Source of the DNA: Fistulifera solaris | Lineage: Eukaryota; Bacillariophyta; Bacillariophyceae; Naviculales; Stauroneidaceae | DNA: 64,000 nt | Assembly (NCBI GenBank): GCA_030295235.1 | Contig: AP026162.1 | Span: 1,550,001 to 1,614,000 of the forward strand | Direction of reading: 5' to 3' | Shown here: positions 1 to 64,000 of the stretch, piece by piece | Position numbering within the stretch: the first letter of the stretch is position 1 | How the letters are laid out: every line of letters begins with the position of its first letter | Notes under the pieces: model-generated | Databases searched by the model: none | What the model saw: the letters and a program-made list of their open reading frames with translations, nothing else | Told to the model about the DNA's origin: nothing | Made by a program: the position numbers and the translations under genes

Positions 1-734
1 GCGTGTCTAGGAGAGTTAGAGCAGAATGCGTTAGATCGCTTTTACAGCTTATGGTCTAATGGCGAGCCAATCGATTCGCACCTTTCAAAGGATGTTTGCG
101 ACTCCATCTGCACTTGCTTCACGACAGATCCATCGGTTTTATCATTCGCACTCATGTTGTTCCGTGTCATTATTTTGACGGCAAAGGCGGAGGATATGCT
201 GGATTGCCTAAACTGGATTCGATCAAACCTTGGGTCAGTAGAGAGTCCACTTCACACGTCGACAGCGGCACGTGCACTGGCTTGGACTTGTCTTGCTAAT
301 TGGATGTCTAAAACCTCAAAAGAGTCATCATTTGTAGACGAGTTGATTGATCTGGCTATAGCGGATTTACCACATGCTTCACAACCGCGTCCTGAAGTCA
401 GGCAAGCCGCGAGTGCCTTCCTTTTAACACTTTCTTGATGAGAATACAAGGTGTTGAATATCTAGATAACGAGATATCCGATGCCGAAGTAACCTTGCTC
501 TGTAGTGTTTTGGAGAGTATCACAGAAGAGCCGGATGCATTGGTCCAGTTACGCCGTCTAATGATTGCTGGGCGCATCCTCAAGCCTCGAACAGCTGTTA
601 AAACGTCAACAGTTAGTCTGGTGCAAGATCTAGGACTCGTGGAAGCGATAAGAGCAATTTCTCTGAAGTCACCTGAGTGCAAAATCGACGAGCAGTGTAA
701 AGCGCTGGCTACTGATCTTATACAAATACTATGA
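1..734 (+). CDS. HEAT-repeat protein, C-terminal part (TANGO6/RTP1-like)
   Basis: The gene enters from the left edge in frame 1 and shows about 145 residues of helical, HEAT-like sequence up to position 438. A second frame carries on from about 435 to a stop at 734. The segment around RQAASAFLLTL followed by the second-frame stretch GVEYL and a closing acidic helix resembles the C-terminal RTP1/TANGO6 domain (RNA polymerase II assembly or ER-Golgi transport in other eukaryotes). That assignment is an inference from weak similarity. The two frames join naturally if one T is missing in the run near 431. An intron would have to be under 40 bp, which is too short for this genome. The 5' part lies outside the window. 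Confidence 0.5.
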
Positions 735-979
735 CACGTGAAATAGCGACTGTGGTATACTCCGTGAAGTCATAAGGACATGTTAGACAGCTTTAGTCTC
801 ACTAATGAAAAAATCTAATTTTTACTTGTCACGCGATTAAGTTTTCGAAAAGATTGCTGCGCACTTGAAGCCGAAACACAGCAAGCTGGTTGACATTCGC
901 CATCCAAAACACGCTGAAGGATTGCGGCTCAGAAGATGCAAAATCCATGGTACACCTTGTACGCACTTAATCCAATGAT

Positions 980-2230
980 TCATTCTTGCCATCTCATATA
1001 GTCTGGACTGTTGGCCCAAACAATGACGTTCCCATCGTAGCTGGCTGTTATGACTACTGAATTATTGGAACTTTTGGGATGAACAGCGACGGCACACGTT
1101 GGGCGCGTATGTCCCATGAGACTTTGAACACACGTACCATGCACCAGATCATACAAGATACACTGGCCGTCTTCCGATCCTGTTATTATTGTTGAATCAT
1201 CAGCCGTGACGCCACACATCAGTCCATACTGTCCGGCTGCATGATGCTTGTCGTAGGTGTTGACTAGCTCGCCCGAATTCACCTCCATTAAGCGAATGGT
1301 TCCATCCAAGCAAGAAACTACCAAATACTGACCATCGTGCGTCTGTGCCATGCTCGTTATCGGACTTGAGAAATCGTCGCACCGCAAAATCCCTTTCCGA
1401 AGATCGTACGTTCTTACAATGCCGTCAACACTGGCGGTTCGAATCAGTGCTTCATTGTCATTCTGCACCTTATGGACATCCGTCACAGAGTCCTTCGCCT
1501 CCTTCAAGATCTGTATTGGTTCGTAACTCCTACTTCGTCCATCCCATATTCGAACAGTTGCGTCATAAGACGCGGATAGGAAAGTCTCGGAGTCTGTGCT
1601 TATTGCAACCGCATTCACGCGGCCGCTGTGACCTTGTAATCTACGTTTAGCTTGCTTTGTAACAACATCAGAAACGACAACAGTCTTTTCCGAAGCTGAC
1701 GCTATTGTAGTCGATTTCTCGTCGATCGCGAGGGCCGAAATGGGATGAGTGATACCGTCTTCGTACACTTGAATAGGAAGAGCCCTCGGAATGGCATCGA
1801 TGGGGATATCATCCCCGCCGGCCCACGGGCGCGGAGGAAACGCAGGATCCAGTCGACTGGGATTCCATAAACGAACCTTTCGATCAACTCCCCGGTCAAA
1901 CAATATTTTCCATCGTCTGGTTATTTGAACACAGAACAAGAATGTGAGAGCATGTAGCAACAAACAACAAATTTGACGAGTCGTCAATGACAATTATGAC
2001 CTCAGATCAAAGTGAAGGAATTTCTGGGCATCATCATTTGCATTGCACATGCAGATATGATGAAATAAGAAGCGTTTGCATCACTGGCTTTATTGTGAAT
2101 TGAATGAATGAACAAATAAAGTAAACGTACTTGTGAAGCAAATGGTTTGCGCAGGGCCTTCATGTCCTACTAGCCGCGAGACCGGGCACGATGGATACTT
2201 CACCGGCGCCTTTGGATTCAGCACTTTCAT
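980..2230 (-). CDS. WDR83: WD40 protein WDR83/MORG1
   Basis: A seven-bladed WD40 scaffold protein. In other eukaryotes WDR83 sits on the spliceosome and on MAPK modules. Exon 1 (2230-2131) encodes 33 residues from MKVLNPKAP to GHEGPAQTICFT and is too short for standard ORF calling. The donor is GTACGT at 2130 and the acceptor AG at 1918-1917 (214 bp intron). Exon 2 is 1916-980. Blades are clear: DGKYCLTG, VDRKVRLWNP, GHSGRVNAVAIS, ATVRIWDGRS, DGIVRTYDLR, DGTIRLMEV, GSEDGQCILYDL and DGNVIVWANS. The total of about 345 aa fits the family (about 315 in human). Between CLTG and GVDRKV the frame shifts by one base in the C run 1890-1893 (four, five expected), probably an assembly error. Confidence 0.85.
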
Positions 2231-2754
2231 TTACATCCCCTGTTCTAGCTTCTTGCTTCATCGAAGTGTATAATCATTGGAAGGTCGCGCTCGCTGACTT
2301 TTCGCTTTATTGATCGAGGCTCTGCGCTCGTCGCATGCGGTTATTTATTTTTTAGAAGGCTTGAGTCCTGGTTCACCGGGACTGAAACGCTAGAAACTAT
2401 GTGTGTTCAATCTGAACCAGGGAAGTCCGCCAACTAAAACGTACACAAGAAATAATTCTAATTTTTATAAACTCAAAATCTATTAACTACACAGCTGTGC
2501 CGTGAAATTATGAAAATACTGAAGAAAAAGGATGCAAAACTTGATCGCGAAAGCATACAGGCACATGCGAGTACAAGTTACTTGTGGGGTAGTTTGTGAG
2601 GGAAGCTTGCTGATTTGCTCGTTCCAACTCCTTCTTTCGGATGTAAAGCAACATCTCTGTGTTCTCCTTTTCCAACGTACGAAGTTGCTGCGTGCACATG
2701 ACAACTTTAGCCGAAGTTAACTATCATCATTAAATTAAGAAGAGCTTTCATCAA
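2231..2754. other. Intergenic, with one possible small exon
   Basis: No complete gene is seen between WDR83 exon 1 and the acyltransferase stop. On the minus strand, about 2692-2580 encodes a charged, coiled-coil-like stretch (LRTLEKENTEMLLYIRKK). It is preceded by an AG acceptor-like site and followed by a GTAACT donor-like site. If it is an exon its upstream partner is not visible. It could be an alternative or relic exon. Confidence 0.25.
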
Positions 2755-4890
2755 CTATTGCCTGCTGATCAATTCAATTGGAAATGTAGATGCTTGCTTC
2801 CCAAATATTTGTTCATAAGCAAGTCGTCTAAGTGTGTCATTAAAGGGGTCTTCTTTACGGGCTCGTCTCAAGTCATCCAAGCCCTTTTGTACTGTTTGTT
2901 TGGCGTCACGGTAAACTTTCTCGCAAGCGTCTCTGTCGTTGGGATCTAACTCACGGGTGTAAATCGGTTTCCCAAAAATAAAATAGTTCCGTTCTGGAAA
3001 AGCCGGTGTAAATATAGGAAACCCCATATTTTCTTCCCCCTTCTTAGTATCGTACCTAGCAGCCGTCACGTTCAATGATCCTTCTCTCAGTCTTTTCCCA
3101 ATGAACGGCAGGTTGAAAGATTCCTCCACTTCCAGTATGCCATTTACACTATCCACCATACCGATCGCACTAAAGGGTATAATGGTTGCATTGAAACGGG
3201 CGGCAGTTCGTACAAAATCCACCTTTTCGGGCCACTTCAAAGCATAATCTTTGCTGATCGAGAGCGCTTCTTTCGCACCACCAGGAAACAACATGGTCGG
3301 TTGACCGGATTGCAGAAGACGATAAAAGTTACGAGGAGTCACCGGTACTGCACCAAAAGCTTGAAAGTTACGTGCAAAGTTGCCCGATTCCTTGATTCCG
3401 GCGGTGCGGCCTTTGAGCTCGTTGAACGGCCCAAAACCCACAGCGACAGGATGGGCCAGCCCCGTGGAATCTTATTCTTTTCTTTGAGCATTTGAGCGAA
3501 TATTAAGTTCAAATCCAAAGCGACTTGACGCGGAACGAAATGCGATATTTCAGAAACAGCTTCGAGATTGATCCAGTCGCAACGCTGATCGGATTTACTT
3601 ACAAAATTGATGATTACCGACGAACAGAACGGGACCATCCATGTCAATTTTTGACAAGCCCCTCCAACGATATCCATCGGAATCAGTACTAAAGAAAACA
3701 GGACTGTGTGCTCTTTCGAGAGGTCGAACAGTGCTTGCTAGGACCTCCTCCAATTCTTCTTCAGTTGGCATAGTCCAATCGAGAATGGGATCGTATGGTT
3801 TCTTCCCTTGATGCTTAAAAGGATCAATATTCGAGTACAATATGGCTTCCGTCAAGTTAACACTGTCATCCAAAACAAAGTGACCTCGATTTCTAACAAG
3901 TAATTTCTCTGAATGAGGAATTAACTTCAGTAACCTGTCACATTCCGTAGCTGAAGGTACGAGTGCATCTTCTTTCCCAGCAATGACTAAAGTGGGAACA
4001 TTGATTTGTTCCAAGCGAACAGCTGCCGTCCCAGGTAATAACCAACGAGTGACACGATGCTCGAGCAGCGATGCTGGCAAACGCTCTTCCGTCACTGCAA
4101 TGAGATGCTGCGCGGTCTCAAGTATGTTTTGAAGTAAGGCCGGGTTCGGTTGACGCAGTGATGGTAGACTGACTATAGTATCCAGAATGCGTTGTTGCTG
4201 CTGTCGATCTGGAATCGTTAGCCCAAGAATGAAACTTCCCAGTAGCCCATAGGGTGTTATGCCATCCGTTAACTCATTTTTCGGCAAAGCAGCCAGCAGC
4301 GGCACCAAAGTGTCCCACCATGTTTGGTCAAATGAGGTCGCCGGGTTGACGAGAACAAGACCTTCGAGTAAGTCCACTTTCCGCAAACGAATGGCTACCG
4401 CCGACGCAATTAATCCCCCACAGCTCTCTCCAATCAACGTCACCTTGCGTTCAGGTGTTGAAGTCTCCTTAATGAATAAAGCAACAGCGTCCACAACCTC
4501 TAGAAAAGTCGAGGTGTCATTCGGACTGATTACGAGTCTCCATGTTTCGAACGTTCTGGCCAAGTCATCAAATTGAGAGACGGCGGATATCCCGTATCCG
4601 TCCAAGCCTGGTAAATAGACTGCAAGTGGCTCGTTGCTGTTATCCAGACTATTGAGGTGCGAGGAATCTTGCCCATCGGAGGATGGAGGAGCGATATAGT
4701 CGAAGCGAAGTGTCGGCGTAATTTCCGTAGAAAGAGCCGACGGTCTCTCTAAATCCCGATACACTTGTTGAAACGAGTCAACGAGATCTTGTAAAGTTTG
4801 TGGTTGAGGGGAAACCAGGGCATGTGCCACGTGCAGTGTTACGACGAACAGTGCGCTTATGAACGTCGACAGAGAATTTATTTTCTTCAT
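2755..4890 (-). CDS. Two-domain alpha/beta-hydrolase plus acyltransferase, phytyl ester synthase-like
   Basis: Exon 1 is 4890-3603 and exon 2 is 3523-2755, with a 79 bp intron (GTAAGT...AG). The ATG at 4890 opens a signal-peptide-like stretch (MKKINSLSTF, then hydrophobic to AHALVSP). An in-frame upstream TTG is not credible. The N-terminal half is an alpha/beta hydrolase with the nucleophile elbow GESCGG, a lid region, and late D and H (GKEDALVPS, NRGHFVLDD). The C-terminal half is an LPLAT/DAGAT-type acyltransferase (GPVLFVGNHQF, FPGGAKEAL). This architecture is that of plant PES1/2, which make fatty acid phytyl esters and triacylglycerol in plastids. Plastid location here is inferred. A one-base gap in the C run 3460-3463 splits PRG from LAHPVAVGFG. 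Expected length is about 685 aa. Confidence 0.82.
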
Positions 4891-5322
4891 TCGTTCGTTT
4901 GTCCTTTTGAAGCTAGAAGAATCGGGTGCTTGTGAGCGAATCCCACTTTTGAAAGCAGCTTTCGAATACCTCAAAGGACCCGGGGCTTGTATTATATGTG
5001 GAGATGATCATAAGAGAGCTGACAACAAAACCGTTCGCGACCGGTCGCAACAACATTTTCGTCGTTGCAAATAAATAAACAAAACGCGCAAAAAATGCGA
5101 TGAGTCATACATCGTGACTCAAAAGGAACTCGTGACCCCAGCCAGCCTTTCTGGTCCGCGTCTGTCCGTTCTTCGAGTGCCCCGCACCAACCGAAAATAA
5201 TAATGAAGAAAAACAAAACAAAAATCCATTTCCCTCGTTGCAGATTTTGAAAGTGAATAAACAACCTTGTGCTTTAGCAATCTCCTCTTTTGTTTCCTCA
5301 TTTCCGGTTAGTCAGACGGATC
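4891..5322. other. Divergent intergenic region
   Basis: A shared 5' region between the PES-like gene (minus) and the MPP6-like gene (plus). No gene, repeat or RNA is recognised. Short frames here are low in coding character. Confidence 0.4.
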
Positions 5323-5856
5323 ATGTGGAAGCCTGGATCCTCCAAGCCGAGAACCGCAGCAGACGGCAACGACCCTCTACAAGCCACAAATTCGACCCCC
5401 GCTTTGAAAGAACAAGAAGACACCACCAGTTCGAGTCAACAAAAAACACGACAGCTATCTGGTTTGACCATGAATATGAAATTCATGAAACGGAAAATAG
5501 ACGAGCAAGAGAATCATCGACGACATAGTCATGACGGTGTAATACACCGACAATCCGATCCAGAGGAAACGACATCACCTCTTTCGACGGAGCCATATCA
5601 GATGGCAACATCGACAGACATGTATTGCTACAACAATCTACTCGGAAGACGATCGTTCGGTAACTTTAATAAATTCATGGAATCAGCGTGGACAGCTTGC
5701 TACGAGCAGTCGAAACAAAGTAACAGTCGGCACGCAGCTACCGATGAAGAGCTATTGCAGCGTTACAAAGACTTTAGTAGGAGGAAAGCTGTCGGTAACG
5801 ACATTGATGATAGACCCGTAAAGCGGAGCAAACGGAGAGCCAAGCAGTCGCTTTAA
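5323..5856 (+). CDS. MPP6: M-phase phosphoprotein 6 homologue (nuclear exosome cofactor)
   Basis: 177 aa from the ATG at 5323; the upstream TTG is rejected. Three MPP6 landmarks occur in order: LTMNMKFMKRK near residue 50 (the basic exosome-binding helix), LLGRRSFGNFNKFME near 110 (the LLYGRMSFRGFN block), and TDEELLQRYKDF near 145. The C-terminus is basic and NLS-like (RPVKRSKRRAK). MPP6 bridges RRP6 and MTR4 to the nuclear exosome for 5.8S rRNA maturation and RNA surveillance. The gene is a single uninterrupted exon. The linkers are longer than in animals, and overall identity is limited to these motifs. Confidence 0.75.
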   Translation: MWKPGSSKPRTAADGNDPLQATNSTPALKEQEDTTSSSQQKTRQLSGLTMNMKFMKRKIDEQENHRRHSHDGVIHRQSDPEETTSPLSTEPYQMATSTDMYCYNNLLGRRSFGNFNKFMESAWTACYEQSKQSNSRHAATDEELLQRYKDFSRRKAVGNDIDDRPVKRSKRRAKQSL

Positions 5857-5962
5857 GCGTGTGAAAGTTATGCTTATAACGTTGTCTTATTATGCAAATA
5901 AAGTCTATATTCGTTCGTTGTCAAAATTGCAAAAGAAAATAGTTCGTCGTAGACCATCAGGA

Positions 5963-6742
5963 CTACAGGTTGTCAGTCCCGGCAATTAGACCAATCTGAC
6001 GCAACTTCTCTAATGTCATATCCATGTCACCATCGTGATGGACGAATATACCGCCGGCGGCTTCCCATTTCTCACGGAGACATAGGCGATCGTCAATGAG
6101 TACAGCATTCGGACCGCTCTCGTAATGTTTGTTATCGGACCAACATGTGATGACATTACATTTGTCTGTAGACACTTTTCTCCCATTCATGTTCAAATGT
6201 GTGCGAAAATGGCCCGCCATATCAATGTGATTCACTTGCACTCCCAACTCGCGCTCACACCAGCGCAATTTCTCCACGCGTGATGAAGGGTGATTGGGGA
6301 CGCCGGTCAAAATATCGGGCTGCAAATGCCGAATGGCTTGCCAGAGACGCTTTCCATCGCGTGTCCAGGGTAGCCGTTCAAAAAACGCATCGGCTTCTTT
6401 GACTTTTTGCCACATCGTTGAGCGTTTGACCGGAATATGAAAACTGGAAAACTCCTTCGGTAAATCGGGGAATATACTCCGTATGCCTGCTTCAAAATCC
6501 ACTAGAACGCCATCCAAGTCACAGTATACGCGAATCTCGGGTTGCTCCGCAACTCTTTGTGATAGGTAGCTCGGATTGTTGCTGTAACTGAAAGACATGT
6601 CGGTCGTGTTCTGCCATTGCGGTATGCTTGTCGAAAAGGAGACCTTCAATGCCGCCGGTGCAACCATTCTCGAAGGACGAACCACAAACGAAGTTGCGGA
6701 TGCAATAAGAATGAATAGAGGAAAGAAGCCACGGGCAGTCAT
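5963..6742 (-). CDS. HAD-superfamily phosphatase (5'-nucleotidase type), predicted plastid
   Basis: 259 aa, one exon, ATG at 6742. The N-terminus is a short signal peptide ending ASATSFVVRP, which fits the diatom ASAF-type cleavage site with Phe for import into the complex plastid. The HAD core starts with VYCDLDGVLVDFEAG (nucleophile and acid Asp pair), followed by DILTGVPN (motif II Thr), a Lys/Arg-rich helix and VLIDDRLCLREKWEAAGG (motif IV Asp pair). The arrangement matches the cytosolic C-type 5'(3')-deoxyribonucleotidase group. The substrate is unknown. It is tail-to-tail with the MPP6-like gene (106 bp gap). Confidence 0.78.
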   Translation of the reverse strand: MTARGFFPLFILIASATSFVVRPSRMVAPAALKVSFSTSIPQWQNTTDMSFSYSNNPSYLSQRVAEQPEIRVYCDLDGVLVDFEAGIRSIFPDLPKEFSSFHIPVKRSTMWQKVKEADAFFERLPWTRDGKRLWQAIRHLQPDILTGVPNHPSSRVEKLRWCERELGVQVNHIDMAGHFRTHLNMNGRKVSTDKCNVITCWSDNKHYESGPNAVLIDDRLCLREKWEAAGGIFVHHDGDMDMTLEKLRQIGLIAGTDNL

Positions 6743-7330
6743 GGCCGGAAGAAAAAAAAGTAAAGTTCACAGAGAGGGTAAAAAAAAACAATGCTTTGTG
6801 CGAACTCCGAACTTTGTCAATGTCTGCAAACACCAACTCGATTCTCTTCTCCTTTCGCCTCTTCCTTGTTAGTCAGTAGCTATTCGATCGTTTGATTAAT
6901 GCAGTTCAAAGTGAATTCACATCGCTAACAGTCATTTCAGTCGTGATTTCCGTGATGGTTGCGTTGCGATATCGAAGAGGCGAGAAGAACGACATCATCA
7001 AAAAAATGCGCCGTCTTTTTTTTCTTCGGGATTGAGACGTCACCGTCACCAGGGTCAAGGCTTGTTTAGAGCACGCAGCAAAGCTGTAGCGCTGAACAGT
7101 AGTCTCGCGGACTCGACAAGTACAAATTGAGAGTTACTGTAAGTACCGCTACGCGCTATTTATGGTCGGAGTTTATACCGCCCCTCTTTCTCCTCCGCCT
7201 CGCGTCCGGATGTTGTTGACTTTTTGACCCTCTATCTTTTTGACCCTCGTCACCCTTGGCAAGCAAAACAATCCGTACTTCACTCATCCTCAAGGCGAGG
7301 CTCGGTCTACTGTTTGACGTTTTCGCAGAA
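6743..7330. other. Divergent intergenic region
   Basis: A 5' region shared by the HAD and mu-homology genes. A pyrimidine-rich tract (CCCCTCTTTCTCCTCCGCC near 7181) and an ACGTCA element at 7037-7042 (a CRE-type core known in diatom CO2/cAMP-responsive promoters) are visible. Their function here is not shown. No gene is seen. Confidence 0.35.
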
Positions 7331-8332
7331 ATGAATCAACGCATACGATACGATGGTTCTAGCGCCGATGAAGAACAACCGAGCAAACCTCGTCCTGTTT
7401 TAATTTCCGTATCGCAGGGTTCCTCTGCCTTGGCGGAATCGGAAGTGAGCCATGCGCATCCTCCGATACATGCTTCCGATTCCTTCGATCCCTTCGGAAT
7501 TGGTGAATTGCAGCAACAGAAGGCAGTGCCTTTCATTAAACCGCCCCCGAATGTGAGCCGCTTGAGTCGACCCAACAAAATTCTGCCGCCCAAAATGCTA
7601 ATCAAACTGACAATACACGAGCAAGTTTCGTCGGTGGCAAAGCCAGGAAAAGAACGAGAGGGAACTTCGGAAGTCACCATCGATGGTACTATTTATGCTC
7701 AAGTGCAATGCAGTGACGCGAATCGAAATGCTCCGTTCTCACTCAAAACGGGAGAATTAAGTTCCGGAACTTTAACTTTGTATCCCAATCAAGATTTTTC
7801 GGCTTCTCCGACAAAATGTGATGCGATTGAAGTTCCGAAGAAAGACGTTGGATATGTACCAGTTGCTTTCTATACCATCACAGATGAAATCGAGCACATG
7901 CCGGTTCTTCTCGAACGAAAGGTGACTGTACAAGAAAAGTCCGTTCGAATTGCCATCCAAGTTCGATCCAAACTGTCCAACTTAGGGAAAATGGAAGACT
8001 TTTCGATCGCATTGGCTATTCCAGAACGGGTAGATGGCAGCTCTGTGGAAGTGGTCCGCGGGGAGGGGCATTACGATGAGCTCAAGCGGACTGTCATTTG
8101 GAAGCTAGCATCGCTCAACAAGGGGGAAAGTTTTATGGTCAGTGCTAACGCAAATCTATGGACAGTATTGGGCCCGGAAGAAGATGTACAATTCCCGGTG
8201 ATTCTTCGGTGTAGTTCTTCAGCGGATCACATCAGCTCGCTCGACGTGCAGGTTACCGAATGCGCTGAACATCCAGCCTCTTTGACTATTCAGAAAGTTC
8301 ATTCCTTTCTATTACTGCATCGCTTGACGTAG
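7331..8332 (+). CDS. Mu-homology-domain (muniscin/FCHO-like) endocytic adaptor
   Basis: 333 aa from the ATG at 7331; the in-frame TTG at 7256 is rejected. The N-terminal about 85 residues are low-complexity and carry a DPF motif (residues 53-55), the kind of short motif that binds the AP-2 alpha appendage. From about residue 90 a beta-rich domain follows (PKMLIKLTIHEQV, GTIYAQVQCSD, SGTLTLYPNQDF, VPVAFYTITDE, IAIQVRSKLSNLG, VIWKLASLNKGES). This resembles the mu homology domain of FCHO/SGIP proteins and of the plant TPLATE-complex subunit TML. No F-BAR domain is present. A role in clathrin-mediated endocytosis is inferred from the fold. Confidence 0.6.
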   Translation: MNQRIRYDGSSADEEQPSKPRPVLISVSQGSSALAESEVSHAHPPIHASDSFDPFGIGELQQQKAVPFIKPPPNVSRLSRPNKILPPKMLIKLTIHEQVSSVAKPGKEREGTSEVTIDGTIYAQVQCSDANRNAPFSLKTGELSSGTLTLYPNQDFSASPTKCDAIEVPKKDVGYVPVAFYTITDEIEHMPVLLERKVTVQEKSVRIAIQVRSKLSNLGKMEDFSIALAIPERVDGSSVEVVRGEGHYDELKRTVIWKLASLNKGESFMVSANANLWTVLGPEEDVQFPVILRCSSSADHISSLDVQVTECAEHPASLTIQKVHSFLLLHRLT

Positions 8333-8446
8333 AAATTATCAACTATCATTATGATTGTGCTTGTATGACTAGAGCTTTTAAATCAACGCCTGTAATGAAT
8401 GAAGCTGAGATTGAATAATGTAGCCTGTTAAAGTTTGTCAATGTCT

Positions 8447-10022
8447 TTACTGCACGCCAGCCTCGACCATCATGCATTCTTCTTTTCCATCGAACTCAAC
8501 TTTCTCTTCTCCGTCATTTGTCGGATTAACCCTTGAAAGGGCTTCGCTGCATGCCTTTGCGAAAGCACAGATAGCATCGACAACATCAGGACGAACCCGA
8601 GTAACAGGTTGCTCAGAAACTTCTTTACCTTCAGCCTCAGCGTGCGAGCGCTTCCGCGATTCACTTTTCTCGAAGAGCCCGCAGTTTTCTAGGACGTAGT
8701 CTCTCGTCTGAAGAAACTTCCGAGAAACGCACTCGTCACATTCCCAATCGCCCTCGGGAATTTTCGCTAACTTTGGACGAAGACAAGTTGCGTGATACTC
8801 TTTGTTGCATCCATCGCAAATGAGCAAGCTCCCACCATCACCGCAAACGCAGCAAGCATCGACGCTATTCTCAGCATTGTTGAACCGCTCCATTCGCTCT
8901 TCGCAGCATACTGTCTTGAGCAATCGATAACCCTCAGATGCTTTGAAGGATCCCAAATAATAAGCTAGAGCTGTTTTCATTGGAATACCCATCTCACTTG
9001 CAACAGCCGACATGTTCTTGCGTTTCTTGAAGATCAAATCCGCAAACTGTTTTCTGGTCTTCTGATCCCAATCGGAGCCATCGATAGGTGTCAAATTCTT
9101 GGCAGCATCCGTGAATGCGTCAACGTTGAAGTTCTTTTCCATCAGAAGAATGTACGCTTCTTCTCGGACGTTGTACGGAATAGGTTTCATGAGCGTATCA
9201 ACATCTAGGCCTTTTTTCGAGGGCTGCGGCGGCACTCCAAACGAGGTCCGACCTAAACAGAATTTAGTCGAGAAAGAGTTGGCATCCATCTTCATCGCTG
9301 CAACACGTACCTTGCCGGACATTCTTCCTCCGTATAAACGCCAGCCTTCGGCAAACTATTGACTTGGAACTCGGCCCCTACACTGCTGCTCTTAGTTGGG
9401 TAATGTCTTCCTCCACGCTTCCAACTAAGATCAATGCCGTCATCATCAGCAACGCTTGATGTCTCGCTTTTCACGCCTTCCTTGGAGCGCAAACGCCGTG
9501 CCGGTAATCTCGGTGAGAGGACTGGCTTTTTGACAACTTGTTCACTCCTCTCCGCAACAAGTCAGCCACAGAAGACTCTAGGTCGTTTCGCCTTTCATTA
9601 AGGCGATCTACGACGTCCTTGATTCTACTATAGTAGTCAACGCCTTTCACGCCCGTTCCTGGGTCAATATCCTTAGGAACGAAAATTAATTCATCGTTGA
9701 ACAGTTGCTGTGGAAATTTTCGGTTAGAACAAACAAATAATAATGGAAAGATAGCCGAGAATGATTATCCTCTAAGGATTAAGGATCACATCGTATACAT
9801 AAGCAGATCGTCTGTCCGCCTTCACAAACCTACCTTCGTCCATCCGGCCGAAAAAAGCGCTGGCCAAGCCACCGTGTGAAATACCTCAATGACCTTTTCC
9901 TTTTCAATGTGCTTTGCAAAACCTGAATTCATGTCATCTTTATTTTCTTCAGTCTTTATTATTACGTTGTTGTCGGATGCGATATCCTCTTTGTTTTCGA
10001 TATTTGAAGTAACAACATCCAT
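8447..10022 (-). CDS. ELM2-SANT-PHD chromatin protein
   Basis: Reconstructed in three exons: 10022-9834, 9707-9311 and 9252-8447 (introns 126 and 58 bp). The N-terminus (AWPALFSAGWTK, then IFVPKDIDPGTGVKGVDYY after the intron) is a short domain that I recall from diatom chromatin proteins. An ELM2 segment follows (VGAEFQVNSLP, DLVWSAAA), then a SANT-like helical region (DWDQKTRKQFADLIFKKRKN) as in RCOR/MTA corepressors, then a PHD finger with CCVCGDGG, CDGCNKEYHATC and WECDEC (Cys4-His-Cys3). Such proteins recruit histone deacetylase and read histone H3 tails. Length is about 463 aa. Two one-base run differences break the frame (T runs 9527-9531 and 9212-9217); both are probably assembly errors. 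Confidence 0.72.
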
Positions 10023-10357
10023 TGCTGTTATGCTAATAATGAAAAAATAATAGTAAGGCGACGAGATTTTTTTTGTGTTGGCTGAACGCGAAGCGAAGCG
10101 ACGTGTTGGCACCGACGCACAAAGATAGCGGGCGGGCGGGAACGTTGACTCATGACTCATGACTGAATTCCAGTCGGACATTTTGTTGTATACACTTTAT
10201 CCCAGAGTGCACTTCGGAACACGTAGCACGTAGGTCCCTTTCAGACACCCGGTACGACACATTTTTAATAAAAAATAAAACGACAACAAAACAAGCAACA
10301 AAAATAATAGGAGTACGTAATGATGAGCCGCGCGAAAGCTAAACGAAGACAAAAATA
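10023..10357. other. Divergent intergenic region
   Basis: About 335 bp between the start of the PHD gene and the start of the SDR gene. It holds AT-rich tracts and TGACTCATGACTCATGACTG near 10145, a repeated TGACTCA (AP-1/bZIP-type) site. Binding is inferred only from the motif. Confidence 0.35.
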
Positions 10358-11152
10358 ATGAACTTGAATGATAAACCGTTATCGCTGCTGAAATGCCTAG
10401 TGACTGGCGCCTCTTCTGGCATTGGAAGAGAGACTTGTCGAGTTTTGTCATCCCAAGGGGCTCAAGTCGTGGGGATTGGGCGAAACGAGGCAGCTCTTTC
10501 TTCACTGAAAAGTGAAGGTGCAATCGTCGCATTTCTTGTAGCGGATTTGACGATACCAGGAGAATGCGAGCGGATCGTTACCGAAGCATCATCTGTATTA
10601 GATGGATTAACGACAGTTGTTAATGCTGCAGGAGTGTTGAAAGGTGGCGCAATGGGTAAAATCGATCTTGCCAACTATCACTACAACATGATTTGCAATA
10701 CACAAGCGCCTTTTGAAATCATGGTACACGCCATTCCTTTTTGAAGAGAAGCAAGGAGTTTTTCCCATCCATAGTTAATGTTAGCTCAGTGAACGGTAAG
10801 CAATCCTTTGCCGGCTGTGCTACTTACTGCATGAGTAAAGCTGCACTCGATCAGCTTACCCGATGTGCTAGTGTCGATCTTGCCGCGGACGGCATTCGAG
10901 TCAACTCTGTAAATCCTGGTGTGATCAAAACCAACCTACAAAAAAGCAGGAGGTCTTTCCGATGAGCAGTATCATGAATTTCTTGCTCGCAGTATCGAAA
11001 CCACGCACCCTATAGCTGCCAGTTTGGGAAGAGTCGGCGAGCCTGCCGAAGTTGGGGAGCTGATTGCATTTCTCGTTTCAGATAAAGCCAAGTTTATAAC
11101 TGGAGAGTGCATTGCTATCGACGGTGGCCGCCAGAATCTTGGAGCACGATAA
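10358..11152 (+). CDS. Classical short-chain dehydrogenase/reductase
   Basis: 264 aa, one exon, ATG at 10358. Hallmarks of classical SDRs are present in order: TGASSGIG (cofactor loop, residues about 17-24), a basic residue after beta-2 (GIGRN, suggesting NADP), VNAAG (active-site support), IVNVSSVNG (catalytic Ser), YCMSKAAL (Tyr-x-x-x-Lys), NSVNPGVIKT and the C-terminal IDGGRQNLG. The closest known types are 3-oxoacyl-ACP or tropinone-like reductases. The substrate cannot be told. The frame breaks twice at homopolymers: the T run 10738-10742 (one short) and the A run 10940-10945 (one long). Together these restore the exact length. Confidence 0.82.
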
Positions 11153-11212
11153 TATATTGCCGCATCCTCGATATGTTCGTTTCTAGTAAAAGTTAAATTA
11201 CAAATATTATGA

Positions 11213-14200
11213 TCATTGTCTAGAGCGATTTTTCTGGTGAGTGGCCAGAATATACGATGCGCCTTCACAACCTTCGCTGCTAAGCTTTCTTATTGAATCT
11301 TCAACTAGTGATGTCTTCCAGACCTTAGCTTCAATCATCCGCACGGATAACTCGGCGACTTGACTTGAGCTCGAGGTAGAAATACCGAGAGATATGATGC
11401 GACTGAGAGTCTTGACTTCCAAGCATCTTCTCTTGAGGGAACACAAACCATGATGTGACCAGGATTGGATGTCTGCGGCTAATGAAAGGTACGAGTGCAC
11501 AATCCGCCAACGACTTTCGACGCTCTCGGTGCTCGCAAGCGCGCAGTTCAAAACATCTGAGGACAACTTATCTAATTCAAATACTGCGACAAAGAGAATT
11601 CTTAGATTCTCTTCTGGAGGTATTTCCTTTCCCATATCACCCGATAGTATCTGAAAAGCTTTACTCGAATCATCAATCAAGGGCATGGCTTGATCAATGC
11701 TGAACAACTTTGACATATCACCTGAAAGTTTGTTTAAAGCATCAATACAATGTCCGACTAATTGCGCTGCATCATTTCGGTTTGAACTTTTCAAATCATT
11801 TGAAAATAATTCTTTCCCGGCGCTCGCCTCCAGTTTCATCCAGAGCGCTCTTTGACTTTCACGTACTTGTTGAAACATGCTCCCACTCTGTTCAAGTCCA
11901 TGATCAACGCCAAGTGAAGTGGCAACGGTGAGGACCCGGCGATCAAGCTGTACGGGCGACAGCAATTCCAATGCTTGCTGCAAATGTTCTCCTAACCACT
12001 TCCGCAAAACGTCGTTGCAACACTCGATCAGCACGTCGTCTCTGAAATCAATGCCTCCATTCTCAGCTAAACAGCGAGTTCTCATCTCCTCTTCGATCTT
12101 TCTTTGAAATTCTTCGATTGGCAATTTCTTAAGTAGTCGAGAAACAACAAATTCACAGATTAGCTTCATTTCCGGTTGCCGGTGAAAAAATCCATCTCTC
12201 AAATTTCTTCTCAATTTATCTTTGGGTGTAGAATACTCTTCCTCTGCTTTGACAATCCTAGGAGACGAGCTCGTGACTTGACTTAAAATGGACGGCCTTA
12301 ATTTTCTGGAGACGCCAGGGCTTTTGGTCGATTTGTTGTTTGTCCGGGAAATGCTCGCAACGAGTGAACGCAAATCTTCTAAATGCGCTATGGATGAGAA
12401 TATTGCATTCGGAGGGATTGTCGCGAAAACATCAGCCTTTTGCATTCCGTCGACATCGCTGGAAGAGAGCAAGGTGAAAGTTTGGACGCGGCTGCAACAC
12501 CGACTGCATTAGCGAAAAAGCTCTCCACAGCTAGAGCTACATGACACCCACTCACATCAGAAGCTTCCTTCGCCTTAGCTTTTTGCAATTGCCGCAAGAT
12601 TGAAAGCACCTCGACGTACGTCTTTGACTTCATAGCTGATATGTCCCAAGAGCTCATCTGAAGTAGCTCTATGATCCAAGGGACTACAAGATGTAGCTTG
12701 TTGTTCAATAGCGCACTTTCGATAACAGAAATGACACACAGTCCGCATCCCTTGAGCTGCAGTAAGGCATCTAAGGCGGGATCGGCGCTTTGTTGTTCAG
12801 TAGCTGTTCCAAAAGATCTCCAGTTGGGAGAGAAAAAGAGCAATCCAACATACCGAGCAAGCATAGACATCTCCAACAGCTTTGTTTCGCTTGTTGCATC
12901 TTCATCAGTTGTCTTTGTCATTTTGTTAATTATGGCGGATCTCAGATGAATGGCGAGGGCGTATGAGTCAGCGGAAAGAATAAACAGAAAGAAGAATTCT
13001 TGGTGCCCAGGGAACAAACGCAAAGCCTCCGACCGAGGAGAATCGGAGCTGCGAGCACGATCTGCGGCAACCTTGTGTGAGCTGCTTCGACTCTGCGATG
13101 CGGACTGTGAGAATCGTTGATGCAGCTTCTGCAATTTGTCCTTGTCTGCGATTTGCAAAAGTTCTTTGTCTGTTTCTTGCAGCGGAACCATACCAATTTG
13201 TAGGAGAAGGTCCACAAAAAAAGACGAAAACCAAGTATAGTTACTTTCCATGAGACCCTCGATCACCGTCCTTGACGACCGCTGGATCGACAAAAGTGAT
13301 TTCTCCACTTTTGAGGCATCGAGGACTTTGCCTCGTACACTAAGGAACGACCTTAGCTGATATAAGAATGCATCTCTGCTAGCTTCCCTGTTCATGTATA
13401 TAAGCTGCTCTTCAGGTGAGCGAAAGTTGTGTCGTGAATCTCGTTGTTCGTCAAACGGCAGACTCAGCAATGCTGTCTGATTGCTTGTAAAAGATGAGGA
13501 TAACATGCCGTTCCGATTCCACGCTTTTAACAGGCGGTCGCATTCATTGTAAACGGAGGGCACGAGCTCCAGAAGAGGTGGACACCGAGAGAGAGTCTCC
13601 CACATGACAGGGCCAAGACCATACAAAATCTTTTCTTGGCATCGAATTGATTCTGAAGCAAAATAAATGCAAGAGGGATTGTCGACAAGGATATGACCCA
13701 GTGGACTCTTTGACGAAATTCCATTTTTGGTTTCATTTGGAAGGACAAGTAGCCGAAATAGTAAATGAAGTTCGAGGGGAGTCGAAGGAACCAGACATGA
13801 ATCGATTAACGCCGAGTAAACAACAACCAAATGTTTTAGTGCTATGGTTTCCGACAAGCCTTCACTCTTCTGAGGGGTGAAAGCAGGCTGACGCGTTCTC
13901 TCTTTGTCCTCTTTCCACTTGAACGTTCCTGACTTTTCCGGAGTCACGGGAGCACTCGCAGATCGACTTAAAGCATTACTAGATGTGGAATTGCCAGATT
14001 TCGGTGCGAACGCTTTGGCAAACTGCTTCTGCGTAGGTACATCAAGCGGTACTTCTGAAGGCAAATCAACCAGATTTCCTTTCGACATCCCCCCATACCG
14101 ATGCATTCGAATCCGGTGTTAACGTGGCAGGGCGGATTCGTCGTTTGTTTCCTCCCTGAGAAGTGCTTTTCGTCGTCAATGTAGATTTCGTCGTCAATGT

Positions 14201-14500
14201 AGAAGCCGTTTTCGCTTTGACGGAGAGAGCAGGAAAAGATTCCTCGTATGACGGTGTTGTTTGTTTATTGTTTGAGTCTTCGAGAAAAGGACGACATGCA
14301 TCTCGTACAGCGTTAAGTAGAGCAAGTGACGTCTCCACTCGATTGTTGCAGCTGTAACTTCCACAAAAATTCTCACTTTCCCCAATAAGCCAAGATATAA
14401 GTAGACGCGTTGTTTCGGGACTTTCCAGAGCTCCAACGACGTTTTCAATAGCACGAAAGCGATGGCATGGACACGCATTCTTCTTTTCCGATTTGCCCAT
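11213..14500 (-). CDS. CDAN1: Codanin-1-like protein
   Basis: About 1,095 aa, ATG at 14500, one exon. Codanin features are a helical N-terminus (VETSLALLNAVRDACRPFLED), a short disordered stretch with SVWG, HLVVVYSALIDSCLVPST followed by LHLLFRLL, GHQEFFFLFILSADSYALAIH, and LARYVGLLFFSPNW. The C-terminal half is helical (PEMKLICEFVVSRLLKK). Codanin-1 binds the histone chaperone ASF1 and restrains histone supply; mutations cause congenital dyserythropoietic anaemia in humans. Two frame breaks, at the C run 14089-14094 (six, five expected) and the T run 12481-12483 (one short), separate three otherwise continuous frames. The gene is tail-to-tail with the SDR (60 bp gap). Confidence 0.7.
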
Positions 14501-15766
14501 TGTCTATTCAATGCTATTAGTCTACCCACGACACAGCAGTCGTTAATGTTTCTCTAGGCTTATTCAAAGTACAACTGACTGATTTGGAAGAAGCTCTTTT
14601 TGTTGTATTGAATCATCATCAAAAGAATGCAGATCGCTCCGTCGCGCAGTGCTCCTCTGTTCTCGCATCGTGTGTGTGTGTCAACCTGACCAGAGATATC
14701 AACCCTCACGGGGACGTCTGCAATCTGACAACATAGATCCATCATCTAGCCTCTTTACTACTAAATTGATTATACTACATTACTACGGAATCCGAACGCC
14801 CATCTCCCAGCAGAAAGCAGATTCTCAACCCAGTAGAAGCGTTGTGTAAACGGCGGAAATTAAAGCAGAACACCACATTTGCCACGTGTGATGGTGTTCT
14901 CGCATCGTACAATAAGGCGTGTGGGTGTGGGTGTGGTGTTTATAGAGAGGTGGTCCAGACAATCTGGACCAGTTGTATTTTCTTTGTATTTTCACGTTCC
15001 CAGGAAATCTGGGTGAGCGGTGTTTTCCACTTGGTCCAGAAATCTGGACCAGTTGTATTTTCACGTACCCAGGAAATCTGGGGTTTGGTGTTTACACGTG
15101 GTCCAGAAAATCTGGACCAGCTGTATTATTACATTTCCAGGAAATCTGGGTGTTTGGTGTTCACACGTGGTCCAGAAAACCTGGGGCTTGGGATGTACAT
15201 GTGTCCAGAAATTTGGATTTGTATTTCCACGTTCCCAAAAATGTCGGCGTGTGTTATTTTTTAACTGTCCACATAATCTGGACCCTTTGTATTTACACGT
15301 CTCCAGAAATCATCTGAACCTGTTGTGGTCATCTTCAAAATGTCATCAACCAAATTTAATAAAGGTTGTGGTTTACTACTACTTACTCTATATATCAGAG
15401 TGTGGACTACTTTTTTCAGTGACTCAACTTTGTTTGAGTCCCGTGACTTGTTTTCATCCACTAATAGCAACTCTATCATAGATTTTAGGCTTTGAAAAAT
15501 TTATACCTTTTAATCACGGTGCCATTGAAACACCATTCAATAATCACGGGTCGATTATATACATTATCTCCATTGTATTCTTCTAGTAGAGTGCTCTATT
15601 GATTATTCTGGCATAAAATGTCGCTGGTGATAGCGCACACCGTCTCACAACGGTTACATCCACTCAGTCATGTTAAGGCCTTTAAACGTCAAGCCTTGCT
15701 ATGTCAATATTGCAAATGCAATAACTAGGGGAACGTGATTTAAAACAGCGAGCATCAATCTATGAC
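14501..15766. other. Intergenic region around array A
   Basis: Apart from the hairpin array the stretch holds GT-rich simple sequence (near 14672 and 14922) and AT-rich DNA from 15330 to 15766. No gene or structural RNA is recognised. Confidence 0.4.
14951..15325 (+). repeat. Palindromic hairpin array A (diverged)
   Basis: Five to seven imperfect units, spaced about 67-81 bp. Each has a hairpin close to TGGTCCAGAAATCTGGACCA followed by TTGTATTTTCACGT, then a weaker palindrome CCAGGAAATCTGGG. Clear unit starts are at 14951, 15031, 15098 and 15168, with degenerate ones near 15202, 15270 and 15300. Units decay towards the right. It shares its core with array B at 38590-39240. The array lies upstream of the codanin start and downstream of the SDR stop. 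The open frames across it arise from the periodicity and are not genes. Confidence 0.8.
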
Positions 15767-16537
15767 CTACCCCCGCCCAACGAATGGCTGCGTGGTTGGC
15801 AAAACGACAAGCTCAAGTATACCGGTAGTGGGTGGCATCGCTACCATTGTTAACACACATTCTGCGACATCGTTGGCGTCCACGAAACCTTCTTGTTGAC
15901 GTGCTTGAATCATCTCCCGGGTCAGCAGATCACTGGCTACATTTCCAGGATGGATGATACCCACCGAAACGCCATGTTCTCGTCCATCTAAAGCGAGTGA
16001 GCGACTCAAGCCATTCAGTGCAAACTTGGAAGTGGTATAAGCTGTAGAGTCAGGTCGTGGCGACATGGCGGAAAGGCTTCCAACATTGATTATTCGGCCA
16101 CCGTTTGACATATGTTTAAACGCTTCACGAGAGCATAAGAAAGGTCCGAGCACATTAACTTTCATGACCCACTCAAAGTCATTTGCTGTTAAATCCGAAA
16201 GGGGTTTGTCGACGTTAGTTCCGGCATTGTTGATCAAAATATCAATTTGTTGGCCGTCATTTCCTTGAATGCGCGCGAAGAGCTCTTTCACGGAAGTTTC
16301 ATCCGTTACGTCACACGAGAAAGTCTCCACAGTGGGATTATCGCTCACGTTGTTGTTGTCAGTCGTAAGATTTTGTTTAATGTTCGCGGCGGCTTCTTTT
16401 AAACTCTCCAAGTTCCGCCCCGTCAGCACGACCGATGCACCGGCCTGCGCTAACTTGTTGGCGATGGCTTGGCCGATTCTACCGCTGGCGCCAGTGATCA
16501 GAGCCCGTTTTCCCTTAAGAAAGGATATTGTGGACAT
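15767..16537 (-). CDS. Short-chain dehydrogenase/reductase
   Basis: 256 aa, one uninterrupted exon, ATG at 16537. Classical SDR motifs: TGASGRIG (residues about 15-22), TGRN after beta-2 (NADP-type Arg), CDVTD, INNAGTN, IINVGSLSA (catalytic Ser), YTTSKFAL (Tyr-x-x-x-Lys), IHPGNVASDL. The C-terminus (ILELVVLPTTQPFVGRG) resembles bacterial-type clavaldehyde or oxidoreductase SDRs. The reaction is NAD(P)-linked oxidation or reduction of an unknown carbonyl or alcohol. There is no targeting peptide, so it is probably cytosolic. It is not closely similar to the other SDR at 10358. Confidence 0.85.
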   Translation of the reverse strand: MSTISFLKGKRALITGASGRIGQAIANKLAQAGASVVLTGRNLESLKEAAANIKQNLTTDNNNVSDNPTVETFSCDVTDETSVKELFARIQGNDGQQIDILINNAGTNVDKPLSDLTANDFEWVMKVNVLGPFLCSREAFKHMSNGGRIINVGSLSAMSPRPDSTAYTTSKFALNGLSRSLALDGREHGVSVGIIHPGNVASDLLTREMIQARQQEGFVDANDVAECVLTMVAMPPTTGILELVVLPTTQPFVGRG

Positions 16538-16933
16538 TTGTTAATTGGTTCCTTGCATAGCTTCTAAATTATAGCACTAATAATAGTCTCTATAGAATGT
16601 TGTGGTGATAGCGAAGAAGATCCAAACAATAAATGGCTATCTAGTTCACGGATTAAGTAATTCAGTACCGGTAAGATTTTTATCAACACCTCTGACGAAA
16701 ATACCTGGTAACAAGACATCGTCAAAACCAAACATCGCCCATTTCTAGATTTAGCGGTAAGCGGTAACACATCTACCAGGTAAGTTTAACCATAAAAGTT
16801 CAAAATATTTCCATTGGTTTGACCTCCCTTTGAGTGATCTTTCATCTTAGTCGATAGATATCGTCCAAACACTGAGTAATTTCTGTAAAATATTGAGAGC
16901 ACTTATATCAAAGTTTTATCTCAAGTAGCGTGC

Positions 16934-17015
16934 GCAACTTTGTCCGAGTTGGTCTAAGGAGGTGGTTTCAAGCACCACTGTATTCGTACGCATGGGTTCG
17001 AATCCCATAGGTTGC
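16934..17015 (+). tRNA. tRNA-Leu (anticodon CAA)
   Basis: An 82 nt cloverleaf. The acceptor stem GCAACTT pairs with AGGTTGC. The anticodon stem GTGGT/ACCAC encloses loop TTCAAGC with anticodon CAA. A long type II variable arm follows, then T-arm ATGGG-TTCGAAT-CCCAT. No intron is present. A TTTTT tract just downstream (about 17022) fits a Pol III terminator. The rest of the 663 bp gap from 16538 to 17200 shows nothing else. Confidence 0.93.
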
Positions 17016-17200
17016 AAACTCTTTTTGATGATTTATTCCTCGTCTAACCTTGCCCACAGCAGCGTCATTTTTGTGAAAAAATAAAGGTTTGACGAGCGAC
17101 GAACAGTAAAGCTGCTGCTTATTAATCATCAAAATTTTGACCCTATTATTACACTTTCTCGCGCCAACACGGTCTTTCACCAAATCACTCAACGGATACA

Positions 17201-17477
17201 ATGTCCCTTCGAAGGCCACCAACGCGAATTGAGCTTAAGGCCGATGACATTGAAGAGTTCGACAAGGTAGGCAATTCACTCATTCATGCGTTACGAAACA
17301 CCCCCCGTTATGTTAACTCACGCCGTTTGTTCTGTTTAGGTTCGCAAGGAGGAAGCTTACACTCTCTTTCAAGTAAAGAATGATCACGCTGATGCAAGGA
17401 CGCCCCACATGCAAGCCAAGAAAATGGCGGCACTCTCTCGCATTGGAGTGACAGGCCGATTGCCCGAGAAACGGTAA
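17201..17477 (+). CDS. CDC26: CDC26/APC12, anaphase-promoting complex subunit
   Basis: A small two-exon gene, 17201-17266 and 17340-17477, with a 73 bp intron (GTAGGC...TTTAG), giving 67 aa. The N-terminus MSLRRPPTRIELKADDIEEF is the CDC26 signature (MLRRKPTRLELKLDDIEEF in animals), the segment that threads into the TPR groove of APC6/CDC16 and stabilises it. The second exon adds a short basic tail ending RIGVTGRLPEKR. The N-terminal match and the clean splice site make this call strong despite the size. Confidence 0.88.
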
Positions 17478-17676
17478 GGTCAAGGTGCGCCTTAATCTAA
17501 TGCTGAAGTCTATTTGGATGTGAATGTAGTAGTGTGTGAAGCAGGTGGATTACACATGATTTATTAGAATCTCTATATACGACCTGGACGAACGTTCGAC
17601 GGAATCGTCGGCATTGTCTCCTCGAGTATAAGCTTTCTATCGTTTAGGCTGACGAATCTTATAGGGTGCCTTAACT

Positions 17677-18186
17677 TTAAATTCGATATTCTGGAGCACT
17701 GAGGTCGATCGTTTGCGGTAAAGAATTAGACACTTCGTCGAATGTCCCCGTGGATGGAATTCCGATTTGATTGCCTAGCCATCCAGGACCCAATATGACA
17801 TTCATACTGAAGAAGAAAGCGATTGCTGCTGCAAGAATGTATGTGAACACATTGATGCCGAACATCTACGTCGCCGCGTATGGTGAGATTTGTCATGCCA
17901 GTATTGATATCAAATTGAAATTGAAAATGAATATTCAACACGCACCCGTTGTATTACCATCCAGTTTGATGGCTTTCCAGCTTCGATTTCTGCTAGTGTC
18001 GCTTCATCCAATTCGTCATCACTAAGTAGAATTAAATCCCGATTATCTTCGTTATTGAGCTGCCCATGAAGGACACGCTGCTTTTTTGATTTGCAAGTGA
18101 TCGGACAGGGAATTCGAAAAAGCGTCAATCGGCGACCCTGGTGTCTGAAACATCAGAATCATCTTGAGTAGCAATAAATACCTCAT
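17677..18186 (-). CDS. Small single-pass membrane protein, diatom hypothetical
   Basis: Reconstructed as exon 1 18186-17958 and exon 2 17865-17677 (intron 92 bp), about 138 aa. Exon 1 carries an acidic block DLILLSDDELDEATLAEIE. Exon 2 has one clear transmembrane segment (INVFTYILAAAIAFFFSMNV) followed by PGWLGNQIG and a soluble tail. The start at 18186 requires one base fewer in the T run 18082-18087, so the N-terminus is uncertain. No known family was recognised; function unknown. Confidence 0.5.
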
Positions 18187-18653
18187 TGCTTGGTTGCAAA
18201 AATCTTTTTAAACCCGTAGTTCGTACGAGCAAAGCTTGAAGAATGAAATGGCCATCATCATCATCGCATCAAAGACAAAAGAAAGTCAGTCGAAGACGAC
18301 GCCATGTCTCATTTATGTTTTTCGTGACAGAAATTCAGTCACGGGCGCCCGTTTGGACTGTGTAAGTTACACTCTGTACCTGGTAGCTGTGCAATTGTGC
18401 ACTTGCGTAGGAACTGGTATTCGAATGTTATGCTTAAAACGAGTTCAGCTACTAATGGATAGCGCGAAAGTTTCCCGCCTTTCATCACACCTCGTCCCTC
18501 CATGTTTCGATCGTTATTGCGCGATCGACATGAATGAATGCACGGCAACGCAATGACATTGCAGCTGCTCGACAACAGCAACGGCATTTATTTTCCAAGC
18601 GTGCTTGATAAATTGTAAGCAATTAATTGAGTTATCAGTAAACTAGCTAAGCC
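18187..18653. other. Divergent intergenic region
   Basis: About 467 bp between the small membrane protein gene and RFC3. No gene or repeat is seen. ATCATCATCATC-type simple sequence lies near 18253. Confidence 0.35.
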
Positions 18654-19797
18654 ATGTTATGGGTCGATGAATACCGACCCACGAAACTGGAGGATCTTTC
18701 CTACCATTCGGATATTACCGATCGTTTGCAGGCGCTGGCACAGAACCCTGACTCCATGCCCCATCTATTCTTTTTATGGACCGTCAGGGGCTGGAAAGAA
18801 GACTCGCATCAACTGCTTACTCGAAGCTCTTTACGGACCTGGAGCGAGGAAACTCAAATTGGATCAACGCACATTTACAACACCCACCAACAAGACGGTA
18901 CAAATCAACATGGTTACCTCAAGTTATCACATCGAAATTAGCCCCGGTGATGCAGGTTTGAATGATCGTTTTGTCGTTCAAGATATTATCAAAGAGATCG
19001 CGTCCAACCAGAATATTTCGGCGATGAGCAGTACCAAGAAAACAGCACTCTTCAAAACTGTGGTTCTAGTGGAAGTCGATCGACTCAGTCGTCAAGCACA
19101 AGCCGCTTTGCGTCGCACAATGGAAAAGTACGCCAAGACATGCCGTCTTATTTTGTGCTGTGATTCGATGAGTAAAGTAATGGAACCTGTACGCAGTCGA
19201 TGTTTAGGAATTCGTGTGCCAGCACCGACTCACATCGAGGTAAGCCGCTTTGTAAATCGAAATCGCGCACGACATTCAATTGACTAAACACTTGTTTTTC
19301 CTCCTTTAAAGATATCTAATGTATTGATCAAAACCGCCCGTCGCACCGAACATACTCTTCCCGAAGAAGTGGCGAGCAACATCGCTCGTTCCTGCGATCG
19401 CAACTTACGCCGTGCCATTCTCATGTTGGAAGCCATGAGTACGCAAGGTCTCACCAAAGATCAACCGGTTCCGGTGACGGACTGGGAACTTTACATTCGT
19501 CAGATTGCCATTGACATCACCAAAGAGCAAAGTCCGCAACGCTTGGCAGCGACACGCGAAAAGATGTACGAACTTTTGGTCAACTGCATCCCTCCGACCA
19601 TTGTACTCAAGACCTTAGTTAGGGAATTGCTGAGAAATCTTGATGATACGTTGAAACCTTCCGTCGTAGAGTGGGCAGCCTTCTACGAACATCGCATCGC
19701 CATGGGAAGCAAAGAGATTTTTCATCTAGAAGCGTTCGTGGCAAAATACATGGCGCTGTACAAGAAGTATCTCAACGACCTATTCGATGATTTTTAA
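18654..19797 (+). CDS. RFC3: Replication factor C subunit 3 (clamp loader)
   Basis: Exons 18654-19239 and 19312-19797, intron 72 bp, 356 aa, the same length as human RFC3. The start is MLWVDEYRPTKLEDLSYH. AAA+ landmarks are Walker A YGPSGAGKKTR, Walker B-like VVLVEVDRLS (family-typical, lacking a full DExx box), the arginine-finger region ALRRTMEKYAKTCRLIL, the SRC motif VRSRCLGIRV, and the C-terminal collar ending YYEHR-like, HLEAFVAKYMALYKKY. As part of the RFC pentamer it loads PCNA at primer ends. One extra T in 18771-18775 splits the frame before YGPSG. It is tail-to-tail with the VAT1-like gene, only 37 bp apart. Confidence 0.93.
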
Positions 19798-19834
19798 AAG
19801 AAAAAGTAAGTAATGTTACAACAATGCGACTTCT

Positions 19835-21118
19835 TCATGATTCTGCCGTAGACAATACTATTTTTCCGACCGTAGCACCACTGGATATAAGATCGTGCGC
19901 CGACGCAATGTCATTCATGTGCATCTCCACTACTCGCGGACACGATAATTTCCCTTCTTCCAGCCAAGCTAGTACTTGATCAAACAGATCAGATAGCATC
20001 TCGCGCTCGTTGGCAAAGAATGACAAATTGAAAGCCAAGACAGCTTTATTCACGGCTCCCATTTCCATGGGATCTAGTTTGGGCATGTTGGTCATCTTAT
20101 ACGCCATTTTCAGCCATTGCCAGGGCGACAGCATATCACGGCCCATGGGTAAATTTGTATGAAATCCAAAAACAATCAACCGTCCTGTCATTGCTAAATG
20201 ATCGTACGACTGTTGCAAGGTATCTACTCCGGAAGAATCCATTACTGCAGCATAGCCTGAAGGAGAAGCCGCGGCAATCTCATTCCACATGTTTCTCGTC
20301 GCACTCTTATCGATCACAACATCACATCCTAACCGTTTGGCTTCTTCTACTTTGGCCGAACGCCCAACGACGCCTACTACCGGTGACAAGCCCAATAACT
20401 TCGACATTTGAATGAGCATACTGCCGACTCCTCCGGCCGCTGAATGAATCAAAATGCCCTTGTTGTTGAATTTGGAGGGTATCGGAAAGTGCCCCGCCAA
20501 GAACAAGGAATAGAGTGACGTGAGGGCCACGGTAGGGATCGCCGAAGCTTGGCTGGTGGACCATCCGTCGGGAACTCGTCGAAGGTGCAAGGCGGGGACC
20601 ATGACGCGAGAGCTATACGCCCCAAATAAAGTGCATCCGAACACACGATCACCCACTCGAAATTGCCGCACGTCGGCGCCCACGTGCTCGACGACACCGG
20701 CAATGTCAAAACCAGGAACGATCGGATAGCCGACATACTGATTCGCACTCTCATAGAGGCCCCATCGAATACAGATATCCGCATAATTCACAGAAAACGA
20801 ATCGATCCGCACAATGACACAATCACTCGGCAGATCCTTGATATGAGCAAAGGCTCCTTCACGAGGCGACACGTTGTAGCCGGTCGTACAGTACCCCGGC
20901 TTCAAAGTAATGATGCGCAACTGCTCCACGCCACCGGGACGTGCAATCACCACGCATTTCGTATTATCGGATACGGGGCCTTCTGTTTGTTCCTGGGGCA
21001 ATTTCGGAACCAATGCGGGCAGCAGGCTCGGCGCAAACATTCGAACAAACCACGAGAGTAGATTGGCGCCCATTGCCATCAAAATGGCAGTGTCTTGACC
21101 GAGAATTTTCTTTCCCAT
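19835..21118 (-). CDS. VAT1-like zinc-independent MDR oxidoreductase
   Basis: 427 aa, ATG at 21118, one exon. The N-terminal 50 residues hold a hydrophobic segment (ILMAMGANLLSWFVRMFAP) that may anchor or target it. The catalytic domain follows (SFSVNYADICIRWGLY, PGFDIAGVVEHVG, GDRVFG), then a Rossmann fold with the NADPH motif HSAAGGVGSMLIQ and VVGVVGRSAK. This is the quinone oxidoreductase/VAT-1 group of medium-chain dehydrogenases, which lack zinc. The substrate is unknown; these enzymes usually reduce quinones or enones with NADPH. Confidence 0.85.
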   Translation of the reverse strand: MGKKILGQDTAILMAMGANLLSWFVRMFAPSLLPALVPKLPQEQTEGPVSDNTKCVVIARPGGVEQLRIITLKPGYCTTGYNVSPREGAFAHIKDLPSDCVIVRIDSFSVNYADICIRWGLYESANQYVGYPIVPGFDIAGVVEHVGADVRQFRVGDRVFGCTLFGAYSSRVMVPALHLRRVPDGWSTSQASAIPTVALTSLYSLFLAGHFPIPSKFNNKGILIHSAAGGVGSMLIQMSKLLGLSPVVGVVGRSAKVEEAKRLGCDVVIDKSATRNMWNEIAAASPSGYAAVMDSSGVDTLQQSYDHLAMTGRLIVFGFHTNLPMGRDMLSPWQWLKMAYKMTNMPKLDPMEMGAVNKAVLAFNLSFFANEREMLSDLFDQVLAWLEEGKLSCPRVVEMHMNDIASAHDLISSGATVGKIVLSTAES

Positions 21119-21722
21119 CTAAATTAGAGTAATTTGATGCAACTGATCTAATGAATGATTGAGACGTTGGTATAAAAGGTCTTTCAAGGCGAAGACGAGA
21201 TGAGTTTCAACAAAATCATCATCGTCAAGCATCATCGCACTCATCAATCCTCATCATCTCTTAATCACGGATACTTTCTACAGGGCTAAATCGTGCATCG
21301 CAGTGGTGTTCTTCTGTATCGCTTGTATTGTACACACGGTATTGTCGCTTGTGTACTTTGTAGGGAAGAGAGGTGCGCGCGCCGAAACATCGTCCATCGT
21401 CTATCATCTTGCCGCCATGTCAACCGCGAAGCGTGAAGAAACGGTTGATCGGAGTCTTTTCCGGTTGCACGATTCCACAAAGAACGACTGCGTCGAAATC
21501 TTTCTACGTTGCTACATTACATCCTTATAGTAATTAGCCACTAGCCCAGTCGGAGTAGGCGTTCGATCGATTTCCGGATTTCCCAAAATCTCATTTTGAA
21601 AAAACACAGCTGGTCGCAAGTCTCATTATTTATCTCCATCCGACTTCTGAAAGCATTCGGAAGGCGACTTTACACGACGCCTTTTTCTATTCGATATCCT
21701 CATTTGTTAATTCATAGCTACC
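21119..21722. other. Divergent intergenic region
   Basis: About 600 bp between the VAT1-like gene and the small basic protein gene. No gene, repeat or RNA is recognised. Confidence 0.35.
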
Positions 21723-22055
21723 ATGACACGATCTTCTTCGCGTACCTCCACTACGGCTTTAACCGTTGCCGAGCGGGCGAAATTCAATCCAGTCCGACTG
21801 CGCATGCGCTACTCAAGGGGGCCGGGTAGCTTCTCGGCGTCTTCTGCCACCATAACGAGTATGGCATCATCGTTATCCCTCAATGAACTTCGCGAAGTTC
21901 CTTTTGTCGAGAAGTTCGATCCTGTGAATAACATTGCGCAGACCCCACGGACAAAGCCTCCATTGATGCAATGCCCCGATGCTCCTCGCAAGCGACAATA
22001 CTTCTTTGACGTTCCAAAGGGGATTCCGGAAAGAATACAGTTTCCCGAGTTTTGA
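21723..22055 (+). CDS. Small basic protein with a CPDAPRKRQ motif
   Basis: 110 aa, ATG at 21723, single exon, Ser/Thr-rich N-terminus. The C-terminus reads MQCPDAPRKRQYFFDVP and ends in a hydrophobic/acidic KGIPERIQFPEF. The Cys-Pro-x-Ala-Pro-Arg-Lys core resembles the conserved motif of plant SIAMESE-type CDK inhibitors, but the match is short and could be chance. No domain is otherwise recognised. Real coding is supported by an upstream in-frame stop, good codon use and a conserved-looking C-terminus. Confidence 0.5.
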   Translation: MTRSSSRTSTTALTVAERAKFNPVRLRMRYSRGPGSFSASSATITSMASSLSLNELREVPFVEKFDPVNNIAQTPRTKPPLMQCPDAPRKRQYFFDVPKGIPERIQFPEF

Positions 22056-22845
22056 GAAATCGGGCGTTATCCGTGCGCCGACGACTATTTGTTAATACCA
22101 GGTACAACAGTCAATCAGCATGTCAAAAGTGTAATAAAGATTAACAACAGATTTTTTGATGTAAGCTTGCATTCAATAGAATCTACGAGGTAGTTCGCCC
22201 CTACGGACCAGATATCAACATCAAAGCTTGTTTGGTGACATGGATCCGAAAGAGAAGCAGTAAAAAGACTTTACGAGCCGCATAATCAAAGACAATCAAA
22301 TTAGATCTTCTGCTCATTTTGTTGCAATAGTCCGAACTTTTTCCAAACGTCTTTGGCGTACATTGTTATGTGATCGAAATTTGTGATAAGGAGAGGCCTG
22401 CGCTCCGTCATTAGAGATCAACTCCGACTTCAGACTCTTCCACAGAAAAACAATGCTTGTAACCAACGACCATCATTAACAAGTCGGACGGTGTCAATGC
22501 CGATAAGGACATGGCCAATAGAACGCGCTTCTAGGCGCTGCGGCGCTCGTTACCCAATAGCACGTAACTGATAGCTTCAGAGGATTAAAAGTCGTTCAAA
22601 AATATTTACGAAGTAACGCTTACGATCTGTTGCAGCGATTCAGCAAGTGCAGTAAGATGAGTCAGAAAACACCGCTTTTGATCAAGCGCAGCTATTAGGA
22701 AAGGATCATCGCTCATGCGTGTCTTCCTTTCGAAAACGTTTATGTCAAAGGCGTCTGCTCCTCTGTTCTAGCCGATGATTGAGTACGAAATCCCAACTGA
22801 GCGACACTTCTAGTTATTTGACGGAAGCGCCGGGCAAGCTTCTGC
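22056..22845. other. Intergenic region without recognised genes
   Basis: About 790 bp. Frames on both strands are short and lack recognisable motifs. No repeat or RNA gene was found. Confidence 0.35.
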
Positions 22846-24153
22846 TCATCTGGTTCCCCCTGTAACTTCGGCCGGAGTGGGTAGGCACAACCAGCAAACC
22901 GGTAAAAGTCCTTGTACTAAACGGTCTTCATACAGCGCCCTTAGCATGTCGTCTAAACGTACGAGCTGTGAGGTGTTCTTGCACATTGTTGTCTGGGATT
23001 GTTGCTCTTGTACACGATCGGTAACCATTTGTAGATCAGACTTAACGTGATCAAAGGCCTCCTTCCCAGTTTCGACTTGACCCACAAGCCATTGTAGATC
23101 GGTTACAAACTGTCGCGTCACCAAGGAGTCAGACCCAGTCCTCTTGTGAAGCACAATGATAAAACTTTCCAGTGCGTCAATATCAGGTGCACCCAGCGAC
23201 TCGCGAATCAGATGTAGCGTGTCCAAATCGGGTCGAATTCTCCGGCTTAGCTCAGGATGACTCTCAAGATACTCCGAGATGATGGCAATATCATCACTCA
23301 TTCGTAGCAAAGCCCGTCGTGTACTAATAAAAGGCTTATCACGTCGCCGTCGACAGGCATCGGCTTTTTGAATAAGAGATCGTACATAGAAACAGATGCA
23401 AGCATTTGCCGCCATCCAAAGCGCTTTGTTGTATAGTATTTCGTCGGATAGATATCGCTTGACCGTGCTCAGATAATCATCAATGCTTTGCATCAACTCT
23501 TTGACAACTTCATTCTGTATCAGTTCCTCTTCCCATGCAGCACTAAAGATCGTTTGTGGTATAGATGTGTTATGCTGTATCTTCCGCAACAGAAAGACCA
23601 GCGACCGCTCGGTCGCCTGTACGGCGAGCCGACTGAGTTCGTGGACCAGGTCGTCCCCTAACGAAAGGAATGGGCTGTTTTCTGTTTTCCCCCGTTGTGA
23701 AGTCAATTCTTCTACCAGGTTTTCCATTCGCTCGGACATGCGCAAAAATCATTCGCCGCCGCGCATGTCTCTTCCAGTGTGACATACATTCGCTGATGAT
23801 ACCGTTCCATGTGTTCGTGTTGTACGCACTTGAGAACAAAGAGCATTCCTTCGACGAAAACACGGTCGTTCCCTTGTTCGACCAAAACACTGCGCTGAAT
23901 CTGAATCAACGAAAAGACGTCCTCAGCCAGCGATGTAGAGACTGATCCGTCGAGAGCCTCGTAGAAGGTATGTTCGGTACTGTTTGTTCGCAACAACAGA
24001 CACTATTGTGAGGACAGAGAGTGGAATTTACAGGTAAACGAAGATGAACAAAACTTACGCGTAAGCGTTTCTCACGGACTCAAACGCGTGCTTTTGAAAG
24101 TGCGTCAGAAACGACTCGCCTTGCAAATCTGTTAACTTTGTCTTGGTCGCCAT
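22846..24153 (-). CDS. Exocyst Sec6/EXOC3-like protein, short form
   Basis: Exon 1 is 24153-24059 (MATKTKLTDLQGESF) and exon 2 is 23979-22846; intron 79 bp. About 409 aa. The block LEETCAAANDF then LRMSERMENLVEEL, and the later helical stretch with W near EEELIQNEVVKELMQSIDDYL and ALWMAANACICFYVRSLIQK, match the C-terminal half of Sec6, an exocyst tethering subunit for secretory vesicles. Human EXOC3 is about 750 aa, so the N-terminal half is missing or lies elsewhere. One A too few in 23744-23748 breaks the frame at ANDF/LRMS. The assignment is moderate. Confidence 0.55.
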
Positions 24154-24311
24154 GATGTGCTATTGGTATAGTCTTTAAATTGTTTGCGTTTGATCACTTG
24201 TAAAGTTTGTTTGTAATAAAACAGAGCGGTGATCTTTGCAGTTTTTGTTCGTGCTACATTAAGGTTAAAGATACAGGTTGATGAAATATTGTTTTTCCCT
24301 TTTCGTTAGAT

Positions 24312-24396
24312 GCTACCTTAGCATAGTTGGTTATTGTACCTGATTCGTAATGCATCGTTAGATCAGGAGGTCGCGTGTTCGAATCACGCAGGTAGC
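24312..24396 (+). tRNA. tRNA-Thr (anticodon CGT) with 12 nt intron
   Basis: Acceptor stem GCTACCT/AGGTAGC, D-arm with GTTGG, anticodon stem CCTGA/TCAGG. Loop TTCGTA carries anticodon CGT and is followed at the canonical 37/38 position by a 12 nt intron (ATGCATCGTTAG). T-arm is GCGTG-TTCGAAT-CACGC. Mature length is 73 nt before CCA. The D-stem is weak (about three good pairs). Confidence 0.85.
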
Positions 24397-25352
24397 TCTT
24401 TGCAAATTGATTTGCCAACTTTAAACTAGCCTAGAGAGACCTAATTCGCCTAGGTGCATTATTTTGCACCTTAGCTCTACAGATCAACTAAATAAGGGTA
24501 CACAACGGGTCCAACCGGACTATCCGCAGGGTTCGGCACCATAATTCATCTATTTGCACCACTTCTTTGCTAACCAAGGTATTTTCTTTCTAATGAATGA
24601 TGTGTAATACTTGAGGTTGCCCATGAGTCGACGCTATAGTCCAACCATTACTTGCTCGCACTCACTTAAAAACGTCTTTAAGCGTCCTGGAAGTTTGTCC
24701 ACAGCCCAGTTTCCTGCGGTGCGTATGCCCGATCTCAGCTGAGTTTTTCCGAGGAAATGGGTTCCTCCACACGACTTTACAATAGATTTTTATTCTAATA
24801 AAGTCAATTGAGGCCCAGGATCCATGAGAAGACTTGATCTTGCTCGTTCTCGCACACTAAATCATCTGCTATCGAAAAAGATTTCAAGTGATTGTGTCGT
24901 CCTGCCAGCCGACACAAGTGTTGACTATGGAGTAAGCAACCCTAGCTTTACTCCGAGTTTTAGTTTTGACCCATCATTTTTAACTTGACCTTGAAGTCAC
25001 CGTAGTCCGAATCACGCCGCTACCCTCAAAATAATTGGTCAACGAATAGATTAGTCTAATGGTCTTTCAATGCTGTACTGGAATACTTGTTAACACGACT
25101 GCTTTTACCTGTTAGTCATGAAGACTGCTACCTAACTTCTTTTGTTTTGCTAGTTTGGTACTATACTTGTTTGTTTAAAAATTTAGAGTTTATTGGCATT
25201 TCTTAGCTTTGCAATCTAATCATCGATTCAATACGACGAAATGCCTGCGTATCGTTGTCTTCCTTTTCGAGGAAATAGCACCTTGTGTACTGTAGAAATA
25301 AATGTAGTAGTAGGCGCCTTTTACCACGACTGCCGAGTGCAGACGCGATCGC
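24397..25352. other. Gene-poor region
   Basis: About 950 bp without a recognisable gene. A small hairpin (AGGTGCA...TGCACCT, near 24452-24472) is visible. The rest is unremarkable and leads into the tandem repeat. Confidence 0.4.
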
Positions 25353-26416
25353 TGACAGATTTATAATAAGATTGATTCCTGGGTGTTCATGACTGGACAG
25401 TCTGTTTGTCTGTCAGGTGTGTGTTTTGGGTGGTTCATGACTGGGAGTGAGTCATGAAGCTTGAAGTTGAAGTTGAATACCAGTGTGAGGGAAGATATGT
25501 TTTTGGATTCTTCTCTCGCTACGTCAGTGACCACGTCAGTATTTTGAGAAGGATGAGACAGCTTCTCATTTTCATTAGTTTTAGATAATGCTCACAATTT
25601 AGAAACCCAGTTGATAATGAACTAGTTGTCATTACCTCGTATCGAGTACGGTCAGAGATACATTTGCTGTGTGGAATCTCAGAGGGTTGGCACACCTTGT
25701 GAGAACGGTTGAGTCGAGTTGGCACACTTGACGAACCAGTGTTAGGAGAAGGCTGGCACGCCGGATCTTTATACTGAAGCAGTAAGTACGCGCATTTCGG
25801 TTGGCACGCCGGATTGTACTTATTGACCTATACGGCAGCGGGTGGCCAGTTGTCGTACTCTTTGTGTGTAGTGTGCAGTGACACGGTCGGGTCATTCGTT
25901 CATAGCGAGTTCGGGTGATTTTGACGTCTGTGCGTCGATTGTTGCGTGTGTCGAGTTACACGTGGAATTGGATTGTGTCGTTTGTACTCTCGCGTGGAGA
26001 GTCTCAAATTCTGGGAGCTATCTGTGCGCTCGGAATTTTGTCAGATTAACAGTCGCAAGTCTCTGTACTACTTGGGCTTTGTGATTGGTGGGTTTCCGAT
26101 GACTCTGGTTCTTTCTGAGTCATTGTTTCTCTAGTGGATACTCTTCGTTATTGGTGACGTTCCCTACTGTTCAGTGTGCGGAGAGACAGAAACACGGGGA
26201 GACACGATTTCACTGTACATTTGTCCTACTTGGTGTACAACATGATTTCTTTCAGCGTACTTTCGCGGTAAGAAACCGGGATTCAGGTTGAGTACTACGC
26301 ACCAACCTACTTTTCAGTGGGAAACACTGCATTTTCATTTTCGCTTGGTGAATTTACTGTGGAGCGGCACTGTGGGAAGTTATTTTGTCTGACGTACCTT
26401 CGAGAAGACGGGGAGT
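25353..26416 (+). repeat. 1.06 kb tandem repeat, copy 1
   Basis: Starts at TGACAGATTTATAATAAG and ends where the same words recur at 26417. About 1,063 bp. It differs from copy 2 by only a few single-base changes and indels. Internally it has three short TTGGCAC-containing phrases (near 25687, 25718 and 25800). No domain-bearing frame; the 60-90 residue frames have no recognised family. Confidence 0.9.
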
Positions 26417-27482
26417 GACAGATTTATAATAAGATTGATTCCTGGGTGTTCATGACTGGACAGTCTGTTTGTCTGTCAGGTGTGTGTTTTGGGTGGTTCA
26501 TGACTGGGAGTGAGTCATGAAGCTTGAAGTTGAAGTTGAATACCAGTGTGAGGAAGATATGTTTTTGGATTCTTCTCTCGCTACGTCAGTGACCACGTCA
26601 GTATTTTGAGAAGGATGAGACAGCTTCTCATTTTCATTAGTTTTAGATAATGCTCACAATTTAGAAACCCAGTTGATAATGAACTAGTTGTCATTACCTC
26701 GTGTCGAGTACGGTCAGAGATACATTTGCTGTGTGGAATCTCAGAGGGTTGGCACACCTTGTGAGAACGGTTGAGTCGAGTTGGCACACTTGACGAACCA
26801 GTGTTAGGAGAAGGCTGGCACGCCCGGATCTTTATACTGAAGCAGTAAGTCACAGCGCATTTCGGGTTGGCACGCCGGATTGTACTTATTGACCTATACG
26901 GCAGCGGGTGGCCAGTTGTCGTACTCTTTGTGTGTAGTGTGCAGTGACACGGTCGGGTCATTCGTTCATAGCGAGTTCGGGTGATTTTGACGTCTGTGCG
27001 TCGATTGTTGCGTGTGTCGAGTTACACGTGGAATTGGATTGTGTCGTTTGTACTCTCGCGTGGAGAGTCTCAAATTCTGGGAGCTATCTGTGCGCTCGGA
27101 ATTTTGTCAGATTAACAGTCGCAAGTCTCTGTACTACTTGGGCTTTGTGATTGGTGGGTTTCCGATGACTCTGGTTCTTTCTGAGTCATTGTTTCTCTAG
27201 TGGATACTCTTCGTTATTGGTGACGTTCCCTACTGTTCAGTGTGCGGAGAGACAGAAACACGGGGAGACACGATTTCACTGTACATTTGTCCTACTTGGT
27301 GTACAACATGATTTCTTTCAGCGTACTTTCGCGGTAAGAAACCGGGATTCAGGTTGAGTACTACGCACCAACCTACTTTTCAGTGGGAAACACTGCATTT
27401 TCATTTTCGCTTGGTGAATTTACTGTGGAGCGGCACTGTGGGAAGTTATTTTGTCTGACGTACCTTCGAGAAGACGGGGAGT
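26417..27482 (+). repeat. 1.06 kb tandem repeat, copy 2
   Basis: 1,066 bp, head-to-tail with copy 1 and nearly identical to it, including both short plus-strand frames (68 and 62 residues) that recur unchanged in copy 1. The near-identity points to recent amplification or homogenisation. Confidence 0.92.
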
Positions 27483-28174
27483 GACAGATTTATAATAAGA
27501 TTGATTCCTGGGTGTTCATGACTGGACAGTCTGTTTGTCTGTCAGGTGTGTGTTTTGGGTGGTTCATGACTGGGAGTGAGTCATGAAGCTTGAAGTTGAA
27601 GTTGAATACCAGTGTGAGGGAAGATATGTTTTTGGATTCTTCTCTCGCTACGTCAGTGACCACGTCAGTATTTTGAGAAGGATGAGACAGCTTCTCATTT
27701 TCATTAGTTTTAGATAATGCTCACAATTTAGAAACCCAGTTGATAATGAACTAGTTGTCATTACCTCGTATCGAATGCACGGTCAGAGATACATTTGCTG
27801 TGTGGAATCTCAGAGGGTTGGCACACCTTGTGAGAACGGTTGAGTCGAGTTGGCACACTTGACGAACCAGTGTTAGGAGAAGGCTGGCACGCCCGGATCT
27901 TTATACTGAAGCAGTAAGTACGCGCATTTCGGTTGGCACGCCCGGATTGTACTTATTGACCTATACGGCAGCGGGTGGCCAGTTGTCGTACTCTTTGTGT
28001 GTAGTGTGCAGTGACACGGTCGGGTCATTCGTTCATAGCGAAGTTCGGGTGATTTTGACGTCTGTGCGTCGATTGTTGCGTGTGTCGAGTTACACGTGGA
28101 ATTGGATTGTGTCGTTTGTACTCGCGTGGAGAGTCTCAAATTCTGGGAGCTATCTGTGCTTCGGAATTTTGTCA
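27483..28174 (+). repeat. 1.06 kb tandem repeat, copy 3 (partial)
   Basis: The first about 692 bp of the unit. It stops inside the phrase GGAATTTTGTCA, where it abuts the AP2-like end of the neighbouring minus-strand gene. It is somewhat more diverged than copies 1 and 2. Confidence 0.88.
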
Positions 28175-28177
28175 TGT

Positions 28178-30685
28178 GTCGTCGCCAATCAATTGCCATT
28201 TGTTTGGCACCCTTTTCCCCGAAAGTCTTGGTTGAGAATTTTTTGGACTTTTTCTTTCGAGCGGGTAGCCCCTTTATGGATTTTCTCACAAGCCAAAGCC
28301 ACCCAGTAAGAATCTACGTTGAGGTCTTTTGTAGCGGAAAACGCCCACAACTGAGCCGTCTTTGCGTTCTTTACGGTAGATGCGTTTTGTTGTTGGCTCG
28401 GTGGATGATATCTCGTGGAAGGAGATTTCCAGGCCGGTTGTTCTCGCGGTCTTGATCGGCATGATCGCATGTCAGATCGCTACCCAGAACCTTGCCTGTA
28501 TGTCGCCTCCAGGACAAAACGGCAAAAGTTTCGTGTTCGCCATTTTCTGCTGGTCCATGAAGGTGATGCGGAACGAGATTACCCCGTTAATAAGGCTAAT
28601 CCGGCTTTTGGATCGGAATGTACTTGCCTCGGCCGAATATCGATGACGTGACTTCCATCTTCGCTGACAAGAATATATGATCGAAGAGAGGGTGTTTCCA
28701 CCAATTGAATTTCCCACTGCTGAAATACCACGGAATGATTTCGAGCGTGGACAATTCGTAATATTTTCTGCAAGAAAAACACAAGTTGTAATCGATGAGT
28801 AATGATCGATGAGCTGAGAGCATTTGTTTTTTGCACAGCATTGCAAACGCGGAACGTACTCTTTGTCTTTGTTGATGTTGACCAGTCAGCTGTTATCGGC
28901 AATCGATATCCAATCTAAAACAACGACGCGATTGTCTTGAATGCTGCCACCACTGTGATGACCCAAATATCCCTCCGGTCGCCCGGCCTTTGAACGTGAT
29001 CAGCACTAAGTGATGAATGTAAAATGTCTTTTTGGTGTTGTTGCAGAGACTGCTATACAGATCGACTCTCAAATATCCATCGCCATCGGCTCGAGAGCTC
29101 AGCACCATGTAGGATCTGGAAAGAACATGACCATTGGCACCGGGCTTAGCGATGAAAGCCTCTCCTATGACTTCGTCAAACTCTGGGTCAAAGTTGAATT
29201 CACTTGAATTGGTCGCCAACCCTGGTCACGGCTGATGATGAAACCATTCTCGTGGCAGAGATAAACCGTCGGGCAGCGTAGGCGGATTCCGCTTCCATCA
29301 CACACAAGCCACGCTCGCGACTTGACCTTTTTCATCTCGGATTTCAATTCGATCTCCTAGTTTCATCGGTCCTTCTTCTGGTTTAGGAAAATAGTCGGTC
29401 CATTCACCGATATGGAAATCTGCAGACCCGTCATCCATGAGATTTTCATCAACCTCGTCCTGTGGCGGGTCGTTACCATTGGCGTCTGTTGCTCTTTCGG
29501 CATCTCTGTTACGTCCATTGAGTTCAAAAACATTGGATGGGATCGCTCTCAACTGATCCGTCACCAACCAGTAATTGATAATCCCCACTGGGACAGGCTT
29601 GTGCGCTTCTGGCACAAAGTCACTTGCTTCCTGCGCCGTTGCAAGCGGAATTTTGAAATCGACGTTCGCCGAAGAAGGCCTGGCTCCATCCTCTGGCTTC
29701 TGGGTTGTTCATGAAAGAGAACAAAGAATTGTTAGAGTGTTCACCGACAAGTCATCGCGAAGCAACAATTTCGACTTACGCCTTGAACCGCCAAATTAAA
29801 GCCCTAAGGTCCGGCTAGATCACGTGGACCGATTGGGAGCCGTTGATTTCCCAGATCCTCGATCTTATGGCGCAGCTTCTCCACAGCGTTTTGAAGTGAT
29901 GCAGTTCGTGCAACTCTTTGATTGGCCGCGGGCGGCTGCTGCGCGGTGTCGCCCGCAGAGGCAGCGGAGTCATCTTCAACAATAAGAACTTCGGCTTTGG
30001 AGGCAATTGCGTTGGGATCGCCACTGACAGTATGAGCCGGCTTCGAGCGGGTGCGTTGGGATCGTACTTGACCGTTAGAACTTCGGCTTTGGAGACGGTT
30101 GCGATAGAATCGCCATTGACAGTACGGACTTCGGATTTAGAGGCAGGTGCGTCGATACACTCGACTTTAGGGGAACTGTCGTCGGCTGTGACGACTTCAT
30201 CGTAGACTGTGTATTCGCTGGCACTTTCGATGTCAAGAAGCGACTTCCCCATTTGGCGTTTTCACCTTGTCGCTCTGCAAGGTCTGAAGACCTCGCCAGC
30301 GTTTTCATAGAGTCTCTGGCCTGAGTCATGCTCCGAGTCTGGCGTCGCCCAAGAGATGGCTGCTTTGAGTGGGGATCAGTTTCCTTGGCCCGAGAAGCAT
30401 TGTTGGAAGCGGAAGCAGCAGCGGTGGATTTTGATTTTGACTTGCCGGTTGCTGCTTTAGCAACAGAAGAATCGTTGGAAGCAAATGCAGAAGTTGCATG
30501 TTTCGATTCGGATTCGTTGATCTTCTCAGCAGTTTGAAAAGCGGGAGGCGTTATCGACGGCGTCATCATCCTTGAGGACAGAGAGAGCCGCTGAACCGGT
30601 TAGCGGAAGCGAGACTGACAGGCTTTTTCGATCCAGGAGAGTCGGACGAGGCCCGAAGCTTTGAGTTGTTGGTACCAGAGATCAT
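28178..30685 (-). pseudogene. NUMOD4/HNH- and AP2-like gene, frame-broken
   Basis: A minus-strand gene or gene remnant from ATG 30685 towards the tandem repeat. The N-terminal about 270 residues are low-complexity, with degenerate repeats of KAEVLTV and GDPNA type. After an intron (donor GTAAGT near 29779, acceptor near 29702) comes an acidic linker, then WRPIQVN (NUMOD4-like), GYLRVDLYSS, IHHLVLITFKG and GHHSGG with DNRV and LDW (HNH-like nuclease core). Another intron near 28850-28758 is likely. At the end, YWVALACEKIHKG and FSTKTFGEKGAKQMAIDWRR resemble the AP2 DNA-binding domain of homing-endonuclease-like proteins. At least six frame breaks, some at homopolymer runs, are needed to read it through. 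It may be one gene hit by assembly errors or a decayed nuclease. The 3' end is uncertain. Confidence 0.5.
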
Positions 30686-31476
30686 GATAGTAGAGTGAGA
30701 AGGATACCGAGAAATGGCGGATAATAGAGAAGGCGGAAGCAAAAGCTGATGATGATTCACGGCAGGCTGGAATTTTTGTGTCTGCTGCATTGTCGCTGTT
30801 TCGAGCAACTTCTTTTCATTTCTTTCCGTGGTCGATCAGAGCTGTCAGCGCACTCGGCGGGACCTGTCGTTTTTGTGAATGGGGATCATTGCCCCTTGGC
30901 GGCTTAGTTGCAGTTGCCCTTTCACTGGAACTTTGATTGAACTGAATTTGTGCGCGTCGTAGCTTATTTAGAAGCGAGAGAAACAACAGCCCATTGTTCT
31001 TCTTCAAGCATGGCCGATGACTACATACTCTTTCACCAGCTAGTGAACGATTCTATGGACATAAAATAGACGACACTCACAGTTGAATTCAAATGAAGCT
31101 ATTTCTAACCAATTGAACTCCTATCACGAACGGTTTTCACTGGCCCGATACGGAACAGATTGAATGTATTGAAAATCGAATGCTAGATTTAAATGTGGGA
31201 ATGAATGAAGAATCATCATCGAACATCCGGTAAGTCATCGCAAACAACGAGCGGACGGACTACGACGACTCTCGACTCTCTAGAGTACTGTATGAGAAAA
31301 TGTACTTCCAATCTTTGCAATGATAACCTTACCCATAAGCGATAACGATAACAAACGTTCATCCCTTTTCAATAAAAAGGGTTGCGTCGACACACACACA
31401 CACCCGCTTTTATTGTTGCTGTTTTATTCTACCCTTACTCCGTATCACTGGGCAGTATAATATTCCTTAACACAAC
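30686..31476. other. Divergent intergenic region
   Basis: About 790 bp upstream of VPS53. It contains a short CA microsatellite (31391-31404). The minus-strand frame 31007-30816 has no ATG and no domain. No other feature is seen. Confidence 0.35.
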
Positions 31477-34228
31477 ATGACATCAGGTTCATCTCATTCG
31501 TACTCGTCTCCTTCAATGTCGACATCCCAGAGACCGAAAGTGTCAGCCGTTCTCACTGGAGCGCCGCTCCTATCCGACGTCGGCGTCTTGTTAGATCAAC
31601 TGGATTCAGACGCCCGCAACTCTTCTCCGTTTGATCCAGTGGCATTTTTGAATAAGAACTTTGCCAATGAATCGATTTTGACCAATCAGCTACCTTATTT
31701 ACGCAAGGCCGTGGGCGAACGCATGGAAACATTAGATGATCGTATATCCACCGCCCTGCAGCGACAATCCGAAACCGCCGCCGCTACCCGCAAACACGTG
31801 CAAGACGCGAAAGCATCCGTAGCCGCGCTCGAAAAACGCATCAAACAAGTCCAAGAAAAGGCATCACAAAGCGAAAAAGCGGTTCTGGAAATCACTCAAG
31901 ATATGAAGCGCCTGGATTATGCCAAGCGTCATTTGCAGCGGACGATTACGACTTTGAAACAACTGCACATGTTGGTCCATGCCGTAGAGCAATTGCGCTT
32001 GTGCATCGCGCAGCAGCCATTTCCGGATTACAAGGCGGCATCGCATCTCATGGATGCGACACGCCTGTTGCTGAGTCATTTTAGTGGGTACACGCAGAAA
32101 GTGGAACCCATGCGCATTTTGTCTTTGCAAGTTCAACGATACGAAGCACAATTGAAAGATGGGCTCGTTTATGGTTTTCGAGTCGTGGCATTTGGGGCTC
32201 GGAAGGCGATGGAACTACAAGACAAAAAGAAGCCTGGAATTAAAAGTAATAGTTCAGCCGCAATGGACGATGATTCAGATCATGAGGAGACGGTGGCTGT
32301 CATGACGGTTGAGGATATGCAAGGTGGAGTTTTGGTCTTTGATGCACTTGGAAATAGCACGCGAACTCAGTTCATCCGTACGTTTTGCGAAGATTATCTG
32401 GAGGATTATGTCAAACAGTTTGAACCTCCGTCGCCCGATACAAAACCAGAACGACGCGTGTCGAGTTTCAAAGCAACCGAAGCAAAGACGGAATCAGAAA
32501 AGTCGTTCGCTGGTCTAGATCAGCTTGAGAAGCGATATTCTTGGTTTCGCGATTTATTGGAGCAGCAATTGAAAGCGAAGTTCAAGCGTGTATTTCCGGA
32601 CGATTGGAACTTGCAAGCCACTTTGGCAAGCATGTTTCTTGAGTTAGTACGTTCTGCTTAGAAGTTCATTGAATGTGCATTGTGATAACTTGTGCTTACC
32701 CTTCTCTTTACCGTTATTGCAGACTCGAGATCATGTCCTTGCACTGCTCGACGGTCCTCGAAAAGACGCAGACGCAACTAATGCTACTATTCTTTTGAAA
32801 GCACTTCAGAAAACAATTCTCTTTGAAAAGGACATTACGGCTTATCTTCAACGTGAATTCCATACCGCTTTCACAGGAATCGACTCAGCTGATGTGTCTG
32901 ATGCCAAGGCAATTAAGCCACTCTTAGGCATAGCCTCAGCAGCGTTTGAGCCGTACATGAGCCCTTATATCGGCTTGGAGGAGCAAAAGATGGATGAACA
33001 ATTGGTCGAAGCTCTTGAAGATCGTACCGTAGATACTAGAGGTGAACGGCCGGTCTTCATTTCCTCTACCAATCTATTTGTGACTATCAAAGGCAGTATG
33101 GCTCGGTGCACTGCATTGACGAAGGGCCATGCTTTCTTTTTGTTGTACCAAGCTTTCAAAGACTCTCTGCGCAAGTACGCTCAGATTTTAAACGGAAAAT
33201 TACCGTCAGTGTTGCCAAACTCCGCAGTCGTGGGCGGGTTATCGCTTCCTGGGACATTCGGAGGCAAGCAAGATCAGAATGTCGAAGCATCGTACCGTCT
33301 TCCTCCTGGGGAAGAAATCACCGTCTGTCACGTTATCAGTACATGCGATTACTGCGCTGATACCGTAGAGGCTTTAGAAGATCTGATTCGAGATACAATC
33401 GATGAGGAATATCAGGATAAAATTGACATGATGTCTGACCAGGAAGTCTTTCATGAGACAACTGCCAAGTCGATTCGGGTTCTGGTCTCTGGTCTTTGTA
33501 ACCGACTTGATGGCGCTCTCAAAAGTATGGCCGCAATGAATTGGGGAACCTGGGATTTAGTAGGAGAAGAGAGTTCATACGTCCGCATGATCCACGAAGA
33601 AATCCAGCCAATGGTGTTGCAAATTCGTGGATTACTTCCTGCATCCTACTTTCGTAGCTTCTGCGATAAGTTTGCCAGTCAGTTCATTTCTCTTTACAGT
33701 GACAATCTAATGCGCTTGAAGCGAATCAGCGAGCCGGGAACACAGCAAATATTGCTGGATGTGTATAGCGTCAAGACACTCTTGCTCAAGCTTCCGATCC
33801 TAGAGGATGGAAAGGGATCAAAGTCGGGTGCGGCAGGAACAGCCCTCGCCCCGGCTATGTACACGAAAATGGTACAAAAACAATTTAGCGGCATCGAGAC
33901 TCTTCTAAAACTTGTCGGTACACCCAACGATCTTTTGATAGAGAATTTCAAGGTTCAAACAAGCAATGGAAAGCCTATCGATCTTCAGGTTGTTATGAAT
34001 TTGAAAGGATTGAAGCGAAACGAACAAGTCAGTATGCTGGAAAAGTATGGATTAGATCCCGTAAGTGCGCTAAAATCAGTAACCTCCGGCTTGACATCGG
34101 CAACGATCGTGTCAGAACGTGTTCAAGCTTTGCAAGACCAAGGATCTACCGTGGCTGCAAAGATGAATTCAGATTTGAGTCAGATGCGACAAAAAGTTGA
34201 CGACTTCCGCAAGTCCTTTAGGCCATAA
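31477..34228 (+). CDS. VPS53: VPS53, GARP/EARP vesicle-tethering subunit
   Basis: Exons 31477-32646 and 32723-34228, 76 bp intron (GTACGT...GCAG), 891 aa, with no frame defect. The N-terminal half is the VPS53 domain: FDPVAFLNKNFANESIL, a long coiled coil (SVAALEKRIKQVQEKASQSE), then QDMKRLDYAKRHLQRTITTL and LHMLVHAVEQL, all family-typical. The C-terminal half (VCHVISTCDYCADTVEALEDL, SYVRMIHEEIQPM, YFRSFCDKFASQF) matches the VPS53 C-terminal helical bundles. As part of GARP it tethers endosome-derived vesicles to the trans-Golgi network. It is convergent with DDX52 (127 bp gap). Confidence 0.93.
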
Positions 34229-34355
34229 TTGTTTCGCTATTCATGTTCCTTTTAACTACATAGAGAATGTTCGAAAAGAATTTCAGGAGCCATTTATCCG
34301 CTCTCTTCCGCTTCTTTTTCCTTCTTTTCTTTGCTATTTTTTATATATAGTCTTT

Positions 34356-35987
34356 TCATGCGAGACTTCTTCTTGTCGTACGAAGGAGTCGTGTCAATTT
34401 TGTCGTTTTGGAGCTCGTTTCTTTTTTGTTGTGCTTTCGGGGCAACTGTAACATCCAATCTTCAACTTGGCAGCCACTTTGCTTCATAATATTGGCAATT
34501 GTTCTTAACTGCTCCAAGTCGGCTTCAGTAAACAACGTAATAGCCTTCCCTTTGCGGCCAGCACGACCTGTACGACCAATTCTGTGCACATAGGTTACTC
34601 CGGACTGAGGCAAATCGTAGTTCAGTACAAGCTTTACAGCACTTAGATCCACACCACGCGCTACCAAGTCAGTTCCAATCAAGACCCATGTGTCGCCTTT
34701 GCGAAACTTCGCCACTGCATTCTCTCTAGCCGCCTTGCTGCGACCCGCGTGTATTACATCAACGCGGATGCCGTCGTAGAGTAATTCTGCAAATAGCGCT
34801 TGCGCTCTCTCTTGTGACTGACAAAAGACCAGCGCCGGAAAGTCAAACTCACCGCGTTGCACAAGTTGTCGAATGGCCAGTAACTTTCCTTGTTCATTAC
34901 CAACAAACATGAGCCTTTGGTCGATATCAGCGTTAGCGGCACCGCCACCGTCAATACTAACGACCACGGGATTACGTAAAATCGATTCAGAAAGCGTTCG
35001 CACCGTGGGCGTCACTGTCGCAGAGAATAGAGCCCTTGTCGCAGTAGCAGGGATTTCTGACAAGATTGTATCTATTTGCGACAGAAACGTTCGACTCTTG
35101 TCTGACCCACTATCCGAAGCATCAAGCAGACGATCGGCCTCGTCCAGAACAACGATTCTCACAGAATCAAGCTTGAGACCTTTCTGGATGGCATCAACAA
35201 TTCGCAATGGTGTCGATATCAGGACATCCAAGCCACTTTGACCACCAACTTGACCCAACACAGCTTGTGCAGCATTCGCTTTCGCTAAAAGAAGCGAAGA
35301 TAACCCACCTGGTTTACCCAGACCCAAACGCTCTACTTGTCTATGCAGCTGTGAGGCTAATTCCAGAGACGGCGCCAGTATGAGACTCGGAATTTCCCCC
35401 TTGTTTTTCTTGGCCCCCTTCGTTTTGTAGAAAATATTATGGGGAATGCTGCTCAGTAAGAGTGATGGGAGAATAAAAGCACCTGATTTTCCGGAGCCCG
35501 TTGGAGCCCCAGCCAACAAATCTCTTCGCTGCATCAAAGCAGGAATTGACTGCATTTGGATAGGTGTCGGTTCTTTCCACTTTCCTTCCTCGATATTGCA
35601 CAAGATGACACGGATCAGTCCTGTAAAGAATGAATCGTTGCACCATTCGGGGCAAGTGATTTCACTGAAACTGGAAATTGGGTCAGGAGAATCATCGGCG
35701 TGGGCCACTTTAATTTTCATGGAGCGGCGAAAGGCTGCCACTTCCTCGCGGTGAATTTGATTGCGCTTGGCTTCGCTGACATCTCTTTTCCCAGTGCGAT
35801 CTCGCGATTTCATTGCGTTGGACTTTTCGTCCTCCTCCTCCTCATCGCTTTCATCATCGTCGTCTGTAGTCACGTGTTCTTCCGGAGGCGGTTCCGTCAG
35901 CTGAGCGACGGTTTCGCGCTTTCGTTTCTGCCGCTTTGACTTGTCTATTCGCGCAGACGATGATAAGATGTTAAAAATTTCGTCCAT
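34356..35987 (-). CDS. DDX52: DEAD-box RNA helicase DDX52/ROK1
   Basis: 543 aa from ATG 35987; an in-frame GTG upstream is rejected. The N-terminus is basic and acidic, with KRQKRKRE and a DDDDESDEEEEDE tract, typical of nucleolar proteins. Helicase motifs: Q motif (EPTPIQMQSIPAL), I (APTGSGKS), Ia (APSLELASQ), Ib (STPLRI), II (DEAD), III (SAT), IV (ALVFCQSQERA), V (IGTDLVARGVDL), VI (HRIGRTGRAG). The N-terminal extension and best family fit are DDX52/ROK1, which acts in 18S rRNA processing. Single exon, uninterrupted. Confidence 0.88.
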   Translation of the reverse strand: MDEIFNILSSSARIDKSKRQKRKRETVAQLTEPPPEEHVTTDDDDESDEEEEDEKSNAMKSRDRTGKRDVSEAKRNQIHREEVAAFRRSMKIKVAHADDSPDPISSFSEITCPEWCNDSFFTGLIRVILCNIEEGKWKEPTPIQMQSIPALMQRRDLLAGAPTGSGKSGAFILPSLLLSSIPHNIFYKTKGAKKNKGEIPSLILAPSLELASQLHRQVERLGLGKPGGLSSLLLAKANAAQAVLGQVGGQSGLDVLISTPLRIVDAIQKGLKLDSVRIVVLDEADRLLDASDSGSDKSRTFLSQIDTILSEIPATATRALFSATVTPTVRTLSESILRNPVVVSIDGGGAANADIDQRLMFVGNEQGKLLAIRQLVQRGEFDFPALVFCQSQERAQALFAELLYDGIRVDVIHAGRSKAARENAVAKFRKGDTWVLIGTDLVARGVDLSAVKLVLNYDLPQSGVTYVHRIGRTGRAGRKGKAITLFTEADLEQLRTIANIMKQSGCQVEDWMLQLPRKHNKKETSSKTTKLTRLLRTTRRSLA

Positions 35988-36847
35988 AATGACAATACCA
36001 CACTTGCTGCACCGCACTTATAGTCGTCTTTGGAGTGAGAAAGCAAGAGAATAATCAAAAGGGTTCCTTCTTCACTCTTGCACGATGTTCAAGAAGAAAT
36101 TCTTTCAATCGACAATAAATAATGATGGCACGCGATGCTTTTTTATTTTTTATTTTTATTTTTTTCTTGGTTGAGCGGTGCGGTGGAATTTTATAGGATA
36201 CGCGCGCGTGAAATGCGCGCAGTGTGCCCTCCAGAAAATTTTAGGTGCGGTATAGTCTCTAGGTCTACAGGAATTGTGTCTCTGTTCCAGAAATTCTGGA
36301 AACTGTATCTTTCTAGAGAGTAGACAGAAATTCTGTGGGGAAGGGCGAGATCGAAAAAGCTAATAGACGCCGAAGGCTGCTAGTCTAGCAAAATAATAAT
36401 TACAAACTCTTATTTATCTTGTAGGTACTAAGTCTCGCGATCTTAACCGCTAGTAACTGATTTGGACTGGCAATCCCAAAGGCAACCGAATATAAGAAAC
36501 AAATCGACTAGTCTGAGGACGCGTAATATGAATGTCTTCACTGTGATTTGATCGACATAGAAATGATTCTTATCGCTCATTCATGAATCTTGATCACTAG
36601 AGTCGTCTTTTCGACCTATAGATGTCGGAGATATTTGAGTCTGTAAGCTTAATAGTTTCGGCGAAAAGAGGGCCGGAAGAATGTTTTTCCTCGTCCTGGG
36701 CTAGGGAGCTCTCAATGTCTATCCATGTGTTGATTATTCGGCATAGCGCAACTTCTTTAGTAAACAACTCTATTCTCTAGCCCGAATCGACATCTAGCAG
36801 AGGCATCCGTTATCTAACCTCTCCGTATCACCTAAGCGCAATTCTTC
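35988..36847. other. Intergenic region with solo palindromes
   Basis: No gene is seen. At about 36227-36335 it holds members of the palindrome family found in the two arrays: CCAGAAAATTTT, GTTCCAGAAATTCTGGAAAC and ACAGAAATTCTGTG. The remainder is AT-rich and featureless. Confidence 0.55.
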
Positions 36848-38142
36848 CTATAGACCTGGTTGCAGCTTATCCGTTGTGGGGTATTTCATACCGCGACTTT
36901 CCGCAACAACTGTTTTTCGTTTCGCAAGAACAACTGGATTCTTTGAACCGCCTCCTACTGAAAATCGTCGCTCGATGTTAACCACACGTGATCTTTCTTC
37001 GCTCATCTCGTAATCCCATTTCTCGGCTTCCTGGTATTTTCTCTCGTATTCATCGTCCAACGATTCGAGCAGTTGGTAATGTTCATTAAGTATCGTGAAG
37101 ACGCGGACACGGGCGAGATGATGTCCGAGTTCAGCCGCTGTCACAAGCCATTCCAAGGCATCAGCCCGATCTCTAGTGACACCCACACCATCGAGTAGGC
37201 ACTCTCCGAGCATGTACGCTGCTCCTGCATGTCCTAAATGGGCCGCACGTCGAAAAAGGTTTACCGCAAGCTCCGTGTTTTCTGCGATTCCATCTCCCGT
37301 GTATAATGCGACAGCTAATTCATAAGTAGCCGTGATGTGCCGATGTGCGTCAACACATCGTCTCCACCACACAACTGCCTGTTTAGGATCGGATTCCAGT
37401 CCAGCGACGCCTCCTTCGCTTAAGATGAGTCCTGTCAAGAGAAGAAACTGTAAGTCGACCCGTCGAAAGAATATTTCAAAAATGAATCAAACTGATCAAA
37501 CCTACCATACAAACACATCCCATCGGGGTGTCCCTTGTTGGCTAGTTCCTTGACCAAATTAAGACCCTTCTTTTGAAACACGGGGTTACTTTCGTGATAG
37601 ATGTAAAAGCAGGCGATTCGAAACTTAAGATCTTGACACTTCTTCGTATCTCCTCCTTCCAATCGCTCACAAAATCTCAAGTCAAATTCCAGGGAAGCGA
37701 TCTGATGTGCTTTTGGAATACGGCGCGGCCAGTCTCGTTTCATCTTTCGGGGAGTTTTGCCTTCGTGTGCTTCCGGCCATCGTCTTTGATAATCTGCGAG
37801 CAAATCTCGGTGATATGCTAATACTTGATAGAAACGCTTACTCTCGGAATACCCCGAAGGGCATTCATTGCCCACAAGAGCTTCCTCACGGCAGTGCGTA
37901 ACGAGATCGTCTTTCAGTTTCAGTGATGAGAAAAAAGCACTCAGATCATTTCCTTTGAAGCTCAAACGCGGGTCATCTTCGTCCCCGCGGTTTGATAGGC
38001 AGTAATAAGCGACGTTTGCTGTAGCCAAGGCGGCAATTGAGATGGAAAGATCATTATTTGCCGAAACCCTCTGTTGTCTATGGGTGGACGAAAAACCGAT
38101 TCTCCACGTGTTGCGGTTCATAAAGACCCTGGATGAATTCAT
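36848..38142 (-). CDS. SEL1-repeat protein
   Basis: Exons 38142-37506 and 37431-36848, 74 bp intron, 406 aa, start ATG 38142. A possible N-terminal membrane or targeting segment is ISIAALATANVAYYCLS. The C-terminal half holds SEL1-type helical repeats: KKGLNLVKELANKGHPDGMCLYG, then DPKQAVVWWRRCVDA, ELAVALYTGDGIAEN, AVNLFRRAAHLGHAGAAYMLG and ALEWLVTAAELGHHLAR. SEL1 repeats are TPR-like adaptors, for example in ER-associated degradation or signalling. The specific partner is unknown. Its 5' side faces hairpin array B. Confidence 0.82.
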
Positions 38143-38589
38143 TGTGCGACGTTGTTCGAAGAGGATGAAGAATATTACTGAACACAAATGGCGTCTCTAC
38201 GAATGATAAGAATTTGTTGTGAAGTCGAGTTCTGCTTTTGACTTTTGACATCCGCAAGCCTTTTTTTTGTTGTTACGCGATGCGGACGCTTTTTGCCGTG
38301 TCGGGATTTGTTCCTGTCGCACCACCATCCGTTCAAATCCATGTGAATCAACACTAATAACAGTCCGCAGTTATGATGCCACGCGAACGCGCTTTGAGTC
38401 ATAAAACAATAGTCTTCCGCGCAAGACTGCTGTCCAATCTTCATCTGTCTTGACAAGCTAGGCTGCATTCAAAAGATTTGACTTCGTAACGTCGATAAAA
38501 TGGGATCATTGTCTGACGACTGTGTTCGAGTCACGAGTCAATATCCTCCTTGTTGAAACGATACTGTTTAAGTGTCATCCGACAATAAA
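38143..38589. other. Intergenic region left of array B
   Basis: About 450 bp from the SEL1-repeat start to the array. No gene, RNA or other repeat is recognised. Confidence 0.35.
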
Positions 38590-39240
38590 ATTTCTGGCGG
38601 TCCAGAAATTCTGAAAATCTGGGGAGTTGCAGAAATTCTGGACCAGTTCTATTGCATTGGTCCGGAAATTCTGGACCAGTTGTATATCATTCATACAGAA
38701 AATCTGGGCTGGTCCAGAAATTCTGGACCACTTGTATTTCATTCACACAGAAAATGTGGGGCGGTCCAGAAATTCTGGACCAGTTTTATTACATTCATAC
38801 AGAAAATCTGGGGACTTCCAGAAATTCTGTACCAGAAAATCTTGATCTGGTCCAGAAATTCTGGACCAGTTGTATTTCATTCATACAGAAAATCCTGGGG
38901 TAGGTCCAGAAATTCTGGACCAGGTGTATTTCAATCATACAGAAAATCTGGGCTAGGTCCAGAAATTCTGGACCAGTTGTATTTCATTCATACGGAAAAT
39001 CTGGGGCAGGTCCAGAAATTCTGGACCAGTTGTATATCATTCATACAGAAAATCTGGGCTGGTCCAGAAATTCTGGACCACTTGTATTTCATTCGCACAG
39101 AGAATGTGGGGCGGTCCAGAAAATCTGGACCAGTTGTATTTCATTTATACAGAAAATCTGGGCTGGTCCAAAAATTCTGGACCAATTGAGGTCCAGAATT
39201 TCTGGACCAGGAGTTCTGGGTTCTGGACCAGTTATTTGTG
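38590..39240 (+). repeat. Palindromic hairpin array B
   Basis: About 13-14 hairpins, most matching GGTCCAGAAATTCTGGACC, a palindrome broken only at its centre. Unit starts at 38711, 38763, 38849, 38903, 38956, 39009, 39061, 39113 and 39165 give a 52-54 bp period (one gap longer). Between hairpins a constant spacer reads TTGTATTTCATTCATACAG and then AAAATCTGGG. A second-order repeat is visible: the block from about 38671 recurs 350 bp later at 39021 with few changes. The array ends about 130 bp before the TCF25 ATG, so it may be promoter or 5' UTR. The 205-residue frame across it is a product of periodicity. Confidence 0.92.
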
Positions 39241-39366
39241 ATGTGTTGTTGTATTTAATTTTGTTTTCTTTTGCGGGCCACGGATGATACTTTGAATTCA
39301 TTCATGTTCCATCATTGTTCACAATAAAAACGAAAGAAGTGATCTCATTGCAAACATATAGAAAGA

Positions 39367-41412
39367 ATGAGTGCTAGAGCGATCCGGGCCTTAAGAGGAG
39401 GTAGTCATGAAGCGCACTTAGCGGAGAACGCGGATGCCGACGACGACTCCTCATCCGAAGAATACGATGAAAAACCGCGTTCGAGGCCATCGGCCTTCTC
39501 CGCCATGCTGGACACCGACGATGAAGAAGACGACAGCGACACCGGTGAAGAAGACACTGGATCCGAAGATGGAAATACTGATGTGCCAAAAGGGGGAAGC
39601 GAACGCAACAACGACGCTTTAATGAACCGTAAAACAAAACAGTCTGCGACCTCGCAATCGGCACACAATACAAAAGAACGACGACAAGGAAGGACAAAAG
39701 GATGATACCGAATCGGAAGAAGAGGACTTGGACACGCTACTCAACGAATTTACCCAGCATGATATTCAGCAGAATGAAGAAACGAAGCAGCACAAATCCA
39801 GTTTCTTTTCCCAGATTTGCGGAGTACAAAAGAGATTTATCCTAGATCTCGATGTTGATGCAGCCATGCGAAATGCATTATTGAACGGTGATTTAAGTCA
39901 TACACGAGGAACGAGCAATCAGAAAAGTCGACAGGTGCTTCTTTTTGGTCCACCTCGTGATAATTGGCCTCGTCCTCTTCATTTTGTTGGCGGTGGTATC
40001 GGAATGGTCACGTACGAACAAAGTCCGCGACCAATCCCCTGGCCTTACTCGGACATTGCGACACTAGTAAGGAATGACAACAAAAAAGATCTTATCGAAT
40101 TTGTTCAGGATATGAATCACTGGTTTACATTTCAGCATGCTCAGGACTGCTCTCGAGATTTGGAAGATTATGCCGTTGTAAAGCAGACGGGCGATTTGAA
40201 CGCTTTAGTCATGTTCGCGGCGCATCATCCCTATGTGACGGATGCACTGTTGCAGTTGACGGGCGTCTTATATCAAACAAACCATAGTCAAGAAGGGTTG
40301 GCGTTACTGCGACGATGCTTGTGGGTGTACGAGAGCTCCGCAATGTTGCCGTTTAACAACCGCGTGCTGGATGGAGCGGCCCTCATGGACATGGATCAAC
40401 CAGAAAATGCGACTTTCTTTCGATCACTTTTCAAACTGATCCAAGTCAGCACTGTGGCTGCTCTGCCACGTACTGCTGCGGCCGTCTGCCGCTATATTCT
40501 GGCTCTAGACCCGCTGCGTGATCCTATGCATGTTCTTGCTGTGTTGGATGCGTTCACGATAAATTGCAAGTCCGATACCTTTGATCAATGGCTCATTGAT
40601 TTGGTCGACAACAATTGTATTTCTATTTATTTTCGTGATGAGGAAAATCCAAAGCGTGTGTTTCAATGCACACTTGGGGAAATGCCCAACTGGTTGTTGT
40701 CGTATTCGCTTGCGCAGTATAGATTACACGGAAAGGAGGGCAGCTTTGATGGTCTCCGCAAGCTTTGACCCAATTTCCGGAAATCGTTTCGTTATTACTC
40801 CAGGAACTGGAGGTAGATATTACTGGAAGATCTTTTTTACGGGATTGGCCAACCGCTTTGGAAAAAGCTACGGAGCGGAGTTTCAGTACTAGGCGTTCTT
40901 GGGGAAGACAGCAAGGTGAACTGGATCCACATGAAGTTCAAAGAACAGTTCAAACCGCGGACAAAATACTAGCGCTGTACGTTCGACTAACGGCCAAAGT
41001 TTGGGGCGGCGACGACATTTTGCAGTTTCTATACGATACTTTGGTCACCCTTCCAGAATCGGAATCCCCGGCGCTTCCTCCAGCGGCTATCATGCGATAC
41101 TCTGCCTTGAATCCTGGTGACTTCCATAATCGTGTGGAACTACTTCCACAAGATATGAATATCATGGATGGTGGTATGATTGCGCACGCCATGACTGTGG
41201 TCACGAATCGCCCACGTTTTCTGAGGCACATGCCACGAGGAGCGATGCATGGTCAGCAACGGATGGACATCGAAAACTTACCAGCTGGTTTTCCTGCTCT
41301 TTTTGGTCCGCCCACGAATGTCGTGGATCCAGACTGGCCTTTGGTGGAAGTCTTGTGGAGGAGTTTTCTTCCATGGAATCACGTCGAAGGAGTCCGGCCT
41401 CCAGCAAGGTAG
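39367..41412 (+). CDS. TCF25: TCF25/RQC1 ribosome quality control factor
   Basis: 681 aa, ATG 39367. The N-terminus is MSARAIRALRGG followed by a long acidic, low-complexity stretch, as in TCF25 and yeast Rqc1. The conserved core includes KHRWFVF-like elements replaced here by SSFFSQICGVQKRFILDLDVDAAMR, then RPIPWPYSD, HPYVTDALLQLTGVLYQT, ALLRRCLWVYESS, FFRSLFKLIQVS, ALPRTAAAVCRYILALDP and a C-terminal PEIVSLLLQELEVD. Rqc1 works with Ltn1 and Cdc48 on stalled 60S nascent chains. Two single-base run differences (A run 39672-39675, A pair 40760-40761) split the frame into three. Confidence 0.85.
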
Positions 41413-41499
41413 AAATTGATAGCCTTATCAACGAATTTAACAATTCACTTTTTATAAGTACGTAGTAGTAATTAGGTAGTAACAGTGTATTCGTTCATA

Positions 41500-42954
41500 T
41501 TAGTGAGTAGCAATACTCTCCAGCATCTCGAAATAAGTTGGAAACGTTTTAGCCGTGCAACCTGGATCATTGATAATTACATTGACTCCACCACAAGCTG
41601 CGAGGCTGAAAGTCATGGCCATACGGTGATCATCGTACGTTTCGATGAGTACGTTGTCGTTAATTTTGTTTCCCGCAGGAGGATGAATTATGCAGTAGTC
41701 GTTAAATTCTTCCACTGTGGCTCCCAACTTAGTGCATTCCGCCACGATTGCCTTCATTCGTTCAGTTTCTTTCAGGCGCCACGAATACACATTGCGGATG
41801 GTCGTAGGGCCCTCGGCAAATAACGCCGCCACCGCCAAGGTCATCGCCGCATCCGGAATCTTCCCACAATCCACATCGACTCCCTTCAGCCGAACCGAAG
41901 CGTCTCGCGTGACAGTGATGCTTTCTGGAGCCCACGTGACGGTGGCCCCCATCTGTTCCATGACATTGGCAAAAGCGACATCGCCCTGGACACTATCCGA
42001 ACCGCATCCTCGTACGGTGACAGTCCCTCCCGTAATGGCCGCACCAGCAATGAAATAACTCGCCGAACTGGCATCACCTTCTACCAAAATACTTCCCGGA
42101 CTAACGTACTTCTCCGTCGAAGCGATAGTAAACGACGGGGTTCCCTCCATATCTCCATCAATTTGCACATTGACACCAAACTTTTTCATGAGACCAATCG
42201 TCAACGCCACGTAAGGCGCCGAAATCAATTCATCTTTAATCGAAATTGTGACATCACCATCGACCGCGGGAGCCGCCATGAGCAGTGACGACAGAAACTG
42301 CGACGACATTTTTCCGCTAATCGATGCCTTCCCGCCTTGTAAACCTTTGGCACGGATTGTGACGGGAGGACATCCTGTCTCTTTGACACACTCAACATCC
42401 GCACCCAATTGTTGTAATCCATCAATCAAATCAGCAATGGGTCGTTCACGCATGCGCGGGACGCCGTCTAAAACGAATTGACCTTGTCCCATACAAAGGG
42501 CGGCCGCCAAGGGTCGCATGGCCGTGCCCGCATTTCCCAGAAACAATTCACACGTCTGATCTGGTGTCGGAGAGTTGATGGGGCCCGCCTGGCCAGTCAC
42601 TGTAACGGAATCTGAACTGTGCTTTTCGACGGGCACTTGCAAGGTATCGAGAGCTTGTAGCATGTACCGAATGTCGTCTGAATCGAGTAGATTGTCGACG
42701 CGCGTCGTGCCCTCACTCAAGGCTGCAAGTAACAAGCATCGATTACTGAGAGACTTCGATCCCGGTAATGTAACAGTACCATCGAGACTTTTAATGGGTG
42801 CGACAGTGAGTGTTTCCGCGACGCCTGTCTTGGTAGCTGACAGAGGTACGAAAGATGCCGACCGGAAGGAATGAACCGCAGTGAAGGCCTGTACGGAAGG
42901 TACAAGTGCTAAACATGCGATCAAACATGTTTTTGTATGAGTTTGACTCTTCAT
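41500..42954 (-). CDS. aroA: EPSP synthase (3-phosphoshikimate 1-carboxyvinyltransferase), plastid
   Basis: 484 aa, ATG 42954, single intact exon. A signal peptide ([20 protein letters not shown]) ends at VQAFTAV, the diatom AxAF-type site for complex-plastid import; a transit stretch follows to about residue 45. The enzyme begins [19 protein letters not shown] (substrate-binding Lys and Ser), with [10 protein letters not shown] (PEP-binding loop, family [11 protein letters not shown]), RERPIADL, the [10 protein letters not shown] motif, [21 protein letters not shown] and [12 protein letters not shown]. It catalyses the sixth step of the shikimate pathway to aromatic amino acids. Convergent with TCF25 (87 bp gap). 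Confidence 0.96.
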
Positions 42955-44222
42955 ATTAACAAGAAGTAGATTAAAAGTGTTTAAGAGACAAAGATAATAG
43001 GGACTATTGCTACCTCGTACGCTTGCAGATGAAAATGGACCGCTTTGCTTTTATTTTCGTGGTGCGTGTCTTTCGCTTCAAACTTTGATGAGTCTGTCTG
43101 GCCGCTTGACGTAAGGTTTTACCAGGTACAAGGTCTAGGTGAAAAATATCCGGGTTTAGCTCAGGCTTGTCGCTCACGCCTGTATGGCAGAAAAGTTTTA
43201 CCGTCGTGATGATGATCCGATGCGGAAGGCAATCACTTTTGGCAATCAATTGAATGACAATGGACGAAAGCGAGAGACGCAAAACGGAAGCCTTGGTTGT
43301 TCGGTTCATGACTGCTGTACAATCCAGTCTTGGATGGCGTAAACCAACACTCCCTTCCATAGTAAAAAATCCAAGGTGTCGATTCTCGGAATTTTCAACG
43401 TAAAAACAAATGAAACTTTCAGCAATTAGTTCAGAATCGTCATTGTTGCGACTTTATTTACCCGTAATTATAATTCTATTTGCAATTGAATGACAATGGA
43501 CGAATGCGAGAGACGCAAAACGGAAGCCTTGGTTGTTCGGTTCATGACTGATGTACAATCCAGTCTTGGCTGGCGTAAACCAACACTCCCTTCCATAGTA
43601 AAAATCCAAGGTGTCGATTCTCGGAATTTTCAACGTAAAAACAAATTAAACTTTCAGCAATTAGTTCAGAATCGTCATTGTTGCGACTTTATTTACAAGT
43701 AATTATATTTATATTTTGCAGTTGAATGACAATGGACGAAAGCGAGAGACGCAAAACGGAAGCCTTTGTTTTTCGGTTCATGACTGCTGTACAATCCAGT
43801 CTTGGCTGGCGTAAAACAACACCCCGCGTCATAGTGTAGTGAAATTTCTAAGAGTCACGAAAAAATAGATAGAATGTACTATGACCTCTTTTATTTTTTA
43901 CAAAAATTAATAAAATTTCTGGAATCTAGTCTAGACAGAATTTCTGTCTGAATCAACACACCGAAATTCCAGAATTTCTGGAAGAAATCAAAAATCTTCC
44001 TTTGCACGCAACTACAGACTATACGTAGTACGGAGTAACAACTATAAGTTCTTAAGCTGAAACCTTATCCGATGTAAGACGCGCTCGGTTTGAAAGAAAA
44101 TTATTGCGAAATGAAGATGAAAAGCGATCAAAATGAAGTAACCAAGACGATGTCTATGGTAGACTTACGCCATTTTCCAAAGACGAAGGACCCAGAGTAA
44201 GGCAACAATATATCACCAAGCT
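42955..44222. other. Intergenic region with repeats and solo palindromes
   Basis: Besides the 236 bp tandem repeat, 43909-43990 holds three palindrome-family members: AAATTTCTGGAAT, GACAGAATTTCTGTC and TTCCAGAATTTCTGGAA. No complete gene is seen. Confidence 0.55.
43247..43838 (+). repeat. 236 bp tandem repeat, 2.5 copies
   Basis: Copies start at 43247, 43483 and 43719 with the phrase A(T/G)TTGAATGACAATGGACG; period 236 bp. The third copy is cut near 43838. Each contains a short frame reading ERRKTEALVVRFM and QSSLGWRKPTLPS, with small changes between copies. The copies may derive from a duplicated exon, but no full gene is visible. Confidence 0.88.
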
Positions 44223-45216
44223 ATGTCACTTCCCGGCGTTCAGTTGAGTAAAATCCTTTCGACTGCATACTCGAACGAGCATCCACCCCAAGATTGGGCC
44301 GACATGACGTTCTTGGTGCCCCACGAAAGCATTCGGAGACAACTAGTTTCTGTGCAACGAAGTGTAGAAGCTTTGCCAAATACTACTGACAAGGATAATT
44401 GCTGGAAAGTGACTCTTTTGCCAAATGGTTCACGGATGTATTTCACTTTCTCGTAACCCAACGTAGGTTCTCCTCCGCCCTCCGCTACTCGTCCTCGAAA
44501 ACGTTACCTTACTAATCGGCTCATCACTTCTCTTCGCAGATCACGAGGCCATCGAACAGATCTACAAGCCCTTTTGCTAGAACAGAAAGCAGAATGGCCC
44601 GATTTCAGTCATTCCATGGTTATGATTGAAATTTTGTCGTCGATTTATGGATGTTGTGATAGCATGCAAAAGCAGAACGGTCTCGATTGCACCGAAACCA
44701 TTACGGCTCTTAAAGAACAGGTACCCGATTTTGCTAAAAACTTGTCGGGTGCGTTTGTTTGTTGCTTCGTTAACATGCCTTGTGGTTTGTGCTGACAATT
44801 GTTTTGCTTCGAACGCCCTTTCTATAGAACACATGAACAAACTGGAAACCAAATTACCACCCATCCTTCGTGTTTCGGTGACAGAAAAACAAAATGCCAC
44901 CGCCGTTTCGAAAATGATTGCGTTTCAGGGAATTCCCGGACTGATGAAGATTCTTCCCGGTATCCTGTTGGCCAACCAAGAATGGATGACACGATCGTAC
45001 TACGCTCAATCGTACTTGAAAACGCTACCACCGCCCGTTTTGAAAGCACAAGTGACTACACTAATTCCCAATTACTGTCATTGCTACATGCGCATGCGGG
45101 ATGCGCCATTGTTGGCGAGTCCACCGGTGCTGAAGGAAGTTTCGTTTGATGAAGATCCTTCCATATTAAATTCGTCCCGTGGGCGTCTCGAGCGAAAGAA
45201 GGAAGAATTGAGATAG
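44223..45216 (+). CDS. Hemerythrin-like (HHE) domain protein
   Basis: Exons 44223-44462, 44540-44748 and 44828-45216 (introns 77 and 79 bp), about 279 aa. The helical bundle shows the expected iron-ligand pattern: VPHESIRRQL (His and Glu of helix 1), FTDVFHFLVTQ, then HHEAIEQIYKP (His-His-Glu) formed exactly across the first splice site, and later EHMNKLETKLPPIL. The C-terminal part holds MLKILPGILLANQEW-like helices and a basic tail. HHE proteins bind a di-iron centre for O2 or redox sensing or storage; the role here is unknown. Frame breaks at A run 44406-44408 and T run 44572-44575 (each one short). Confidence 0.72.
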
Positions 45217-45499
45217 GACTAATGGATGTTTTATTAGGTCTTTATTAACATATAGTCAGCTTCGCTTTTTTTTAATTCAAAACCCTAGAGTTTGTGATCT
45301 CAAGCAGGCACTTCGAGCTTTAATGGCGGTGTGACGATCCTTTTATTGTATGTTAGATCGAAAAGTGACGTTGCGACTTCGGCAACAACATTCTGCGTTG
45401 TTTCGAGGCAGCTAACGCGACGACGAAAACGAATGAGGGGCCATAAAACCAAAATAATAACACCAGGCGCCACTACCTAAGACTTACTTCACAAAAAGA

Positions 45500-47941
45500 A
45501 TGTATCCGTTGTTTCGTTCCGTCAAGTCGATCTGCATAGTTCTATGGACCGTGCTTTGGATCATTCCGTTGCATCATTCCTTTCATCTGACACACCGCCG
45601 ATCACAATTTGCAACGACACGGAACGCGCATGCATCTACTGGATGGTTTCCTGTCTTGGAAGTGGAACAGGAGGATGATATATTTCATGAAAACGATGCG
45701 CAGGAAATATTAGAAGCGCAGTCGGCCATTTTGGCGGCCGACTTAGCGCGCGCTCGACTGAATTCGATCGAGAAAACATCCACAATCAACGCAACCTTTA
45801 CACGCGAAATGGAACCATTCGTACGGGGTCGATTTATGGATCTAACATGTACGGCTGTGGGTGAACAGAGTCTCGAGAATTTATTCTTTGATCAATCTGC
45901 TTTGGTTCAACGTGCCGTTGAGGAGGCGTCCACCTGGGATGTTCTCCGTGGAGCCGTCCTCACCTTCCAGTCGCTGTGTGCCATGGCTACGCAAGTAGGA
46001 TTGCGGGGACCGCCGGAACAGTTAAAACGGATGGTAGCTCATTTAGACGATCGGAATGATAAAACGTTGATCGAACGAGATTTTCGACACACGTGGGACC
46101 GGGATAGTGTGCGGCGACTCAAATATAAGGTCGATCGGTCTCCCGCTCTGGATTTGCTCGCCGAACTCATGTGGAAACGAACGCCACAGGGTGCTTTTGA
46201 TTTACTTATTAGACTGGGAGCTTGGACGGAACACGAAGATCTGGCGTTACTGCGCAGTGGATTTCCATTACGATTCACCGAGGAAGAGGATGCATTGGCG
46301 AAACAAGCTTTCAAAGACGAACGTGACCCTGATGCGATGTTGGGAATTCGGAAAGATCTGAGGCATTTGAAGGTGTACACGATTGATGGCGCTTCGACAA
46401 CTGAAATCGATGACGGTCTTTCCCTAGAGACTGTATCCAAACCCGACGGGACGACGCGAAATCGGATATGGATTCACATTGCTGATGCAGACCGCTGGGC
46501 ACCGCGTGGGTCGAAGCTCTTGAAATCGCTAGGCAACGAATTACATCGTTGTATCTTCCTTTGGGATCAATATTTATGTTTCCCTCCAGCGTCAGCTCCG
46601 ACTTAATGGCGCTAAAGACCCACAGAGATTCATACGCTTTGTCATTAGCGGTTGAGCTGAACGAAGACGGATCGGTCGATCCAGACTCGTTGATGCTGAC
46701 TCCTTCGATTATTCGTGTTACATATCGCCTTACCTATGATGAGGTAGACGAAATGCTTGAAGAAGGTATTGGATATCATGAGGAATGGGAGTTAGGTGCT
46801 TTGCTCGCGGAAGCGAAAAAGCGCCGCAAATATCGCTGTGCGAATGGTTCGAGCGAACAGCTCATTCCTCGTCCCATCCCGACAGCCTCTCTGTCGGTAG
46901 ATCGCAACAATACGCTTCCAGATGAGTTTGATATTTCGTTGAGCATACAAGTCGCTTACAACTCGGGGCAGAATCAAAGCAAAGCGACACTTGAAAACCC
47001 GAATTCACCTCCCAGCTTTGAAGATCCTGTATCATCATCGTATCTTTTGGTTACCGAGGCTATGATCATGTCGGGGGAGTGCCTCGGACACTGGAAAACT
47101 AAAATAGAACACGACTATAAACAAAACAGCGGCAATGAACACGATAATACTTTGCGGCTTGCCTTTCGAGCTCAACCCAAACCAGGTAAGTGACTTGTGT
47201 CTCCTTATGACCAAGCTCTTCCAAGCGTCTCAACGCTCGTTTCCAGAGTTTCTACAGAGATTGCGAGAATACAAAACGTTTTTAGATTTATTAGAACAGA
47301 ATGTCGGCGATGGTTATTGTCACGCCTGGTACGGCCGCCGTTTTTTGCAAGGTGCAAAAGTATCGGAAACCAAAATGCCCCACGCCGGACTCGGTCTTAG
47401 TAGCTATGTGCAATGGAGTAGCCCGATCCGCCGTTTCTCCGATCTGCAAGTCCATTCTTGCATCAAACGATATCTGCGGAGAAACCGTGTCTATGAGTTA
47501 TGGAAAGCGGGAGAGAGTATTCCGGACGGACTTACTTCACTAGATCTTGGTCTTCCGCAAGGTTTCGAGGATGAGAGCGGCCGACTAAAACCGCCAACAG
47601 CACCAATAAAGACAGATATGCTGGACAACGATATTGATTTCATGGAAGGAGGAGGCTTATTGGGTGCCGCAAGAAATCTCCAGAGACGGTCCCAGGAGTA
47701 TTGGCACTTTGAGTACATTCGCCGAGCATATGTTGCTGACCCTGGGAAGGTCTATGATGCTGTAATCCTTGGTCTTGTCGATCCCGCGAAGCGTCAACAT
47801 GCTATATATGTTTATGAGCTTGGTTTGGAACACCGCTACACCTCACCAGCTGGCATACTAGATGCAGGTGTCAAATTGAGACTCTTGGTGGATGATGTCT
47901 CTCCACGGCACGGATTACTATCATTCGTCCGCACAATGTAA
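45500..47941 (+). CDS. RNase II/R family exoribonuclease (RNB domain), probably organellar
   Basis: Exons 45500-47185 and 47247-47941 (61 bp intron), 793 aa. The N-terminus has a hydrophobic signal-like segment (VLWTVLWIIPLHHSF) pointing to plastid or secretory entry. The RNB catalytic core shows KVYTIDGASTTEIDDGLSLE (metal-binding Asp cluster), RIWIHIADADRWAPRGSKLL, then ARQRITSLYLPLGSIFMFP, ESYALSL-like SYALSLAVEL, VTEAMIMSGECLG, and SSYVQWSSPIRRFSDLQVH with the conserved Arg-rich SPIRRFSDL. The fold degrades RNA 3' to 5'. One A short in 46523-46525 shifts the frame at LLK/ARQR. Tail-to-tail with the patatin gene, 21 bp apart. Confidence 0.88.
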
Positions 47942-47962
47942 CATTTAATCATGATTGTAACT

Positions 47963-48770
47963 TTACTGCAGCGACGCTGCATTTGTTTGTGACAATCGTT
48001 TCTGCTCTTCGGCTACCCATCGCTCGGCGTCTTGCCAGCCTTCTTCGTATACAGATGTCAAATCTTTCCTCGACGTTGCTTGCGTCGCAATGCGAAAGAG
48101 ACGCTCGAGCTGGCCATCGCCTTCCGCACGTGGAGAAATACAGTCTTTTAAAAGCGAGGCATCCAAGCCTATTTTGTCTTTGGGAAAACAAGTGACAGTA
48201 ATTGTGCGATCGACGTCAATGTTGGCTACCGCAAAGTCTGGGCAACCGAAGCGCTCCCTCGGAACGGTGAAGTAGCCATCCACGAGCAGGCGAGGGTAGC
48301 CCTCCGACGTGTCCAAATGGAAAGGTAAATTGGTTGTAAAGAACGGAAACATTGAGGGAATGACACACCGAGCGAACAAGCTCGCTACGGTTGTTGAATT
48401 GTGTTTGAAGTATGTTGCGCGCTCGAGGAAACACCTCTCGATATGCGATCCCTGTAATACCAGGCCGTGACATGGCGTCCTCGAACCTCTCTTCCGTGAG
48501 GAGTTCATCGAGTTTTTCTCTCAGCAAAGGCAAGAGCCGCCCCCGAGCTCCTCCCATTTGTTCACAGCGATCGGAAATATCAATGGTCGCCTCTAAAACT
48601 TGGGCAGACGGCACTCGACTCGCGTGACTAGCACACGCAATGGCTCCGGCGGATGAGCCGGCGATAGGCGTCTCTGGGGTCAACATCTGATGGTACTCGA
48701 GAGCGCCAATCACGCCGACATGATAGGGAAGCAACAGTCCTCCCGGAGAGAACGAGAACCCAGTCTTCAT
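47963..48770 (-). CDS. Patatin-like phospholipase
   Basis: 268 aa from ATG 48770; an in-frame GTG is rejected. MKTGFSFSPGGLLLPYHVG carries the oxyanion-hole glycines. AGSSAGAIACASHAS contains the GxSxG nucleophile (Ser40). The partner Asp sits in LLVDGYF late in the protein, giving the Ser-Asp dyad of patatin/PNPLA lipases. CVIPSMFPFF precedes it, as in the family (cAIPg.fPp). It likely hydrolyses acyl chains from membrane lipids or triacylglycerol. A one-base difference near 48375 splits the frame. Confidence 0.82.
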
Positions 48771-48983
48771 CTTTGTAAAGGCTATTTGGTAGGCGAATGA
48801 ACTGCAATGCTTCACCACAAAAGCGAAAATTTTCGATAGGTCGAACCGCCGTGTAAAAGCAATATGAGTTATAACAGTAAAAAGCGGCGTGGCGCTTTTC
48901 TCAGGAAAACCGTGTCCCGTGATTTGATACTACACTCAATCTTAGTGTAATGCTTTCGTTTCCAGCCTGTGAGTCACGAGTCT

Positions 48984-49262
48984 TTAAAGTGGGTGCAGTC
49001 TGTCCGTGCGTCCTCTGCGACATTTATCAGCCACACTGCGACGCAGACCGACACCAGAGTACCGCTCCGAAATCTCCTTTACTTTTGAATAAGACACTAA
49101 CATTTCTGGTACTTTGATGTCTAGTGTGCTCAAACCGTGCTTTTCAGCCAAAAATGCAAGGGCATAACACAGGATTTTTTGCCGCTTTTTTTCACCCTCA
49201 TTTTGTATTATTGAGCGACCTTTTGAAGCAGATAAACGATATACTTCTCGATTTTTCTGCAT
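48984..49262 (-). CDS. Small hypothetical protein
   Basis: 92 aa from ATG 49262, Lys/Arg-rich. It contains a helical block KKRQKILCYALAFLAEKHGLS and LDIKVPEMLVSYSKVKEISERY. No family recognised. It could be a small gene, or an exon or relic of a larger one. The surrounding 48771-49635 shows nothing else. Confidence 0.35.
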   Translation of the reverse strand: MQKNREVYRLSASKGRSIIQNEGEKKRQKILCYALAFLAEKHGLSTLDIKVPEMLVSYSKVKEISERYSGVGLRRSVADKCRRGRTDRLHPL

Positions 49263-49635
49263 TTAATTATAGTCATGCGATTAAGAAGGCGTAAATGAAG
49301 GATGCGCGTGAAAAAATGGATTGAGTAAGGGCTTAATTCCTTCATTAGAGGGTGGATTTGCCCAGTGGTTCTTGTCTCCTCCGAGCATGATCTTACCAGC
49401 AGCTCGACGATGGCTTAATTTCGGCCGAAGAGGGACATGATCTTGTAGAAATAGCTACAGATACGAGGCTAGAGGAGATGGGGGATACGATTGTTTACTG
49501 TAATCATTTGTCATCGCGAATCTGGACCGCCGTAGATACTGATTTACTAGATAGTAGACCTAGTACGGCGCTGGGGCGATGTTCTTCGAGATTGGGACCA
49601 TCTCTGTAGATTTTTCAGACGCCAAAATCACATTG

Positions 49636-51248
49636 TCAGATGTTTGCTATCCTAGCAAACGCTACCCATGTCACCCGATGTGATTGTCTCATCAGGGCAC
49701 AGCGCAAATAGCGACTCGTAAGAGTCCTGTCCGTGACAGGAAGCCAAAAATTAAGCTCACCATTCTGATGACCATATTGCGCAGCATCGTGTGCCTTTAC
49801 TTGCGTCCAAGCAGGCCCAGGTTGCAGACGTAATGTAGGAGGCCGTTGGTAGTAAAAGGTGACGTCCTGTTGGTCTTCGGCAACACCAGCGGATACTAGG
49901 CGTCTCTTCAGATAGGGCAAAACAACTTCCAAAAGAAATTTATCGAATAAATCCAGAAATTCATTGTCTTCCACAATAAAATCTGAAAGATATTTTTGGG
50001 CACTTTCACACTGTCCTCCATTGACCTCGCGCCATGTTGATGGTACAGCTAGAACGAAATCTTCCAAACGACGTTCTGCACTTTCCGTCGAACGAAATTC
50101 TCCAACAGTGTTTGAGTCGCACCATGAGAGCAAGCGTATCAGCGCTCCCTTTACATCATAATTTTCCAAGTCGTATTCAAACACTTCTTCCTTTCGAACG
50201 TCATCCAGAAGCCAGGTGGTACCAGTTTCCTACCCGTCGCTGGTTTGGGATTTGGATCGTGTGTTCGCTTGAACGGTGCAAACTTCCACGCGATGCGCGG
50301 ATGATTTGAGCGTGGGTATGCCGCAATTGTAAACGAACACCAATAATCTCTCTTCGTCTTGTGGCTTTTTCGCGTACGGGTCTACATCTACGAACGGTGC
50401 TTCTATCCTTAACGCCGCCTTGGAATTGTTGCGCACACAATAAATGACGCCGTTGCTGGCCACCACTCCTCCTTCCCACTTTGCTAAACCTTGCACAGGG
50501 CACGGCAATGGCCACGTCGTGACATCTTCGGACCTGTAATCAATCTGAAGAACACTTTCGGCACCCAGCGGGATCGCGAACACCATGCGCTTATGCTTGA
50601 GTGTCAATCCATTTTGCCACTTGTTTTGACAAATGCGCTCCATCTGTTCATTAAAAATGTTGAGGCCAATATTCCGAACAGTCCGTGTCGCCGTGTCTAC
50701 TTGGAGTACATATTCGCTCCCGCTGGGGAAGCAATAGACTTTGCCATCCATGCCCGTCATGGCACCCATATACTTGTACTTTCCACCCGTTCGATGGCGT
50801 CCGGTTTGAATCGCATCATTCGTTACTTCCGTTAATATCGGCTCCGGATCGGATGGTTCAACAAAATGAACTGAATCAGCATTCGCTGGAACTGAAACGT
50901 TCGTCCCATCCGGTGCGGCCGACGCTCCGTGCCATTTGTGACCTCCATTGCCATAATCTCCGTGCAATGTAATTTTATCCGGCGCCATGATCCGTATAAC
51001 ATGAGGTGAATTGTGAGGTATACCAAAATTCGCTCCATCTTGATTCCCGACCACCCCGCCGTACCATTAACAGCGTCCAGCAATTGATATGCCGCTGACA
51101 AATCTCGATCGCCTACTTTACCGCGAGAAAAATGCCTAGTGCATGAAGGTAAAGACAGAACGAGCAGAAAAGGGGGTCTGTGTCTGTGTCTGTGTCTGCG
51201 AGCTTTGGAATACCATAGGATCAGCCTTGGAATATCTTTCTGTCTCAT
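49636..51248 (-). CDS. Beta-propeller plus dioxygenase-like protein, possibly disrupted
   Basis: ATG at 51248 begins a signal-like, His/Arg-repeat N-terminus (RRHRHRHRPPF). From about residue 60 three or four repeats with the pattern DGxVYCxPxxxxxVLxID follow (KVYCFPSGSEYVLQVD, GVIYCVRNNSKAALRIE), a beta-propeller type. One base is missing in C run 51054-51057. After an in-frame TAG (50232-50230) the same frame continues with DVRKEEVFEYDLENYD, then LRLQPGPAWTQVKAHDAAQYGHQNGELNFWLP. The latter resembles 2-oxoglutarate/phytanoyl-CoA dioxygenase-type proteins (His-x-Asp-like HDA). The C-terminus after WLPVTD looks truncated. Either two adjacent genes, a fusion with a nonsense codon, or a decayed gene. 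Confidence 0.5.
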
Positions 51249-52045
51249 AGCGTTTGCCGAGGTAAACCTCGGGAAGAAAATCGATACTTCGGTGAATTGA
51301 AAGCGTTGATGAGACAGGCAGGTGACGATCTACTCATCAAACGGACACAACCTGATACTCAGAAATATGTATTTACTTTGGCGCTCAAGATCGAAGTCCA
51401 TTAAGCACCGGTCAACATCACGCCAGGGTTCGGATCAAGAAACGCTCTGCTGATGATTCTCCCCCAAACCTGCTCTTCTACATTCGGCTATCCCTCCGCA
51501 GCTAACACAATATGCCTTGCCTCTTCGATTCTAGACACAAACCTCCAAGCCGTGAAGCTCCCTTCGTAGCACGTACCGCAAAGCGGTTGATAGAACACAG
51601 TTCGTTCTGTGATGCCCAGTCTTTCTCAATTCGACTTGCGTATTGGTTTCATTGTGCTGTATTCAATGTTCGCCTTTAAAGTCCTGTCTTTAGCTGTATG
51701 AGGTACATGTTCGATTGCCGATCGCGCAAGTAGATTCGTGAATTTTCTGCGGGCTTTGTTTTATGAAGCAATGCGTTTGAGCAGCGTCTGATCGACCAAA
51801 GCAGTTTGCTTTAGTCGCTAGTATTGAAAAATAGCGTTAACGTTTTAAAAGAGTGAATGCACCGAATGAACAATAATGATCACATCAACCGCCGAACCGA
51901 TCCTTGGGGCGGATAACACAGCTGCGGCCACATCTCCCGGCTCCCGGTCCCTTCCTCAAAACATTGTCTTATTCAATCATCTTTTCTTTTGAGTAAGTAT
52001 TATGATTTCTTGATTTATTGTGGAGCCAGGTCATTTCCTATAAGA

Positions 52046-52521
52046 AATAATAAGATGTAAGCTGCAGAGCTATTACGCGATGGAGCAAAATGAAGCCTTT
52101 CGTCCGATTTTGCCTTACAATCCCCTTGCAAAATGTTACGGATTTCACTTAACCAAAACGACATTTCCCAGATGGATTATATTTAGCTGGCGAAAACCAT
52201 TTATGAACTATAGTCGATTGTGTAGGCGGAAAGCCATAAAGTGGCGACGGTCTCCCTCTAAGTCATTAAGGTTATTCAACTTTTAGATCAAATAACCTTA
52301 ATTAATTGAGCAAAAACAGATCCCTTTATGGTTTTCCGCCTACACAACCGACTATAGTTCATAAATGGTTTTTGAGAGCTAAATAAAATCCATCTGAGAA
52401 ATGTCGTTTTAACTAAGTGAAATCCGTAACATTTTGCAAGGGGATTGTAAGGCAAAATTTCGGACGAAAGGCTTCATTATTTTGCTTCATCACGCAACTC
52501 TGCAGCCTATATCTTGTTATT
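52046..52521. mobile_element. Fold-back / MITE-like inverted repeat element
   Basis: Two arms of about 215-225 bp in inverted orientation, 52046-52262 and 52295-52521, around a short AT-rich centre. Matching phrases include GCAAAATGAAGCCTTTCGTC, CAAAATGTTACGGATTTCAC and CGACTATAGTTCATAAATGG (right arm; left arm as complement). Arms differ by scattered substitutions and small indels, so the element is not young. No coding capacity. Target-site duplication is not evident. This is the shape of a non-autonomous DNA transposon. Confidence 0.85.
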
Positions 52522-52677
52522 CAATGGAAGAAATGCCCCGGCTTCACGCTTGCTTTTAAACAAACTCTAAGAGATCTGGATCTTGCGCATCTATCGCAGC
52601 AATCACTTTTCCGCAGCAAATCGAGACTGCTCTCTAAGCATCGCTTCATAAATCAGGCGCACACGCATGAACCGAAT

Positions 52678-52880
52678 ATGACGGGTTTTTCCAAGAACGC
52701 TGTACTCTACGGACAAGTCGTGGTGGGTCCTCCTGGGGCGGGAAAAACGACGTATTGCAACTTGCAACGGTATGCAACAATATTTGTGTCTGCTGCAACG
52801 CAATGCGTGGGTGATGAATATGGATAGCGAACGATCCGGGCGATTTGTATGAAACAGTACCTTGTATTTGATGTACGACA
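52678..52880 (+). pseudogene. GPN-loop GTPase fragment
   Basis: From ATG 52678: MTGFSKNAVLYGQVVVG then PPGAGKTTYCN, the P-loop of GPN-type GTPases (GPN2 or GPN3, RNA polymerase II assembly). After TTYCN a 7 bp duplication (TTGCAAC) shifts the frame. The expected continuation GMQQYLCLLQRNAWVMNMD is readable in the next frame, then NDPGDLYETVPCI in another. Similarity ends near 52880. At least three small lesions outside homopolymers and missing G3-G5 motifs mark it as a decayed 5' fragment beside the fold-back element. Confidence 0.75.
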
Positions 52881-53398
52881 CGACTCGGATTGATCGGCTC
52901 TTTCGGATAAAACGCGAATTATGAAGCCTCAATCCAATGACGCGGTCTCATTTCAGAGCAACGAAGCAGGTTAAACAAGATGCGGCCCAACTTGAAGAGG
53001 CTGCGCTTGTCTACTTAGTAAATAATGCTTTATTTCCGACCGCTTTTTTTGTTGCATTATACCTTCATTTCGAGTGGATGCCTCGAAAAATGACGGCACG
53101 TCTACACTATTGGAAACGATTTTGAGCTGTTGTAAACGAAAAATATCTATTGGGACCCAAGCACTGCTCTGCAATATCGCCTGAAACCCAACGTGTTGAC
53201 TGGCTCGTCAGGATGAGGCGCGGAATATAAATCCTCAGACACAATATTAGGACGAAGCATTTTGACCAGTTCCATAGGGTAAAGGGTCGCTCGATGTTCA
53301 TCATAATTGTCATATTAGTACATCATAAGGAGTTTTACTATAGTGTTACGTTGACCTAATATATAGATCTACAACGCTTTAAGAATTGTTGCTAATCG

Positions 53399-54874
53399 TT
53401 ATACCTTCCAAATAAAAGCGTCCCCGTCCATTGAGGCGCCGCATAAGCAGCTCCCGTCCTCATTAAAGGACAGATGGTTCAGCGTGGTTGAAGTGCCCAG
53501 TCTATCGGTCAACGCGACTTGATAGTTGCTTCGATCCATGTCAAACTTTCGTTTCCGACTGGAAAAATTTAACTCGTCAACCTTCAGCTCATCAATTTCT
53601 AAGTTGGATTCGTGCACAGCTGCGACACAACCCATGTCCGCACATAATGAAGAGACAGGAGCGCTGGAACCCACATACTTTCGCTCAAGACATTGCAATT
53701 TAACACCGCGGAGAGTATCCAGAAGGAAATCTTGGCGAACATGCTCACACTTCTTAGTGACTAGCGCCGAGACCAGTACTCGGTCTCCGCCGACTGCTGA
53801 AAGCTTGTATTGCGTCACATCCTGACCCTTGGATGATATCAGATTGTCATAAGAAGAAATTGGTGAAGAGGGACAGGCGACATCCTTGGGATAAGCCGGT
53901 AGTAGGATTTCGCTGCAAAAGGATCTTGTGTTTCGTAGATCCCATACACAAACAACCGTCCGGGCAAGGTTTTCCTGAACGGTTGCTACGCTTCTGTCTG
54001 TAAGAAAGCAGCCTCCTTTAAAATCCATCATTGTATCCTTCTTTTCATCCATGGAGAAGTAGATTGCGTTCTGTGACAAATTAAAGCGTGTATCACAAAG
54101 AGTAACACCAAAATAATCATTAGGATCTCCCATGTGCAAAGCTTGAATATTTCCTGTCATATGTTCCCAAAAGTCCCAGCACTGAATGGACTGTAGCGGC
54201 TGACAATCCAAATTATCCCATTGGTATATTTCCGGCAGAGCTGTCGATAAGAACGGGTCGTCTATTTGTTCTTGCAAACTAGCAAACCTGCCATGATAGC
54301 GACGCATTGCTCTTCTAGCTGTCCAGCCTTTTCGTATGAAATTAGAATTGTGATTGGCTGTCATATTGACTTTCTTTTCGAGGAACTGGTTGGTTGTCCC
54401 TGTGCTCCACCACTTTGTTGACTGGATTGGTGTCGACGATGGCTTGCCGTATTCGGTGTCGTACACCTGAAGATCGCCTGTAGGCATGCCTACCGCGATT
54501 GATTGTCCTCTATCAAAGCTACGACATTCGAAATGACGAAAAATCCAGTTGGAGGACGGAAAACTTCCCAGTTTCAAAGAACATTCCAGTGTTGTCTTGT
54601 CGTTACAGACCTTCTCCTTCAAGCGAATGATATCTAAGGTCCCATTCGACGAGCACGCCATGATTGTATCGCGGTTATCAACAAACCAGCAACCACAATA
54701 GGGACTCATGGACGAATTTCTATACACATGATCCACATTGTTGCGATGTGCTGCGATCTTTTCGCGGAAACGCCTCTTCACGAGTTTGTTGGCGAAATCT
54801 TTTCTGGATTTTTGCGACCCCCTATGCGTGTAAATTGTGTCAGTTGTCTCAAACAGGTTGGTGGAACTCTTCAT
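53399..54874 (-). CDS. WD40-like protein, unidentified
   Basis: 491 aa, ATG 54874, single intact exon. Degenerate WD repeats are seen as CGCWFVDNRDTIMACSSNGTLDIIRL, RGQSIAVGMPTGDLQVYD, CVWDLRN and the final HLSFNEDGSCLCGASMDGDAFIWKV. A long non-repeat insertion in the middle (FIRKGWTARRAMRRYHGRF) is basic. It might be a DCAF-type substrate receptor of CUL4 ligases, but I cannot place it. There is no signal peptide. Confidence 0.6.
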   Translation of the reverse strand: MKSSTNLFETTDTIYTHRGSQKSRKDFANKLVKRRFREKIAAHRNNVDHVYRNSSMSPYCGCWFVDNRDTIMACSSNGTLDIIRLKEKVCNDKTTLECSLKLGSFPSSNWIFRHFECRSFDRGQSIAVGMPTGDLQVYDTEYGKPSSTPIQSTKWWSTGTTNQFLEKKVNMTANHNSNFIRKGWTARRAMRRYHGRFASLQEQIDDPFLSTALPEIYQWDNLDCQPLQSIQCWDFWEHMTGNIQALHMGDPNDYFGVTLCDTRFNLSQNAIYFSMDEKKDTMMDFKGGCFLTDRSVATVQENLARTVVCVWDLRNTRSFCSEILLPAYPKDVACPSSPISSYDNLISSKGQDVTQYKLSAVGGDRVLVSALVTKKCEHVRQDFLLDTLRGVKLQCLERKYVGSSAPVSSLCADMGCVAAVHESNLEIDELKVDELNFSSRKRKFDMDRSNYQVALTDRLGTSTTLNHLSFNEDGSCLCGASMDGDAFIWKV

Positions 54875-55212
54875 GATAGCAGTTCCTTCTTTCCATTTGT
54901 TCAAATTCTTATTAACGTTCCGCTTTCGTCGTCATTGTCGATCGTCAAATCGTTTTATGCATCGTCGCATTTTTTGGTGTGAAAAATGGCATGTCTGGCT
55001 TACGTTAGTCCGGTACTCGTAAACCTATTACATTTATCCGTTGAAGATCATTTCGGTCACGACCATGTTTCGGTCTAAGGCTTATTAGTGCCACAAGACT
55101 ACAACACAGCAGACAGCAAAGCAGCTCGCACCTCGCATGCTGCTCCTCCCATTTGTTGACTGCAAAAGGCAACTACTCCCAACAAAATATCGGCGCATTG
55201 CAAAAGAAGACC
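54875..55212. other. Divergent intergenic region
   Basis: About 340 bp between the WD-like gene and BUB3. No feature recognised. Confidence 0.35.
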
Positions 55213-56329
55213 ATGGAAGCCCCTGAAACTGCCCCCGAAGCAATTGCTCTTCCCGATCCCCCAACCGATGGTATCACGAGTCTCCGATACTTGTTAGGCG
55301 CACCGAAATCACTGTTAGCGTCGACCAGTTGGGATGGAAGCGTGCGAGTACACGATACCTCAGAACAACGGCGCGTTTTCTCTCATGCGATGGAATGTGG
55401 TCCTTTGTTAAGTCTGACGACGATTGACAGTAATGATCATCGACATTCGGTAGTAACAGGTGGGATGGACGGGTCCATCCGATCGGTTGATTTAGAGACG
55501 TCGGCTGCTGAGATCATCGGAAGTCACATGGAAAGTGAGACTCCTTCCTGCTCGTGCCTCCTTTCCTTAGCGGATTCCAGTTCTCCATCGCTGATTGCCT
55601 CGGCAGGATGGGACCAGCAATTTCATATCTGGGATATTCGTAAGAAGGGAAAACCCGCTGTGACTGTTGCTCTCCCGGGCAAAGCCTATTCGATGGATCT
55701 AGACCCCAAACACAATCGCGTTGCCCTGGCAACTTCGGGGCGGCGTACTTGCTTCATAGATATACGCAGTGGTACGGAGGCAGAGCTCGTACTGGATCGC
55801 GAATCCACCCTCAAATATCAGATGAGATGTATTCGATTCTTTCCGGAAGGTGATGGCATTGCGGTGGGCTCTGTCGAAGGCCGAGTGGCGGTCGAATACT
55901 TGGAGGAATTAGTTCCCAAATCCAATGCCAAGTTGAGTAAATATGCATTCAAGTGTCATCGATCCGGCGATGTTGTGTATCCCGTGAACTGCATCGAGTT
56001 TCATCCACGGTTCGGCACCTTTGCCACTGCTGGTTGTGATGGATGTGTCGGTAAGTGCTTTATCATGTCATAAATTTCTCTGATGATGTTTTCTCACGTT
56101 GATGAGCCCGGCCTTCTCAGCGCTTTGGGATGGGCAAAATAAAAAGAAATTGACGACGTTGCCCAAACTGCCGACATCCATCTCCGCGCTCGCGTTCAAC
56201 AGAGACGGCCAAGAGCTGGCGATCGCTTCGAGCTATACCTTTGAAGATGGCGAACGCGAACACCCTCATGACGAAATCTATATTAGAAAGATGCTTGACT
56301 CCGAGTGCATGCCAAAAACTGCAAAGTAA
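55213..56329 (+). CDS. BUB3: Spindle checkpoint WD40 protein BUB3
   Basis: Exons 55213-56050 and 56121-56329, 70 bp intron, 348 aa; start ATG 55213 (MEAPETAPEA). Blades: PPTDGITSLRYL with LASTSWDGSVRVHD, VVTGGMDGSIRSVDLE, IASAGWDQQFHIWDIRK, VALATSGRRTCFIDIR, and the BUB3 signature YAFKCHR then [33 protein letters not shown] (split by the intron after GCV). The end, LAIASSYTFEDGEREHP, is also family-typical. It binds BUB1/BUBR1 and MELT repeats at kinetochores. Confidence 0.93.
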
Positions 56330-56424
56330 TATGAAACGGTCTTACAAGTCAATTAGTCAAATGGTAAAAGCTACCAAGCACGGTTATCCTGTCGATACTC
56401 CCTGTCATGAAGGAGCGGAATAGT

Positions 56425-57186
56425 TTATATTAAACCTACGGCTTCAGCAAATCGGTTCATTTTTCGCTGCGTCGATTCGGTGACTTCGTCCCAGTAATTC
56501 ATTATCGAGCTTCGTTTTAACGTTTCTTGGCGTTGTTGCCTAATCTTCAACGCTTCCAACCAAGCTTGATTCACCTCATCCGTCGAAAACCCTCGGTGCT
56601 TCTCCAGTATTTGCTTACGGTCCTTGTACGAAAGCTTCAATTCTTTCCGTTTGCGCCTTGGTTCTCGGTCTCTTTCATACTCGTCTAAACTAATCTTTTT
56701 CGTGATTTCTTGTGAATAATCGAGTGACACAGGAGGACCTGATACAGCGGAAGGATGATCTCCAAGTGTCATGTAAAATTCGTGTATTTCCAAGCAATCG
56801 AATCCTACCGACCGTCGATTCGATGGGGCTGGATCTGGTTCTTCTGTGCAACGTTTTGACGATATGAAAGGTGCGCAATGGCAGTTCGCGCACCCCTCCA
56901 TGAGAACATTCGAAAGCTGTTCGAAGAAGCCGACCGGAACTTCTACTCCTTCGTCAATTGTCTCATTATAGTCGCATTTGCTTTCTTCTAATATCGCGTC
57001 GTCGTTGCTCTCGGCGGTCGCTTTGTTTGGGAATTCACAATTCATTTTAAGGACAACGCGTTGTTCCCTGTCGGTTAAATATTCTACTTCTATACTCCCA
57101 ACAAGTTGCGCATCCGTGTAGTTTTCCACCAGCCGTATTGTCGTCCGCTCGGGCTCCGCCGATCGTCTTTGGTCTTTTGATATCAT
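56425..57186 (-). CDS. Diatom hypothetical with basic C-terminal motif
   Basis: 253 aa from ATG 57186. The C-terminal half holds VGFDCLEIHEFYMTLGDHPSA, GPPVSLDYSQE and a long basic helical stretch (EPRRKRKELKLSYKDRKQIL), followed by an acidic-basic coil. From memory this FxxVxIREFxxxLGDNPS-GPPVxL pattern recurs in many diatom proteins of unknown function. The N-terminal half is acidic with a Cys cluster (CANCHC). No enzyme domain. Convergent with BUB3 (95 bp gap). Confidence 0.7.
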   Translation of the reverse strand: MISKDQRRSAEPERTTIRLVENYTDAQLVGSIEVEYLTDREQRVVLKMNCEFPNKATAESNDDAILEESKCDYNETIDEGVEVPVGFFEQLSNVLMEGCANCHCAPFISSKRCTEEPDPAPSNRRSVGFDCLEIHEFYMTLGDHPSAVSGPPVSLDYSQEITKKISLDEYERDREPRRKRKELKLSYKDRKQILEKHRGFSTDEVNQAWLEALKIRQQRQETLKRSSIMNYWDEVTESTQRKMNRFAEAVGLI

Positions 57187-57601
57187 TCGAACGACTAAAC
57201 AAGAATTCAGCTGAAGGGAGACGAAGAAATCCTTTCTTGTCAAGATGACTTTTGTTCTTGTAGACGGCTTTCAAATTTCGACACTCAACGAATGCAATAA
57301 AATGGCGGCATAGCCGGAGTTGCACGAAGAACAGGTCGTCAATTTATTTAGCTTATATATATGCTGCTGTTTACGTCACAAAAGTCTTTCAACGGAAAAC
57401 GTTCCGAGTGTCACTTAGTGGCATGGCATAATATATTTCCGTTGACAAGAATGTATTTGTTGGTACTTAGAGATGTCTACTGAGGGCTGAGGTGCACGCT
57501 CTGCGACATTGGTTTCCAACATTTCGACGAAAGCAAAAAATGCACCGCGCGAAAAAGAACTGCGTTACGAAAGGTAATAATTAGTAATAACTGCTTGTTT
57601 G
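57187..57601. other. Divergent intergenic region
   Basis: About 415 bp between the hypothetical gene and the prolyl 4-hydroxylase. Nothing is recognised beyond AT-rich DNA. Confidence 0.35.
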
Positions 57602-59116
57602 ATGCATGTTAATGATAGTCTTGTGATCGAGCTAAAATCCTATTCAGAAGGCCAAAACCATCATTTAGGTCGCGACAGTCGTACTCGTCCCTCCATGAAC
57701 GGAACAAATACTGCACCAAAGCGAAGGGCGGGTCTATCGAACAAGCCTGAAGTGCACTCACTGGAAAACAATAAACCGACTAATACTCTGTACAAAGAAA
57801 AGCCCTTCCAGGACGTTACGTCGAAACCATTGGTGTCTTTGAGCAGTATTTTCGTCGCTATACTTGTGCTTTTCTTAGCGTTCGCTACCGCTACTTTTCT
57901 ACAACATCACAACAATCGACGGGGTCGAGCAATGGAAACCGAGAGAAATTTGATACACGATGATTTGACTAGTGGGACGGATAATAAGATGGACCCATGC
58001 CCTGAACAAACTTTGAGAGATTTTTGGAGCGATTTCGCAACTCCAGGTTACCACATTATTTGCTTGAAACGATCTCGAAAACCTGAGGACGCGTTCATTC
58101 AGGCCAGTTTCTACGAAAATGGTCTCAAAGCACGTGAGAATACTGTAGTACTCCCTCTCACTTTGAACTGGGAGTCATTAAAGCAGTCTTTCGTGGAAAA
58201 CTTGGGTTTACAAAAGAATATTTCGGACCGACAGCCTTGGGCACTCTATTCAACCACTGGCGTTCGTCTGGTAAGCGAAGAAGAGCAAGAACCTGTAGCT
58301 GGTCAGTATCCCAACAGGCTGGCTGAGTACGGAGTATTTCTACTATTTGAAGGCGGTCAATTCATTTGGCCCGGTGTCCGCATTGGTTTCCGTCGTGCTG
58401 TTGACCTTTACTCCGTAATGCCTCCAGAAAGTCCTGATTTAAGCGATCGGCACCGCGAAGTCGTACTTGAAACATTGTCTGTGACACCGTTGGTTCTTTC
58501 TGTTACCGGATTTTTGACTACTGAGGAGTGTCAACACATACAAAGACTTGCAGAACCGTCGATGGAATACTCAGAGGTGGTTCTCATGGACAAAGATGCT
58601 GGAAGACCTGCATCTGACTTTCGAACGTCACAGACAACATTCTTGCGGTCTACGGATGATTTTATGGTGGATATTGACTATCGAACGTCGAGCTTAGTAC
58701 GACTGCCGCGAAGTCACCAAGAGTCGGTTCAGGTGCTCCGGTATGGCCTTGGTGAAAAATACGACAATCACCATGACTATTTTGATCCTAGGGCTTATCA
58801 AAACGACCAGAGAACATTAAGTCGCATCAAAAATGGACGAAAGAATAGAATGGTGACAGTATTTTGGTATTTGAGTGACGTCGTGTCGGGCGGAGAGACA
58901 GTCTTTCCTCGCTTCAACGGAGGAAGGGAAAAGAATATGAAAGACTGCGAAACGGGTCTAAAGGTGAAGCCAGAGGTGGGAAAAGTGATTATCTTTTACA
59001 GTATGAAACCGGATGGCAAGCTGGATCCTTCCAGTCTCCATGGGGCGTGTCCTGTACAAGAAGGCGTTAAATGGGCTGCAAACAAATGGGTATGGAATGA
59101 GCCTATGAGGTTTTGA
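57602..59116 (+). CDS. Prolyl 4-hydroxylase-like 2-oxoglutarate dioxygenase
   Basis: 504 aa, ATG 57602, single exon. Type II membrane topology: a basic cytosolic N-terminus, then a transmembrane segment (SIFVAILVLFLAFATATFL, about residues 82-100), then a lumenal catalytic domain. The P4H fold is marked by SVTGFLTTEECQHIQRLAEP, YDNHHDYFDP (iron-binding His390 and Asp392), FWYLSDVVSGGETVFP and LHGACPVQEGVKWAANKWVW (distal His480 and 2-oxoglutarate-binding Lys about 490). Likely ER/Golgi hydroxylation of prolines in secreted or wall glycoproteins. A region before the core (DRQPWALYSTTGVRL) is ubiquitin-like in pattern. Confidence 0.9.
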   Translation: MHVNDSLVIELKSYSEGQNHHLGRDSRTRPSMNGTNTAPKRRAGLSNKPEVHSLENNKPTNTLYKEKPFQDVTSKPLVSLSSIFVAILVLFLAFATATFLQHHNNRRGRAMETERNLIHDDLTSGTDNKMDPCPEQTLRDFWSDFATPGYHIICLKRSRKPEDAFIQASFYENGLKARENTVVLPLTLNWESLKQSFVENLGLQKNISDRQPWALYSTTGVRLVSEEEQEPVAGQYPNRLAEYGVFLLFEGGQFIWPGVRIGFRRAVDLYSVMPPESPDLSDRHREVVLETLSVTPLVLSVTGFLTTEECQHIQRLAEPSMEYSEVVLMDKDAGRPASDFRTSQTTFLRSTDDFMVDIDYRTSSLVRLPRSHQESVQVLRYGLGEKYDNHHDYFDPRAYQNDQRTLSRIKNGRKNRMVTVFWYLSDVVSGGETVFPRFNGGREKNMKDCETGLKVKPEVGKVIIFYSMKPDGKLDPSSLHGACPVQEGVKWAANKWVWNEPMRF

Positions 59117-59459
59117 AAGCCGTTCTGGAAAGTTCTAGTTATCATCAGTTTTCATAGCTTCAAAGCGATTTAGCCTATAATTTATTCACCTAGACTACTA
59201 CTGTAAGAGAGAGCTCTTGAATAAAGATCGTTAGATGACTCTCTAGTCGTCTCTAGCTGTTTAGTCTAAACGGATAGCAATTAACGCCTTTTCAACGTCC
59301 CTTACACTAGATGCTTTCTGAACGGAAATCGTTCGATCGCACCATCATTACATATTTACGTGAAGGAGTACCATATCCTTATTTTGAATGCCAAGTGGCG
59401 AAGTCGAACTGTTTTACTCCGTATTTGACATCAATAACAAATCATATATTGCTTTGACC
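59117..59459. other. Intergenic region
   Basis: About 340 bp between P4H and the CTL gene. No feature recognised. Confidence 0.35.
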
Positions 59460-61112
59460 ATGAGCAGCACAGCGACCCCTTATTATCAGCAGGGTCGTAC
59501 CCTCAGCCACTTGTGGTGAGGGGGGACGTATGTAGCACCGGATCGAGGTACCGCCAAACACTCTAAAGATTCGCAATCTGGAGTGTACGTAAATTCCAAT
59601 GCAGCTCGTCTCTACGATGAAGGGCTGACAGTAACGGATTTGAAGCCCGATGCTCCTGCTGGGCGTCCCTGTCGTGATGTGTTTTGGGGCCTACTGTTCT
59701 ATGCGCATATATTCCTTTTGGCGGGTCTGGCTTTCTTATTCACGCCGACTATGATTCAAGACGTCGCCGAGGGCGTCGAACAAGGCGGGCAACGAATGAT
59801 GCGGATGCTAGAGGAAAGAAACTACGGCAACGAAAACGACGAGTCTGGTATTAGTCCTGCGGCTCTTGTTGTTTCACTTTGTTTGTCGAGTGTGTACGCG
59901 CTAGGCGTCTCAACTCTAGCACTTGGTTTCATGATGTCCTTTGCCGAAGTTCTCATCAAGCTGGCTCTCTTCTTTAATATCGCTTTCTTCGGGGTACTTG
60001 CAACTTTTTTCTTTCCTTGGAGGAGCGATTGGTGCGGCTCTCATGTGTCTTCTTATGAGTGCGTTTTCGGCTTATTATGCTTACCGAGTATGGGATCGAA
60101 TACCGTTCGCGGCTGCTAACTTGGTGACAGCAGTTACGGCGGTTCGTGCCAATATGGGCCTCGCTTTTTACGCATATTTGTCTTTGGTGATTCTTTTTGG
60201 TTGGAGTATCTTCTGGGCGATAAGTTCGGTCTCTACCATGTATGTTCTGGGAGGGTGCAACCCCCAACTCGAATGTCAGAATGAAGTCGGTGCGTCGATC
60301 ATCTTCTTGTTCCTGATTAGCTACTATTGGACGATTCAAGTCATTTCTAATGTAGTGCACGTCACAACCAGTGGTACCGTCGGCACATGGTGGATGGTTC
60401 CGGAAGAAGCGAATGGATGCTGCTCACAAGCCGTGCGAGATTCATACTATCGAAGCATGACGACATCCTTTGGAAGCATCTGTTTAGGGAGTCTGATTGT
60501 GGCGATTTTACAAGCGATCAAGGAGACTCTTCACCATGCAAGAGAAGAACATGGTAGTGCTCTAGCGTGCTGCGCTGAATGTATTATCGGTTGCGTGGAA
60601 AGTCTAATGGAATATTTTAACAAGTGGGCATTCGGTACGTTTGTCAGCATATCCGTTCAACTTTTCCAATCAATCAACCTCACGCACGTATCATCGAACG
60701 ATCTAAAGTTTATGTTGGGCTTTATGGTTTCAGCTTTGTAGAAGCGGGTGGTAATGTCATGAAACTCTTTAGGGAACGAGGATGGACAAGTATCATTACT
60801 GATTACATGATCGACACGGTGTTGTTCATGGTTAGTTTGGGAATCGCGATTCTCGTTGGAGTTCTGGCGATGTTCACCAGTGCTTTTCAGGGTGGTAATG
60901 ACGGGGGAACACTGGGCCTGTCGTTTGTCATTGGATTCATCGTTGGTTATAGTATGTGCACGACTCTTTTTTCAGTTGTCAGCAGCGCTGTCAACACGGT
61001 AATCGTGTGCTACGCAGAAGCGCCAAATGAGTTTCAAGCCAACCACCAGGAGCTTTCAAACAACATGAGGGATGCATGGCGAAGAACGTGGCCCAATGAA
61101 TTCAATTACTAG
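59460..61112 (+). CDS. Choline transporter-like protein (CTL/SLC44, PNS1 type)
   Basis: Exons 59460-60634 and 60709-61112 (74 bp intron), about 525 aa. The core has about ten hydrophobic segments and family phrases: CRDVFWGLLFYAHI, FFLGGAIGAALM, RIPFAAANLVTAVTAV, VVHVTTSGTVGTWW, SYYRSMTTSFGSICLGSLIVAI, NKWAFVYVGLYGFSFVEAG, and a C-terminal FVIGFIVGYSM with AEAPNEF. SLC44 proteins move choline or act in membrane lipid supply. Position 59517-59519 is an in-frame TGA 19 codons after the ATG, with good reading frame on both sides. T run 60005-60010 is one long. Confidence 0.8.
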
Positions 61113-61218
61113 TGGGCAGCGGTAGTTCCTTGTTGTTGAGTAGACCGAAATGTAAAGAAGTAAAGACCGAAAAATTACACTTGTCAACGAGATTGCACCA
61201 AGCCTTTTAGTAAACTAC

Positions 61219-62136
61219 TTACAGACTGACGGAATGAGATACCTCGTGCGCTTTCTGCTCCCGCTCTCGTGCCTGTTCAGCAGTGAGAATCAGCACTCCA
61301 TCGAGATCACAGAACACAAGATCATTCGGTCGACATTCCACATCCCCGAGGCGAACTGATAGCTGTGATTGACCCTCTCCATTCCGTTTGGACTTACGCG
61401 GTGTAGAACCCAAAGCCATGACTCCTAACTTAACTTTCGACAGTGCCGCAACATCCCGTACACATCCATGTATCAGAATACCGGCCCAGTTGTTCTCCTG
61501 AGCTTTGATTGCCAGCATATCACCGAGCAATGCACAGCGCATAGAAGCTCCACCATCTACCACCAAAACGCTTCCTTTTCCATCTGTTTCTACAAGCTCC
61601 TTTACACGAGAGTTGTCTTCGAAGCACTTGACTGTGACGACTGGTCCGTAAAACTGCTTGATACCTCCAAAGGATCGCCACGCCACAGTCGGCACCCGCG
61701 CTGTATCTAAGTACTCATCGTATAAATCACACGTTGGAACGAAACCAGCTTTATAGGACGAACTCGAAGACAACTTTCTCTTTTTCGGTGTCGAATCGTT
61801 AAAGTCGCCGCCATTACTGAACATTTCCATTTTCTGGAGATGATCTTCGTGTCGTATCCTTACGTGATACCGCACACCGGAACTATCACCGCACTGATAA
61901 GTTACTCTCTTATTACACTTCAAGCACCACGCATCGACGGCATCTTTCGACTCCCAGGTTTTGTCTGGATCAAATCGCGGCGCAATAAGTTGAATGAAGT
62001 CCCAATACGTTGTACCCACGGCAGAAACTCTGGCCCGTTTCATCGGAAAGAGTAATCGGGGGTCAATGTGGTTCGGATCGTCTGCAGTTCCTTCTTCTTG
62101 TCCCTCGACTTTTTCGTCATTGGGTAAAGAGCTCAT
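61219..62136 (-). CDS. BED-type zinc finger fused to RraA-like domain
   Basis: 305 aa, ATG 62136, single intact exon. Residues about 40-100 form a BED-like finger: TYWDFIQLIAPRFDP, WCLKCNKRVTYQCGDSSGV, VRIRHEDHL (Cys-x2-Cys ... His-x4-5-His pattern). A Ser/Lys-rich linker (KKRKLSSSSS) follows, then a complete RraA/HMG-aldolase-like fold: CDLYDEYLDTARVP, GPVVTVKC, VLVVDGGASMRCALLGDMLA, GILIHGCVRDVAALS, and VECRPNDLVFCDLDGVLIL. RraA proteins inhibit RNase E or act as oxaloacetate/HMG aldolases; which applies here is unknown. The DNA-binding finger on an RraA body is unusual. Confidence 0.85.
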   Translation of the reverse strand: MSSLPNDEKVEGQEEGTADDPNHIDPRLLFPMKRARVSAVGTTYWDFIQLIAPRFDPDKTWESKDAVDAWCLKCNKRVTYQCGDSSGVRYHVRIRHEDHLQKMEMFSNGGDFNDSTPKKRKLSSSSSYKAGFVPTCDLYDEYLDTARVPTVAWRSFGGIKQFYGPVVTVKCFEDNSRVKELVETDGKGSVLVVDGGASMRCALLGDMLAIKAQENNWAGILIHGCVRDVAALSKVKLGVMALGSTPRKSKRNGEGQSQLSVRLGDVECRPNDLVFCDLDGVLILTAEQAREREQKAHEVSHSVSL

Positions 62137-62614
62137 CTCCGTGAGCTTTAATGTTGTGATCTTAGTTGGTAATGAGTACTAATACAATTGCAATCTTTAT
62201 TACTCCGGAGTATTACGCCGCATTGCCTTTATTTTGCACGACAACGACGAAATGCGATTCAAATCCAGTCACGACAAAAAGTAATATACACTTTGGGACT
62301 ATAGTAGGGTGCCTGATCGCGCATCGCGCAAGGGTTCTTTGTGATCGCTCCAACGAAATTTACCAGAGGTCTATAGAGTAAAAAGTAGTCTGGTGATTAC
62401 ATCGCATTCGCAGCGGTAAACACGTCAAAGCGTTCATCGCGGGCGGCCGTTTTCACACAAAAACTGAAACCGAAAAAATGAAAACTATATACCATGAAGA
62501 GAAAACGGCCAAGTAAAACATGAATGACCCGTTTTCATCTTTTTTATCGTGCAGCGGTATCATCAATCGGCATCATGAAAGGCTCACAATTTTATTGTTG
62601 GACGAAAACATATC
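62137..62614. other. Divergent intergenic region
   Basis: About 480 bp between the RraA-like and secreted protein genes. No feature recognised. Confidence 0.35.
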
Positions 62615-63418
62615 ATGAAAAGCTTCCTTGCCCTTTTCTTTGCTGCCTCGGCCTTTCTCGTCGTCTCGGCTTTCGCCGACGAAGACATTGGTCTCTGCTG
62701 CCTATGTGACGACTGCAAGCCTGTTGTTCGTGGCCGTGAATCTCTGAAGGTTGATGACAAGGGGAAAACCTGCAATGCTCTTTACATGGAGCTGGCGGAC
62801 CCTACGAACGACTCCAAAATGGGCAACTCCCTGTGTCTCAATCAGATTCGTCGGTTTCGTTCTCATTGCTGCGATGCCACGCATATCCCCATTGAGATTG
62901 TACAAGCTCCGACTCCCGCGCCCAATTTCGGAATGGAAGAAGGAACCGAGCCCATCTGCAACATCTGCCGCGATGGTTCGTATCCAACGATTCCCTTCGC
63001 CAAGATTGTTACATTTGATCGCTTCATCAAAGGAGAAAAGACTTGCGATGAACTGTACCGTATGGGACTAACAGGCAACATCCCGGATCAAATCTGCAAT
63101 CCATTGGTGAATTATGCGAAACGGCCCTGTGGTTGCACGTCGAATCAAGCCCTTCGTGCGCCGACACGCTCTCCCACAGCCGCACCAGTCACCATTCCTT
63201 CGACGAGTCCTACCAGTGATCCTTCTATGACTCCTTCACACAACTCTGAAACTTCAGCAAGCCCTTCTACTAGCCCTTCGCTCGCACCCTCCCAGGCGCT
63301 GAGCGAGATCGACGATTCGTGGAAAGAAAGCACTTGGTGGAAAATGATCATGAAACGCATGTCGAGATTCTTCAACCGCGAACAGCGTCGCTTGAGAGGA
63401 AAGTACGAGCTTAACTGA
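62615..63418 (+). CDS. Secreted cysteine-rich protein with PT/PS-rich stalk
   Basis: 267 aa, ATG 62615, intact. Signal peptide MKSFLALFFAASAFLVVSAF, cleaved near ADED. Two related cysteine modules follow: LCCLCDDC...TCNALYMELADP...CLNQIRRFRSHCC and ICNICRDGSYPTIPFAKIV...TCDELYRMGLTGNIPDQIC...PCGC. A Thr/Ser/Pro-rich stalk comes next (SPTAAPVTIPSTSPTSDPS), and then a basic C-terminus (FFNREQRRLRGKYELN). From memory such modules are frequent in diatom secreted and cell-surface proteins. Function unknown; wall or adhesion role is inferred. Confidence 0.85.
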   Translation: MKSFLALFFAASAFLVVSAFADEDIGLCCLCDDCKPVVRGRESLKVDDKGKTCNALYMELADPTNDSKMGNSLCLNQIRRFRSHCCDATHIPIEIVQAPTPAPNFGMEEGTEPICNICRDGSYPTIPFAKIVTFDRFIKGEKTCDELYRMGLTGNIPDQICNPLVNYAKRPCGCTSNQALRAPTRSPTAAPVTIPSTSPTSDPSMTPSHNSETSASPSTSPSLAPSQALSEIDDSWKESTWWKMIMKRMSRFFNREQRRLRGKYELN

Positions 63419-63757
63419 GCTTTTTACTTGTGTGGTAAACGAAGGCAACACAACATAATTCTAGAATAAAGAGTAAAAACAATGATAATTAACGAGATGA
63501 TCCTGGACCCTTGACCGCCATAGTCTACTTTGATGTCGTAACGACACTGAAGTAACACCACCTGTTCAGATCGTGTTGCGTACGATCCGAACCCCGAATG
63601 AATTCAATTGTTCTTTTCATCCCATAGTAAACATCGTAAAAAGATCCCACCATACTTGCAGAACACACGAGCTTGACACGGCGAAATAGGCGTTGTCAAG
63701 AATCTTTCGCTTTGATCTCATAAAAAATTGTTCTTCGTCTTCTTTGAATACTTTTCA
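63419..63757. other. Intergenic region
   Basis: About 340 bp upstream of the truncated plastid preprotein gene. No feature recognised. Confidence 0.35.
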
Positions 63758-64000
63758 ATGCGTATTCTTTCACTTGCTCCGCTCTTAGCCCTTGTGGCGT
63801 CAAGCTATGGCTTTACTGCGACTGCGCCTCCGATGCGTTCGGTAAGTTTATGCTCGTCATCTGTGCCGTTCGATTTGCTCTGGTGAGAAACCTCTTCTAA
63901 CTTCCGACACAATAGGCTGCTACTCGCATGTCTCTCATGACTCAAAGTGAGAGTGACGCTTTGATTGCCAAAGTGAATGACTGTGCTGAAAGCGAGTGCG
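63758..64000 (+). CDS. Plastid preprotein, 5' part (runs off window)
   Basis: Exon 1 63758-63841 encodes MRILSLAPLLALVASSYGF then TATAPPMRS, a signal peptide with the diatom YGF/ASAF-type cleavage site and a short transit region. The donor is GTAAGT at 63842 and the acceptor AG at 63914-63915 (74 bp intron). Exon 2 starts AATRMSLMTQSESDALIAK and then has two cysteines in VNDCAESEC before the window ends. Plastid location is well supported by pattern; identity cannot be told. Confidence 0.75.

Follow-up and report, generated by a model that had tools for sequence, protein, structure and literature searches.

The palindrome array beside the TCF25 gene of Fistulifera solaris is one copy of a family dispersed through the genome, and probably a satellite in rapid change, not a switch of TCF25, since the sister copy of the gene lacks the array. 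The reading we favour, with a probability of roughly 0.45, is that of a dispersed satellite family with fast turnover whose constant part, as far as sequence can tell, is a dyad, the putative site of a homodimeric DNA-binding protein. Hereafter, the window denotes the whole stretch of 64,000 nucleotides that was analysed, and its features are collected in Table 1.

Table 1. Palindrome arrays, single palindromes, internal duplication and neighbouring genes in the window.
Feature	Position	Strand	Remark
B-type palindrome array, 14 copies (GGTCCAGAAATTCTGGACC and variants), A-type CAGAAAATCTG between them	38599..39232	+	~52-bp period; degenerate tail after 39208
Exact B-type palindrome (example)	38711..38729	.	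19 bp, one central base flanked by nine pairs
A-type palindrome CAGAAAATCTG (example)	38696..38706	+	start 19 bp ahead of next B core
Internal duplication, 176 bp, copy 1	38659..38834	+	alignment
Internal duplication, 176 bp, copy 2	39009..39184	+	alignment; offset 350 bp
TCF25 gene region	39367..41412	+	ORFs 39367-39705, 39728-40768, 40765-41412; neighbour, outside repeat
Divergent neighbour	36848..38187	-	ORFs 36848-37438 (Sel1 repeats), 37435-38187 (without Pfam match); outside repeat
Second array of the same superfamily, GGTCCAGAAAATCTGGACC and CCCAGGAAATCTGGG in alternation	14952..15284	+	~69-bp period; without counterpart at the C2 duplicate
Solo doublet TTCCAGAAATTCTGGAA and GACAGAAATTCTGTG	36284..36337	+	spacer without recognisable relation
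Solo doublet GACAGAATTTCTGTC and TTCCAGAATTTCTGGAA	43934..43983	-	

Between 38599 and 39208, fourteen 19-bp palindromes with at least six of nine pairs were recovered, in agreement with the 13-14 copies of the preliminary description. Seven of these are exact and eight carry all nine pairs; hence, the nine-pair stem previously ascribed to each copy holds for 8 of 14, while the others keep at least six. Allowing up to three mismatches to the 19-mer, the window contains 31 strand-wise matches (the second array and one solo site counted), versus a mean of 0.02 in 100 shuffles. Tandem Repeats Finder (TRF) resolved the array into a 52-bp unit with 86-87% matches. The period of 52-54 bp proposed earlier is found for 9 of the 13 steps between 19-mers, the other four being 27, 33, 34 and 25 bp. 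The half-palindrome described inside the spacer corresponds to the A-type site, which is exact at five places and present as variants in other units; where it is intact, the next core follows 19-20 bp downstream. The second-order duplication is real, with an offset of 350 bp, but each copy is 176 bp long, not 350. Similarly, the view that hairpin and spacer are both conserved needs correction, as departures from consensus affect 8 of 227 positions in the 19-mer and 4 of 119 in the A site versus 27 of 225 in the spacer.

The array indeed lies between divergent genes, with two minus-strand ORFs (36848-38187) on one side and TCF25 on the plus strand on the other. Its last 19-mer ends 159 bp ahead of the ATG at 39367, which was adopted from the earlier reading as the TCF25 start (the distance had been given as ~130 bp); the Tcf25 domain match (1.9e-32) falls on the second ORF, 39728-40768. 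Beyond what had been described, the second array at 14952-15284, the two solo doublets and thousands of genome-wide copies were recovered. Separately, a further dispersed tandem repeat, whose unit measures 236 bp, occupies 43247-43836 of the window and 5784-7028 of locus L025 (79-84% identity over the longer matches), following a palindrome array in L025 and preceding a solo palindrome doublet in the window. A 48-bp tandem repeat detected by TRF at 29988-30142 (3.3 degenerate copies) has a period divisible by three and may be coding.

The search for the 19-mer was extended to the 51.7 Mb assembly (61 contigs), where up to two mismatches gave 1,698 forward matches, with none for the reversed control. 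The shorter patterns CCAGA-NNN-TCTGG and ACAGA-NNN-TCTGT occur 4,309 and 1,329 times, with 30 and 31 occurrences of the reversed patterns, demonstrating a family that is dispersed genome-wide and not specific to the TCF25 locus. The cores cluster as short arrays of a ~52-bp monomer. Among the 100 matches listed for CCAGA-NNN-TCTGG, which cover the first ~560 kb of contig C1, there are 15 clusters, three of them single sites and the last one truncated where the listed matches end; by extrapolation, scaled by sites or by length, this corresponds to ~650 to 1,400 clusters genome-wide. We fetched 20 loci of 10 kb, eight of 6 kb and four of 3.5-4.8 kb, picked for listed palindromes, yielding 33 sequences with the window. 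Of these, 32 hold 33 called arrays (none in L032, two in L026), with the second window array being sub-threshold. B-type sites are over-represented in this sample, because most loci were found via the exact 19-mer.

The typical monomer of ~52 bp comprises an A palindrome (ACAGA-NNN-TCTGT-like), 19-20 bp further on a B palindrome (GGTCCAGA-NNN-TCTGGACC) or a C palindrome (TTCCAGA-NNN-TCTGGAA), and a ~33-bp spacer. Adjacent cores are separated by 19 bp in 19, by 20 bp in 12 and by 52 bp in 13 of the 33 arrays, while a distance of 32 bp occurs in 7 arrays, of 33 bp in 9 and of 34 bp in 8; the spacing of 19-20 bp recurs in many arrays despite differing spacers. The spacers themselves diverge strongly between loci, and an alignment on the B/C core shows nothing in common beyond a faint GTTTT-like motif and an A site that is blurred. 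The best inter-locus array matches of at least 100 bp reach 92.4% (L018/L019) and 91.0% (L030/window), the rest being lower. The sampled arrays are 40.6% G+C, and higher-order repeats of ~206-223 bp are present at several loci. Outside the called arrays, L012 contains a solo monomer at 8190-8245 with both palindromes and the spacer CGGTGTTTGCGATC. Another short dispersed repeat of 53-80 bp, likewise outside arrays, is common to L012 (8280-9630), L042 (2288-2340) and L017 (5472-5547).

A passage of PMC5935921 describes F. solaris as an allopolyploid diatom with 42 chromosome pairs. In the assembly, we observed long colinear duplicate regions of 85-92% identity that join contig C1 with C2 and C3 with C4 (for example window 38569-39316 versus L045), as in an allodiploid or strongly diverged phased diploid. 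Contig C2 carries a copy of the TCF25 region of C1 at 91% identity and, in the same order as on C1, one of the region next to the second window array at 85%. Both window arrays (2 of 2) are missing from these duplicates. At TCF25, the alignment with the window extends to 38569 and resumes at 39316, with 220 bp between; in the 1,451 bp of this duplicate, gap included, there is no CAG-N5-CTG and no 19-mer within five mismatches. The duplicate of the second array has ~80 bp where the window has ~710, its 651 bp contain no core, and the alignment is patchy. The empty sites, in L045 and L046, appear as blastn pieces without a sharp boundary. In two further pairs, arrays are found on both sides at the same place with different content: L013 (C2) and L039 (C1), with flanks of 92 and 88% identity, differ by 1,014 versus 2,708 bp between flanks and 10 versus 35 cores, and L015 (C3) and L020 (C4), with flanks of 82-90%, by 787 versus 375 bp and 11 versus 4 cores. 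The best matching array pieces within these pairs show 77-79% identity over 86-207 bp. As both pairs originate from the array-selected sample, they give no turnover rate; judged by the alignments, arrays are frequently gained, lost or replaced between duplicated loci. The absence of both window arrays from their duplicates makes it unlikely that any single array is needed by its neighbour gene, and what is observed at duplicated loci makes a host function, be it local or chromosome-wide, less likely. In the same assembly, contig C60 encodes a plastid-type Rubisco large chain with chain 7yk5_A as best match, followed by 5n9z, 5mz2 and 5oya, all of which we take to be diatom Rubisco enzymes. Two red-type rbcL genes are present on this contig, at 95949-96878 (+) and 211361-212215 (-), alike by eye until the C-terminal part; the second ends early, and the plastid contig was perhaps assembled doubly.

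The position of the arrays relative to genes was assessed using gene calls from a home-made hexamer score, so that the position figures are coarse. In a first scan (window and L009-L028), a single cluster of 39 extends into a predicted coding segment, over 12 bp. Most arrays in that scan seemed to stand ahead of a same-strand gene; the promoter bias that this suggested was dropped following a second scan, where the neighbouring gene end is 5' in 37 of 57 cases versus 57% for random noncoding positions (length-weighted null). Array strand orientation, compared by eye, displays no clear bias. Control of the adjacent gene, here TCF25, by a regulatory array would be in line with the presence of dyad sites and with the many arrays that have a predicted coding segment at most a few hundred bp from their end. 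It is however most improbable considering that the duplicate TCF25 locus, despite a gene region of 91% identity, is devoid of the palindrome, that the share of 5' neighbours is as given above, and that four arrays lie between convergent genes. The same duplicate and the same null also argue against an element specific to TCF25.

Next, the flanks of all 33 loci were compared pairwise with the arrays masked, and no flanking element common to the arrays was found, such as copies of a transposable element or MITE would share. The comparison returned 36 inter-locus matches in 15 pairs, of which the long ones represent two duplicated regions and the 236-bp tandem, while the rest are at most 119 bp. 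The mobile hairpin satellite considered in the preliminary description survives in part: the family is a satellite in kind, being dispersed genome-wide with arrays that come and go between duplicates, but it lacks the common flank over these 33 loci. Congruent with a satellite or minisatellite, it has a head-to-tail noncoding unit (52 bp, TRF), higher-order repeats (206-223 bp) and rapid turnover, with arrays absent or replaced at duplicates.

The most constant property of the family is the dyad. Genome-wide, 4,309 sites have a centre of 3 bp, versus 112 with 0-2 bp (control 22) and 122 with 4-6 bp (control 45). In the 33 sampled arrays, CCAGA-Nk-TCTGG is encountered 308 times with k=3, three times with k=2, not at all with k=0-1 or k=4-8, and 17 times with k=9-13. 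Between CAG and CTG, each position is A or T in 94-98% of 297 sites. The pair outside CAG/CTG is C-G at 4,309 sites, A-T at 1,329 and mixed at 704 (315+389; controls 52+17). Two pairs further out, G-C (GTC..GAC) is found at 1,274 sites and T-A (TTC..GAA) at 1,466, both with controls of 0, and G/A-mixed combinations at 246 (118+128; controls 0). Perfectly palindromic 3-bp flanks are present in 148 of 341 distinct sites, compared to a mean of 52 and a maximum of 67 in 500 shuffles. Symmetry hence exists in more than one base-pair version, and it is retained across the genome-wide copies, one of the points on which the preliminary description had let its proposal stand or fall. On the other hand, it may go back to no more than two or three ancestral types that were already symmetric, namely GGTC-GACC, TTC-GAA and ACAG-CTGT (the last with asymmetric outer flanks).

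Of the arm changes inside five arrays, 46 are one-sided and a single one is two-sided and unpaired, thus no compensation is seen now, and mixed-symmetry sites are no rarer than expected from mutation alone. Correction of the arms by template switching, a candidate we considered, shows no sign of acting at present in these 47 changes; it may have acted in the past. To quantify variation, five simple arrays were each aligned to their own consensus without using the palindrome as anchor, giving departures of 56/1358 (4.1%) for the B-type 19-mer, 54/768 (7.0%) for the A site and 191/1514 (12.6%) for the spacer. The boxes are accordingly steadier than the rest of the monomer over the five arrays, except in L016, where the A site (29/235) is more variable than the spacer (42/464). 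The spectrum of core distances, computed as a check for helical phasing, has a peak at 17.5 bp and a weaker one at 10.4 bp.

The main rival explanation is a selfish minisatellite without a dedicated protein, in which the palindromes would promote slippage, or breakage and re-replication; intact ones would predominate through multiplication of the units that carry them. We grant it a substantial chance, if one short of even. Congruent with this, the presence, size and content of arrays differ between duplicated loci, local duplications and higher-order repeats occur, and there is no gene-side preference. Hairpin-driven growth should however tolerate other centre lengths, which are near background, and the outer arms of the solo doublets are still symmetric (as the doublets were detected through their core pattern, independent evidence comes from the outer bases only).

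The fixed centre also bears on a transcribed form, with arrays serving as multi-hairpin leaders or small-RNA precursors, since a hairpin, whether of RNA or of single-stranded DNA, would be expected to tolerate loops of differing length. The window array folds as RNA with -282.6 kcal/mol (z -14.3 versus shuffles), yet a strong fold is expected of any tandem palindrome. Among oriented sites with C-G as first pair, G-U-type cells exceed A-C-type cells at pairs 2-4 (35 versus 16); the excess stems wholly from pair 4 (23 versus 3, with 19 of the 23 being G-T), with pairs 2-3 at 12 versus 13, and much of it is probably due to flanks of the form GTTC-GAAT, present at 14 sites in 9 arrays. Moreover, at 8-9 bp the stems would be short substrates for Dicer, and 5' enrichment near genes is lacking. 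Of the features of an RNA family, the dyad has several paired versions, combined with no loop-length tolerance and a G-U excess confined to pair 4, a mixed picture. The multi-hairpin 5' UTR or small-RNA source raised previously is improbable.

We instead prefer the putative homodimer site, because the distance between half-sites is fixed, the A/T centre is kept in composition rather than in sequence, and the arms are steadier than the spacers. The protein-binding array suggested at the outset fits the fixed 3-bp centre and the A/T bias, with the binder itself being putative. If the palindrome is a recognition site for such a protein, the fixed centre would set the half-site distance and the A/T centre would be read by shape. 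Binding could serve chromatin marking or help the repeat itself to amplify, in line with proposals made for the conserved boxes of other satellites, and the arrays would grow locally through unequal exchange or slippage. Against this reading, we count that intact palindromes may predominate simply because such units amplify, that a few symmetric ancestral sites (two or three) can account by descent for the several symmetric versions, and that the absence at two duplicate loci speaks against a fixed local host function.

Among known systems, many dispersed intergenic palindromes are also a hallmark of REP/BIME elements, which are bacterial. In 257 Gb of prokaryote genomes, the 19-mer has 2 exact matches, which is near the chance expectation, and neither it nor a longer unit has an exact match in IMG/VR (scans that may omit records near this genome); a viral or bacterial origin was hence rejected. 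Heat-shock elements consist of GAA/TTC blocks 2 bp apart, and TTCCAGAAATTCTGGAA holds two TTCnnGAA blocks. However, GAA and TTC are 1 bp apart at the dyad, B sites carry GTC/GAC, and the commonest core, CAGAAATTCTG, reads GAA-A-TTC, so that an array of heat-shock elements was also dismissed. Closer parallels are satellites with conserved boxes. An excerpt of PMC3694981 reports satellite DNAs of Meloidogyne that keep a CENP-B box-like motif in divergent monomers, in simple and higher-order arrays, with the suggestion that this motif binds protein, promotes rearrangement, or both; a comparable case is the CENP-B box in alpha satellite. By these descriptions, the diatom family likewise has a short motif that stays steady while the rest of the monomer diverges, both in simple arrays and in those of higher order; it differs in that its box is a long dyad, occurring twice per ~52-bp monomer in many short dispersed arrays. 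In Drosophila, short euchromatic arrays of the 1.688 satellite recruit the protein POF, according to a part of PMC5788526. These resemble the diatom arrays in being short and among genes, and differ in sequence and organism; POF recruitment is a feature of the fly. A section of a review (PMC12692304) counts palindromes among the structural features that some satellites have and mentions short, dispersed arrays in the role of seeds, and a mollusc satellite has junctions mapping within a palindrome, as noted in a portion of PMC5139131. By analogy, the diatom family fits a known kind, satellites with conserved boxes and short euchromatic arrays. No diatom satellite of such a sort was found in the literature outside subscription journals, and the core string occurs in two papers, which are unrelated by title. 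By term search, PMC8147415, PMC8329260 and PMC5935921 do not mention palindromes, nor satellites where these were looked for.

A farther-reaching version, which we regard as unlikely, is that more than 5,600 fixed-spacing dyads, placed in hundreds or more short intergenic arrays on a doublet lattice of 19-20, ~33 and ~52 bp, are bound by a dedicated putative homodimer that organises chromatin or chromosomes. If so, single arrays would be replaceable and the system would act by number, not by place. The near-invariant dyads, in their thousands, could readily serve as bait for a major DNA-binding protein, and the duplicated genome, with arrays on one, both or neither side, offers a direct test of whether satellite boxes serve the host or the repeat.
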